Assembly (NCBI RefSeq): GCF_964204645.1 | Contig: NC_134031.1 | Coordinates: 1,967,001-2,031,000, forward strand | DNA from: Tubulanus polymorphus | Lineage: Eukaryota; Nemertea; Palaeonemertea; Tubulaniformes; Tubulanidae | Length of the DNA: 64,000 nucleotides | Direction: 5' to 3' | Shown: positions 1 to 64,000 of the stretch, in pieces | Layout: every line of letters starts with the position of its first letter | Position numbering within the stretch: position 1 is the first letter of the stretch | Program-made: the position numbers and the translations under genes | Notes under the pieces: model-generated | What the model was told of the DNA's origin: nothing | Database searches by the model: none | What the model saw: only the letters and a program-made list of their open reading frames with translations

Positions 1-1005
1 AGCATCGGGGCTTTTCAACAGTTCACAACCGAAATACTGAAACTGAACGACAATTGGATTAAATACCTTTCGCCCGCTTTATTTCGACACATGAACGAAA
101 CTCTGAGGTTTTTATACCTCGGCGGGAATCCTTTGACGAATATACAGAAAAGTACATTTTTCGGTTTACCGCGTCTGCGCACGCTCGACCTGTCGCGCAC
201 GAGAATTGCGTCACTTCCGGTAGACTTGTTCGCCGGCCTTGAACTGCAATTCGTGAATTTGTCGCGAAATAATTTCTCCAGTTTCGACAACGAAACTTTA
301 CAATCGCTGCGACCCGTTGAGTTGGTCGATTTACGCGGTAATCCCTGGGAGTGTACGTGTCATATTAGACCCTTACAGCGCTGGCTCATCGCCAACTCTT
401 ACGGGCAGGATTGTCCACCAGGGGGCAGCAGGTTACACCCGTTTAAATTGTTCACCGAAATGAGAAAGGAGTTTAATTGTCTCGAGTGCGGAACTTATCC
501 TTCTATCTACAGGGGTAGAAATTTACTAGACTTGTCTCCCGAGGAGACGCAACAATGTGAATTCATTGAAACGACGACCACTTCGCCCATTCCTCTTCCA
601 CCTGTCATACCGTCACGAATAACCCTTCTTGAAATTATTCTGCTTGTAATCGCCGCCATTTTGTTGCTGACAATCATTATTCTGATAATCGTCTGCTGTT
701 ATTTGAAGAACAAATCAAAACGTCACAAATACGACGTGCAACGATCATCTGCTTCCGCGGCGGCGGTCGCGTTACATACAGCCGAGCATTCCCATTGGTC
801 GCATTTTCCCGGTTCGCCCGAGGTAGCCAGCGACGCGGCGTGGGGAAATCCGGAACTGTGGTCGATCGAGGCTATAGAATGCGTAGACGCGGCCAAAATA
901 TCTAAAAACACGAACGTAAATGGTGTCGATTCAAATCATTACAATTCGGCTTATCATAACCCTTCAGCTAAACAAACGGTTGCTCGACTAGAATCTGTTC
1001 TGTGA
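1..1005 (+). CDS. Leucine-rich-repeat single-pass membrane protein, 3' part
   Basis: The frame is open from base 1 to the TGA at 1003-1005 (334 codons seen), so the gene continues off the left edge. About four LRR units of the LxxLxLxxNxL type are visible in the first ~110 residues. They are followed by an LRRCT cap with the NPWECTC signature and later cysteines. A Thr/Pro-rich stalk leads to one strongly hydrophobic segment (ITLLEIILLVIAAILLL and on) ending in CCYLKNKSKR, a typical stop-transfer. The ~95-residue cytoplasmic tail has no domain I recognise and ends in ESVL, which fits a class I PDZ ligand. The role is probably cell-surface recognition or adhesion. Many LRR families share this plan, so I give no gene name. 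No intron is seen in this portion. Confidence 0.85.
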   Translation, partial: SIGAFQQFTTEILKLNDNWIKYLSPALFRHMNETLRFLYLGGNPLTNIQKSTFFGLPRLRTLDLSRTRIASLPVDLFAGLELQFVNLSRNNFSSFDNETLQSLRPVELVDLRGNPWECTCHIRPLQRWLIANSYGQDCPPGGSRLHPFKLFTEMRKEFNCLECGTYPSIYRGRNLLDLSPEETQQCEFIETTTTSPIPLPPVIPSRITLLEIILLVIAAILLLTIIILIIVCCYLKNKSKRHKYDVQRSSASAAAVALHTAEHSHWSHFPGSPEVASDAAWGNPELWSIEAIECVDAAKISKNTNVNGVDSNHYNSAYHNPSAKQTVARLESVL

Positions 1006-3511
1006 TGGGGTTTTTTTCGCCCGAATTTCTTACGAACCGCACGATAGCCGGTACACTTTTAAATCAACAAATGGACAGAAAGGTTACAGAAAGGTTCTCG
1101 ATGTTCAATCTGTCGACTGTGAAATATTTACAACCCAAACGCTAACGCATTAATCTGTCCTCAACTCAGTTCAACAATTCAATAATACAATCGAAATTAG
1201 ATACAAAGATTTATTAGATATAACAAATGTAGAATTTTGTTCCAACTAAGACAATTTCACTAATTTCGTACTGGATATAAAAACTATCGGTTATAACGAA
1301 CATTATTATCTGGTCCTGTGAAGTTCGCTGATACGTAGTTCCACTCATGTACCGACTAAATTTTAAGATGGAGTCCACCGTAATAGAATTGTAGAATTGA
1401 AGAATTGAAGAACGAGATGTATTTTATCAGAGTAATTGTGGTCTTAAACGTATTTGTATATTTTTGTTGTTTTAAGTGAGGGTATTTATAAGCTGTTTAT
1501 GATTGAGTTGAGAAAATCGTGTAAAACATACATTTCACTTCACTGTGCCTTAAGTTTTGGGGAAATAAGAGTTTTGCTACATGTATTTAAGTCATCTAGT
1601 TCTTAGATGAACTTCTTAAGAAAAATATATGCTGCTTACCTAGAATATAATCAGTGAAATATTGTGATTTTGTTGTATGAATTTATGAATTATGTAACAT
1701 TTAACTGCATATTATTTTTAATATCGCGTATCAAAATATGTAAAAAGTCCCCGAATTCATAGAGACATAATTAATGTTCTAATAATATCTGTATATATGG
1801 TATATTTTACACTTTGGAACTGATATTCAGATGAAATAATTTTATATTAAAAACATTTACCGTAAATTGTTAGACTTTTTAATTATTCGAAGGATTGTCG
1901 TACAGTCGTTTCTAGAATTTGCGTAAATACTTCGTCGCTGGAGATTTGTTTTTCTACGGAAAACAAATAAGGAAATAAAGTAGGAAAGAATGACAATTCG
2001 TATGATATTTACGAAATATTCAACCAAAATCAGAATGACGTATATAAAGCGGAATGGCCAATGAAGGTTCGGACAGTTTGTTGACATTCTCTCCCGTGCT
2101 GCCTCCCACGAAAACACGGACGAGTCACCGAGCTTATACGCAAATTGTCCCCGGCTGCTACCGCCACCTGGCAATAAAATGACGCAGGTGACGAAATGAT
2201 GATAAACATAATTAAAAACTTTTTTGTATAATAATAGTTTTTGTTGTATTTTCCAAAGAATTCTTATTCATTTCAGTTAACCCTGGCATCATTTGTAACC
2301 AGCCCACATGATAACCAATATAGACCGAATTCACGTTCAGTGTTTCCGTCCTTAAAGTTTTCTTGTTGTTTAAACAGAAATGCTCGTTAAACTTTCAACC
2401 AAAACACCTAGACTGGTTGCCGGTCTCTTCCTTCAGTTAGATTCTGACTATTCTGACTGCGAATGCAGGTGGCGCAGAATTGGACAGGCGACCAGTCTAC
2501 CAAAACACCGTCACTGAATTCAATCGAAAATGAGAAACCACGCCTTACTAACCAAGTCACACTTACACTGTCCTGACCGGTTCAAACGACACGCTCGACT
2601 TGTTTCACTGTGAAAGAAATTTGGTTGACTTGGGAACCCGGACTTGTACTGTGTTACTCAATGTTCAAGACTTAACTTGCCACACTTCTTACTACCACCG
2701 ATCATTGGTTCATGTTTTCTCTTTTCTTTGTAAATTTCGCTGTCATTTTTGTACCGCTCATAATTTTCATTACAATCGTGACCTCGAAATATCAATAAAA
2801 TCTAAAACAACTCTCAAGACAAAAACACGACGAAAAGTAAAGGTCGACATTTCAACTCAAAACCCTATTTATACTTAAAAATTCTGTATATATATATATA
2901 TACGAAAGTTTTACTCTGCTGTTGTGGGTTTTGTGCTTCGACGTATCATTGAGCCACCGGATTACAGAAAAAAAAATAAACATACACTTATATACGCGCA
3001 ATGTCACTTTCATATAAAGGAATAAAACATTCGTATGAACGCTTTACGTAATTCTGAAAATCGGACTGAAAAAAATAACGCCATAGAATAATTCAGACTC
3101 GTATAATAAATGCATTAATTTCCCACTTGTCGTTTGTGACTTGCTCCGCGACGAGTCGTCCTCAGTTTAAATGAATGGCCCAGGGTTTACTTTTTGCAGG
3201 AATATATATATACAAGTATACTGAAACCAGAAACACTGTGTGTGTATAAACTACAGTATCGCAGGTGACGCGCGCACAATGCGTTACACTTATTATTCAA
3301 ATATATCGAATACCTTCGACAGACGGACGACCATTCGGCGAGTCTCTTGCAGGACTGTATCAATAACCGGGATATAACGTTTTTTTTTCGACGCCACAAA
3401 ATATAAATTACGATAACAGCTTCGCTAACAATAGAGTCGAACCCGGAAATAAATATATCTAGTATTATCCAGATATATAGAGCTGTATAGTGAAAAAACA
3501 AAATCGCTAAA
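1006..3511. other. 3' UTR and intergenic DNA between the LRR gene and calpain
   Basis: No convincing coding exon is seen on either strand. The first ~850 bases are probably LRR-gene 3' UTR (AT-rich, with ATTAAA-like signals near 1844). A short TIR element lies at 2409-2499 and a TA microsatellite at about 2886-2902. Reading frames here of up to ~115 codons have no domain, no splice context and AT-driven composition, so I treat them as chance. Confidence 0.6.
2409..2499. mobile_element. 91-bp TIR element (MITE) with 10-bp direct repeats
   Basis: The left end reads TAGACTGGTTGCCGGTC. The right end, reverse-complemented, reads TAGACTGGTCGCCTGTC, giving 17-bp terminal inverted repeats with two mismatches. 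The same 10-mer CCAAAACACC lies immediately outside both ends (2399-2408 and 2500-2509), as expected for a target-site duplication. Ten bases is within the usual range for Mutator-type elements, but that assignment is inference. It carries no coding capacity. A second copy of the end sequence lies near 25345. Confidence 0.7.
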
Positions 3512-6500
3512 ATGTCCCGCGAGCAAGATCGTTCGTACAAGGAGCTATTAGCAGAGTTATTGGAGAGCGGGCAGTTATTTGAGGATGCGGATTTTCCGGC
3601 GAAATCCTTCTCGATCGATCGGAAAAACCCTCCTCACGACGTACAATGGATGCGACCATGGGTAAGTATTGTCTACGATTTTGAAAGTAAAGGTTCTAAG
3701 CTTTAATGTCTGGCGTTGGCTAAAGATTGATCTGACAGGAGTTGGTGGTCCACCAATATTCGCGAGATAACACATTTTAGCTGCAGAATTGAATCCATGT
3801 ACGGCACCAAAATATCCCGTTTCTCAAACTGTTGTGACACAAGTCTATGATGTTATAATGTCGATATCTAAAGGGTTCTATTTCAGAGGGCATTTTTGCA
3901 TTATTGAAAAAAATTTAAAATTTCATTATTTAGAAAAATCTAAATATTGACATCATCAACATAATTTATATTTCAATATGATATTGTAACACATTCGGTT
4001 GAGAAGATCGATTTTTTACGTCATGTTTGTGCACGCGCATGATTTACATACGCAATATCGCGGTCAAGTAGGCCTCGATAATAGCGCGCTCTCTGCACTT
4101 TTTCAAGGGTTTTTATTTTTTCAATTTTGACGCGAAATAACCTTGATTGTTCTGTAAACTCATATCGTGCCCGGTACGTTGGATATTTCGGTCAAGAAAC
4201 AGCGACAATTACAGATTTATACACGCCGCCGCATACTCTGCCCGTATATATGATAAATATATACATGTATAATTTATTGCACTTGTTTGTAGAAATCGAT
4301 AACGGGCCGAACCAAGGTACTACGGGCTTATATAGATTATGTATTGATGGTAATAATTGTAGTTATAGTAAAATTAACACAGGTTTTATGTTATAGCATC
4401 GCGGTTCTCTTTGCGCAAAGTACGACGAGATGACCAATCCAATACTAAGATAACGGGGCTCGAAACTTCGGCGAGATTCGATAAAGATGACATGCAAATT
4501 TGTGCGTTGTTTACAAATGCTTATTAAAATCGTATTACGCATATTCACAGTTCGAACCCCAGATATACTTCCCATTACCAGGTTTATATATAACTATAGA
4601 ATTTTATATAGTTCTAGAATCGAATTAAGGTTGTTGCACCAGCTGCACTTAATGCGTTATACACATTATGTTTATATGACGCATCCATGACGTAATTTGA
4701 AATTAAAATGAAATGAAAAAAGTTTCAACGGTTAGATGATACATAATTCAAACGGAATCTTAAACAGTTAATGCTGAAACCAGTTGATCGAATATACATC
4801 GGTGATTCCCAGAACTGCGTTAAATCTGCTAGGCCTTTAAAAAATTCTATGTCACGGTTTGGCCAAAAACTATAGCATTACCGATATAAGTTGCGGCATT
4901 GCGGGCTATCAATCAACGCGACCCACAATCGCAATCAGTCGTTAGTTAATGAATTATAATACAAAACGAAATACGACATAACCTAAAACTATTCCGACCC
5001 ATCTTCATATAATTGTTCTCTACATTTCGATATTTTACGAGCGTTTGATGAGTTCTAAATGCTATATAAATCTATCATAACATATGATATTGTTTATTAC
5101 ATTCCTAGCAATCGAATTCATTGATATAAACGCACGTTATGTCAAAACGGAGCGGATTCGCAGTTAGATTTCGGCCGAACCCGTTTTATTTTTTTAGATA
5201 ATGCTTTAAAAATCTTGATTCATCGTGTAGCAAAAAGCAAACTTTTTTAATACCGGGAAAAATGGTGGTGTAGTAGCGACGTGAGCGTTCGTAACCTAAA
5301 ACGTAAACGTCCATATAGTTAAATGCCAAAATATCCAATGTAATCGGGATCTTTATCGAATAAACTCTGTGTAAAGATTTTCACAGTAGATTTTCAGGCT
5401 TTATGGAACTCTTTATATAAAAACATACATAAAACATCGACATGGTGTCTACGCGTGTTTAATGGTTCAATTAGCCGAAAACAACACAACCGTAACACAT
5501 CGTAAAAACGGCATATACACGAATGTAAAAATTCAAAAGTTTCAAGCGTGACCCAAAAATTCCGCCGAACTCGAAACAACTTATTCCACATGAATTTTAT
5601 GAGTCCGTTAATAAAAAAGTTTGTTGGAAAATAACTAAGATATTGATATGTTAGGTTGATTTTTATATAAATGGCAAATGAAATGGAAAATTTCATTTCA
5701 GGAAATCTTCGAGCAGCCGCTTTTCATCAATCATTCGGTCAGTCGTTTCGACTTGGACCAGGGGGAGCTGGGTGACTGCTGGTTCGTATCCGCCACGTCC
5801 CTGTTCGCCATGTCGCAACCGGCCATGTTTGAAAGAGTCGTACCGAAAGATCAAACGTTTGAACGTGGAAAATACGCCGGTAAATTATCCGACGAGAAAT
5901 TCTCGTCTTCCCGCGTTTTTATTATCTTAGCAGAGTTAGTGTACTATCAGAAAAAATTGAATGTAAATATAGCTGCAAAGCAGCCATAACGGGTTTTTCG
6001 CCTCATTGGATCTTTCACATTCACATCGTACAAGTGAATTAATTGTATACACGTATATCGGGGGTATATTGCAGGGGCGAATAATCATAATGGGAGTAAG
6101 GGAATAACAATTAGGTTTTCTGCCAAGTAGCAGAAAACCCTATTGATTTTTGGAATTATTTTTCTTTGTCATTTACAGGAATATTTCGGTTTAATTTCTG
6201 GCGATTCGGCAAGTGGACCGAGGTCGTCGTTGACGATCGTCTGCCAACGAAAAACGGTCGTTTGATTTATTGTCAAAACACAAACCAGCCGAACGAAATG
6301 TGGGGACCGCTCATCGAAAAGGCGTACGCCAAGTAAGACAAACCGATGAACCTTCATTCGTTCTTAAATCGTTACCTCATAAAAAACGACTTGATTACAA
6401 AACATTTAAACACCAACCTGTACTCAAAAATCCATTCGTTTTGGCATTGGATGTATTTCTTAAGTTGATTGATTATTAAATTTGACTCTCAAATGAAATT

Positions 6501-9500
6501 CAATGAAGCGAGAATAATTGGCCAGAAATCGGTACAACTATCAAAATATTGGCAGAAAATTTCAGTATCGTATATTTTAACAAATTTTTACTCAGGATAC
6601 ACGGATCCTACCAGGCCATCAATGGTGGCTTCATACAAGACGCGCTCGTCGATTTTACCGGTGGCCTATCCGAAGTGATCAACATGAAGGATAAGTCAAA
6701 ACTGCCCGAGAATATGGACTCCCTGTTGATGAAAACGTTGAGAATGAATTCGATGTTGGGCAGTTCAATTGCGGTCAGTTTGAACTATCGCCAATTCGTA
6801 TCTAAACGCCAACTTTTATTTGCGCCGAATGAATTATCCAACGTATTTTCTTATTATTGATGTAGAAAGCATCGTTAACTGTACCAGGTGAAGTTCTACT
6901 GCCTAATGGTCTGTATGCTGGACATGCTTACTCTATTACAGGCATGGCTACGGTAAGCTGTTAATAGTGAGATATTTCTGAAAGTCTTCGTAATATTTCG
7001 ATAATCTTTCATCCCTACGAAAACCGATGCGTTTAACAAAAATTTTGATTCGTAATTAAGCTTCACAGTTGGAATGGAATGGAAATACAAGCGATGAATT
7101 GATTTTTGAATGCACTTTTTGCAGGTAACGGATAATGCAGGCGAAAGGACGAGGCTGATTCGCTGTAGGAACCCGTGGGGACGCGGTGAATACAAAGGCG
7201 CCTTCTCAGACAGGTATTAGGGCATCATATACGCTCTGCGTTTCCATTCAATATCAGTTATAACTACGAGCAATTATCTGAACAGTACTCATTTCACTCA
7301 AACATCTTAATGGTGGCGTACTACCGAAACCCGCAAGTACTACTTTCTTTCCATCAGGTAGGTTTCGCGAAAACAAAGATGACAATTTTCTGTGTAGGTA
7401 TTCAAGTAAACGCGTTTTATTTATAATTGCTCGGTTATAACAAATACAAATAGATTATTTGACGCCTTGGAAAATGTAGAATATCTTCGTGAAAGCTTAG
7501 TGGTAATATAATATAGAAAGTCTTGTTCAAAGAAATCCTCAGAAGTTATATTGGGCTGAATTAGGGTTCTTGTAGCCGACCGGGGTAGGATTGAATTAGT
7601 CCAACCCCATCCTCCTGTGTAGGTTTCTAAAAACCAGACCGAATTTCATTTCGAATCGGTTGTCTTTTAGTTCTACCGCGTGGGATAGCATACCTGACGA
7701 AGAAAAAGAAAAACTTCATTTAGTCGACCGCGAAGATGGCGAATTCTGGTCAGTTCACGATCTACTACGATTTTGAGAGAATTAGTACCGTTAACTATTA
7801 AGACACTATGGTACAACATTTGTTTTTGTTAGGATGCCATTTGAAGACTGGAAAGAAAGCTTCACATCCTGCGAAATGGTTCATCTTTCTCCCGATGCTA
7901 TTATGGGAGTCATCGACGATGAGGTAATCGACGCCTGTGCCGAAAATATCATTTTATCATTTAGATATTTTGTTTATTTTGCAATTGCCTTTTTTGAACG
8001 TATTTGTCACATTTTTATGACACCAATTAAATCTTAGTGTTAGTGTACACAATATATTATCTCTACGAATCCATTTCGTCCGTGTATTAGTGTGCAATTT
8101 TTCTATTAATTAGAACAAGGTCAGATCTGTTGTCCTATATTTCGCCTATGAATATGTCCCAAATAATGCCGCTTGTAAAATTATATTGACGTGTTTTATT
8201 TTGATATTTATCTTTTTCTAGACTTTAGCGCAGGTAAAGTAAGAATGATAAAACTTGCTATCCGCTTCATAATCGAGTGGCTCTAACTCTTAAGCTCTTA
8301 ATAATGATTACTATTTGACGCTGACGTCACGGAAGTGGCCGTCTTGAATGGCTGTGGTTTTACTTCAGTCAGCCACTTGTGTTTTACGGCCAGTATGACG
8401 CGCTTTGACGTCTACGCGAATAACCTCTAACGACTTAGCTTATGATTAGTTCTAATAAAACAGAAATAACGATATACTGATGGACCTTCTAAAATGTTCA
8501 GTCATTCCTTGAACGAGTCATTGTTCTGTTCTACAGACTGTGGAGTTGGATTTGATTTTGATAAATCAACTGATTTTTGCAATATTCAATCTTAGAAATA
8601 AATCCGTAGAAGACTAATATACATCCCAACTAATCATCTATCAACTCTGTGCAACCTATTTCTAAAATCGTAACTAACACTTACAACCCTTTAACGCGTC
8701 CATTGCTATGTACGAAGATATATACATGAAACTATTGATAGAATTTGGAAAAATATATTGAAGTTTTTTTTTTTCATTTTCTGGGAACAGGATCGCGAAA
8801 CCTGGGGAAAGTCGGTCTACCATGGGCGATGGGTAAGAGGCGTTAGTGCAGGAGGCTGCGGTAACAAACCATATCAAAGTACGTAACTAGAGGGACATGA
8901 TGGCGGCAGTCCATTTTTTCTGGAAGATCGGGCCATTTGTACGGGTTATAACCGTTTAACCTTTCATTTCAAGGACTTTTGTGGATAAATCCCCAGTACG
9001 CGTTGTTAGGAGAACCTGAGGCGGCACAAGATGACGGCAAATGCACTTTCATAGTTTCTCTGATGGAGAAAAATCGCGGACAGTTTGAAGAGACGAGTAT
9101 TGGATTTCAGGTGTTTAAGGTACGAAGATACATATTATCAGAAATCGTGAAAATCGGGTTAGAAAATAGTAGGGTTTCATGTAAATCCAGCTGGCACCAC
9201 CAGATGGCATGACTAACAGTCGGTCCTCCTTCAAAATTGTTTTTAACCATCATCTCTGAAATGAATTTTCATGCAGTTTTAATCACTATGAGCCTTAAAA
9301 TAGATGTAATATTGATCGGGAGATTGCGTATGATATTGTTTCACTGATTCTTCAGTTCTTAAATTGCAATGTAGAAGAATCTGAACGCGGTAGAACGTGT
9401 ACTACTAGCGCGCCTAGTGGATCCTCACTTGCCACAAGCGGAATCCTCTGTTGCCACAGTCACACATTAGGAAGGTGTTAAGTAAGATATATTTTCTATA

Positions 9501-12500
9501 TTCTTCTGCACAGGTTCGCAACGACACGCCGAGGGTGATCAATCAAGATAATTTCAGCGATTACGTGCTGAGACGAGCGGCAATGTCGAACGCGTACACG
9601 AACTTGAGAGAAACAACGAACCGATTCGAACTCGACCCGGGACGTTATATCATCATTCCGACGACATTCGCGCCGGGAAAAGAAGCGGAATTCCTGCTGA
9701 GGATATTCACAGAAAAAGAAACACCAAAAACGAAGTAATTACAAAAAGAACTTGAATATCTCAAGAAAACACGGACAATGCCCGGTTTCGAACCTGGGCA
9801 AAATGATGACATACACGGATGGCTTTGCTCACACTAAGCCACATCACCGATATGTGAAAATAACACGCTATCATATTATCTGGCACTACTTGGTATTGAC
9901 CTTTTAGTCCGAATGTAGAAAAAGTCGTGATGGGGCCGTAACAAAGGGTTGTCTTATTGGAAAAATCGTTTTGAAGATTTATGTTAATAGATTTTGTATT
10001 GACGCTTAAATATTATTCCGTTTTAGTGAGATAGATGAAGAGACCGGGCCAACTGATGTAAGTTCATGTCGTCTGCTCATTATAGTTAAAACCTTTAATA
10101 TGTCACAGGGGTGGTGTGGACCCAAAGCCTACTTTTGAAGTTCCAATAGTTTGATCATCATTGAAATGGTAGATTGGGAGATGTATTTGCAAGGCGTTGG
10201 ATTTGAAAATTCGAGGCTGCATTAGACGCACTTTACAGCAATTTTCAAGTAGAAAACCATTTCCTTATTCTACCAATCATGCAGTAAAAAGTGAAAGTTT
10301 GAATTCATTCGGAAGAGGGCAATTTAAAACATTTGACACTTGTAGACAGCTTGGATCATCGCTTTCTAATCGCTTATTCACTTAATGTTCACAGCCTCGT
10401 GAAAAAGACGAATCAAACTTGACGGAACTGTTCCAGAAGTACGCCGGAGGAGATCACCTGATCGATGCTCGAGAATTGAAACAGGTCCTAAACGATCTTT
10501 ACGCTACAGGTAAATATTCTTCCGTCCTTGGTGCGCGCTATGCTACATTACCATAACCATCAGCACAATCATGATGATATCCATCAAACAGCATTAATTC
10601 GCATTATATAGATCATAATTTGCTTTTTATCTCATACGACATGAGTAGAGAGTAACGAACAATCTTCACAACGCAGTTCAGTTGTGTTTACCTATTTCTC
10701 TGTACATGTAGGTGGTTTATACAATCGCGTAAATTCAACATCGGGCACCACCAGGCGGCGACACGATCGTTCTACAGGGTATAATAAGTGGGGCTGTTGC
10801 CCGTCTCTGTTCTCTGTGCAGCGTCGTACTGTATATAAGGGTAAATCGCGCGTCTCCATGCTTACCTCTCTATCTCTCGTCTGTTTACCTAATGCGAAGG
10901 TGAAGGCCGTCGACTTATCTATGGGCATGGGAGTGCCAGCGTTAGGGGGACAAATAAGATTCTCGAGTGTATATTCCGACTAAGACGGTCGCCCAGAAAC
11001 TTTCTTTCCAAAGAACTGAGACTGGAGAATTGGAACAATAGACGCTTAGCGGAATGACAATGAAATTCGATGGAAATCCCCGGGCCACAATGACGATGGC
11101 GGTAGCCACTCTAAGCACCAGTATGCTTCAGGCTTTTCAGGCCACTTTCTCATTGCTATCCTTTCATCCACTAAATCGCCCTTATACGATATACATCTAT
11201 TCACGTATATTTATCTAAATGCAGTCGCCTTAATCTCCTCTGTCTATCATCGGTATGGAATGTGCGTCGTTCACGATTTCAATTCGAACTGAAGTCGTCG
11301 TTTGTCGATATTCTGTGTCCGGATTGCTAGAAGTGTTGTTCTATTTGCAGGTGGAGATGAAGAACGCCAATTCGGGGTTGAGGCGAGTCGAAGCATGCTC
11401 GCTATGATGGACGTATCCTTTTACGTATTTGTACGAAATGCATTGTTTCGAGTATATAACAGCCGGTGAGCCTGATACAACGGTATATTTCACAGCCATC
11501 AGACTTTTCTTGACTTATCCTCCAGACTGATCGTTCTGGTCAAATCGACTATGAAGAATTTGTTCAGATGATAACCGAAATAAACGTCTGGAAAGTGAGT
11601 AAAAAATTCGCGAAAAAAGAATCTACTGGTCGTTTTTGTTTGGTCCTCTATTGATTCCTAGCAGTCCGGGCTTTTTAAGGCCGGCCTTAATTAAGTCAAA
11701 ATCTGAGTCCTAGTACTATTTTCAGGGAGTTTTTGACACGTACGACCGAGAGAGCAACGGTTCAATTGATGTGTATGAGTTGGCTAAATGCTTTAAACGA
11801 ATTGGTAAAAAAGATGATTGTAGATATACAAATCTTACGTTTTGTCCTGTAATCCTTGGGTCGGTTTTATAGACTGCACGGTATTACCTTTTTACCCTGG
11901 GCTAACTCAATTCATTATCAATTGAGTTAGCCCCCGGGTTAAAGGTAATTGAACCGGGTAATTAAACCGGGCCCTTGTGATCCATTGAGAATATGTCTAC
12001 AGAATACGTGAAAACTGTCGTATATGTTTGTATATGTTTGTAAATGTTTGTAGGTTTCCCCGTTAGTCGTCGCATCTTGATCCCGATTGTAAAACGATAC
12101 GGCGGTAAGGATATGATAATGACGTTTGAAGATTTCGTTCTCGCTTCCACCAGACTTCGTTGTATGTTTGGTAAGTAATTCGAAATGGTTTATTCTAGAA
12201 TATCGTAAAATAGTGCGGTTACCAAAGGTTGCTGACTGAGCTCGAGTCGATCTCCTCCTGCACTAACAATCTTATGTTTGTAAATTATTTTCTTGGACAA
12301 TTTTAGGCGCCTTTATGAAGCATACTGTCGGAGGTATAAGAGGAAGAACACAAATCGACTTGGAAACTGTAAGTTTTCGGTCACTCATCGATTCGGGTTA
12401 CGTGTAGATCCTCCAACAGCTCACGGATGGGGCCAGTTCTGTAGACCAAACTTTCGGGTTCCTACTAGCTCACGGATGGGGCCAGTTCTGTAGACCAAAC

Positions 12501-12744
12501 TTCGGGATATCCTGATAAGAAATAATTTCGATTTTGAATTTCGTTAACCCCGTGGTTTATGATACCGTACCCCACGTATAGTATGGTCTATTTAATCGGC
12601 CCCGCAGACCTTTATAACAGTCGGCCGTACAAATTATTCCGTGACAAACTCACTTCTAACTTAACAGGTTGTGTATTGAAAGGCATTACAAACGGGATTC
12701 ATTTCGTTTATTTCCAGTGGTTGGAATCGACATTGTACTGCTGA
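3512..12744 (+). CDS. Classical calpain (Ca-dependent cysteine protease with PEF domain)
   Basis: There are 19 exons: 3512-3661, 5702-5879, 6179-6332, 6596-6777, 6888-6952, 7125-7213, 7671-7748, 7833-7923, 8791-8878, 8974-9119, 9514-9734, 10027-10057, 10395-10509, 11351-11412, 11526-11594, 11726-11804, 12054-12170, 12307-12368, 12718-12744. They sum to 2004 nt, or 667 aa. The catalytic triad is intact: C76 in GELGDCWF, H234 in AGHAYSIT, N259 in RNPWG. The spacing matches calpains. A C2-like domain III runs from about residue 330 to 480, and a short acidic linker contains [11 protein letters not shown]. The penta-EF-hand domain follows (505-667); EF2 (D550, [12 protein letters not shown]) and EF3 (D580, [12 protein letters not shown]) have canonical loops and EF1 is of the PEF type. 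The protein ends in WLESTLYC. The enzyme should make limited, Ca-triggered cytosolic cuts. The exon 4 donor (CA|GTTTGA) is the least certain junction. Confidence 0.93.
9768..9858 (-). repeat. tRNA-like sequence, probable SINE head
   Basis: On the minus strand, GTGGCTTAGTGTGAGCAAAGCC resembles a tRNA D-arm/A-box. About 45 bases later comes GGTTCGAAACC, a good Pol III B-box. It lies in calpain intron 11. The anticodon arm is not clean, so a decayed tRNA-derived SINE or tRNA pseudogene is more likely than a working tRNA. Confidence 0.4.
11883..11950. repeat. Long hairpin-forming inverted repeat in calpain intron 16
   Basis: The arm ATTACC...GGGCTAACTCAATT is followed by a ~7-base spacer and AATTGAGTTAGCCC...GGTAAT. 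This gives an almost perfect stem of about 28 bp with a few mismatches. No protein is encoded. Confidence 0.75.
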
Positions 12745-12853
12745 AGATCTCACTCGATCTCCCTAAAACACCCAGTATTACGTCACATCGAAAACACCAC
12801 AACTTTATTTTACATCTCACGATCGAGTCGCACCTCGAAAACAGCAGCAGCGA

Positions 12854-12998
12854 TTAATTGAAGAAGTCCACAATTCATATTTCATATGAGATAGTTTATT
12901 AGAACGAAACCACAACGTTTCGGCTGTTGACTAACAGCCATCATCAGGCTGTTAGTCAACAGTCATAACAAATTTGAATTGTGGGACTTCTTCAATTA
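12854..12998 (-). repeat. Foldback repeat with hammerhead-like hairpin core
   Basis: The ends form an inverted repeat (TAATTGAAGAAGTCCACAAT at the left, its complement at the right). The centre has a perfect 16-bp inverted repeat. On the minus strand this reads CTGATGA, then a stem-loop GGCTGTT-AGTC-AACAGCC, then GAAACGTTG. It lies just 3' of the calpain stop codon. It is one of a family of such hairpins in the window (22388-22525, 28829-28970, 38385-38440, 53950-54160). Confidence 0.7.
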
Positions 12999-13283
12999 TT
13001 CTACAATATACGCGGATTAGAGTGTGTTTCATTCGACGAAAGCAGCAACGATAGTTCTTGGAATTCCTTGATGTACATAATCTTGTGCGGTGATACCTTC
13101 AGTCATAATAGCTTTTTTTCATCAAATCTACGTGTTGTTAGTGTCTAGATTTTTATGATATATAAAATATTTGCTAAATAGTTTGATTGATTTTTGATTC
13201 AGGTTTGGTTTTAGTGTTTGGTTGCTCTCCGAGGACCCAGTTACAAATGGTTGTCAGAAGTGCTTGTCTTTAACCGACTGCCT

Positions 13284-13515
13284 ACTGCACCGTGAGGTGC
13301 TGCCGCTATGCTTATCATTAGCGGATTTCTCATACACTAATATTAACCAACCTTGGCAATCGACACAATGTCTCAACTGCACTGTGAGGTGCTGCCGCTA
13401 TGCTTATCATTAGCGGATTTTTCATACACTAATATTAACCGACCCTGGCAATGGACATACTGTCTCGCTGCACCGTGAGGTGCTGCCGTTATGCTTGTCA
13501 TTAGCGGATTTTCCA
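13284..13515 (+). repeat. 92-bp tandem repeat, about 2.5 copies
   Basis: The core GTGAGGTGCTGCCG recurs at 13292, 13384 and 13476, an exact period of 92. Within each unit CCGCTA...TAGCGG can pair as a 6-bp stem with a ~10-base loop. The units differ at only a few positions. Confidence 0.85.
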
Positions 13516-14654
13516 AACACTTCCGTGCTGTGCAACGATATAAAATCCGCGAGCCCAAATATACAGATAGAAACCTTTCTTAATTCATATCAGATTTTTA
13601 TTACTTATAATAAATACAACGAAGATTTATCGTTATTCTTTCATGAATAAATTTCATTAAAACCTTAAAAATGATGGCATGTTGTAATACCAAATACGAA
13701 AGTACAAAATACCCGTTTCTTTTCGGATTCAATACATACAGTCTAGAAATCTATGTATTCCAGCATCAGGACAATTCTATGAATCAGCATCTAATATTTA
13801 CAGTTCGAAACGCAAACTATATAGAGACTTTTGTCCAAAGAAGAAAACGTGGAATAAAAAATAGATATATAGATCAGCGATTCAACAAGAAATTTAATAA
13901 TTATGTCTTAGTCTACCGAGTTTACGGTACGGTAATATAACTGATCAAATAAAGCGAAAATAGAAACCAGTGAAATAAATAGACATTGAATAAACTAATT
14001 TTTTACCATAAACATATATCAGGCTAATTGAACTATCAATCAAATGGAAATATCCTTCACTTATTTATGGTCAATGATAAAATAGATATGTATGTATATA
14101 TATATATATATCATATAGAAATATCTTCTGTAAAATAAAATCTCAACAAATTGATAATTTATCTGAATAAGTTAATTATGATGATGATAATAATTCGAAA
14201 CGATAATAAATAATAATAATATCATTATTACTATTACATGCATTATGGATCTAATACACAGATATATGGTACACGCCATGGTTGGAAAAAGTTTATTGAA
14301 AATATTGCATAATTTTTCTGGAATGTGTACAATTAACCAGGTTTTAATACATGATACGTACTTTATCTATAATCATTTTGGCACTTAATGGAAGATATAC
14401 CGTGATACGGAAGCCTACTTACTAACTTACTTACTACATTCTAAAATATACCTCCATGAGTTAAACATTGATTAGTGAAAATCGAAACCATTCCGTTTCA
14501 GATGAATCAATTGCAAAGTCGGGCCCTGGATCCTGTTCCACAGTGTAGTTAGGTGTTAGATCTTTATTTTATGACTGTCGGTCTTAGGTCCGTGGTCCAA
14601 GATATAGAATCTAAAATGGCCTTAGTCCGGTCTTAAAATCTAAGCTTAGATCTA

Positions 14655-14768
14655 GGGGCCAGTCGCAGTCGCAGCTTGAATTTTAAGACTTAGCTCTATA
14701 GTCAATCTAACAAATTGAGACCGATCTTAAGATTTAGGACCAGTTTTGGACTTAAGTCGCAAATGGGC
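14655..14768. mobile_element. Decayed partial copy of the CC(A/T)GGG MITE family
   Basis: It shares the blocks CTATAGTCAATCTAACAA, CTTAAGATTTAGGACCA and TTTTGGACTTAAGTC with the better copy directly downstream. The ends are degraded, so it is a partial copy placed in tandem with 14769-14914. Confidence 0.6.
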
Positions 14769-14914
14769 CCAGGGGCCGGATCCATAGTCATGGCTTAGAC
14801 TTAAGACCAGTCGAAGACTATCTTAGTTCTATAGCCAATCTAACAACTTAAGACCAGTCTTAAGATTTAAGACCACTTTTGGACTTAAGTCTCGACTATG
14901 GAACCGGCCCCAGG
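14769..14914. mobile_element. ~146-bp MITE, CC(A/T)GGG family
   Basis: Its ends are inverted repeats. The left is CCAGGGGCCGGATCCATAGT and the right, reverse-complemented, is CCTGGGGCCGGTTCCATAGT. The inside is made of repeated CTTAAGACCAGTCTAAG-like blocks and has no reading frame. Other copies lie at 17044-17192, 17520-17665, 35775-35921 and 58998-59107. Their similarity and fixed length support a non-autonomous DNA transposon. Confidence 0.75.
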
Positions 14915-15064
14915 AGTTTTTTCTAACTCACCTCTGTGGAACTGGGCGCTAGTGACGCCCTATTCACCTATTTATCTAAAATGTGTCATTACTATTGCAT
15001 AGAATACATTTACTGATACATGTATGAATCAAAATTGAGACATTCGCGAAGGAAAAACAAACTA

Positions 15065-18000
15065 TCAACTCGCGTCTAGATTATCGAGAGACCGCGACAA
15101 TCTATCGTCGATCGTCGAGTTGAGAGTGTTTTTGACGGTGGCCGACGGAGAACCGAATGAATCCCAGGTCATCGTTCCGAACCCACTCGATGTCGCGTTA
15201 CCCAAACTGTTATAACTCTGACTCCATGATTTTAACAACTGAAATAAATGAGAAAATGCATGAAAATCGATACAGAAACCGCCTCTGGAAAATGTTGTAA
15301 AACGATTTCATGTATGTTTTAATCTCCAGCTTGGATTCAGCACCCCCTCAGACATTACCCAAGACATTTCTTATTGGAAATTAACAACAGCAGTGGTAGT
15401 GCTGAGACCGGCGAAATGCTACATCACATCGCCAAACACTAGGGACAGAAAATGTTTTTATTACTCTGGTTTCAATGGAATGCCGAATAGATCGGTACCG
15501 CCAGGCGGTCTACTGTTCATACACCAGACATTGGATATTTCATCAGTCTTTTAACAACTGATCATTAAGACTTCAGACAATAATCACGAATACCGGTATC
15601 TGAAGGGTTGCGCGTTCCAAACTGCAGGTTAATTAATACCTGCACTAGATTCTACAAACTATACTAAAATGTGATGAGTGAAAGAGCCTGCAAGTAAGAT
15701 AAAAACCAACTATGTACAATTAAAAGAATTTAAAATTGAGAATTTATTTATTTTAATTGTACATAGTGGGTTGTTACCTTATTATCTGTTCTCCACATTT
15801 GAGTGTGGTTATCGTACTACTAGCCTGCAAGTGTCTATTTACAAGGTGGAAATAAGTAAAGTATAATATTCTATTTCTAAAATCTAAGATAGCCATCTTT
15901 TCTCAAAGGATCTTCGCGTATAATTTGGAATGTACATTTTCAGCGTCACAAGCGAATTTCAAGCGGCATTTTCTAATTTTACCTTTAAGCTAAATAACAT
16001 TGCCCTAAAACGAATTAATAGTGATGACAAACACGCATTACAAATAAGAATATATCAAACGGAATTTTAAAACCAACAGTCAAACTCAAGAAAGTCATCA
16101 TGCAATAAGTCGTTGCATTACTTGAGTCATCATTATTTTCGAGTCTCAATAATGTGTATTTCCGTTTCAATTTTCGTAGTATATTTAATGATTGTCCCAA
16201 CGATGAGGACTTCAGCGAGTTTGACTATATTTTCGAACGATGGAACCGACCTCTTTATGTCGTTCTTTCTGAGCCTCGCGGAGGGCTTTCTCCGCGTCTT
16301 GTTTGTGCTTGTTGATCATACACACTCGATCCTGTAGCTGCACGTTCTCTTCTTCGAGAAATCGACACCGCACTTCCAACATGGCCGCCGTACGCGATTT
16401 ATCTCGCCAACGTTCTTCCTCTTCGGTCAATCTGTAAGCGATCAAATTTTGAAGCATGAAATCAAATAATTAAATTAAAACCGTATGATCAAAACTGACG
16501 ACAAATTTAGTAACTTGTTTACTGGTATCGAGAATTAAAATCCTATCTTAACCCACAACGTTCCTGAATCTCTTTTAAGAGCCTTTGAAGAGAGTCTGAA
16601 ACCATTGCATCTCAATTTTTTATTTTAATTCTTGATAAATAAATCAGAGCCTAACTAGCTTAATCTTTCAAACTATACAAGTGGGTTTTCATCTTATCTT
16701 ATCATCTACTCTCAACGTCTGACTGAGCGTCTATTTTACTCTTTTTTAAAATCAATTCAGTAAAATTTGCCGCCAGGATTCAAGGCCGACGCGTTCAGCT
16801 TCTAACGCTACCTCGTCATTAACTGTCGTTTCTCTTTCATCAGTAGTTTATTATCGCAGATCGTTTTTTCTTTCAGTTCGATCTCTTTCGTCAAGGTGAT
16901 TCCCTTCAAATTCAACTCTTGCTCCAGTTTCATCCCGTATTCGCGCAGTTTGTACTTTTCGCGATTGAAAATTTCCCTGAAAAGCGACAAGGAGAATTTA
17001 CTTGATTTTCCGATTTAAGACGGATTGAAAAATTGCCAAAAAACCAGGGACTGGTTGCATAGTCGTCATGGGTTAGACTTAAGACCAGTCTCAGACCAAC
17101 TTAGTTCTATAGCCAATCTAACAATCTAGGACCAGACTCAACATTTAAGACCACTTTTGGACTTAAGTCACGACTGTGCAACTGGCCGCAGGATTAAACC
17201 GCTATAATCAAACTAACTAAACGAAAAATCGAGTTTTCCTTGAACTCGTGTAACCGACCTGGCTTTCTGTAATTTCGCTTTGTGGTGTTGTTTTCGTTCT
17301 TCGTAGCGTTTGAGCAAAGCGTCGAATCGATCCTGGACGGATGAATATTCGTGTTGTACTCGCGACAGCTCCCGGTGACTATACGTCAACTTATCGGTTA
17401 ACAACTTCTTATTCGATTCACACGTGCATTGCTAAAATAAAGTGACCAAAAAATCAACTAATTGTCATATATGAATCAATATATGTCACTAGATTGAGAG
17501 AGGCCAGCTGCCCTCATCACCAGGGACCGGTTGCATAGTCATGGCTTAGGCTTAAGACCAGTCTAAGACCAACTTTGTTCTATAGCCATTCTAACGACTT
17601 ACGACCAGTCTTAAGATTTAAGACCACTTTTGGACTTAAGTCACGACTGTGCAACTGGCCCCAGGATCTGAACTTATGAACCCTGGATCAACAAGAAGCT
17701 AGTGAAAGACCGACCGACTAACTGATCCCGAATTGACGAGCGTGCAGGAATCTCACTTACGGCATCTTGAGCAGTTTTTAAAGCGCGCTGCGAAGCGGCG
17801 TTTTGATTTTCTAACTCGACGATGCTGTGCTGTAGATATTGATTCTGCGCTAGTAGGTGGCGCTCGTGCGTCTTTAATTGTTCCAACTCCGATTGCACGC
17901 TGTCATCATCCTGCTTATCAATCATTCTACAAAACAAAAATCAAACATTCAGAAAACAGAAATCAATCATAGAACATTGAAATATTATAAATTATTGTGA

Positions 18001-21000
18001 AAATTAGAGAATTGTAGAATTCGGCACACCTCTCTAATGCACTACACATTTTTAGCAAAATAAGATTAGGCAAATTTATGTACAACTTCACCAATATTGT
18101 TTGTGCTCTTTGCCTTGTTTGCAAAGTGGCAGAAATTTCATTTATATGCAAAATCATCCTTGTGTTATACATGATGGTTATAATGCTATACTACCCGGGT
18201 ACCAAATTACAAGCATACATTATTATGAAACTAAAAATTACTCATTTGTTAGGAAATACCAAAGCCTTTAGAAGCATTAGCTTTTGATTTCTAAATCGAG
18301 GGCTAGTTCCGCAGGTCTAAATGGCTCTAAATGACTTCTTTTTCAATATTGGTAAAATCCTATCTCAAAACCGTGGAACTGGCTCCAGAAATGCTTAGTC
18401 CAGTATCATAAAGCTTGTAAATTTCATCAAAAATAAGAAGACTGTCATCAAAAACTAATGATAATTCAACCTAGAGTCTGTTAAACCTGCATTATTCTGT
18501 GAGATTATGATGTTTAATCAGGATTTCTCATAAGCTCAATGAATTTCTTAGATCCAAAATGTTCCGAATTAAACAGCTTTGACTCTATTTCTTATGACAA
18601 CAAAATTACGCACAACAATCAATGATTACTACGACTAATAATTTTACCTCTGTTCCTCAGCGTCGCTGTGTAAGACAAATATAAAATAACAATCAGATTA
18701 ATGAACCTGAAAGGCGCGATTCTGCTCTGTATTCTTTAAGGGAACTAGAAAATCTAGACTGTAAAAATTATCCGGATCCAACCCCAAAGTTTTGTCGTTT
18801 CCAAGACGCAAAAACTATCAAGCTCAGATCAGTCGTCACTATTTGAGTATCTCAATTTACTGAATCTATTTTGTCAGTCCCAGCCACGACGACTTTACAT
18901 GAGGCATGAAATTGACGGTAGTATTTTATTTGTAATGATGATATTTACGAACCTCTGTAATTTTTGCTCGTCTATCGACGCTTTAAGTCTCGCTATTTCA
19001 TCTTTGCTCAGTTGTAATTCAGTTTTCAGCGCATTGCCGTCGATCAGTTGTCTCTCTAATACCTGATACTGGTCACCGATCACGTCCAGTTCACTTTGCA
19101 GTTGTTTCACTCGATTTTCGGCCAATTGAAGTTTCAAATTCGTTTCGGAAAGCTGATTGTCCTTCGCGCTGATCGAGTCCGACTGCTGGTCGAGTTTAAT
19201 TTGCAACTGACTGCATTGTTGTTCTAGAGACACTATAATATTCGCTTTCTCATGTAATTGACTTAGCACCTGAAACATGTCCGTTGATCATTTACAGTTT
19301 TATACAATGCTTTATTTCTTGAATAAAGAAGTCAGATAGATAATGAGTTATCCCACAATCATGATATTTCAAAGTTGGTTAAACCAGGGAGGTGGGAGTG
19401 AACTCCCACCTCCCTGGTTAAACTAACAGTTTCCCCCCTATCACTTAATCCTAAAGGCAGGGCTTCAAAATTGAACTATCATTAACTTATACTCATCTAA
19501 ATTTGAATTCAAGTTTAATATACGTGGATATAGCTGTGGGCTACTAATTAAATATGAAATGCTTCATTCTTTTTGAAAATTATAAAGATACAAACAGTTT
19601 CTTAACCAAAACCCTACAATATACGCTGTAGTAAGATGCGAGCATGAAGTATCATTTCTGTACCTTATTGACTTCGATTTCTAATACTTTATTCCTGGCT
19701 TCGATATCGGCTCGTAAACCGCGTTCTCGTTCGAGCTGTGCCTCCGCACGCGATGTACCGCTATCCTGAACGTGTTTAATACGCAGCATCTCGTTCTGTC
19801 GTTCCTCCAGAAGCGACTGTAATTCCGCGTTCTCGCGGTACACTTGATTCAGATTCTCGCGCAACCGGTCGAGTTCTTTTCGATTCGCCGCCGCTTCGAG
19901 ATCGGTCTCCGCCGACGACGCGCCGTTCTGCGAATCTCGTGCACGGGAACTGGCCGCGAATGAAAGTAGCTTTTTTAATTCCTCATTGGTTGTTTCGAGA
20001 TCTCGAATGCGACCCTCGTCGAGGTCGGATTGTTTAAGTCGCTGTTCGAGGTTTCTTCGTTCGTCCACCTCTCGATCGAGTTGTATTTTCGTGTCGCTCA
20101 GAGAGATTTCAAGCCGAACAATTTTAGCTTTCAAATCCTTCAACAATATCAAAATACATCTAAACATTTCGCATTCACAACCGTACCACATCGGCAGAGA
20201 TGTAAACAGGGCGCCGCCATTTACAATTTCCCTGAGTTTTCCTTGATTTTTTCTATGTTATCACAAAAAAATTCCCTGATTGAATCCGAGAAATTTTGTC
20301 GCTCAAAATGTTACGATTTATTCATTTTTGATGAATCGCGTATTGCTCAAGAACCGTGTGTTCAATAGCGCATACCTAGGTTTTCTAGGTTTTTTGCAAA
20401 ATTTTTCAAATTCCCCGAGTCTTCCAGGTTTTCCAGGTCAATGATCACCCACCCTGTCTAAACCTACCGTTTCTGAAATAGCCTTCTCCTCTTCCAGTTT
20501 TTCGATATCGTCTTTTCTAGAATTCAATAATTCTCTCATTTCGTTCAATTCTGCTTTTAATACCTACAAATCATATATAAGTAAGAGAGGGTCGGTTTGA
20601 TAAACTGAAGGACTCTTGAGTCTGAATCAAGTTCCAAAGCTCGAATTTTTCGAACCCTAGATTTTAGTACTACAGTCAAACTATACACTGTAACCTTTAT
20701 TTCGCTCAATCTTTTTGGAACACAGATCTAAAAATTGGTCTTAATACGACTAGTGTGAATAAAAATTGGTTTTATCCACTTCTCAAGAACTTCTCTTAAA
20801 CTCTCAAGACTTAGCGATCTATTGTGGTATCTTTTTAGTTATCTGAAATAAATCATTCCACTTACTTTGACTTGTTCGTCGGGGGTTTCGTTTTCCAGCT
20901 CTTGGAACAGATCGATTTTCGATTCGAGCTCTTGTTTCTCGTAATTCAGATTATCGATGAAATTCTCGAGGTCGTGGATGTGAGATTGTAGCTGAACGGC

Positions 21001-24000
21001 GCTCGCCTGGTGGGCCACGTTTTCATCTCGAAGATTCTTTATCTGCCGAAACAAAAGAGAAGTAAATAAAGATTTTGATAGCAGCGCTCTTACAGATTGA
21101 GGCATTCAAAAATTCCTGATATTTGCCTGACCCTTAACCAGCCCTGATCAATGCCACTCGTCACCAGAAATTCAAATTCCCAGATTTTTCTCTGATTTTT
21201 GAGAAAAGGGTCAGAATTCCCTGATTCCAAAATAATTCCATGATTTTTCATTATATCGACAACTCGTTTATGTAACTTACGTTCTGAGATAATTCCATTT
21301 TCTCGTGGTCTAAAACTTCGATTCGATCGCGTAATTGATCGACAATCGGATCACTGTTTTTTTCACCAGAGGGCGCTGCTGCTGCTGCTGCTGTTTGAAT
21401 TTGATTTAACTGAAACAACATGATAAGAAAAAAAAATTCTTTTAAGTTAATACGAGTCTAGAATTTAAACTTAAAATAAAAATATGAAGTCACAAGAAAC
21501 ACGAATTTTCATAAAAAATTTACATTCTTTAGTAACCCCCCACAAGCTTGCGTTTCAACTTCTCAAGATACTTTTTCTAGAAAAATAGCATCGATTGGTT
21601 CCCAAAAGAAATGAATTAAAAGTCATATTGCTACGCGAGTAGGTTGATATCTATAACAGAAGTTTCAAATTCTAATTAAAAAAAGCAAAAACGTTTGAAA
21701 ACAAAGAAATTAAACTGCAGATAATCCTCACATGTTTCAAGTCCAAACCCGAAATGAAATGTTCTCTAAACATGAGAAGAGAATTCCATCTCCCCGGGGA
21801 CCGACAAGCTAGATCATCTACGTGTCGTGCATATACATTAAACAGCTATCAATCCCACAGAATCATTAACTATTCATAATATTGTACAAGACTTAATCAA
21901 CCGTGATAATTAAATACATTCATTGATCACGCGATCACAGATTCACAAACAATGTGACTCATAACCTTTCAACCTCTTTAACATCATTTCGGAGTGAAGT
22001 ACTAAAACCGTAAGTAACTGATCCAATTCTTAACAAGGGGCCGTAATTTTGTTGGTTTGAGCTTCAGCAGAAGACCAAGCCTCATGGAATCATGTTAATT
22101 AATCATGGAATCATGTTAATTAATCATGTTAATCATTGTTCTCTCATCTATTTTAGTCTCTCAACTTGTATTCACCATTGTTTTAATTTAAGTGCCCCCT
22201 AGTTTGTCTTTTTACTACTGATTTCAAGTTCTAATTTATATTTATACTCACTATTGTTGTTTATAATTACCCCTTAGTTTGCTTCCCTTTAATCTATTTT
22301 AGCCTGTAACTGTTTCTACGTTAATTTTCCTTTAGTTTGTATCATCTCTGATTACTTGAATTAGTCTCTTTGTCTCTGGATTGTATATATATCTCATAAT
22401 TTCTGTAGTATCTCATTATTCCTGAAGACGACTATTAGGATATAGTCGAAACGTTGAAATAAACTACTATCTCGAAGTTTCATTTTTGGACTTTTTCGTT
22501 ATAATTGTGGGATTCTCTCTACATCGCGTCAACATGGATATAGTGTTCTATCAATCGTAATCATGTTAAACTTTCAAAAAGATCCTAGATACGTATAATA
22601 AGACACTATCACTCTGACCAAGCATTGCGGGTCCAGTTCGACAGCTATACCCAGGTATATGTTATTTGACGCTAAATTCTAGTTAATTTATAATCACTTC
22701 AGATAATTCATAATCACTTTAACTTGAAAATCAAATTTCTCCCGTTACTGCCAAACTTGGGAGTGGTATCAATAAAATATAAATGTTACCTTTATTTGAA
22801 GATCGTTCAGGTGTTCTTCTAGTTTATCTTTCTCATCTAAAAGATCACTGATCTCCTCTTCATGTTGCTGTTCTAATTGAGCCTTGACCTGTAAACATAC
22901 AAATAATAAACTTACCAACAATCTACAGTCCTGTATACAGTGCAGGTATTGATATTCTATCAGTTGTACCAAAAATACATACTCTTTATATATATTTGAG
23001 TCTGTGGAACCAGGTCCTGGACTTTTTTAAGATTACCTGAAGTCTGCCACCCAGAGTTCTCCAAATAATATCATATCAAGAATTCTATTTTCAGTCTGTT
23101 GTGTTTCAATCATAATAATGACATAAAATAACTTGTCTTCCTATTTATTTTTTCTAATATTTTCCCTGTTGCCATACTGTCCTATCAGTCTCAATACTCC
23201 GAGTAACTGAATAACGGCTTTGGTGCGGTCATGTTTAAAATAGCAAAATAAAGAAATTCTCACCCTTTTCATCATATCTCGCTGCTGCATTAATTCCTCT
23301 TCGAAGTCCGCGCGCTCCTCGTCTGTGACCGCGCCCGTTTTAGCCGCCGGCGTCTCCGTACGACTGGCTCGTGATTGGTCCATTTCTAGCTCATCTAAAA
23401 GTCGCGCTCGCTCGACGAGCAGAAACGCTATTTGTTCGGTGGCAGATCCGTGAGCGATATCGGTTAAACCCTGCTGCAGTAACATATCGGTTGTCTCCTG
23501 CGTCGTGGAACCTGCTGAAATAAAGTAATCTTAAGTCTTGCGAAAGAGGGTTCACTTTTACATTTTACATTATACGTTTATTTTAACCCTTTAGTGCATC
23601 TACAGCGCACTGCGGTGTATTAATCGGTGAAGGACTTTGCTAGAGTACACAGCATTGCAGTGTATCCAAGTAATTAGTACAATGTAATTATTAATTTTAT
23701 ATCGATTGAAAGATGGCGGCATCTGTCAAAGATAGTGAAATATTCGCAACTAACGACACACCGCACTGCGGTGTAGAGACACTACAGCAGTATTCCCGTT
23801 ATACAACAAGGGGGGAAATTTGTCTTAATTATCAAATCATCTCCAGCACTGTTGAATATCACTTAGTCAGCACTGAAAGGGTTAAAGCCACAAGAATTCT
23901 TTTGTGAACACAGTCATACCCATAAGGCTCTGTTTGAGTTTATTGATTTCAGCTTTTAGTTGTTCGTTTTCTGCCTCGAATTCCAGCGTCAACGTTTCCC

Positions 24001-25133
24001 TCTCGTCCGATAAACTGCGTATGTGTTCCACGTAATTCTCGACCTCTTTCATTTCATCCGCTTGGTGCCCGCGAAGATTCTCGATACTGTCCAACGCATC
24101 CGATAAACTAGCCTAGTGTTCAATCAAATTATCATTAGAAATGTAACCACAAAAATTTTCAAGTGATAATCGTGGTTGAGAATCATTTCAACTTATATCG
24201 GACAGGTTGCGCCTGCAGATGATACTATTTCAACTTATCACAGAGCCCCCTATTCCAATTTATCCGACAGGTGGCGCCCCAAGTTGACACTATTTCAACT
24301 TATCAACCCCCTATTCCCCATACGCCCACCCAGATGGCACTATTTATTCTATATCTGACAGGTGGTGCCCCCAGGTGTCGTACCTGTGAATCGAGATAAA
24401 GACCCCATAAATGCATGAGTTTCTCTTTGTCATCAGCCTCGTCTTCGCAGCCGATCTCTTTCAATCGATCCATCATTTCGGCAAATTCATATTTCAATTC
24501 TTCTTCGAGCTCCTCCTGAAATAACAATCATTCCTACTTCCAACTGCGCGTAATGATTCAACCTTTGGCAGTTAAAGATCTACTGATCACTGGGGCAGCA
24601 GAAAATCTTATCGGGATACCTATTCCTTGCACTACTACTAGGCCCAACCATCGACTATAGCTAGCTAGGTCCTCCTGTACTACCTAAACCCCTGACCAAC
24701 ATCCTAGAATACGGTAGGCCTTCTCCTAAGCCTACTAGAGTTTTAGACTAGACCCTACGTGGCTCTATCCAAAAAATCTATCCGAAATTCACGCATTCGA
24801 CAAAAGTAAGCTCAAATGCCCAGTTTTTTTAAATAAACACTACAGAATGAATTAAATTGTTATTCCAAATACTACCAGCCCAGCACTCCAAAAGCAGCAC
24901 ACAGAGCCACAAGTCAACAAGGCCCTGACAAGGGAGGGAAAACATAAGCCATAAAAAAGGGAGGAAAGACATAAGCCATAAAAAAGGGAGGGAAGACATA
25001 AGCCATAAGGCATAAAAAAGGGCAAGGCCAAGATTAAGTCAAGAAAGGCCCCGGCCAAGCCCAAAAAGGCAAAAATTAATTAAAAATGTATGAGCACTAG
25101 TTTGTCATTAGTTACCAGTTTATTCTTCGCCAT
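15065..25133 (-). CDS. Large coiled-coil protein (~919 aa), family unresolved
   Basis: There are 16 exons, 5' to 3': 25116-25133, 24384-24515, 23920-24112, 23264-23511, 22790-22888, 21281-21409, 20866-21042, 20468-20563, 19664-20137, 18953-19269, 18648-18665, 17761-17926, 17259-17431, 16812-16976, 16251-16431, 15065-15238. They sum to 2760 nt. Most of the protein is heptad-rich, Glu/Lys/Gln/Leu-dominated coiled coil. The N-terminus (MAKNKLEELEEEL, then EKLMHLWGLYLDSQ) and the C-terminus (Ser/Thr-rich, near LSRSLDNLDAS) are not coiled coil. A poly-Ala run from a GCT repeat lies in exon 6. The overall plan resembles CCDC30- or golgin/centrosome-type scaffolds, but I cannot name it safely. The tiny first exon (ATG plus five codons) is chosen by phase and donor and is the weakest part. 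An 18-nt microexon (exon 11) and a possible alternative end in exon 15 (stop at 16212-16214) are notable. Confidence 0.85.
15703..15830 (+). repeat. Foldback dispersed repeat with TACATAGTGGGTT motif
   Basis: AACTATGTACAATTAAAA at about 15707-15724 is repeated inverted at 15750-15767, giving a large hairpin. The sequence continues into TTATTATCTGTTC and TTTGAGTGTGGTTATCG. Those same words occur, in the other orientation, at about 53950-54000, and degraded near 44500-44535. It is a dispersed non-coding repeat just 5' (in + coordinates) of the coiled-coil gene's last intron. Confidence 0.65.
17044..17192. mobile_element. ~149-bp MITE, CC(A/T)GGG family
   Basis: It begins CCAGGGACTGGTTGCATAGT and ends GTGCAACTGGCCGCAGG. 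The ends are inverted repeats of each other. It sits in an intron of the coiled-coil gene, 67 bases beyond exon 14 in + coordinates. The interior matches the 14769, 17520 and 35775 copies. Confidence 0.75.
17520..17665. mobile_element. ~146-bp MITE, CC(A/T)GGG family
   Basis: It begins CCAGGGACCGGTTGCATAGT and ends GTGCAACTGGCCCCAGG. It is the best preserved copy, with clean terminal inverted repeats, and lies in the next intron of the same gene, only ~330 bases from the 17044 copy. Confidence 0.8.
19379..19424. repeat. Near-perfect 46-bp palindrome
   Basis: ACCAGGGAGGTGGGAGT and its exact complement are separated by only GA. The pairing continues outward for several more bases with one mismatch. 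It is intronic in the coiled-coil gene. Its outer bases (CCAGGGA) recall the end of the nearby MITE family. Confidence 0.85.
22388..22525 (+). repeat. Dispersed repeat with hammerhead-like hairpin
   Basis: It contains CTGAAGA (22422-22428), a stem GACTAT/ATAGTC, then GAAAC (22448-22452), a TTGAAATAAACT stretch and a tail ending GTGGGATTCTCTCTACAT. The 28829-28970 repeat is the same element on the other strand, aligned over about 140 bases. It lies in an intron of the coiled-coil gene. Confidence 0.8.
24184..24378. repeat. Degenerate ~66-bp minisatellite
   Basis: TATTTCAACTTAT recurs at 24225 and 24290, with weaker units on each side. Each unit also carries a GACAGGTGGCGCC-like block. The array fills the intron up to a few bases from the exon 2 donor of the coiled-coil gene. 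Confidence 0.65.
24932..25020. repeat. 27-bp tandem repeat, three copies
   Basis: Units of GGGAGG-(A/G)AA-ACATAAGCCATAAAAAA begin near 24932, 24959 and 24986. The array is in intron 1 of the coiled-coil gene. Confidence 0.8.
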
Positions 25134-26443
25134 GTTGACAATTTCTATGCCGTATATGCATTGGAAATAGTTTCAGTTCATTCAAAACGGATTTTTAAGT
25201 CACCGACTGCAATAAAATAGCATGTTTAAACACGATTTAAATGCTGAAACAGCGCAAGGTACATCAATGATCCGCCATATTGTTTATATCAAAATCTTGA
25301 CAACCGGTACCCGATGTTTGGTTTTAATACGGTCCCGGTAAAGTAGACTGGTTGCCGGTCTCTATCTTTAGTGGGTTTCGAAAGCCGGTGCATTTAGCAA
25401 TCTGGTGCTTCAGATTTCCGATTTCAAAATTTAAAAAAAAGAAACGAAAACTTATCTTGTTTTAAGTTAAAAAATGTCTGTCCAGCTAACAACTTAAACT
25501 CGAAGCTCAGAACTAGTTCATTCAATTCAAACACAAAAGTAACTTTTCCAGTAAACAATAAAATGAGCTAGGCGAAAGCATTTACGTATTTCACAAACCT
25601 ATTAACAATATAGTGAAGTATAGTATACTATAGTATAGTATAGTATGATAAGACTTTCTGCTTCCAACAAGCCTATAACCATCACTCTACAAATATCTCA
25701 CAACGATATCGGCGTTTATTTACGGGAAATAGCTCAAAATGGAGGTGTACAGATTCTATGGTGGACAGCAAAAATGTCATTTTTTGAAGCGTGTTGGTTT
25801 CTTAGGCCGTGGCATTGACAGCAATCTGGTCGTAGAGATCAAGGGTATGTAAGGTATGAAAGCCTACGGTCTACGTTGATGGAATCTTGCGTATCAGAAG
25901 ACAGTGGTGTTAGGATGGCGTGTCAGGACTATTCCTGCATAATTAACTATTTCCATGTATTTACAATTGTTGTTGTGCTCAAACAATTATGTATAATTTC
26001 GAGCAATAAAATTTCAAACATCTCATGTTTTATCATTCTCCTCCGTCAATACATGTAGTTTGGTTTCGCAATATATCTCCGCATTATCGAGTGGACACAT
26101 GCCGTTATTACAGTGTCATCAGCGTTAATAGAGCAAGCTTAGCTTCACATTGAATCTAATCATTCATAAATTCAAGATTTGACACACGAGGAAAGTTTAA
26201 CGTGTGTTTTAGTTGAAAGAGTTTTTCCGCTAACAATAAAACGCGCACAGCGAGTTCCATAAAGATTCCACGCAGAAGTCGAGCATTATTTATCGTCACC
26301 ACATGATATATCGTAAAAATGCTAATAAGCCACCTGAAGAAAACTTGAATTGGAAATGTGTTTTTACAAGTCAATTGACAACTTAGTGTAGTGTAGAGAG
26401 TGACCTCAGTTCTAATAGTTTTTTACGGGTTGTTTGCAGCACG
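25134..26443. other. Divergent promoter interval between the coiled-coil and SLC22 genes
   Basis: The two genes are transcribed away from each other from this 1.3-kb interval, so both promoters probably lie here. I see no clear TATA box. A TAGACTGGTTGCCGGTCTCT end (about 25347-25366) matches the 2409 element, and an ATAGT microsatellite lies at about 25610-25650. TTGTTTGCAG directly before the SLC22 start region (ending near 26440) may be a 5' UTR splice acceptor. No coding exon is seen. Confidence 0.55.
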
Positions 26444-29400
26444 ATGGAAGTTGAAACCGTTTTGAACGATTTAGGGAAATATGGAAGATATCAGATATTT
26501 CAATTGTTTATTATCGAAATAATAGGTTTACCGGGGGCTATATCTACACTCGGTTTGATATTTCAAGGTAAACAGTGTCTCATTACATGTATTCCGAAAA
26601 GCATAAGACTAAACTTTCTTACGTAAATTGAAATTGAAATTGAAACTAACATTGAACGACACAATTAATAATAATAATTAGTTAATAATTACATATCAGG
26701 GAAACATATTGTTTCTATTTTTCAAAATTCAGGATGGACTCCAGAACATCATTGTAAACTGTCTACTGTGAATCAAACAGTGAACCAATCGATACCGTAT
26801 ACAACTAATGAGGATGGAGAAATAAAGCTCGATCAGTGTCGACAATTCAAGTCAATTACAGATAATACCACAGTCGCCTGTCAAAACGGTTACTATTATC
26901 AGTCACATGGTTATTACACTCTTACCGAACAGGTCAGTCAGTCACTCTGCATAAGATATTTATGATCAAATCACCAGGAAAATGATTGAATGGTTTTATC
27001 TATTTTCAGTTTTCGTGGGTTTGTGAATCCAGTCACATGAATGCTCTAGCGGTGACGATATTTTTTGGGGGTATTTTGGCCGGAAGTATAGTGGCGCCAC
27101 CTTGGTCGGATTACTTCGGAAGGAAAATTCCGTATATAGTCTGTTCTCTATTGCTCGCTGTTTCGATGTTTCTTCCTGTCATTTTTGTCAACCAAGCATT
27201 TTTCTTCGCAATGAAATTCTCCAGCGGGGTTTTCACTATTGTAAATATTTTCTATCATCGATGATGAACTAAAAGCCTAAAAATCATTGGATTCCTTGAA
27301 AAGTGTAATGATAAATTGCTATATAATAGGAAATTGATATGAGAAAGAAATTGAATAAACATCCGAATCTTATATAGAATTACAGTTTATCCCCGATATA
27401 CTGTCCTCCCATTTACCGCCATACTCTCTATACCACCTACGAGCTAGATTATTATATAGATTGAGGTTAGATAATTACTCTTAGATACCGCTAACATCGT
27501 TCTGCACCCATGTGGGCGGTATATCGGGGGATGACTCTATATATCTATAGAATTATAAGATAGAAAAACCATTTACGTGAGTTTCTGTTCCGTCCAGCTT
27601 TAGATACTTTGGTTGTTTCTTTTAGGGCGCGACCTTAACTGGTTATATTTTGGTTTGTGAATGGTTCCCGACCGATCAACGTTCATTCGCAAACGCATTT
27701 CACATGCTTTCATTTACAATGGGAATGCTTTTAACTGGAGTCTGCGGCTACTTTTTCACTCACTGGAAATACCTACAAATCGTCGCCGGTATCATTCCTT
27801 GTTTCGCCATTCTAGGAATTTGGTAAATAGATTTTTTAGATAACAAAGTATTGATTCGAAATCGGATATATTCATGAAATGATTTTGTAATTAGGTTTTA
27901 CGATGAATCTGTGTCGTGGCTCATCGCTAATTCCAGACCCGAAGAAGCGATCAGAATTTTGAAAAAAGCTGCGAAATTCAACAAACGCTCGCTATCACCA
28001 GCCGTTATTTCTGCCATAAGAAAAACTACAGAATCCACAAAAAAAGGTGAACAATGTTGACTAACTGGATCATTCATAAGAAAATTATATTCATCTTTAT
28101 GCTATCATTTGTTCCCTACTCTTGCATAGCTAGAAATAAGTCGATTGAGATATAGATCATAATGTTATGAGAATTGAATGGTCAGTGACCCGATGAATAG
28201 TTTACGTAGATCCAAATCGATTGCTCTTAATGATTTTTTATCCTTTTTCATACATAAAATTTAGATGAAATATCAGTTGTGGACAGAGTAAGGCTAGTGT
28301 TACGAGATATGGTCGGCTGTGCAAAGGGTAGTGAAAATTCGGACGATGAAACGATTGGAATTTTGCAGATTCTCAAACATCCAAAACTGCGTCTATACAC
28401 GATACTAGAAGCTATTATCTGGTACGCATTATGAATGCATATGATATCTATTGTTGGTAGGAAGTATTTATCGTATTTTCTATAAGTTTATTTTTTTTCG
28501 CAGGTCTTTTACAAGTCTAACTTATTACGGGTTGACATTGAGTACGACAGTAATGGCTGGAGGTCGATTTGCTAATTATTTTTTGGCCGCTGCTATTGAA
28601 ATACCAAGTTACCTTGCGATGCACTTTGTACTACAATTGTAATGTTTAATCACCAAAAACTGCGTTAATCAAATACTGTATTTGAATTATGCTCGGTACA
28701 TGCTTATATGTATTTTTCAGTGTTGGAAGACGAGTATTTTTGATGTGGCTTTATGCTATAACCGGTCTAGTTTTGGTAGCTGCGACGTTTTGTCCACAAA
28801 GTGTCGGTAAGTATAATACATGTATAAACATGTAGAGAGAATCCCACAATAATAACGAAAAAACAGTCCGAAAATGTAACTGAAGCTGGTAGTTTATTCT
28901 ACGTTTCGACTATAATCTAATAGTCATCCTCAGGAATAATGAAATACAACAGAAATTATGAGATAAATATGTATTACAGGAAAATTTCTAGAAACATCAT
29001 GTAACGTTGAATCTTGTGTTTCTAGGAGAAACGAATTTGGTTCCGTTGATTATGACGTTTAATACGGCAGGAAAATTCTGCTGTACTGCAGCTTTTGGTA
29101 TCATTTATATCCATACCAGTGAACTTTACCCGACTAACTTCAGGTGAGATTCCCGTTAAATAACTTAAAGAGAAAGTTGTTTTCCCTTTACTCACTGTAT
29201 TATCTATTTCACAGAAACCGTGGCGTGGGTATTGCTTCAGCGTTTGCCCGAGTTGGTTCGATGACAGCACCATTCGCCGCTTATTTGGTAGGTTTTCAAT
29301 CTCGTTAATTTTCAACCTTGTCACTTGTTTAACATTTCAACATTACGATTGAATTGTTTCAGGCTCAATTTATATCCTGGTTGCCGGGCGTGATTCTCGG

Positions 29401-29548
29401 GTGTATTGGACTGGTTACCGCTTTACTGATGATACCCTTACCGGAAACTAGGGGTGTACCGATGCCTCAAACTATCAGCGATATCGACCGACCTAAAAGC
29501 AATTTAAACCAAACTTCAGATGAAAATGAACTAGGACAAATTATATAA
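26444..29548 (+). CDS. SLC22-family (organic cation/anion/carnitine-type) transporter
   Basis: There are 11 exons: 26444-26567, 26733-26932, 27010-27240, 27626-27822, 27895-28046, 28265-28421, 28504-28638, 28721-28806, 29026-29143, 29215-29287, 29363-29548. They sum to 1659 nt, or 552 aa, normal for SLC22. The first TM segment is at residues 16-41. A large Cys-containing extracellular loop follows (about 42-112). The MFS signature WSDYFGRK is at 140-147. A cytoplasmic central loop follows ESVSWLI, and the family-typical HTSELYPTNFR is near the C-terminal half. About 12 TM helices are expected. It should act as a plasma-membrane polyspecific solute carrier. The substrate cannot be read from sequence. 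The tail after PLPETRG is short and hydrophilic. Confidence 0.92.
28829..28970 (-). repeat. Dispersed repeat with hammerhead-like hairpin (second copy)
   Basis: On the minus strand it reads CTGAGGA, stem GACTAT/ATAGTC, GAAACGTAG, AATAAACT, then a tail ending GTGGGATTCTCTCTACATG. It matches 22388-22525 almost end to end. It lies in SLC22 intron 8, opposite to the gene. Confidence 0.8.
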
Positions 29549-31003
29549 TTCAATGCAAGACAATCCATCAAAGCTGGTCGAAACCTTAGTTGGCGGAAAG
29601 TCCACACAAAAACAGTTCTATTTTTTTATCGAAGGCCGCCAGGCCTCAGGTCGACATCCACTCCATAGGACAGGCTGGCGGCGGTATTCGTCACAAAAAT
29701 CGGCTACACACATTTACTAACTCCTGCCGGTGAATAATGGACACTGAATTTATTTCGGCATATATTACATTACTTCCAATATTTTATCTCAGCTGTAATA
29801 GAGACGTTCTTATTCGATGATTAAATGTGCGCCATTTGATTATATGTTTATTTTTCGTCATTCTCTCAAAATTCATAGATGCGTTAAAGCTTGTACGTGA
29901 AGAAATCAATATTTTCAGTTAAGAAATGATAAAACAACAGAATCTTATGGAACATAATTTTTTTTTCAATTCATTGTTCAATATTTATTTATCATGAAAT
30001 CTTGCACGATTGTTGATAAACAGACAATAAAATTTACAGAAAAAATGGTGTATATAAAATTTCTTTGTAAATAGGATAACAATGAAACAGACAAGATTAA
30101 CACTAATGCAAGTTACCAAATTTCAAAATATTTACATACATGCTGGAAAAAGTGGAAATAGAATGTGCCGCTAGAGAATGTGCAAGGCATGGTCTGCAAA
30201 TTTGCCTACGTAACTAGCAAATAGATGATAAAAAAGTAAAATCCTGAATTGGTCTTCCTTGTCGAGACTTCGAATGTTGGGGATCTTACAAATATTACAT
30301 AAAGTTCATCTCTCAGATTTTACCATCTAGAGCACACCATTATAAAATGGGATTCAGTTTCAACTTCCCTACATACGGTGCAAAGCCTATCTGCTTCGGG
30401 TATCTTTATATGCCTGCCCCTCTCGATGCGGGTGAGCGCTGACCAGTCTGGACTGCGATTTCTTGGGGTTCGACCCCAAATGGTCTAGGGCAAGACCGTA
30501 TTGGACGGCTTGGTCGGTATCAGATGGTTGTGGTCGGTGTTTAGTACTACCCAAGATCATCGACCTTGAAAACCGGCATTTCTTAACCCTGATATATAAA
30601 CGCAAATACAAATCTACTGTTTGTGTCTGGACTTTATTTATGGTTTATAGACGATAATCAAGCAAATAATAGCCCGAGAAAGAGCGAATAAAGGTGAATT
30701 TAGACACAGTCACTGCTTTTACAAATAGTCGTGGTTTACGGTTCCGTAACTACCCACATCGGAACAACAGCAAGAAAAAGTAGATTCTAGTTTGAACCAT
30801 TTGATTAAAAGATTTATCGCCTATTTATCGGCCCAATTCAAATGATCAATGACGTTACTATAATGTTAAATTCATTCAATGCAGTTTATTTTCCTTTATT
30901 TTCTAATTCAATAGGAGTATTAAGATGATTTGTTTATTTTTTGCCTGCTTTCTTCTACTCTAGGGCAGCCTAGTAGGTGTTATCGTAATAAGATAGATAA
31001 ATT
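29549..31003. other. SLC22 3' UTR and intergenic DNA before YEATS4
   Basis: A polyadenylation signal AATAAA at 30026-30031 is a good candidate for the SLC22 transcript. A tRNA-derived SINE lies at about 30415-30650. The rest is AT-rich, with no coding exon seen. The YEATS4 promoter must lie near 30900-31000. Confidence 0.55.
30415..30650 (+). repeat. tRNA-derived SINE
   Basis: GATGCGGGTGAGCGCTGACC looks like an A-box region. GGGGTTCGACCCC is a strong Pol III B-box. After an unrelated body, the end GTGTCTGGACTTTATTTATG recurs at about 37595-37615. A Pol III head plus a shared tail supports a SINE family. Confidence 0.6.
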
Positions 31004-33383
<2,380 letters not shown>

Positions 33384-35241
33384 TCCTCTTCTAATAATAA
33401 GACTATCAGCTAGGCTGTGCGAGTTCACTCCGTGATAAAACTTCAGACAATATTACGATCGTAACCTTTTGGAAAAAGTGGAAAATTCATGCCGGTAAAG
33501 GTTTCCGCTGCCACGAAGGTTGAATCGGCAGAAACTTCAATTGATAAAATAAGAACCGTTCATCGACGGGAGCGCGATCGATAGCTAAAAACCTGCATTT
33601 AAAACTCCTCGACGGTGTATTTCGACGAATGTTGTAAATATGTAAATAAATTGAATTGTGTATAAATGAAAACAAAATTATTCGATGAGCTTACTGGTAT
33701 TTTATTAGAAACCTTCCAAAAAAGTTCTCAAATAAATATATAAACAATGCCAGATATTATTAGCCTATCTGGCCTTTATAGTATTTATAATAAGTTTGAT
33801 TACATTGAAATGAGAATTTTTCTAATAAATGTACAAAGTTTTTTACAGGCTTTTGATCGTATTAAATCTAAATTTATCATCCATTAAAAGAAAGAAGTTT
33901 AAAAACACAGCTCTGAGTGGAAACGGCTTGAATTGCATAGAAACAAATGTATTAGCTGTGTTGAAGGTCGTGTGAATGAGGGGCACCTGCTTGCCTTGTT
34001 CTATCAATGACAATTATTATGCAATAGAATTCAAAACCAATATTTTCTAAAAGCACCAGATTGAAAAGAAACCTCAATAGTCATCCATGTCTGAAGTACT
34101 AAATAGTAAAATTAAACAATTTGAAAGGAAAATGGAAAATATTCCACTTTTTAAAGCTTTTTTCTCATTTGCCTTTTACTACATTTAATGATCTCACAAT
34201 ACTTCAATCTACCTATTTATCTCAATTACACTAAATATCTCAACCACAAAATCATATTTACTTAAACTATTTATTAATCATCTGGGACCAGTTTTCACAA
34301 TCTCAGTCAGACAGCGTTAATTGTCTTCCAGTTGCACAGTTAGGACATGTCTTTGAATTTTAAGACTGGTCGGATCGGCTATAGGAACTGATGAATAATC
34401 TTACAAATCTAAGCCTTGAATTAGCATTAATGGGCCTTAAAAAATTAAAAGCAATTGCCTAGACGGTGCAACTGGGCCCTCTGGATTTCTGAGGACTGAT
34501 CAATAAGACTTAATCATTTTTTGAAATCAACTTTTAAAAGATGTCGAAGAACAATCCTCTGTAAAACTGAGCCCAGAAGTCGATAAACCTATAAACTGAG
34601 CTAAATAATCTCAATAAAACTACCTGGCTATACGGCGTATAACCCTGCATTACAGAAATATCCATGAAACGAGAGTGAACAGTAAACCGGTACTTGTATC
34701 ACAGATAATATGGCACTTATTATACATAATTGAATGAGTGCACGACATTCAATGAAGATTCTGTCATGTGCGACGAGTTTTTGGCAAATTAACTACATGT
34801 AGCTGAGCAGCAATGAAATTATTCCTTAAGAAATATCAATCATTGACCCTTAAAATATTCTCATTTATGACAATCAAGTATTGACTATCGTTTTACAATA
34901 TGTATGGATGACCAACATTTTCGCTTAGGTTTTAGACCCTTAGACTATTTTCATTTATGACAATCAAATATTGACTGATGATTTAAAATATCTATGAATG
35001 ACCAACATCTTTGCTTAGGTTTTAAAGTGAGTTTTTTTAAAGTCCAATATCTCTATCGAAATGAGGACTTTTTCGTAAAATTAAGTGCATGGAAAATTTC
35101 GCCTTTCACGTCTGACAATGGCTGCACATGTATGGGTATAGAAAATGAACTCATCATTCGACTTTAGACCCTAAAAACTTATCAGAAAACTCCGGAACTA
35201 GGTCCAGCAGACAAGAACCGCCGATCGATGTTAGTTAGTAA
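33384..35241. other. Convergent 3' intergenic region, YEATS4 to SLC25
   Basis: AT-rich DNA with no coding exon. The YEATS4 3' UTR should end soon after the AATAAA at 33644. A very degraded MITE-like stretch is at about 34285-34475 (GGGACCAGTTTTC at one end, GTGCAACTGGGCCC at the other). Two ~70-base diverged direct repeats (TATTTTCATTTATGACAATC type) lie at about 34855 and 34935. Confidence 0.55.
33644..33649 (+). promoter_or_regulatory. Polyadenylation signal for YEATS4
   Basis: A canonical AATAAA lies 260 bases after the YEATS4 stop codon, with GT-rich sequence just downstream (GAATTGTGTATAAATG). Confidence 0.55.
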
Positions 35242-37350
35242 TTATGAATTTGCCGGTAAATACTGGTAGTACATTTGACGAGATTTCTCCCAGAAAACGA
35301 GACTGAGTACGGTGTGCGGCGCCAGTCGCAGAAACTGCGGTGCCCAGCCTTTATAAAAACCCCACACGCCTTCCGTGCGACAGATCTTCGCGAAACAGTC
35401 GAACACGTTTTTGTACGCGACGCCTTTTCCGTTACTGTCGAATCCCTGATTGTAAATACGCGTAGACATCACGTCGAACGGAGTCATACAAACCACGACG
35501 ACTACTCCACTTAAACAACTCGCGTAGAACGCCGTTAGAATGTGTCCCGGACTATTGATCTGAAAAATCGAATGAAAAAACAGGTCGCTACGGATCAGTC
35601 ATTCTTGTGGATATAACGAGTTCTAAAGTAGGAGAAAATTTCAAATTTTGAGAAAGCGTTCGCATCACTTTCATATCCCAATATCCCTCATAGATCGGTA
35701 CTGTTTATCTGATTCGGTGGTTTTGAAAGCAAATTCTTATTTTTCGAATTCTGTTACCGGCTTGGGCAACAAATCCTGGGGCCGGTTGCATAGTTATGGC
35801 TTAGACTTAAGACTAGTCTAAGACCAACTTAGTTCGATAGCCGATCTAACAAATTTAAGACCGGTCTTATGATTTAAGACCATTTTTGGACTTAAGTCAT
35901 GACTGAGCAACTGGCCCAAGGTCCTAACTGTAACAATTTAGGCGTAGTCTATCTACTGTACTAAAATTTCTAAATAGCTTACAGTGTTTTCGATGAGAGC
36001 CAGGTCCCAGGTCCCAGACCCGTCTGTTGTTTGTTAAGGACCCGCCTGTTTTTTCAAACCAGCTTTTGTTTCAGGGACTGTGACATAGGGGGACCCTCCT
36101 GTTTTTTAAAGGGACCTGGCTTGCTAATTTCTTATTGAAAACACTGGCTTATTCCTCAAAATTGAAGGAGTTTTAAAGGTGGTTTTTACACTCGTTACCT
36201 GCATGTCTTCTATATAGTGTTTAGCGTATGAAAACGTAGATAGCTGAGCCGCTGAACCGACCATTACTCGTAACATGGCCGCCTCAACTCCTCGCCATAA
36301 TCCGAACACGCCTCGTATTCTGTATATAGATCTAAATCCGTCAGCCATTGAGGTGTGTTCGTGTTGATGACCGACGGCTATCATTGAGGTAGCTTTAGAT
36401 TGTAGATGCGTCTTCAACTGAAATAAAAGCAGTTAAAGTATTTTTCAAAAACGTTACGTTTATAGAATGAATAGTGGGTATCGATCGGCAACCTGGAAAC
36501 ACTTTTCAAGACACTGAGTTACTAGTGTGAAAAACGGACGATTAATTTTTGAAAGTGCAGATTAAATGTCTAGCATTTGTAGTTAATTTTCAATTAAAAA
36601 TCTCCCGGGCGGTGAAGTACTGAACGCATGCAGTTTATTACGTAAGCATGAAATTTGACTTTTCAAGCCCCTCCCTCCCCCTGTACGCAAAATCAGCCAT
36701 TTTTTCATATACATTTAGCATTACAGTACGCAATTGCACTGACCCCTCCCCTAATGCGTACGTAATAAATGAATGATCCCTGGTCGACCAGTTTTTGAAA
36801 GTGTACTGATAGAATAGTGTTTGTAGTCCATTTTCAATTAGAAATCTTTAATCTATAAAGTTCTTAACCAAAAGAAAGGAGGGACGATTTAAATATTCGG
36901 AAGAATGCCGATAAACAATCGATGTCTGAGGGGTACAGGGTGCAAGGGGATCTCACATACCATATACATCGGGCTTCCAACTGATGCTCCTAAAACTCCG
37001 GCCAGCGCCCCCGCGCACACCGACTTCCACCAGATCGGTCGGCCGTTCTCGTCTTTCGTCAGTCCTAGATTCGTAAAACACTGGAACGCTCCTAACCGCA
37101 CGCCGTTCATAAACAACTGATACCACAACGCCGGTACGAGTCCGCTCTGTAAACTCAGAATTCCGTCGGTGCGACCGATTTTATAGAACGCGTGGAACAC
37201 GTTGCGATAATGAACGGTGTACATCCCGCGAGCTTGTAGCTCCCCCTGGAGCTGCATGCGAGTTTTAACCACTTCGAGCGGGTTCGTAAAGAACCCGGCT
37301 CCACACGCGGCTATTCCGCCTAAAACAAATTCCACGCGGTTATCGGTCAT
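35242..37350 (-). CDS. SLC25A35: Mitochondrial solute carrier, SLC25A34/35 type
   Basis: There are three exons, 5' to 3': 36961-37350, 36199-36417, 35242-35559, all phase 0, giving 308 aa. Three mitochondrial-carrier repeats are seen. Repeat 1 has [18 protein letters not shown]. Repeat 2 has [14 protein letters not shown], with a relaxed PxDxxK as in this subfamily. Repeat 3 has [29 protein letters not shown] and [14 protein letters not shown] close the protein as in human SLC25A35. It should be a six-helix carrier of the inner mitochondrial membrane. The transported substrate of this subfamily is not firmly established. A34 and A35 cannot be separated from this reading alone, so the symbol is the nearest match. 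Confidence 0.92.
35775..35921. mobile_element. ~147-bp MITE, CC(A/T)GGG family
   Basis: It begins CCTGGGGCCGGTTGCATAGT and ends GAGCAACTGGCCCAAGG. It lies in SLC25 intron 2 and shares internal blocks with the copies at 14769, 17044 and 17520. Confidence 0.75.
36546..36847. mobile_element. Duplicated segment flanking a TIR-like insert
   Basis: A ~57-base segment (TTTTTGAAAGTG through TTTTCAATTA-AAAATC) occurs at 36546-36603 and again at 36792-36847. Between them lies an insert with imperfect inverted ends (TTTATTACGTAAGCATG near 36634-36650, its complement near 36754-36775) and two C-rich tracts. The insert resembles a small DNA element. The flanking duplicate is too long for a normal target-site duplication. 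Confidence 0.5.
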
Positions 37351-37559
37351 TCTTGCGATGATTTAAAAATGGCGCCGAAATTTTTTCGCATTTTTTTCGT
37401 ACGGATAACCTTGATTACTGAGAAGTGTTGATTACTGCTTTAGCATCCCTTAATGTTATTGATTTGCTGAAAGAGAAATAATAAAAAAATCAAGGAATCA
37501 TGTATCATCAAGCGGTTATCCAGATTCAGAGCACAGACTGTCGAGTGCTCGACTCTTGC

Positions 37560-37625
37560 CTCTGCTCTCGTTTGGAGTGGGCACTGGTTTGTCCGTGTCT
37601 GGCCTATTTATGGTTTTTTTTTTAA
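37560..37625 (+). repeat. SINE tail fragment
   Basis: TTGTCCGTGTCTGGCCTATTTATGG-like sequence followed by a T run (37610-37622) matches the end of the SINE at 30415-30650. The Pol III head is missing or unrecognisable. Confidence 0.45.
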
Positions 37626-38384
37626 TAGGCCTCTAATACCTTTTCTTATCTTACCATAAACTTATCTTTTTAACAACACTAGTGCTAGACGGTGGAAAGT
37701 CCGTGACCTTAACTGCAGTAAACCGCATATCCGATTACAAAGTTTACCACGACGTAGGTAAAATACCCGCACGCACATCGCATGCTGTCAGTGTCATCGA
37801 ATAAAGTTTGAATTGAATTAGGTCGATTGATCAGGAGTGTGGTCAGTAAAATGTCGCGGAGAATTCACCAACAGTCATTCTGCCGTAAACTATCAAATTA
37901 CTGTTTAAATATGTAATAGGCACCTACGTAGATCCGGGTTAGAAACCCTCGTCTTTCTCATACGTACTTCTAAAATCAAAATTCTGTGTAGCAAACGGCG
38001 GCGGCCCGTGGCAGTGGAGGATTCTTTCTCTGGCAAGCGACGATTTCGAATGGCTTGTGGCTATATCACAGTTGTCAATATCCATTAATCTTCACCATTT
38101 CACGGATGTGGTTCAAATCCCACAAAGTAGATTCCGAAACGGTTGGCCTGGGTATGGTATTCGGACTAGATATGGTTAGTCTATGTACTGGTATCTATTA
38201 TCATTACCATGGTAATCAATATTGGCTGGACGAGACGCTCCAAAGCAAGTTATAGCACGCGCGGTTCCTGAGATTTCAATGTTTTTAAGTGCTGACCGTT
38301 GTGAAGCTTTATATCGGATGGGGCTTTTTTCGAAAATCCATAAAAGCGGTAACGTAATCTCATTTTCTCTGAATAACATAATGT

Positions 38385-38440
38385 ATAGTTTATTTACACG
38401 AACGTTTTCGGGATTTTATCCCGTCATCAGGTGAAATACA
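38385..38440 (-). repeat. Hairpin repeat with hammerhead-like core
   Basis: The minus strand reads CTGATGA, stem GGGAT-AAA-ATCCC, GAAAACGTTCG, then AATAAACTATAC. It shares core and order with the 12854, 22388 and 28829 repeats but has a different stem sequence. Confidence 0.6.
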
Positions 38441-38911
38441 TGTGAATATCAATCACTGCATAAAACTACTGATTTATTTACACTAAAGGTTATCAAAGTG
38501 CTTAATTCCAAATTAATCGATACATTTTTGTGAAGTGAACTAAGAAGACAATTCTGGATGGATGTAATTTATATTAACAGTATTTGTAGTGAAGGTTATC
38601 ATCTTTTTGACTTGAAAAATCATTACGGATCATCTAGATTCCAAGCGATCATAGTTTTGCAAAGAGAAACCCAATGAAACCTAAGACAATTTCGGATAGA
38701 CTCACTTTGTATTTACAGTACTTGTAAGTAAGGGTTATCAAATTACAAATGCTAAATTCCAAGCTGGTTCGATACATTTTTTGCGAAGAGCAAGGTAAGG
38801 ACACTAGTTAGACATTCTGGAGTATGGACACTAAGACAATCTGGAGTATGTAGCCTAAAAACTTTTAGGACAATCTTGATAGTTCCATAACACATCGATA
38901 CGATATCATCA

Positions 38912-41900
38912 CTAATCGTCGAAATGGTTATACACGTCTCTATAAGCGTAACTTTTCGTTTGACGTTGCATGAGATCCAGTTTCTTCTTCCCATGTTTGA
39001 AATTATATAGCGGGGCACTAATGCCGGCTTTAAGCGCCTGTACTGTACTGTCGCTTTTCCCTTTTCTCGCCTTACTCTACGATAGAAAAATAGTAATCAA
39101 CAGGTTTCTTTCTTTCAATAGGTTTAGCCAATAAAGGAGGGGGGGGGGGGTGCCTTGGAAAAAATATAAAAAATGCACCATGTTATTTTTTTTTCAAGGC
39201 GCTAGTTAACCCAAGGTCGATTTTTAAAAACGTACCGATAAAGCGTCGTAACACCTAAGAGCCATGATGTTGGCGCGAAGATGTTTCGTTTCTTCTTCGA
39301 ATTGGATACAATCATCGTAAATTTCATCATCTTCGCTACCGCTGCTGACAGCTTCAGCCCTCCTTTTCATCATCCGATCCATCACTTCACTATTCAATAA
39401 ACAAAAATAATGAATACTATTTTGATATAACTGTTACATACGGGAGTATAGTAGAGCTTGCGCGTATCGTAGATTCTCAAAAATGATCTACTGGATCTAG
39501 TTCCTTGTTGTGAGCTAAGATTTGACTCTATAGAGTTAAAGCATTGAAAATGCACTGATTTTAACTTTAACTCATGACTGTGGAACTAGCTGTTGAATTA
39601 CCACATTTTCATTTACATCAGTTTTCTATCAATCAAGAAAAATCGAGTTCTTACTAAAAACATTTTCATTTGAGAAACTGGTACACTTACATTTGGTCGA
39701 CAGCGTGTTCGCTTTTGCCTTGTTGCGCTAGTTTGGACGCATGGCGTACCGCCGCCAGTCCTGTTACGGCAATGTTCATGTTCTTTTCCATTTCTTGACG
39801 GTCTTTAGTCGTCTTCAAGCGTTTACTAAGCACTCGAAGACACTTCGAACCATCTGCACGTTTGTAGGTGATCTGTGCCTACAAAAATGATGTTGATGTA
39901 TACGCATACAGAAGGTTACTTTGAGGAGGAATGTTTAAGGCTAGGCGAACGAATATTATACCTGGAATGGTAAAGTTTCTTTGATCGGTTGTGACGCCGG
40001 TTCTGAAAGAATATCATACTTCAGAACCACATCCGTATTTTTCATTGCAGCCCCGATTCTCTTACTCAATACGCTGCTCTTCTGCTGAAAATGAATAAGA
40101 AAATATTTTTAGCATCGACACAAAGCTAAGCGTACACGACGAGGGAAAAACAGACACACGTAAATAAACATGTTTTATCTCGGAAAATTGTTCCCGAAAC
40201 CATGTATGTTTCTCATTTTTCGTAAACGCACACGACACACGGAGCTAGAAAACATTCTGTATCCCGTATTCATGTTTCCCTGTGTCTTGTGCTTTGGGCT
40301 TTTAGAAAACTGCCTTCGGAGACCGAATAAGTCGCAGTTTTTGTACTTCTTTTAAAAGCTACCTCTTTTTCAGCTGAAGCGCCATCTTTTTCATCATCGA
40401 TAAAGTATAAAGACGGATGAAGGATAAATTTCAATTCGACGTCGGTTGCCACGACCGGGTTTTGTGATATGAGACGGATTTGCCGAGACAGTTCTGCCGC
40501 GTTCAAAACGGTGACGTCACCTCCGGTTATTTCGGAAACGACTGATATCGTCTGCAAGTTGACCTCGGCTCCCTTTATCGCTAGTATATTCACAACAGTT
40601 TGATACTGGCTGCAATATTCACCGACCTACGAACAAGAAAGGGGTATAGATCAGAAAATAGATTGGTCAGACAGCGAAACTAGTCTAAATGATTTTGTAG
40701 TCTTTCATCTCAGTTATACGGTTTCCGCGGCAATAGACTTTCTCCTCCATCACGTGTTGCCGGCTAGAGTAGTGTTGAGTTCCGGGCACTGAGTGGTAGG
40801 TACTTGTACGGGCTTGGCCTGAACCAGTTTTCCGAGGTCCGGAGTTGCCATAGTACGCAGTCACCCAGATAGAGCCAATCATTACGAAATATGGAACCTT
40901 CTTATATGTTTACCTGCGAATAGAAGCTTCTAGCATCTTCCAGGCTTTGGTTGCTGCCAATTCCACCTAAACCTTGGTTGGGCTGCCCATCGGTGCACAA
41001 AACTATCTCAGTGGCTGCCGATTGCGTGGCTATACCGCATGATACTAGTAATGCCGGGCCTAAAGCTGTACAGCCGCTGGTGGATAGACTGTTCACTTGT
41101 TTCCGAATCAGACTGAAAATAAGTTGTGCTTATATTCACCCTAGTGGTAACTTTTTCCATCAATTCCAAGAAAATCCGTAAAATGATACTATCAGCTAAT
41201 CACGCATGTTTTCAACACGCCGTTTATTCCTCCTTTTTACCTTTCAGATTCCGTAATCGATTTGTAGGAATTTTCCTCCCCGATTTTCCGTCCAGCCTCA
41301 AACAATTTGTCGAAATCGAATTGTAGACTAGAATCGATGGTCTGGTTTGCTTGCCTCTCGTCTCCGAGGATGTACACTTCGCTACCGAAATGAACTATAG
41401 CTATGCGACGTTTTGGCTTCGTGAGTTTCATTTCCATCACCTGTCTGTATGGAAGAAAACATACTATGTATAGAATACCGCTTAAGTGAATGTGATAAAA
41501 TCTCTTTAAACATTACCTCATAGAACAACAGGGTTCTGTTGGGCCTATTGGTGGGTTTCAAATAAGATAATTTTGGAGTTGAAGACATCGCTAACCCAAT
41601 CTTACTCAAACTGAAGGGTCAAATTCAGTCTTTAAAACCGAATCCAAATACACAGGTCTTAAGTCTGCAGAAAGGATTTATTTTTCAAATATGAGACAAC
41701 CGCGATTTTCAGTTACTTACTTGTTGATAGCAGTTTTCATACACTCGAGTGACGTCATATAGTTACTTTCACGGGCTGACCTTCCTTTTGCCTGACGCCA
41801 CTGGGCTGTAATCGGGAAAAATTGTTCGTGTCATCAAAATTACCACCAAAAGAAACCAATGCTTTTAAGATTATCAAATACATTTTTACATTAAATCTTA

Positions 41901-44847
41901 AGAATATCAATTGATGTGTTACAAACCTTGAGAATTCGGCACGGACTGGGATGCTGCCATAGAGCCACTTGTATCGATGCAATAAATTACTAAGCTGTCA
42001 TCATCGGAATCGTCTTTTGGCGTTTGGTTTTTAACCTCGGCAGGTGGAGTTATCATGTATTCAACAGTATCATCAACTGGCGCTTTCTGTTCGTCAGCTT
42101 TTAGATTGACATTCTCGTGGCAACAAAACTCACTGAAAAACAATAAGACAAGGGATTGAATGCGCAAGGAGTTTCGTAGCGGTCGGGTTTAGTACGTGAC
42201 GTCATGCACTCACCACACCCAACATTTATTATCGTCTGTTCCCGTCAATTCGCTGATTGATGACATTATTGCGTCACATCGGTCACATTTTCGAGCATCT
42301 GTTGCCGAGAATTCGAGCTTATCCTCTAGTTTGCCCAGACTGACCACGACGACGTTTGAATCAGCCATTTCACACGTTCTCGTCTTTTTGTTACATTTCG
42401 TCGTCTTTTTGTTACATTTCGTCGTCTTTTTGTTACATTTCGCTGGCAGCGGCGGCGGAGGTGGCATCCATTTCTGTGCATCGGACTCTTGGCCATCCGA
42501 GTCACTATTGGCCTCAGCATTTGTAGACGATTTCTTAGATGAGAACAATGATTTCAAGTGGTTTGTGAAAGAATTTTGTCGGGTGGGTTTCTTTGTTTCT
42601 TGCACTGGCAATTTAATACCTTTTCCTGAAAAGCAAATGCCTGAATATGAGTAACAGATTGAATAGAAATTGTTAACTGTTCTTTAAAGCAAAAAAAAAC
42701 TCTCGTTAACTCTATTAGCCGTAAATTAGATTAAAACACAAATCAGTAGCACGGTCACACGTATCATCGACCACTTTAGGGGTTTTTGATACCTTGTCTG
42801 ACTATCTGGGCTGTGAAGCTTCCGAAATTGGGTCATTTGAAGAAATAAGGCTATCACGAATTATGGATATCATTCTATCGAGCGACAGTATAGTGAAGTT
42901 ACCTTTAGTTTTTGCGACTTGTTTTTCCACTGGTTTCAAACCTGTGATTTTAACCTTTTTCCTATACGCGTCCTCAATCGTCGGGTCGTAATTTTCGACG
43001 AAGGTACCGAGGATATACTGCTGTACGATAGATGATTTACCTACTGCACCACTGCCCAGAATAACCAACTAAATTGCAGAAAGAATCGAATATGGAACTT
43101 AGCTAGCTTTATTTTCAAATTGACTCTCAGTTCGTTTGGTATTATAACTAGTCGACCCATAGCTCTGGAACTGGATGATGAATTGTTGTATGGGCATATC
43201 AAATATCTAAGAAGCTGTACGACTCTTAAAAAATGTAACGGCGTTCTACACTTAGTTTTACACGAAAGATCAAGTTAACATATATATATCGGGGTAAAAG
43301 AAAGAACCAAACAGTGCCTTAACATTATGATAATACAATCGGATATAGAACAAAAAGGGTTTAGACTGTCATAACCTTGATTGCGCAACCGGCTCCGAGT
43401 TGGCAAATTCACACTTTATAAGACCAAAACATCTACATTTTTCTATTTCAAGCAAATGAGAAAAACTTTCAATTTTAAGTTAAACAATAAGCATTTTATT
43501 CACCTTATAATCGACGCCCGTTCTCGGCATAGAACGGACTAAAGTCTCGAATGTTTCTGAGATGTTCTGGTTTAACAGCGCCGATGTCTCGATGAACGGT
43601 ATCCCGTGTGACTCGGCTAATTGCTCGCCTTCCTTTGACGTCACTACAGCTTTGCCCTTCAGATCGTTTTTGTTGGCCAACAAAATCTGTCAGATTGAAA
43701 TGAGCAATCCACTCTCAGATTCAAACGATAAAGAAACACTCCAACCTTTTAGTATGTATAGGCACGTATTGTTTAATGGTTGCAATTAAGTTTCAATGAT
43801 TTTTGGATGAGAATTTCATTTTAAGTACTCACGCCGTACACATCCGAGGAGCCTTTCACCGTTTTCGTCCACTCTATGATTCGTCGAACTTTTTCGAAAC
43901 TGTCGCGATCTACGATCGAATAAACGAATAGAAAACCTTCGGCACTTCGGACGTACTGGTCGCGCATGGCGGAGAACTCCTCCTGACCGGCTGTATCTAA
44001 GATATCCAACATACACGTCTGTGCGAAAGAGAAACGAAAGTCATGAGTAGAAGATGTGATAAGTGCTGTTTGAATTATTTTCGCAGGCATTTCTTGGAAA
44101 TGGCTCAATTCATTTATAGGAAAATGAACTGGATTCAATATTTTACTATGATAACAGTGTTTGTGGCCCATTAAATCCCATATACATACACTTAATCAGC
44201 GCCGATAGGAAGACAAACGATAATCAAGTCATTAACCAGAAAGTATGTCCTTAACATTCTTTCAACATTTCAATGACGATGATATAAAAAAATGCATTGT
44301 AAATCAATGATTTGATCTTTGAAATTAGTTCAGCTTCGCAATTTAGAGATCAAAATAAAAAATTCATCCCCGGGGGCCAATTGTATAGACCGGTGCTGAT
44401 TAACAAAAAGGAGCACCAGATGACGGTAAAGAGCCCGAAATCTCTTTTGACTTTTGATTTCGATTCTTGAATTTCGTTTTTAATCTTTTCTATTTGTATT
44501 TAGTGAATTTCATAATCTATTCGCCACGTTTGAGTGTTATACGAACTGTTATACCCTTTTAGACTATAGATAGAATAATATATGACTATGGTAAGGGTTT
44601 AAACGGTTAAAAAGGACCCCGCGCACAAAACTGTCCGCGTGAATTGTGCGGCCTGTATTAAAACTACCTCGCCGTCGTCGTATCTTTCCGACCTGCTTTC
44701 TCTCTTGCGTTTCGTGAGAACTTGCTCGATTTGTTCAGCGGTCATTGTATCGGCATCTTCGAATAGATCATCTGCTTCGAGCGTTTCAGTTTCGTTAGTT
44801 CGCTGCTCCCTCGGAACGACGTACGCGAATTCACTACCGAACTCCAT
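38912..44847 (-). CDS. cpras1: Circularly permuted Ras protein with zinc finger and vWA domain
   Basis: There are 14 exons, 5' to 3': 44668-44847, 43833-44018, 43504-43686, 42903-43068, 42214-42625, 41927-42132, 41721-41805, 41241-41444, 40914-41112, 40363-40626, 39962-40084, 39691-39878, 39236-39389, 38912-39076. They sum to 2715 nt, or 904 aa; an in-frame TAA nine bases upstream fixes the ATG. The Ras motifs are reordered: G3 DTAGQEE (68-74), G4 NKND (127-130), G5 ETSA (155-158), then G1 GSGAVGKS (188-195) and G2 YDPTIED (210-216). The new start corresponds to about Ras residue 50. A Ser/Lys linker with KCNKKTT repeats and a poly-Pro run follows. Next come a Sec23/24-like finger (C352, C355, C376, C379) and a vWA domain with MIDAS DTSGS (428-432). 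The C-terminus is helical and basic. The plan matches the family named cpRAS1 in Dictyostelium. Its animal function is unknown to me; GTP-dependent scaffolding is inference. Confidence 0.93.
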
Positions 44848-46928
44848 CGCGTTTTACGATTAATCTCTGCAGGCTCAATACAAATCTATAGGAAAATAAC
44901 AGGTTTCACTATAGAATTCATAATCATAATTACAGTCTACTTGAATGCGTTACGTAACTTCACTATTCTCTTTTAGAATATCACACACGATATACAATAA
45001 TATTATGTACCGGTACATACTATGTATGCAATTATTTAAATATTCAAATGTTTACATTGAATCGTGGAATTAGAATCTCAGCTAATTGAAATAAATCTTA
45101 CAGATGGATGAAAGAACAAGCGCTTATCTCCAATGTTTGTCACATATTTATATCATTAGAAATATGTTTGAAGTATCTACTCAACGAATCGAAGAAATAA
45201 GTATATATAACAACTATATAAATTGCATTTCGATACCTTAGAAAAAGAAAGTACGTGTTTTTAATACTTACTTATAAATGATTTCATGTAATAAACGCGT
45301 ACTGTGAGTGGTTTCCCTGTTTTCCCCTTTCTCATTCAGCGCACCGTAGTTTTATAGCGCTGATTGCACCATATCTATAATTAGAAACGTCGTCATTCGA
45401 CGTCAGCAATGGTTGGTTCAGCGCTGTACGGTGCCAGCGACACGTCGTCGTATCGCCGTACTATAAAGCGGTCGCGTCCCGTTTCAGAAATGTACGAACT
45501 ATAGTAATTTTTTGGTTTACGTAGCTATGAAACCTCTCGTGATAGGAGATGAGGATTTAGTACTGATGGCGTTGTTGTGGATACAGCAAGCATTACGTAT
45601 CGCGCTGCAAACAAAATCAATTCTACCCATAGCAACCTCTATATATTCCGTCCGTGTTCCTAATCCGTACGGCAAGGTTACTAGAGCGGACACAGATCCT
45701 CAGTTCTGAGTATAGATTCAAGAATTAACTCGTTGAAACTGAAATAATTTTAACTCAGATTTCACTTTAACTTACAACTGTGGAACTGGAGATCGTGGAT
45801 GGAATCCTATGGGTCCTGGATTAAAATATTTAACTGGGTCCGATAAATGGATGGAACATTTCGATCGGGCGTCGGGTATTGTTCCACCGAGTAGTGTTTC
45901 CCACCTTTCAGCAGTCCAATGCAGGGGCCTTGTTGTTTTTTCAAAAAGATATCCATACAATAATAGCGCACGGGCAGCGGGGCTGTTCCGCGGTATATTT
46001 GGCTTACACACTAGAACCATTTCCTTTTGATGACGCGCTTTCGGTGCGTTCCCAAGTACAGACGACACCAGACGAAAAAACGAAAGTGGAGGATCAGAAT
46101 GGGAGTCGTCGAGCCCTGAATATCAAGGCACTGACACACCAACGAAAAACCGTGATAGATAAGATAGTAAATTTCATATTTCATGGATTGCATGTGCATA
46201 TATTTCATATGGTCTATGATGTAAAATTTACAATGCATATTTTGATTATTTGCCAGCAGAAAAATGACATTTCTTTAAAATATTAGCGATTAATATCATA
46301 CATATATAATACTTTACACGAAAATGCAATATGTATTCAATTATATACTCGACACATATATAATTAGTATTACACTGATATGATATGGCTGTAGTACGTG
46401 TAAACGGGTGCATTTACCAGTTCCCACGGAATCTTTAGAACTTCAATTTGATTACAAACAAGGTCGCATAGATTGAAGAATTTCTCTTTGTCGATACAAG
46501 AATATGGGCCTGGAACCGGTTCCACATTTTTTAGATTGCAATCCAAATATAAGGTATATAAATCCTACATAGTAATTTGCTCGTTCGATAGAAACGACTG
46601 TAGGACAACTAAGGTAAAATATATGTTTTGTCATTTGAATGTGGCTGTACTGGTTCTAGTGAAGATTCAATGGAAAAAATCGGTTTGTCGGTCGACACAT
46701 AAAACCAGCCCGAGATTATTTTGACCGAAAATTTAGAAACAACGTCATTTTTCACATACGCCATAACATTCAAAGCTGTACCCATTGACACACGAGTTCT
46801 CTTCAACGATACATCGGCTGACTCCACACAGATCCACGATGATTTCATCATCGAATTACGAAATTCTAATTAATCGACGCTTGAATCCATTTATGAATGA
46901 AAGCGGCCGTGTTTATGTTATAACGGGG
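44848..46928. other. Region between the permuted Ras gene and the tetraspan gene
   Basis: It contains the 5' UTR and promoter of the permuted Ras gene (GC-richer at about 45330-45490) and the 3' UTR of the tetraspan gene. A CTGTGGAACTGG repeat fragment lies at about 45740-45790. Frames at 45879-46286 and 46473-46724 show no domain and I treat them as chance. Confidence 0.5.
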
Positions 46929-48494
46929 TCAAACGTGAACTGGCGGGTGTTCGTTCGTTTGGTTCAATCTTAACGGTTTGTTAACATCGTCCGGGAAACA
47001 GGGCACTTTCAACAGCTGTTTGAATATCAATATATAATTGATAGTGACCGGAATGACGATCAGATTGAGAAACAAAGCTAACGATTCGAGTACGACTCGT
47101 ATTCGCAGTTCGTACGGAGTTTTCGGAGGAATGTCGGCGTCGCTCAGTTTGTAACACGTAAAATATTGCACCGTCGTCGACTTCGACGTCGCCGACCTGA
47201 CGTTCGAACCGGCGACGTTACCGTAACACGACGCGAAATGTTTCACGTCTTGCGTTATGCCGACGATGCACCAAGTCGAGTAAAACAGACACAAACACAG
47301 AGTTATTACCGCCATGATTAGCGTGTTCACCGTTTGACATTGGGTCTTTTTTCGGACGCCGGCCGATGCGATACAGGCCAGCGCGATGTACGACGCCCCG
47401 CACCACATTCCCGCGTACAAAAACGACCCGTACGGATTAAACGCCATCGAAGCGCCACCTATAATCAACGTCCCGACGCCGGCGACGAACACGATACAGT
47501 TCAGTGGCGCCACCTTGAAAAATTCCGGATTTTCTTCACGCGTCGGGTTTGAGATTCGATTCGCGTGCGTCGGCCTGTGATTGGCCAGATTTTGATGACG
47601 TAGTCTGTTCGGGTAATGTCTGCGGAGTACCGGGGTGACTAGTTGACTCTCGTCACTGAGTATCGGTTGTGATATAAGTCCCGGCGGTTGACTTTGCGAG
47701 TTGTTTCCGAACGAGAAATACGCGGAATCGTTCCTGGCCTGGTGATACGTACCGAGCATTGCGATGGCGTCCTGGTATGTAGGCGGCGGCGGTGTACACG
47801 TATGCCGACTATGATGTGAATCACTGTTATGTTTAGAAGGCACTGGACTAGCCCTGGGACCCGCGCTATGCATCGTGGGCCGATGCGTTAAAGCAGGGCT
47901 TGACGCCGAACTCCTGCTTATTACAGTATTTCGACTGCCGACAGTCGCGGCTGCCATGCCGGCGTGATCGTGAAGTGACGTCATGCCGTACTGAGTCTGG
48001 TTCGTCGCGCCATGTTGGTGTTGATACTGATTCGAAGGAGGCATTAAACATTGCGACGGCGATGTTGGTTGCTGTCCGTACGGTGATGACGTTTGACACT
48101 GCGGAACAGGCGAGGGCCCGTTCATCGATAGAGTCAGACTACACTGGCTCCCGGGTGAACACGCCTGCTGCGGTCCGTAGTATATCGGTCCATAGCTTGT
48201 CGGAGTCGTTTGGCCGAGCCCTTGCGATGGCGCTTGACAAGAATTCACGTGGTACGATTGGGTATATGGATTTTGGCACTGGCTCGTACGTTGGTATTGG
48301 CCATGAGTTAATACGGGGCAATGGTTGTTCGCAACGAGCGCATCCTGGTGGTGACGTTCCGAACAACTAGTTAGTTCTAACGATGGCTCCTGTAACGGCA
48401 GGACAGCTTCGTTTCGGCAGCAATCTGCCGCGTTAGTGTGTTTGTCACATCTCCTAGTGTCGGTATCATTCAACTGGCTAACGGTAACTCCCAT
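46929..48494 (-). CDS. Four-transmembrane protein with long Gln/Pro/Ser-rich N-terminus and PPxY motif
   Basis: The whole 521-aa coding region is in one exon. Residues 1-325 are polar and low-complexity (Gln, Ser, Pro, His, with many Cys). PPTY (237-240) is a WW-domain ligand of the kind bound by NEDD4-type ubiquitin ligases. Four hydrophobic segments follow: about 332-351, 360-378, 388-413 and 467-491. The loop between the third and fourth carries Cys 423 and 447, likely extracellular. The ~30-residue C-tail is polar. The start is fixed by an in-frame TAG nine bases upstream. The 4-TM plus PPxY plan recalls ENTREP/FAM189 or MS4A-like proteins, but there the order differs and I do not assign it. 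An adaptor role in membrane protein turnover is possible, not shown. GC content is higher than in the surroundings. Confidence 0.85.
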   Translation of the reverse strand: MGVTVSQLNDTDTRRCDKHTNAADCCRNEAVLPLQEPSLELTSCSERHHQDALVANNHCPVLTHGQYQRTSQCQNPYTQSYHVNSCQAPSQGLGQTTPTSYGPIYYGPQQACSPGSQCSLTLSMNGPSPVPQCQTSSPYGQQPTSPSQCLMPPSNQYQHQHGATNQTQYGMTSLHDHAGMAAATVGSRNTVISRSSASSPALTHRPTMHSAGPRASPVPSKHNSDSHHSRHTCTPPPPTYQDAIAMLGTYHQARNDSAYFSFGNNSQSQPPGLISQPILSDESQLVTPVLRRHYPNRLRHQNLANHRPTHANRISNPTREENPEFFKVAPLNCIVFVAGVGTLIIGGASMAFNPYGSFLYAGMWCGASYIALACIASAGVRKKTQCQTVNTLIMAVITLCLCLFYSTWCIVGITQDVKHFASCYGNVAGSNVRSATSKSTTVQYFTCYKLSDADIPPKTPYELRIRVVLESLALFLNLIVIPVTINYILIFKQLLKVPCFPDDVNKPLRLNQTNEHPPVHV

Positions 48495-48513
48495 CGTGAT
48501 CTACCATAGATAC
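48495..48513 (-). promoter_or_regulatory. 5' UTR splice acceptor and overlapping upstream ORF
   Basis: CTATTTCAG|GTATCT on the minus strand is a good acceptor at 48514/48513, so the 5' UTR is probably spliced from an upstream exon. The 19-base leader contains an upstream ATG (48505-48507). It opens a nine-codon frame that overlaps the main start and ends at TAG, so it could dampen translation. Confidence 0.5.
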
Positions 48514-51500
48514 CTGAAATAGACACAAACATAACAGAATGTTAGAAATATGATACATAAATGAGATATTTCACGAGTTTGTCAGTGCACTTGCGCCTAA
48601 TTCATGTGCTTTCTCCACATTTGGCATGAAGAACACAACGAAGATCTATAGTGATTATTACTTTCTAATTGGCAAAAAAGTTCGTCCTGGAATGTGAGGA
48701 TGGCTTCAATTCAGGGTTCGTGGGCTCGAATACTGTTTGCACACAGAGTTTCTCCGTCGTTTTATTTCGTTTTAGAGTCCTTGGTCTAAACATGTATAAC
48801 TGTGATGGTCAATCATTGTTGATATTTGTTTTAGGACTCAGATGTTTTCGGGAACGACAGTCCAGACTGTTGCACCCACTCAGTTATTCTGGTTTGGATT
48901 TCATCCCGTGATATGGGGTCGCTGTATACTGCTTCCGTTAATGGCGGTAACACAGCTGTGAAATAAAGATATTTGATAGAATGTATAAGATATTGTGTTC
49001 GTCGCAGGTTGTCGGAGAGGTGACAAACTAATTCCTCTTTATTCTCTGGTATCTGAAGCCGAAGACGAATACTCTCGAACTGTCAACAGACAAAAGGCGA
49101 CCGAGTAGGATGCATGTTCCCTGTTTGCCCCTGATACGCTCGGAGGGAGAAGTGCTACCATATAGCCATAGAACTCGAATGGGAAAGCTGACTTAGAAGT
49201 CACTTAGAAATCTTGTATCATACTCGCAGCGTCCTCACCGTTATCGATAGACAATGTTATCGGTAATATTTTCTCTGCGAAATATATTTGCGCGAAAAGC
49301 GTTTTTTTTTTCATGATCCAGTAAAGAACCAGCAAACACATTACATACGGCAGGCCACGTCACGTGTAACGCGATACCTGGAAATAACCAATCATCCCCG
49401 AGCAAGCCCTGTACCGCCTGCTAGGAATTCCGTTCGGAGCCTCTTCTAGTGTCTCGACATGAGCGACAAATTGGCCACTACATCATCGGTTTTTGTCTTG
49501 ATGTCATCCGTTTGGATGATACAAAAATACACCGACTGCCGAGCACGTCGTCGGGTCTATTGTTTGCGAGATCTACAACGTCATATTCGGCGGTAATGAC
49601 TCAAAATGTAGAGTATTTTAATGGATTTCCGAAACTACAAACACTTGAATAAACTCAACATCCAACATCCGTGGCTTGCGGCGAATATTTACGCATATGC
49701 TATGAATAACAAGCGACTTAAAAAACCTAAAATGTCAGAAACTTGTGATGAAAATTGTGTACACAAAATTGTATCAGATTTGTCTTCAAATCAGGAATGA
49801 AGTGGCCTAATAGCTGGACACGATTTGTGTAGTCACAGTCGGGTTGGGCGCGTTGAAATAAAAAAACTGAGATGGTGTCGATATATTTGCTACCGTGACA
49901 AATAAGTCAAATAAGTTTGCTTTTTGCGTGAAATGGAGTGAACCCGTGAACCAAGCGCGTGGCAGAACATTTTTAATGTTACTTTGTTCGTTAGTCTTGT
50001 AGCGAAGAAAGATGCATTATTTCATTGATAACGAGAATTCTGATAATCGTGACCACGAACAGTAGCAAAATGAATATTCTTATAAGGTACGTTGATGATG
50101 AAATAGCCCTTTCGTAACTGAGGGATAGATAGCAATCTGATGCGCTAAACAAGGCTAAGTAGAAGCCATCGTGTGGACGGCGGTTAAATAGGCCATTAGT
50201 ATAATTCGCATAGTCTAACGATCGTCACAAGTCGCGGAGTATTTGATAGCTTTGCTGGATTTATAGATCCAAACATCGACGACTCTTGACTTAGAAATTA
50301 GCAGCCACTTATTATTCCATAATTATATATGATGAACGACGTAAAGTATAGGGAGGTGCGTGTCGCTGCCGAACGTTTATTCTTAAAAAAACCCGATTCA
50401 AATTAAATGAAAAGATTTAATGGGTCTAAGGAAAATAAAGATTGTGACATTTTTCATTTCGATAATAAAACAAAGGATGAATATACGAAACTACTCGTAA
50501 AACAAAAAGAAGGTGCAAACCGAGGCATCCAGCTCTTCCTGAACCCTTTCTGACCTTCTGCAGAAATTACCAACGAACTATAAACTGGGAGATGAGAACT
50601 TAACCTCCTCGGCGAACAGGTTCAATAATTACATCGACCAGTTTCAAGTTAGCCGAAAGTTACCGTTACATCGAATGGAAATCCTATCTGAGTTTCAGCT
50701 CGTATGCAACACGGTGGTTGTTTGTATATTGCAAATATTTCGCGTTTTGACTGACATATGTTTATAAAGGAGTGGATGAGGCTTAAGTGGTTATATAGTT
50801 AAATCCGAGTAAATACTTTGTAAACACTAATGATCGAGGTTCAAACTCTCATCTCCTCGCGTTTGTACGAGTGACGCACAGGCTGTTCATATTCCGAAAT
50901 ATCATGCATGAATATTATATGTAGTTGGCATTTATCTTAAAAGTCACTGGTTGTGGGAATATCCCCCGGTACAAATCAAGAGCGCTCTGGAACCCCTTCT
51001 GGATGGATGGAAAATCTTGATTCCGCAACTGATGAATTACCGATCCGCGGTATAAGGTTGGTTAAAGGCCCAGTGAGGCTGGTCTTGCAGCTGCCTTGAC
51101 TTAATGCGACCTCTCCTGGTCCACGGTGTCTCAGAGTTCAGACACTGTTAGTCTGTCTCACAGCACACATTGCGTTGCGTCACAACAAATAATATTTTCG
51201 GAATTGATTCCGAGCCCTTGTTTTTAATGCGAAATATGCTTTCAAGCTCGCCTTAGCCAACTCAGAAATTCGCCAAACCCGTCATTCGCTCAACTCAGAC
51301 ATACTCGTACTTAACGAAATCATTTTCTTACTTTTCTGAACCTAACTCAGCCTTTCGCAATTTCCAATTTCACCGGTCCCAATTTCTCCGAGCAAGGCGA
51401 AATCCACTGTACATCGAATTATTTTCCGGATTGACAGTGAACGGGAGACCATCGGATGCCTCAATTTACGAGAACGAATGCGTCTTTCGTTTCGACGCCC

Positions 51501-51908
51501 ATTGACATGATAGTTGTCACTGTTAGCGACTGTAATTTACAGTATCGGTTAACAAGCGACCGGTGGCTATATCCGCTATCAAGAGTTAGCAACGCGTCGC
51601 AGTTAATGGTTTAGGTACTATATAAAAAAATATACATCACGATATAAGTATCTACGTACTTCATCAACGCCACCATTATCATTGCACTTTTTAGATTGAT
51701 GATAGCTATGAAGTTTCGAAGCGGGGTCTTTTAGCCGCGATGTGCATAAGGGCCATTTATTACGGGAGCCACGCGTTCGCCGAGCGGATTGTAATTGGAC
51801 ACCATTTCCGACAGTCGAAGCTTATTGTGCGCTTTTGCTACTCGTGATGAAATATTTGCAGAATGGCGAAAAAAATCTGAATAATTTATTCATTAAAAAC
51901 TAATACGG

Positions 51909-52285
51909 TCTAGTATTTAACAAAGATAACGAAAAATCGTAACATTCGGTAAGATTGCCTGAAAGCTTTATCTCTTTTGGTCCTCAATCAATCAATAACA
52001 GACAAGGCTGGACTTGTCCTACGATTTATGGTAAGACCATTTTCGGACGAACGTTGCAGCAGGACTGGGGCAGTACACGCGAAGAATCGGAAGTCAAAAT
52101 CTCAATCAAGATCAACTCAGAATGATCTACTAGTTTTCGAATCATTCTAGTATTTGACGAAGATAACGAAACGTGTTTGCATCATAGTCTATCACCAGTT
52201 TTATAGTCAAGAATTTAAGTCGAGTCAAACTCCATCTTGGTTCTCTAATCGACTAGGATGGTCCTACGATTCGAGCCCATTTTCT
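51909..52285. repeat. Diverged ~240-bp direct duplication
   Basis: TCTAGTATTT-AC-AAGATAACGAAA occurs at 51909 and 52146. GTCCTACGATT occurs at about 52017 and 52261. The order and spacing are kept, so this is an old tandem duplication. Confidence 0.55.
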
Positions 52286-53054
52286 AAAACTCTCTTATCA
52301 GCCCGAAAAAGAAGTCCACACCGTAACGAATCACATACTTTGTGTTTCGACGCATGAAAAATAGTTCACTTTGTTTGTTTTGACGTAATTTATTGCCTAT
52401 GCCTCGCGCCGATATCTGAATCACACACTTCGCTATTAGTCATTCGCTACGCACACGAGACCCCGGGACCCATTTGCGACGATGATTACTCATTATGGAC
52501 GCCGGAAACCGGCCGTTTTTTAAGTATATCATAAGCAGTTATCGATTTTCTGTATACGAGAGAAACCTATCCGATCTAACTTTGTGTGTATGAATACCTA
52601 ATTAGGCAACCGTATTTCGCATCTTTTCATGAGAAAACCCCACAAGTGTTATCGACAAACTGTTGAGTAGAAAACTAGAAGAGTGTCCTTTTTGTAAATG
52701 AAAATATTCTCTTCATCGAGTGCGTGAGTTGATAAACGTCAATTTAGCGAAGCAAATCACGTTAAATTATCTCGAAACGTCGACCTAATTCAACCAGCTG
52801 TCACTAGACGGCGTTGTAACTTTTCGATTCATTTTCTCCTCCATATACCATGGGAATGGGTGGAGTGTAATGAATATTCGTATTCGTATTCGTATTCATA
52901 GATGGCAATATTTTCTTGATGTCAACGTCGGAATACTTTCACTGACAAAGTGTTGCGCTAGTATTTTCACACTAGCGCACCTGGCGTTTCCTCGACTGCC
53001 ACGTGAACAAGATGCAACGAGCATGAGCGACAGCGGCGGTACCGGCACCGACAC

Positions 53055-53079
53055 TAGCAACAGCAACAGCAACAGCAAG

Positions 53080-53115
<36 letters not shown>
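53055..53115 (+). repeat. AACAGC hexanucleotide microsatellite
   Basis: There are ten or so copies of AACAGC with one AAGAGC variant. It creates long Ser-Asn and poly-Leu frames on the two strands that are not genes. Confidence 0.95.
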
Positions 53116-53116
<1 letters not shown>

Positions 53117-53949
53117 CTATAGTTGGACCATCCAGTGTTGGACGCAGTCATGGCGATATGGACATTTACAAATTTCATGGACTCGCATTGTATCGTCCGT
53201 CAAAATGGCGTCGGTCACGTGAAAAGAGCACATTCATGGCTTCACGACCTCTTTAGGTCACTGTCCTCGCAAATTCTCAATAAAAACTCAGACTTCCTAA
53301 ATCATTCGCTTTTATCGGTACATTATGGAATTTGCAAATCAGTTGCCGCTGTGTTGTATTAGTTGAGATCTCTCTCAATGGTCTCGGTAGCTATGTGTCA
53401 GCTGCCGTGCTTAGTATTAGACAATAAAAACAAGAAAACCATCATAAATAAAGAAACCTCGCGTATCATAAAACCAGCGGATTTGCGGTGTATCCGTTTG
53501 AAGGCGGTATCTTCCAAAACAGCCGCAAATTCCCCGATTTTATATATGTATATACGTATATATATATACGAAGAGACTCGCACTGAATGACGCACGCGCA
53601 GTTTAACGAGTCTCTGTTTGTTGTGTCTGATTCCGGATAAAATCATTCACCGAATTCGACTCGAATTTCAATCGTATACGCGAGTACTACATTTCATGCG
53701 AAGAAAAATGCAGGCGGAAATGATGTTTATAGTGTTCAACATGATTGAATCAGTTTTACAGCAGTTTGTTGTATAAGATTTTAAATAGGATATTGGAAAG
53801 ATCCGCAAAACTCAGACTGGAAAAATTGACCAAGAAAAATGGCATATCCTCATTTTGCTTATTGTTATAGTTCATGATACCAACATGGACCTTAATGTCA
53901 TAATACTATGGGCCAAATATTGAACTGGTCCCGCGAACTATTGGCATGA

Positions 53950-54160
53950 GGGAACGATAACCACACTCAAACGTGGTGAACGGATAATAAGATAAAAACC
54001 CACTTTCGATCTCACCCTAGAGATCATCGTCACGTGTGACGATGATTTCTAGGGTGAGATCGAAACGTCGTGTCTTCTATATATTTTAGATTGAATAAAT
54101 AAATTCTTGTTTTTAAATTCTTTTAATCCGTACATAGTGGGTTTTTATCCTATTTTCAGC
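53950..54160. repeat. Head-to-head foldback repeat with ~30-bp palindrome
   Basis: 54004-54065 is a near-perfect palindrome centred near 54034. Both arms carry GACGATGAT, stem GAT(C/T)TC/GAGATC, then GAAA. Each arm continues into GTGGGTTTTTATC, and the left arm further into TTATTATCCGTTCACCACG and TTTGAGTGTGGTTATCG. The order matches the 15703-15830 repeat. It looks like two copies of one element in inverted contact. Confidence 0.75.
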
Positions 54161-55481
54161 GTGAGGATATGCCTATTTGCGGGCAGGGGATGATGACACA
54201 TGGATCGAGAGTTTAAGCGTATATCTCAACGAGACGCTATTACGTATTTCATCATCGTAGCCGACGACGTACTGCGAGAGGATCGTACTTGTTGTAAACG
54301 ACAGCTTCTCTATGTCATGTAAGCAATTACCGAGGCAATATGTCAGATTAGAACGCACATATTTCCTCTACGACTTGTCGTGAAACCGACGCACGTCGCG
54401 AACACAACAACAGCGCCGACCGCGAAAACCTTTTTTTCTCTATGTATCCGTGAACGCACATAGAAAGCCGCGTCATCCGATACGGATGTCGTATAATATT
54501 GGCGAATTTCCATTCTTGTGTATCTCGTTTCGTAGCGAAAAGCTCCTTCAAGCCAGCGCATTGGGAACATAACGTTCAGCCAGCCGATAAGCAACGACCA
54601 GACGACGTAAGCATACGAAATCGTCCCGTCTCTCCTCCTCAGTGCAAACACATGTTGCCGCTCCTCGTGAGAGATTTGATTTATTTGCTGTGGACGCAGA
54701 AAGACAGCTTGATGAATGCAGGTGAACCAGGAGACAATTCCCGACTGATTTAATTAAAGATTTTGTATGCATACTTGTTTATCGGCGAAAGGGCAAAGCG
54801 CCAGTGAAGCAGTGGATACTATTCTTTTCGTGGATGAAGCGCTTTCGATTGAAACTTGTCATTTTTGCAGTTTTGGCGAAAATCATTTCGCAGATTAGCA
54901 CGTCAATCTTACAGTCATGTCGTAATTAAGTCCTAAGACCATTGGCCAGTTTAATCTCTTTTGTAGAATCAAAACTTACTTGTCTGAAGGTTCAATTATC
55001 AACTCAAGGCAATCGACCCTTCGTCGAGATTGATTGTAAATCTGTATAACTGTTTCTGTCGCGCAGACATAATACTTAGTTTCACACTGTGATACAGTCT
55101 GAGTTAATGGGATAATTCCGGAGCGTCTCCCCATGCGCCTTCGGCAAAAAACGATCAACGATGACTGCTTTAAATATTGGATAATTTCCATGAAAATGAA
55201 TCTGCGTTCAGACTCGTCGATTTCTCGCCAGCCAGAAGGTGTCGGTGACTCGAATTACTCACAACTTGTTGCCGCCTGTCAACCGCAATTATCCATAAAG
55301 ATTTTCCCACGCGGTTTCGTATTCCGCGTTTCCGAAGACGACGAAAACATCGTCATCTTCCATTCACAAGCGACTCGTCGACAACACGATGATCGCTGTA
55401 AAAATGTAACGAAGACAGGGGTGGGCACTGCTAAAAACGACCTTTTATTGCAGGGAATATTCAAATTTTCCCGCGGAATCA

Positions 55482-55768
55482 GAGAGGTAGAGGGGTAGGG
55501 ATGGGAGAGGAGGACGAGACTGGGGAGACGGGAGTGGAGAGGGTGGGGGAGAGGAAAGAGAAGAGGGGATAGAGGATAGAGAAAAGAGGAGAGAGGATAG
55601 AGAGCGGGAGACAGGAGAGGGGAGATGAGAGAGGATAGAAAGAGAGGGTATGAAAATAGAGGGTAGAAAGAAGAGGAGAGAGGATAGAGAAGATAGGAGA
55701 GAGAAGAGCGGTAGATGGGATAGAGGGAGACAGGAGAGGAGAACCGAAGATGGAGAGGGAGAGAGTTC
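55482..55768 (+). repeat. ~290-bp polypurine (GA-rich) tract
   Basis: The plus strand is almost all A and G, built of irregular AGAGGATAGAG and GGGAGA words. Long Ser/Pro/Leu frames on the minus strand come from this composition. Confidence 0.9.
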
Positions 55769-57275
55769 TAACACAAGCGGAGACAAACGACACTATACGC
55801 AAGGAGGGTAAAATAACGGTGATTGCAGACGACACGTTCCCCCGCACGCAACAAACAACAAAAGCATAAGATTTATGACTTATGCATATGTATCATGAAT
55901 AAATAGAATGTCCCCTGGTTATCTATGGTAATCATACAATGTTAGTTGATTTTCGATACTACGCATACAAGGCTCAGAATATTCTATCGCTGGTTTATAA
56001 TTCTACCGCCGTCTGCAGCAGCGACTGTTTACATCGACGAACAAACCAATCTGAAATTGAGTTTCAAAAACGATTTTTCAATTTGAAAGGAATCCATAAC
56101 GTTTTCGACCCCAATCAAAAGATAAATCCCACCTTCGAGATTGCAAATCGTGTTCTACGATTTTATAGGCATTCGAGGCATCCTCGTGGGCGCGTGATGA
56201 GATGGGATTTTTTCACGCAAGAATTCCCAAATTCCCGACAGATTCCTGAAACAGTTGCTGCGTTGCTGGGGAAGTTTTCATTGTACAAATGCACGATTCG
56301 TCGTGTATATATATATATAGCGAGTTATGTGAGCTCAGTGCCACCAGAGACTGATGTCATTTTACTGACAAGCCGCGAATAACGGATAAAAAGCGAACTG
56401 TTTAGAATTTAATTTAAGCTCAAACGCAGTACGCATTTCTATACACTTCAAAATCCGATTTGAATTTCAAGTAGGTACGTGGAGCCTCGTTTATACGCAG
56501 TTCTATTTTGCATCTCAGTTATTCTAATATGCAAATTAGGCGCCAATGAACCGGCAAGTTTTTTTGAACGATAAGCACTTAAAACTTTCAATTGAATAGG
56601 AGGAATTTCATCCTCCGAGGACGCGGGATAAAGAAACATAAGTGTTCACGCCATTAGTTTTGATGGCGATTAAGACACAATGGCAGATGGAATTTGTGAA
56701 TTGCGGTCTTTGTGATGTTGATCGAATCCGACGATTCTCGGTGCGGTTTTTTAGCCAATTAAACTCAGAATTTATCGATTTCAAAATAACGAAGATTATA
56801 AGGATTATAGAATGGTTTAATGGACATAATACTGCAAAAGGAGTGTCATAGAGTCGCAGGGAGAGTTGACTTCAGTCCACTGGCAGTTAGGCTGAGTTTG
56901 ATTCTGGACCCAGATGCACGATTATTTATAGGTCTTACTTCGACCCACGTCAACAGTTCAACTCGAGGCACAGTTTCGAAGTTTCGTTTGGCCGTAAATT
57001 CAAAATACACAAACAAATAGAACAATATCAATGATCGGGCATGAGAGTGCCGTGAAGGTTATTTTTCGGACTGGCGGTATTCTCCTGCGGGTCCTGTAAC
57101 GAATTTCTAAGAGGCTCCAGTGTCAACACGATCACTCAACAATACACCGGAAACCGCTTAGACGCCATGTTGCTTGATTTTTCTCGGCGGAACGTAATTT
57201 ATTCATACACAATTTCCAGTAGTATTTGCCGTGCGATCTCAACACGTGCTTAACTGAACAAACACTTTCCATATC

Positions 57276-57335
57276 GCTCTCTCTCGCTCTCTCTCTCTCC
57301 CGCTCTCTCTCTCTCTTCTCTCTCTCTTCTCTCTG
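57276..57335 (+). repeat. CT/TC microsatellite
   Basis: Interrupted CTCTCT run of about 60 bases. Confidence 0.95.
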
Positions 57336-57983
57336 TCACAGTCCTCAATCGATTCGCCGTCCTGGAAACTTCGTATCGCAAACCTCTTCAAAAACAAGGT
57401 TAATACATTCGTTTATAAACAGACTTCATAGAAAGATCGTTTTTCCCCAGAACGCTTTGTCATCAAAATAAGATCCAAATCCTTATTATCCGGTGCTTAT
57501 GGGGTGACCGCGTCGGAAATTTCCATAACCTGAATCATCCGATTATTCCGGTCTTTCTGAGATGATGTTTTTCTAAAAAGTGAGAGACTTATTATATATT
57601 TGCATATATGACTCCGTATACTTAAGTATCAAGTGTCATCTTATATTGCACGATGTGATCATATGGCGAATAGTGCTTGCGATATCAAGAATCGCGTGCA
57701 GAGTATAACAGCCGATGGAAGTGAATTTATTTTAAAAATCCAAATATTGTTTCGGATTTATATAACAGGTAACATGTGGCTAAGCGGGTCACAAAAAATA
57801 CATTCAGAAATTGATTTGAACACTGGTTCACATTTGAATCAAAAAGATAAATTCAATTTGATTAGTTTAAGATTTATGGGATTTTACTCCCTAGCAGCAA
57901 CGATATCCCTGTTATATCCAGAAACGTTGAAAATAAACTAATCTTAACTCGGATTTAATTCTAATTTACATCCGTTGTTCTAG

Positions 57984-58166
57984 ATCCTGAATTCAGATTT
58001 AACTCTTATACTCACATCTGTGGAACTGGATTCTGAGTTCAGAGTAACTCTAACTCACAACTGTGGAAGTGGGGCCCTGAGTTCGGAGTAACTCTAACCC
58101 ACCTGCGGAACTCGATCTTAAGATCAGAGTTAACCGTAACATAAAACTGTGGAACTGGGTCCTGTT
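57984..58166 (+). repeat. ~45-bp minisatellite containing CTGTGGAACTGG
   Basis: Four units each run from (G)ATCCTGAGTTCAGA through AACTCTAACTCACAAC to TGTGGAACTGG, with substitutions. Single fragments of this word occur near 14938, 18361, 39565, 43150 and 45775, so the unit is also dispersed. Confidence 0.75.
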
Positions 58167-58997
58167 TATCACTACTGTTAGGAGCCGATAAAAGCTATAA
58201 AACCACCAGATCTTTTCATTAAGCTTTGACTTAAATGTATACCCATAAATTACCTATCTATTCGGCCAGAAATCATCCGATTTCCGATCACCCCCGTTAA
58301 TCATTTTCGTATACTATACGCAGTTATTAAAGCGATTTCTTCGATTGCGAATGAATTGCGTCAGTCTCTGCGTCAAAAAAGCTCAACAGCGCAGCGAGCG
58401 GGTATAATAATATAATAGCCGGATTGTTTTACGACCTTCACCTCGTCCACTGGTATTAGTAATCAGAGCGGATACCATGCACGCCCATCCATGATGAACG
58501 CCGCCGACGAATCTGATTTACGACTGATGAGACTGAACGCCGTCCTACGTCATCTAGCCTGTACACGATCGAGTCAGCCCTGGAGAGCTATTTCAGACTT
58601 GTTTATGATCTGACACACATCGCCTGGTTTTAGTTGAAATCCGTAATTTCTTGCCATATCGGTGCATATACGTGTTGTAGAGATAAGGTGCTACGATAGG
58701 CGGCCATTTTGAAACGATCGAACCAGAGCACCAGGCGTTCGCCCTAGAGAGCAGTTTCTGGTTGTTTTTACGACCCAGCTATAGCGTACACACCCAGTGT
58801 TTAATCATCGCTATCACGCAATTAGGAAATTAGACCTGTATAATTTTGCAAAAAGCGAAGCCGATATACAAACGCACGAATTCAAGCTTCTTCGGTGAAC
58901 GACCAGAATTTGATGATAGAAAATTTCGTATTCATCGGCCGCTGAACGGTTGCGTTTATACCTCAACCCACTGAGTATTATCAGCAGTTTCTATGCT

Positions 58998-59107
58998 TTT
59001 AGACTTAAGACCATCTTAGTTCTATGACCAATCTAACAACTTAAGACCAGTCTCAAAATTTAAGACCATTTTTGGACTTAAGTCTCAACTGAGGAACCAG
59101 CCCCTGA
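58998..59107. mobile_element. Truncated CC(A/T)GGG-family MITE
   Basis: The internal blocks TTAGACTTAAGACCA, ACCAATCTAACAACTTAAG, TTTTTGGACTTAAGTC and the end GAGGAACCAGCCCC match the family, but the left end is missing. Confidence 0.65.
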
Positions 59108-59939
59108 GCATTACTACATAGACCAGGCGTTTATTAACATTTGTGGTAAGTAGCAGTGACTTTTTACCGAACCACTGGCACTGCTTGCGCCGGCTATTCT
59201 AGATAATAATTCTGAAAAAGAGCTTGTTTGGACGATGTGGCTTTCACTGGAAGATCAAAGAGAAAGACAAGGGTGAATACCTACATGAATAATAAATCCA
59301 TCTTATACATACATAGTCGCGTGTTTTCTGATGTATTCTGATGCGAGGAGGCGGATTCTAAAACCGACTGCAGTGTCAGGAAGTCTCACTTAGAAAGAAT
59401 TCATATCGGCAAAAACAGATCAAAGAATAACATAATATACGCGCAGTCTGATTGTATAATACCGTATAGTTTTTTTTTTGGTATCCGCATCATTCATCCC
59501 GGCGTAGTTTATCTTAGTAAGAAGCCACGATGATCTGAGATGAAAATGATATTGCTTTCGGATTTTTTATCAACATCGCACAGAGTATCCGCATTGTAAA
59601 GCGTGGTATAGCATGGCAAAGGCGTCTAAATACGGCTTCAAACCCGATCGAAATTCAGTATGCAAATATCCGACTTTAACGACTTGATTTGAATTCACGT
59701 ATCGTCACGAAAGATCTCGAAGCCTAATGAAACATTTATCTAAACCTGTAGTTAGAATTTGAATTCAATTTCGACTATTTTCAGTGTTTCTAGTGCTTGA
59801 AAGCTGATATTCAGCGGCGATGCATTTTAACAAAGAAACTTTAAGAAAGAATCTCTGTTTTGAATAAATCGGTATCATCCGTGTAATAGCTATATTTCAT
59901 ACCGAAATATATTTCTTGATACCAGCAATACAAGTATAG

Positions 59940-60010
59940 GGCTTCAAGACTGGTTAGCACGCTGGCCTTCCTTGCTGAGACCGTCAACCTTCCCATAAAT
60001 CATGTCTATA
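59940..60010 (+). repeat. Truncated tRNA-derived SINE head
   Basis: CTGGTTAGCACGCTGGCCTT is a typical Pol III A-box region of tRNA-derived SINEs. No clear B-box follows, so it is a fragment. Confidence 0.4.
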
Positions 60011-61168
60011 TCGTTAGATAGCTTGTTACTTTACTTCTTCACGAAAAGCAATTTTTAAGTATAAAAGATATCTCAAAAATGATTCTGGTTCTAAACTAAA
60101 TGCCTACTGTGGATCAAAATACAAGTTTTCAGAACGTCAGGCAATAGAGCTCATTCTCTCAAGAGATTTAACAGTTTCAGATGCTTTGTCATCATCTACA
60201 TATCTTTTTTTCGGTGTTCAGAACACGGGTGTATGGTTCTTACAGGAGTGTCAGAGATGAGTGTTGTTCTAACCGTAACCACGGGCAAGGCCGCTTGCCA
60301 TCGGGGCGAATCTGTTATTCATCACCGTAAAAAATGAAATATTTCTTCAGTCTGGTTATCATAACAAATCATTTGATTTAATTTTTAGATGAAAAATATA
60401 TTGTCATTATTTCTGATTATTTAGAATCATATAATTTTGATGTAATATAAATCATATAACATAATCAAATAATATAATACAAATCCTTAAAATCGACTAA
60501 TTTGATAAAGATGTTTCATCGATATTTATTTTTCAGTGAACGCGATTAAAAAGTGCCTGCAACCAAACATAATCTCATGACATCTCATGATATCTTATAT
60601 TGCTATTCATTAAGCGGAAAGAATACAAGCTATTTTACAAGATATTGAAAACCTATTTTCGTTAGTAAAATAAATATCCCATTCCGAACTAACGAAGTCT
60701 AAAGTAAAATTTCAGCCGAGTCGTTTTCAAAACTAACAACAAAATAGCTCTCAAAAAGAGCAAGTTTTTTTTTTCGTATATTCGGTTAATTGTACTTATA
60801 ACATAGAAAATATTTTTTTTTCATATTCATATTTGAAGTATGATTACAGACAGCAGCTTTCCGTGAAATGCGGGTCAATTGGATGACGATCACACTCATC
60901 GCTTCGTATGGACAAATACAGAATAAATTTAAATAATCAATTCTAAATGAAAGCATTAATACACACAGCATACATCCGCATACATACATTTATATAGATA
61001 CTACTAATCGTTCCCTGAAGCGATTTTTGAAAGATAATTCATAGCAGAGAGTTAGTCCGACGAATATTCTTCATTTATCTTTTTCTCGAGGGAAAGTTTC
61101 ATCAAAATAATTCCCTTTTACTAACATTTCTATGTCTCAGAATTACAAATTTTTTACACACAATGTAT

Positions 61169-61382
<214 letters not shown>

Positions 61383-62304
61383 CATAAGATGGTCACCTTC
61401 TAACACGTGGGAGGGTTGGAAATTAAATGCTTGCTTCAAACTTTCAATTTTCTTCGTTGAACGTGAAAGGTTAGTCTGTAGGTGTTTGTTAAATGAAGCC
61501 CCGTATTTTCTAGAAATTCTAGGAGAGCTAAACCTTTGAACAAAAAGTCAAGCAGTCCATTAGTAGACTAGGGCTGTCGGATCGACAGTCGTGTTATAAA
61601 AGCGGATACAAAGATCAACTGCGTAAAAATAGTTATTCTTTTAAAGACAAAGAGTAAGTATTTCGCCGAACAAATATGGCTGAAGGGAGGACTTTATATT
61701 GTTCGATATCTAACATATTCAAGGAAGATGTTTGCCTTGTTATGGGGAGGGGAAACTTTAACAGTAATGAAAAAAATTGTCTTTTAAGGCAAAGACAAAA
61801 CATCTTTTAGGCTTAAACAAAGTTGGTTTGTGCAATGAATGATCCAATATTGATGATATTCAGAATCTATTTTCAGTTTCGAAATATATAAAAATTCCAT
61901 CTTCACGGAAACAGTAATGAGTTTCTTCTACATTGAAAATACATATTCCATCACTACTGCTTATTTGTGTTCGACTCGCTAAATCTAATCCTTAGATTTT
62001 CAAGAAAGATTACGATACGATTTAATAAATTGTCCAATCTTGATTGTAAAATTACTCACCGAATCCGAATGTTTTGAATGGATTTTTAAAAATGCCAAAA
62101 GACCGGAAATTCCTCGCAGTCGACTGTACGCGGTGGTGTATATGTACCAAAAATTGTCGTATCTCATAAAACTGGCGCGCAATGCGCAGTTGTATTTTAC
62201 CTAATTCTAAAGCTCAGGTCATAGCTTTAATGTCGCGTGATAATTCATTCGGCATTTCATGATTTATCTCGCTATGTTTCTCGTTATTGCAGTCATAAAC
62301 TAGG

Positions 62305-62393
62305 TATAAAATGGGCCGAGTTGACGTGCGCTATGGCTCCCGCGGTGTACTAACCCGCGTCTACGTGGCGTAACGTTCTTTTATAGAGGATAC
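62305..62393 (+). promoter_or_regulatory. Candidate TATA promoter and short first exon
   Basis: TATAAAA at 62305-62311 precedes a GC-rich stretch. About 85 bases on, TAC|GTGAGT is a strong splice donor (62394). A second TATA-like TATAAAAG points the other way (minus strand, 62376-62385). No coding frame follows. It could be a non-coding first exon or a chance arrangement in an otherwise AT-rich region. Confidence 0.3.
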
Positions 62394-63589
62394 GTGAGTA
62401 ATGGCGACATTTTTGTTTTGCTCGGTAAGATTTGCCGTGAAACGCGGGCGGTGCTCGCTTGTCAACCATCCTCGAATTATTACAACCCGATATTCCGTTA
62501 CTTATCGAGATATATCTAACTTTTTTTTTTTAATTTCAGAATTTAAGTTACGCATAGGCCTTAGAAACGGGCTTGATTAAAACGTTTGAAAAATTCTAAA
62601 CGCAGAACTTCTTAAGTTTATAAAAATCCAATTCCTATTCTCAGTAAAAAAGGCCTAATTCTATGTCAGGGCCTTGTTCTATTAAGAATTAATGAGTAAA
62701 AGAATATTTGAAAAATCCTAGTTTTCGGACTTCTTCAATTCACGCCGGTGGAATCGAATCTATTTTTAGTCTCTGATATCTTCTATGACAAAATCTAATG
62801 GTGCTAAAACGTGGCTGAATCCTGGATCAGATACTAGTAGGTAATTTGATGATGAAAGATATGGCGGGTTTCGAGGTTTCATAGAAGTACCTTATACGCG
62901 TCCCGCTGTTTAAATGCATCGCTGACGGGTTCGAACGAAAATACCACAATTTGTGTTTAGCAACAACCGAATGTCTGTCAAGAGCAATCAAACTGCGGGT
63001 ATACAATACAATAACAGTGATTAGAGTGCGATATGAAACTCCGATCTGAGAATGGCAATTATAATATATTATATGTATAATGCGGGTTGCGAATGATGAT
63101 ATGTTATGTTTAATATATGTCTCCAGTGAAAACGGTCTCGCTGTTGTGTCGGTCTCGCTGTTGATGAGCAGATCTGTTGCGACAAGAGGTGTCAATATTG
63201 GGCCTGTAATATTTATAGGACTCGAACTTACTTCTGAATGGGTAGTGAATGTTTTTAATTGGTATTATAAATTCGTGATTTTTAGATGTGATTTATGGAA
63301 AATATAGCGAACAACCACACCTCAAAACGCATTTCATGAACCCAATTATAATTCAGGCATTTTAACGAAAAAAATTAGAAATTCGTTGATAAAATCACAC
63401 GATATATGGATGCGTTTTTTTTTTAAATATTGGTCTCTAGACGGAGCAAAACTCCGTGAATGTTTCTTACAATTATAGAACTTGGTCTTATCACAAATTC
63501 AAACAATTCGCAGAAGAGGAAAAAACGCTGAAATCTTCTTCGACGCAAATTTGTTACAAGTGCCTAATATCTATATATCTGCCACAGCG

Positions 63590-64000
63590 TTACCATTTTT
63601 TATCAAATCCCGCGCAATAAAACCGGAGAGATTTGTTGCTTTGTAAATAGATAATATTTATCCTGGTGCGCGTGGATTTACGACCTGGCTCGAAGCCACC
63701 AACACACTGATGGGGTCCGTGGAGGTGGTTGAGATAACGAACAGGATACACGCATACGTATCGTGCATTGTGAGAACGTGTAACAGTTATAACGAAAATC
63801 ATCGGACAATTTCCGTGTAACGATTTCTGTCGGGCGACTAGTTCGACTTCTTCCAAAGTAAAGATGCAGTATTTTGTCGCGGCGACTTCTGTCGTATTTA
63901 CGAATCGAGTATAGTTACGAATAAACCGATGTAAAATGTCGTTATTTCTGGTTAACAAATGATAAGAACTTTTGGCAGACATTTCATGGGAGATACATGA
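63590..64000 (-). CDS. Possible terminal coding exon, unknown protein
   Basis: The minus strand is open for at least 136 codons, from the right edge to TAA at 63590, with an internal ATG at 63980-63982. Composition is mixed rather than AT-driven and includes LEEVELVARQKSLHGNCPMI. I recognise no domain. A tRNA-like GGCTTCGAGCC word lies inside, so part may be repeat-derived. If real, it is the 3' end of a gene that begins beyond the window, or a single-exon frame from the ATG. Confidence 0.3.
   Translation of the reverse strand, partial: SCISHEMSAKSSYHLLTRNNDILHRFIRNYTRFVNTTEVAATKYCIFTLEEVELVARQKSLHGNCPMIFVITVTRSHNARYVCVYPVRYLNHLHGPHQCVGGFEPGRKSTRTRINIIYLQSNKSLRFYCAGFDKKW

Follow-up and report, generated by a model that had tools for sequence, protein, structure and literature searches.

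Circularly permuted GTPases of the Ras family (cpRAS) are defined by the motif order G3-G4-G5-G1-G2 together with a chain that is broken between strands 2 and 3 of the fold (Elias and Novotny, 2008; PMC2430557, cited here and below from the parts of that paper that were accessible). The cpRAS-VWA proteins among them are about 840–970 residues long, with an N-terminal region of 40–66 residues, a variable linker, in most members a four-cysteine zinc finger, and a VWA/Sec23-trunk half; they are recorded from lancelet, sea urchin, sponge, choanoflagellate, Capsaspora, amoebae and Naegleria, and their cellular role was left open (PMC2430557). The same source describes DdiCPRas2 from Dictyostelium, a protein of 3933 residues with alpha-2-macroglobulin-like flanks, and the YRG (YawG/YlqF) permuted GTPases, in which the order is G4-G5-G1-G2-G3. 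The gene presented here, judged from its sequence, very probably encodes a cpRAS-VWA (cpRAS1 type) protein, composed of a permuted Ras domain, a linker, a four-cysteine zinc finger and a VWA/Sec23-trunk part with a MIDAS.

Gene model and neighbouring genes

The window, by which we mean the whole stretch of DNA analysed (C7:1967001–2031000, 64 kb), belongs to a genome assembly of 267.8 Mb in 77 contigs. On its minus strand, from 44847 to 38912, an in-frame gene of 14 exons coding for 904 residues is predicted from the sequence. The exon ends were picked by reading frame and splice consensus; the 13 introns, all GT-AG, are 81–649 bases long, and the GC content is 0.459 in the coding sequence versus 0.357 in the introns. 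The first-pass annotation had placed a phase-consistent exon series at 42903–44847, and both coordinates and phases hold: the ATG, with an in-frame stop just upstream, stands at 44847, exon 4 ends at 42903, directly followed by GTAACT, and the introns between exons 1–4 are all of phase 0. These four exons are correct, but the annotation stopped early: beyond them (44847–42903), ten further in-frame exons (42625–38912) lead to a stop codon, and it missed the VWA/Sec23-trunk half, by which the cpRAS-VWA (cpRAS1) type is defined.

Other genes, gene pieces and open frames are seen in the window. Downstream of the cpRAS-VWA gene and on the same strand lies a gene of the mitochondrial-carrier type (35245–37362, minus strand; two open frames match Mito_carr in Pfam, one at 2.2e-20 and the other at 5.4e-20). 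The plus strand carries a fragment of a leucine-rich-repeat protein (1–1002; LRR_8, 1.3e-20) and an exon of a calpain-type protease (6507–6857; Peptidase_C2, 3.7e-11). An open frame of 523 codons on the minus strand (46932–48500) has no Pfam match at 0.001; on the strand opposite to it, a frame of 172 codons is open at 47852–48367.

The permuted Ras domain

Exon 1 (44668–44847; minus strand, as all exons below) contains the start codon and an N-terminal region of 57 residues, which has no family match of its own in Pfam, the edges of the GTPase models extending into it, and ends with DGE (Ras 47–49). Exon 2 (43833–44018) covers Ras 50–111 with G3 (DTAGQEE) and switch II, exon 3 (43504–43686) covers Ras 112–163 with G4 (NKND) and G5 (ETSA), followed by PRTGV and DYK (Ras 3–5), and exon 4 (42903–43068) covers Ras 6–48 with G1 (GSGAVGKS) and G2 (YDPTIED) and the start of the linker that continues in exon 5. 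In a PDB sequence search residues 58–175 aligned with Ras 47–163 and residues 181–226 with Ras 3–48 (numbering from PDB chains spanning 47–163), and the best 60 of 795 matches to the permuted domain were all KRas or HRas. After rotation to the normal order, 92 of 161 positions are identical to the KRAS chain 8stm_A, a count that is valid for this chain; at Ras 75, among other positions, it is unlike 9g0y_A (Ala versus Gly). The Pfam Ras model matches the 904-residue protein at 2.3e-47 in two stretches. KRAS searched against the whole window gave five matches at E ≤10; three are pieces of this gene (9e-21, 4e-12, 3e-9), the only ones with E <0.01, and the better of the other two is at chance level (0.28). 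The claim of a circularly permuted Ras GTPase with the order G3-G4-G5-G1-G2 is thus confirmed by exons 1–4 and by the PDB alignment.

Compared with Ras, the residues K16, S17, F28, T35, D57, G60, Q61, N116, K117 and D119 are kept, and with them NKxD; K16, S17, T35, D57, G60, Q61, N116, K117 and D119 are important in Ras. Eight of the nine effector-loop residues (32–40) and 14 of the 17 residues of switch II (60–76) equal those of 8stm_A. By comparison with this chain the GTP-binding motifs are kept, as had been claimed, including the Gln of DTAGQ (Q61), and the kept catalytic and effector residues suggest a working GTPase. Alternatively, the permuted domain could be real but serve as a structural or pseudo-GTPase module. 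This would fit the substitutions A11S and G13A in the P-loop (some GTPases of this genome, Rho-type by appearance, also have Ala at Ras 13) and the change of SAK to SAL at Ras 147 (the SA of G5 is kept), and activity data for the family were not found in the literature searched, as far as it was accessible; the retention of all nine residues named above as important, however, makes a pseudo-GTPase improbable.

The position of the cut can be given rather closely. T61 at the start of exon 2 (44018) aligns with Ras residue 50, exon 1 ends with codons for DGE, identical to Ras 47–49 (a match of three residues, weak evidence when taken alone), and in exon 4 the similarity to Ras extends as far as KITG (Ras 45–48). 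Ras 47–48 would accordingly be represented on both sides, with about two residues doubled at the protein break, which the alignment places at the tip of the hairpin formed by beta2 and beta3, slightly before the Ras 49/50 intron. A cut in this hairpin had been proposed and is supported (exon 1 from Ras 47, exon 4 to Ras 48); a clean cut at Ras 49/50 is true of the intron, which is exactly there, but not of the protein, which is cut slightly earlier. Also the short link between the old termini is present, although its extent is not GVDYK: because DYK matches Ras EYK (residues 3–5), the non-Ras linker is about PRTGV.

The join of the old termini also bears on the question of whether a truncated Ras gene (exons 1–3) and a separate gene (exons 4–14) are adjacent here. 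Exons 3 and 4 are indeed separated by a phase-0 intron of 435 bp, but the DYK ending exon 3 represents the Ras residues just before the LVILG of exon 4, which makes the join seamless, and in exon 4 no ATG precedes G1 within the open frame, so that two genes are highly improbable. That an ordinary Ras gene was misassembled or locally rearranged, with a false exon order as the result, is extremely unlikely: the order is unlike that of canonical Ras and one assembly was examined, but each Ras piece is single in the window, the frame leads on to a zinc finger and a VWA half, which is unexpected for a scrambled normal Ras gene, the genome has many other Ras-superfamily matches, and the same order, with the same fusion, has been described from other eukaryotes (PMC2430557, in its accessible parts).

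Searched with the Ras model, the genome yielded 160 matches, each exon or gene piece being counted separately; the cpRAS-VWA gene accounts for three. These 160 matches show the limited reach of the paralogue searches, which detect close relatives only and which returned from the same genome exon 2 itself for exon 2, and ten matches, all within the cpRAS-VWA gene, for the C-terminal half. With six exact peptide patterns, which are a weak test for permuted relatives, none of eight candidate stretches in viral contigs was confirmed and two of 85 in genome contigs were, both being Lokiarchaeota GTPases in normal order. L030 and L031 (1477–2004) are Lokiarchaeota Ras/Rab-like GTPases with the normal motif order.

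Because both junctions of the permuted domain, Ras 49/50 and 5/6, coincide with phase-0 introns, a permutation at the level of exons was considered, with an ancestral intron of Ras genes as its site. For the intron comparison, 40 Ras-superfamily loci of the same genome were picked by hand from the Ras-model matches. Of 20 loci examined, ten have an intron between G1 and G3, located near the hairpin at Ras 51 (one), 53 (three) or 55 (one) and in the other five further upstream, in no case at Ras 49/50; four have none between G1 and G3, and six gave no result. When all 40 loci were scanned for the G3-bearing exon, 31 gave one and 9 did not. An AG stands exactly before residue 50 in 5 of the 31 (L023, L028, L046, L049 and L051); it lies within a longer open frame that offers further acceptors, and it is accompanied by 3–6 pyrimidines in 12. 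Exon-level permutation at a shared ancestral 49/50 intron is unsupported, there being no convincing 49/50 intron in the canonical genes of this genome that were examined.

The zinc finger, VWA and Sec23-like half

Exon 5 (42214–42625) codes for linker and for most of the zinc finger. The linker contains an in-frame minisatellite (42380–42442, minus strand) of 3.0 perfect 21-bp copies encoding KCNKKTT units. It also has a proline-rich stretch, PPPPPLPAK (42438–42464, minus strand), which resembles a class II SH3 ligand. The four cysteines of the finger are in CDRC (352) and CWVC (373), the codon of the last one being split by the exon 5/6 intron. In exon 6 (41927–42132) the zinc-finger match ends and the VWA begins with DTSGS (aa 429–433); exons 7 (41721–41805), 8 (41241–41444) and 9 (40914–41112) encode VWA/Sec23 trunk, the last with Thr 556 and Asp 582. 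We take DTSGS, Thr 556 and Asp 582 to be a complete MIDAS. The trunk match extends to aa 649 in exon 10 (40363–40626), which also encodes the region after it. Exons 11 (39962–40084) and 12 (39691–39878) share a weak match to the Sec23 beta-sandwich, which ends in exon 12, the remainder of which is probably helical. The C-terminal part is encoded by exon 13 (39236–39389), which has no family match, and exon 14 (38912–39076), which ends with the stop codon; there is no CaaX box at the C-terminus of the 904-residue model.

In Pfam, Sec23_trunk (aa 464–649, 3.3e-6) is just above its cut-off with 27.3 versus 27 bits. Below the cut-off are VWA_2 (aa 424–513, 1.1e-4), zf-Sec23_Sec24 (aa 352–383, 0.014, and 0.0093 with the C-terminal half alone as query) and Sec23_BS (aa 707–759, 0.093, and with shorter queries 0.055 for the C-terminal half and 0.025 for the last 298 residues). 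A solved relative of the C-terminal half was not found by sequence in the PDB (one match, E 0.89), and no NCBIfam model matched it.

Sec23 and Sec24 are built from zinc finger, trunk, beta-sandwich, helical and gelsolin parts. The first three are matched here in the Sec23/24 order, zinc finger and beta-sandwich below the cut-off, whereas the helical and gelsolin parts have no Pfam match in the 904-residue model. The Sec23_trunk model gave 11 matches in the genome, 10 of them above the cut-off, in three places, which are presumably one Sec23 and two Sec24. The trunk exons of the cpRAS-VWA gene are not among these matches, and the genome-wide search therefore overlooks distant members. Where the MIDAS of the cpRAS-VWA gene has the complete DTSGS, the three places have DTCMD, DVSYN and DVSYH, without a full DxSxS. 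By these sequence features the C-terminal half appears related to the COPII coat subunits Sec23/Sec24, yet distinct from them.

Proposed function and comparison with known permuted GTPases

In the structure of Ras the beta2-beta3 loop is away from the nucleotide and from the effector face. The permuted domain may fold like normal Ras, cycle between GTP and GDP and present a normal effector face. With the domain ends leaving at this loop and without a prenylated tail, the linker would hold the Ras domain in cis. The Ras domain would thereby serve a scaffold as its switch, and the metal-binding VWA/Sec23-like half of that scaffold would bind partners or a membrane coat. It is probable that this half, with its metal site, is a partner-binding platform; that the protein joins a Ras switch in cis to a platform of Sec23/24-like kind, the metal site of which is intact, is put forward tentatively, as a possible but rather doubtful arrangement. 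Because there is no CaaX box, any membrane contact must come from elsewhere.

From the position of switch I and switch II at opposite ends it had been concluded that the contacts with effectors and GAPs must differ, a conclusion that is not warranted. The two switches, as far as the alignment tells, are distant in the chain only, the cut being outside both, and since the residues of the effector loop and of switch II, among them Gln61, are nearly all kept, different contacts are not required. A normal effector face held by the linker is more likely than altered contacts.

A functional study of the cpRAS family, or a link of cpRAS to the Sec23/24 beta-sandwich, was not found in the literature searched, which included work on abalone (PMC11764893), Physarum (PMC3505798), eel (PMC5560681) and Naegleria fowleri (PMC4082629) in accessible parts and had most subscription journals outside its reach. 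The present analysis provides a model of all exons of a cpRAS-VWA gene with catalytic and effector residues kept, and the Sec23/24-like reading, if true, would give a concrete hint to the function of a family for which the accessible text of PMC2430557 leaves the cellular role open.

Compared with the systems described in the accessible parts of PMC2430557, the YRG (YawG/YlqF) proteins have in common with the gene product a circularly permuted GTPase domain, but order and cut differ; a YRG permuted GTPase is ruled out, G3 standing first here. DdiCPRas2 shares the permuted Ras domain, but the alpha-2-macroglobulin-like flanks belong to DdiCPRas2 only, and this type is ruled out by the lack of such a Pfam match at E up to 1. 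With the cpRAS-VWA proteins the gene product shares the order G3-G4-G5-G1-G2, the break between strands 2 and 3, a RAS-family domain with a TIE G2 motif (here in YDPTIED), the linker, the four-cysteine zinc finger (weak in Pfam, 0.014) and the VWA/Sec23-trunk half, and it agrees with them in length (904 versus 840–970 residues) and in its N-terminal region (57 versus 40–66). When compared by description, it differs in the three-copy in-frame 21-bp repeat and the proline-rich motif of the linker, and in a weak beta-sandwich match, which is not mentioned for cpRAS-VWA in those parts of the paper. The relation to the cpRAS1 family that the first-pass annotation had suspected is thus supported by motif order, architecture and length, and the gene is, within the description given there, a further member of a family already described (Elias and Novotny, 2008; PMC2430557).
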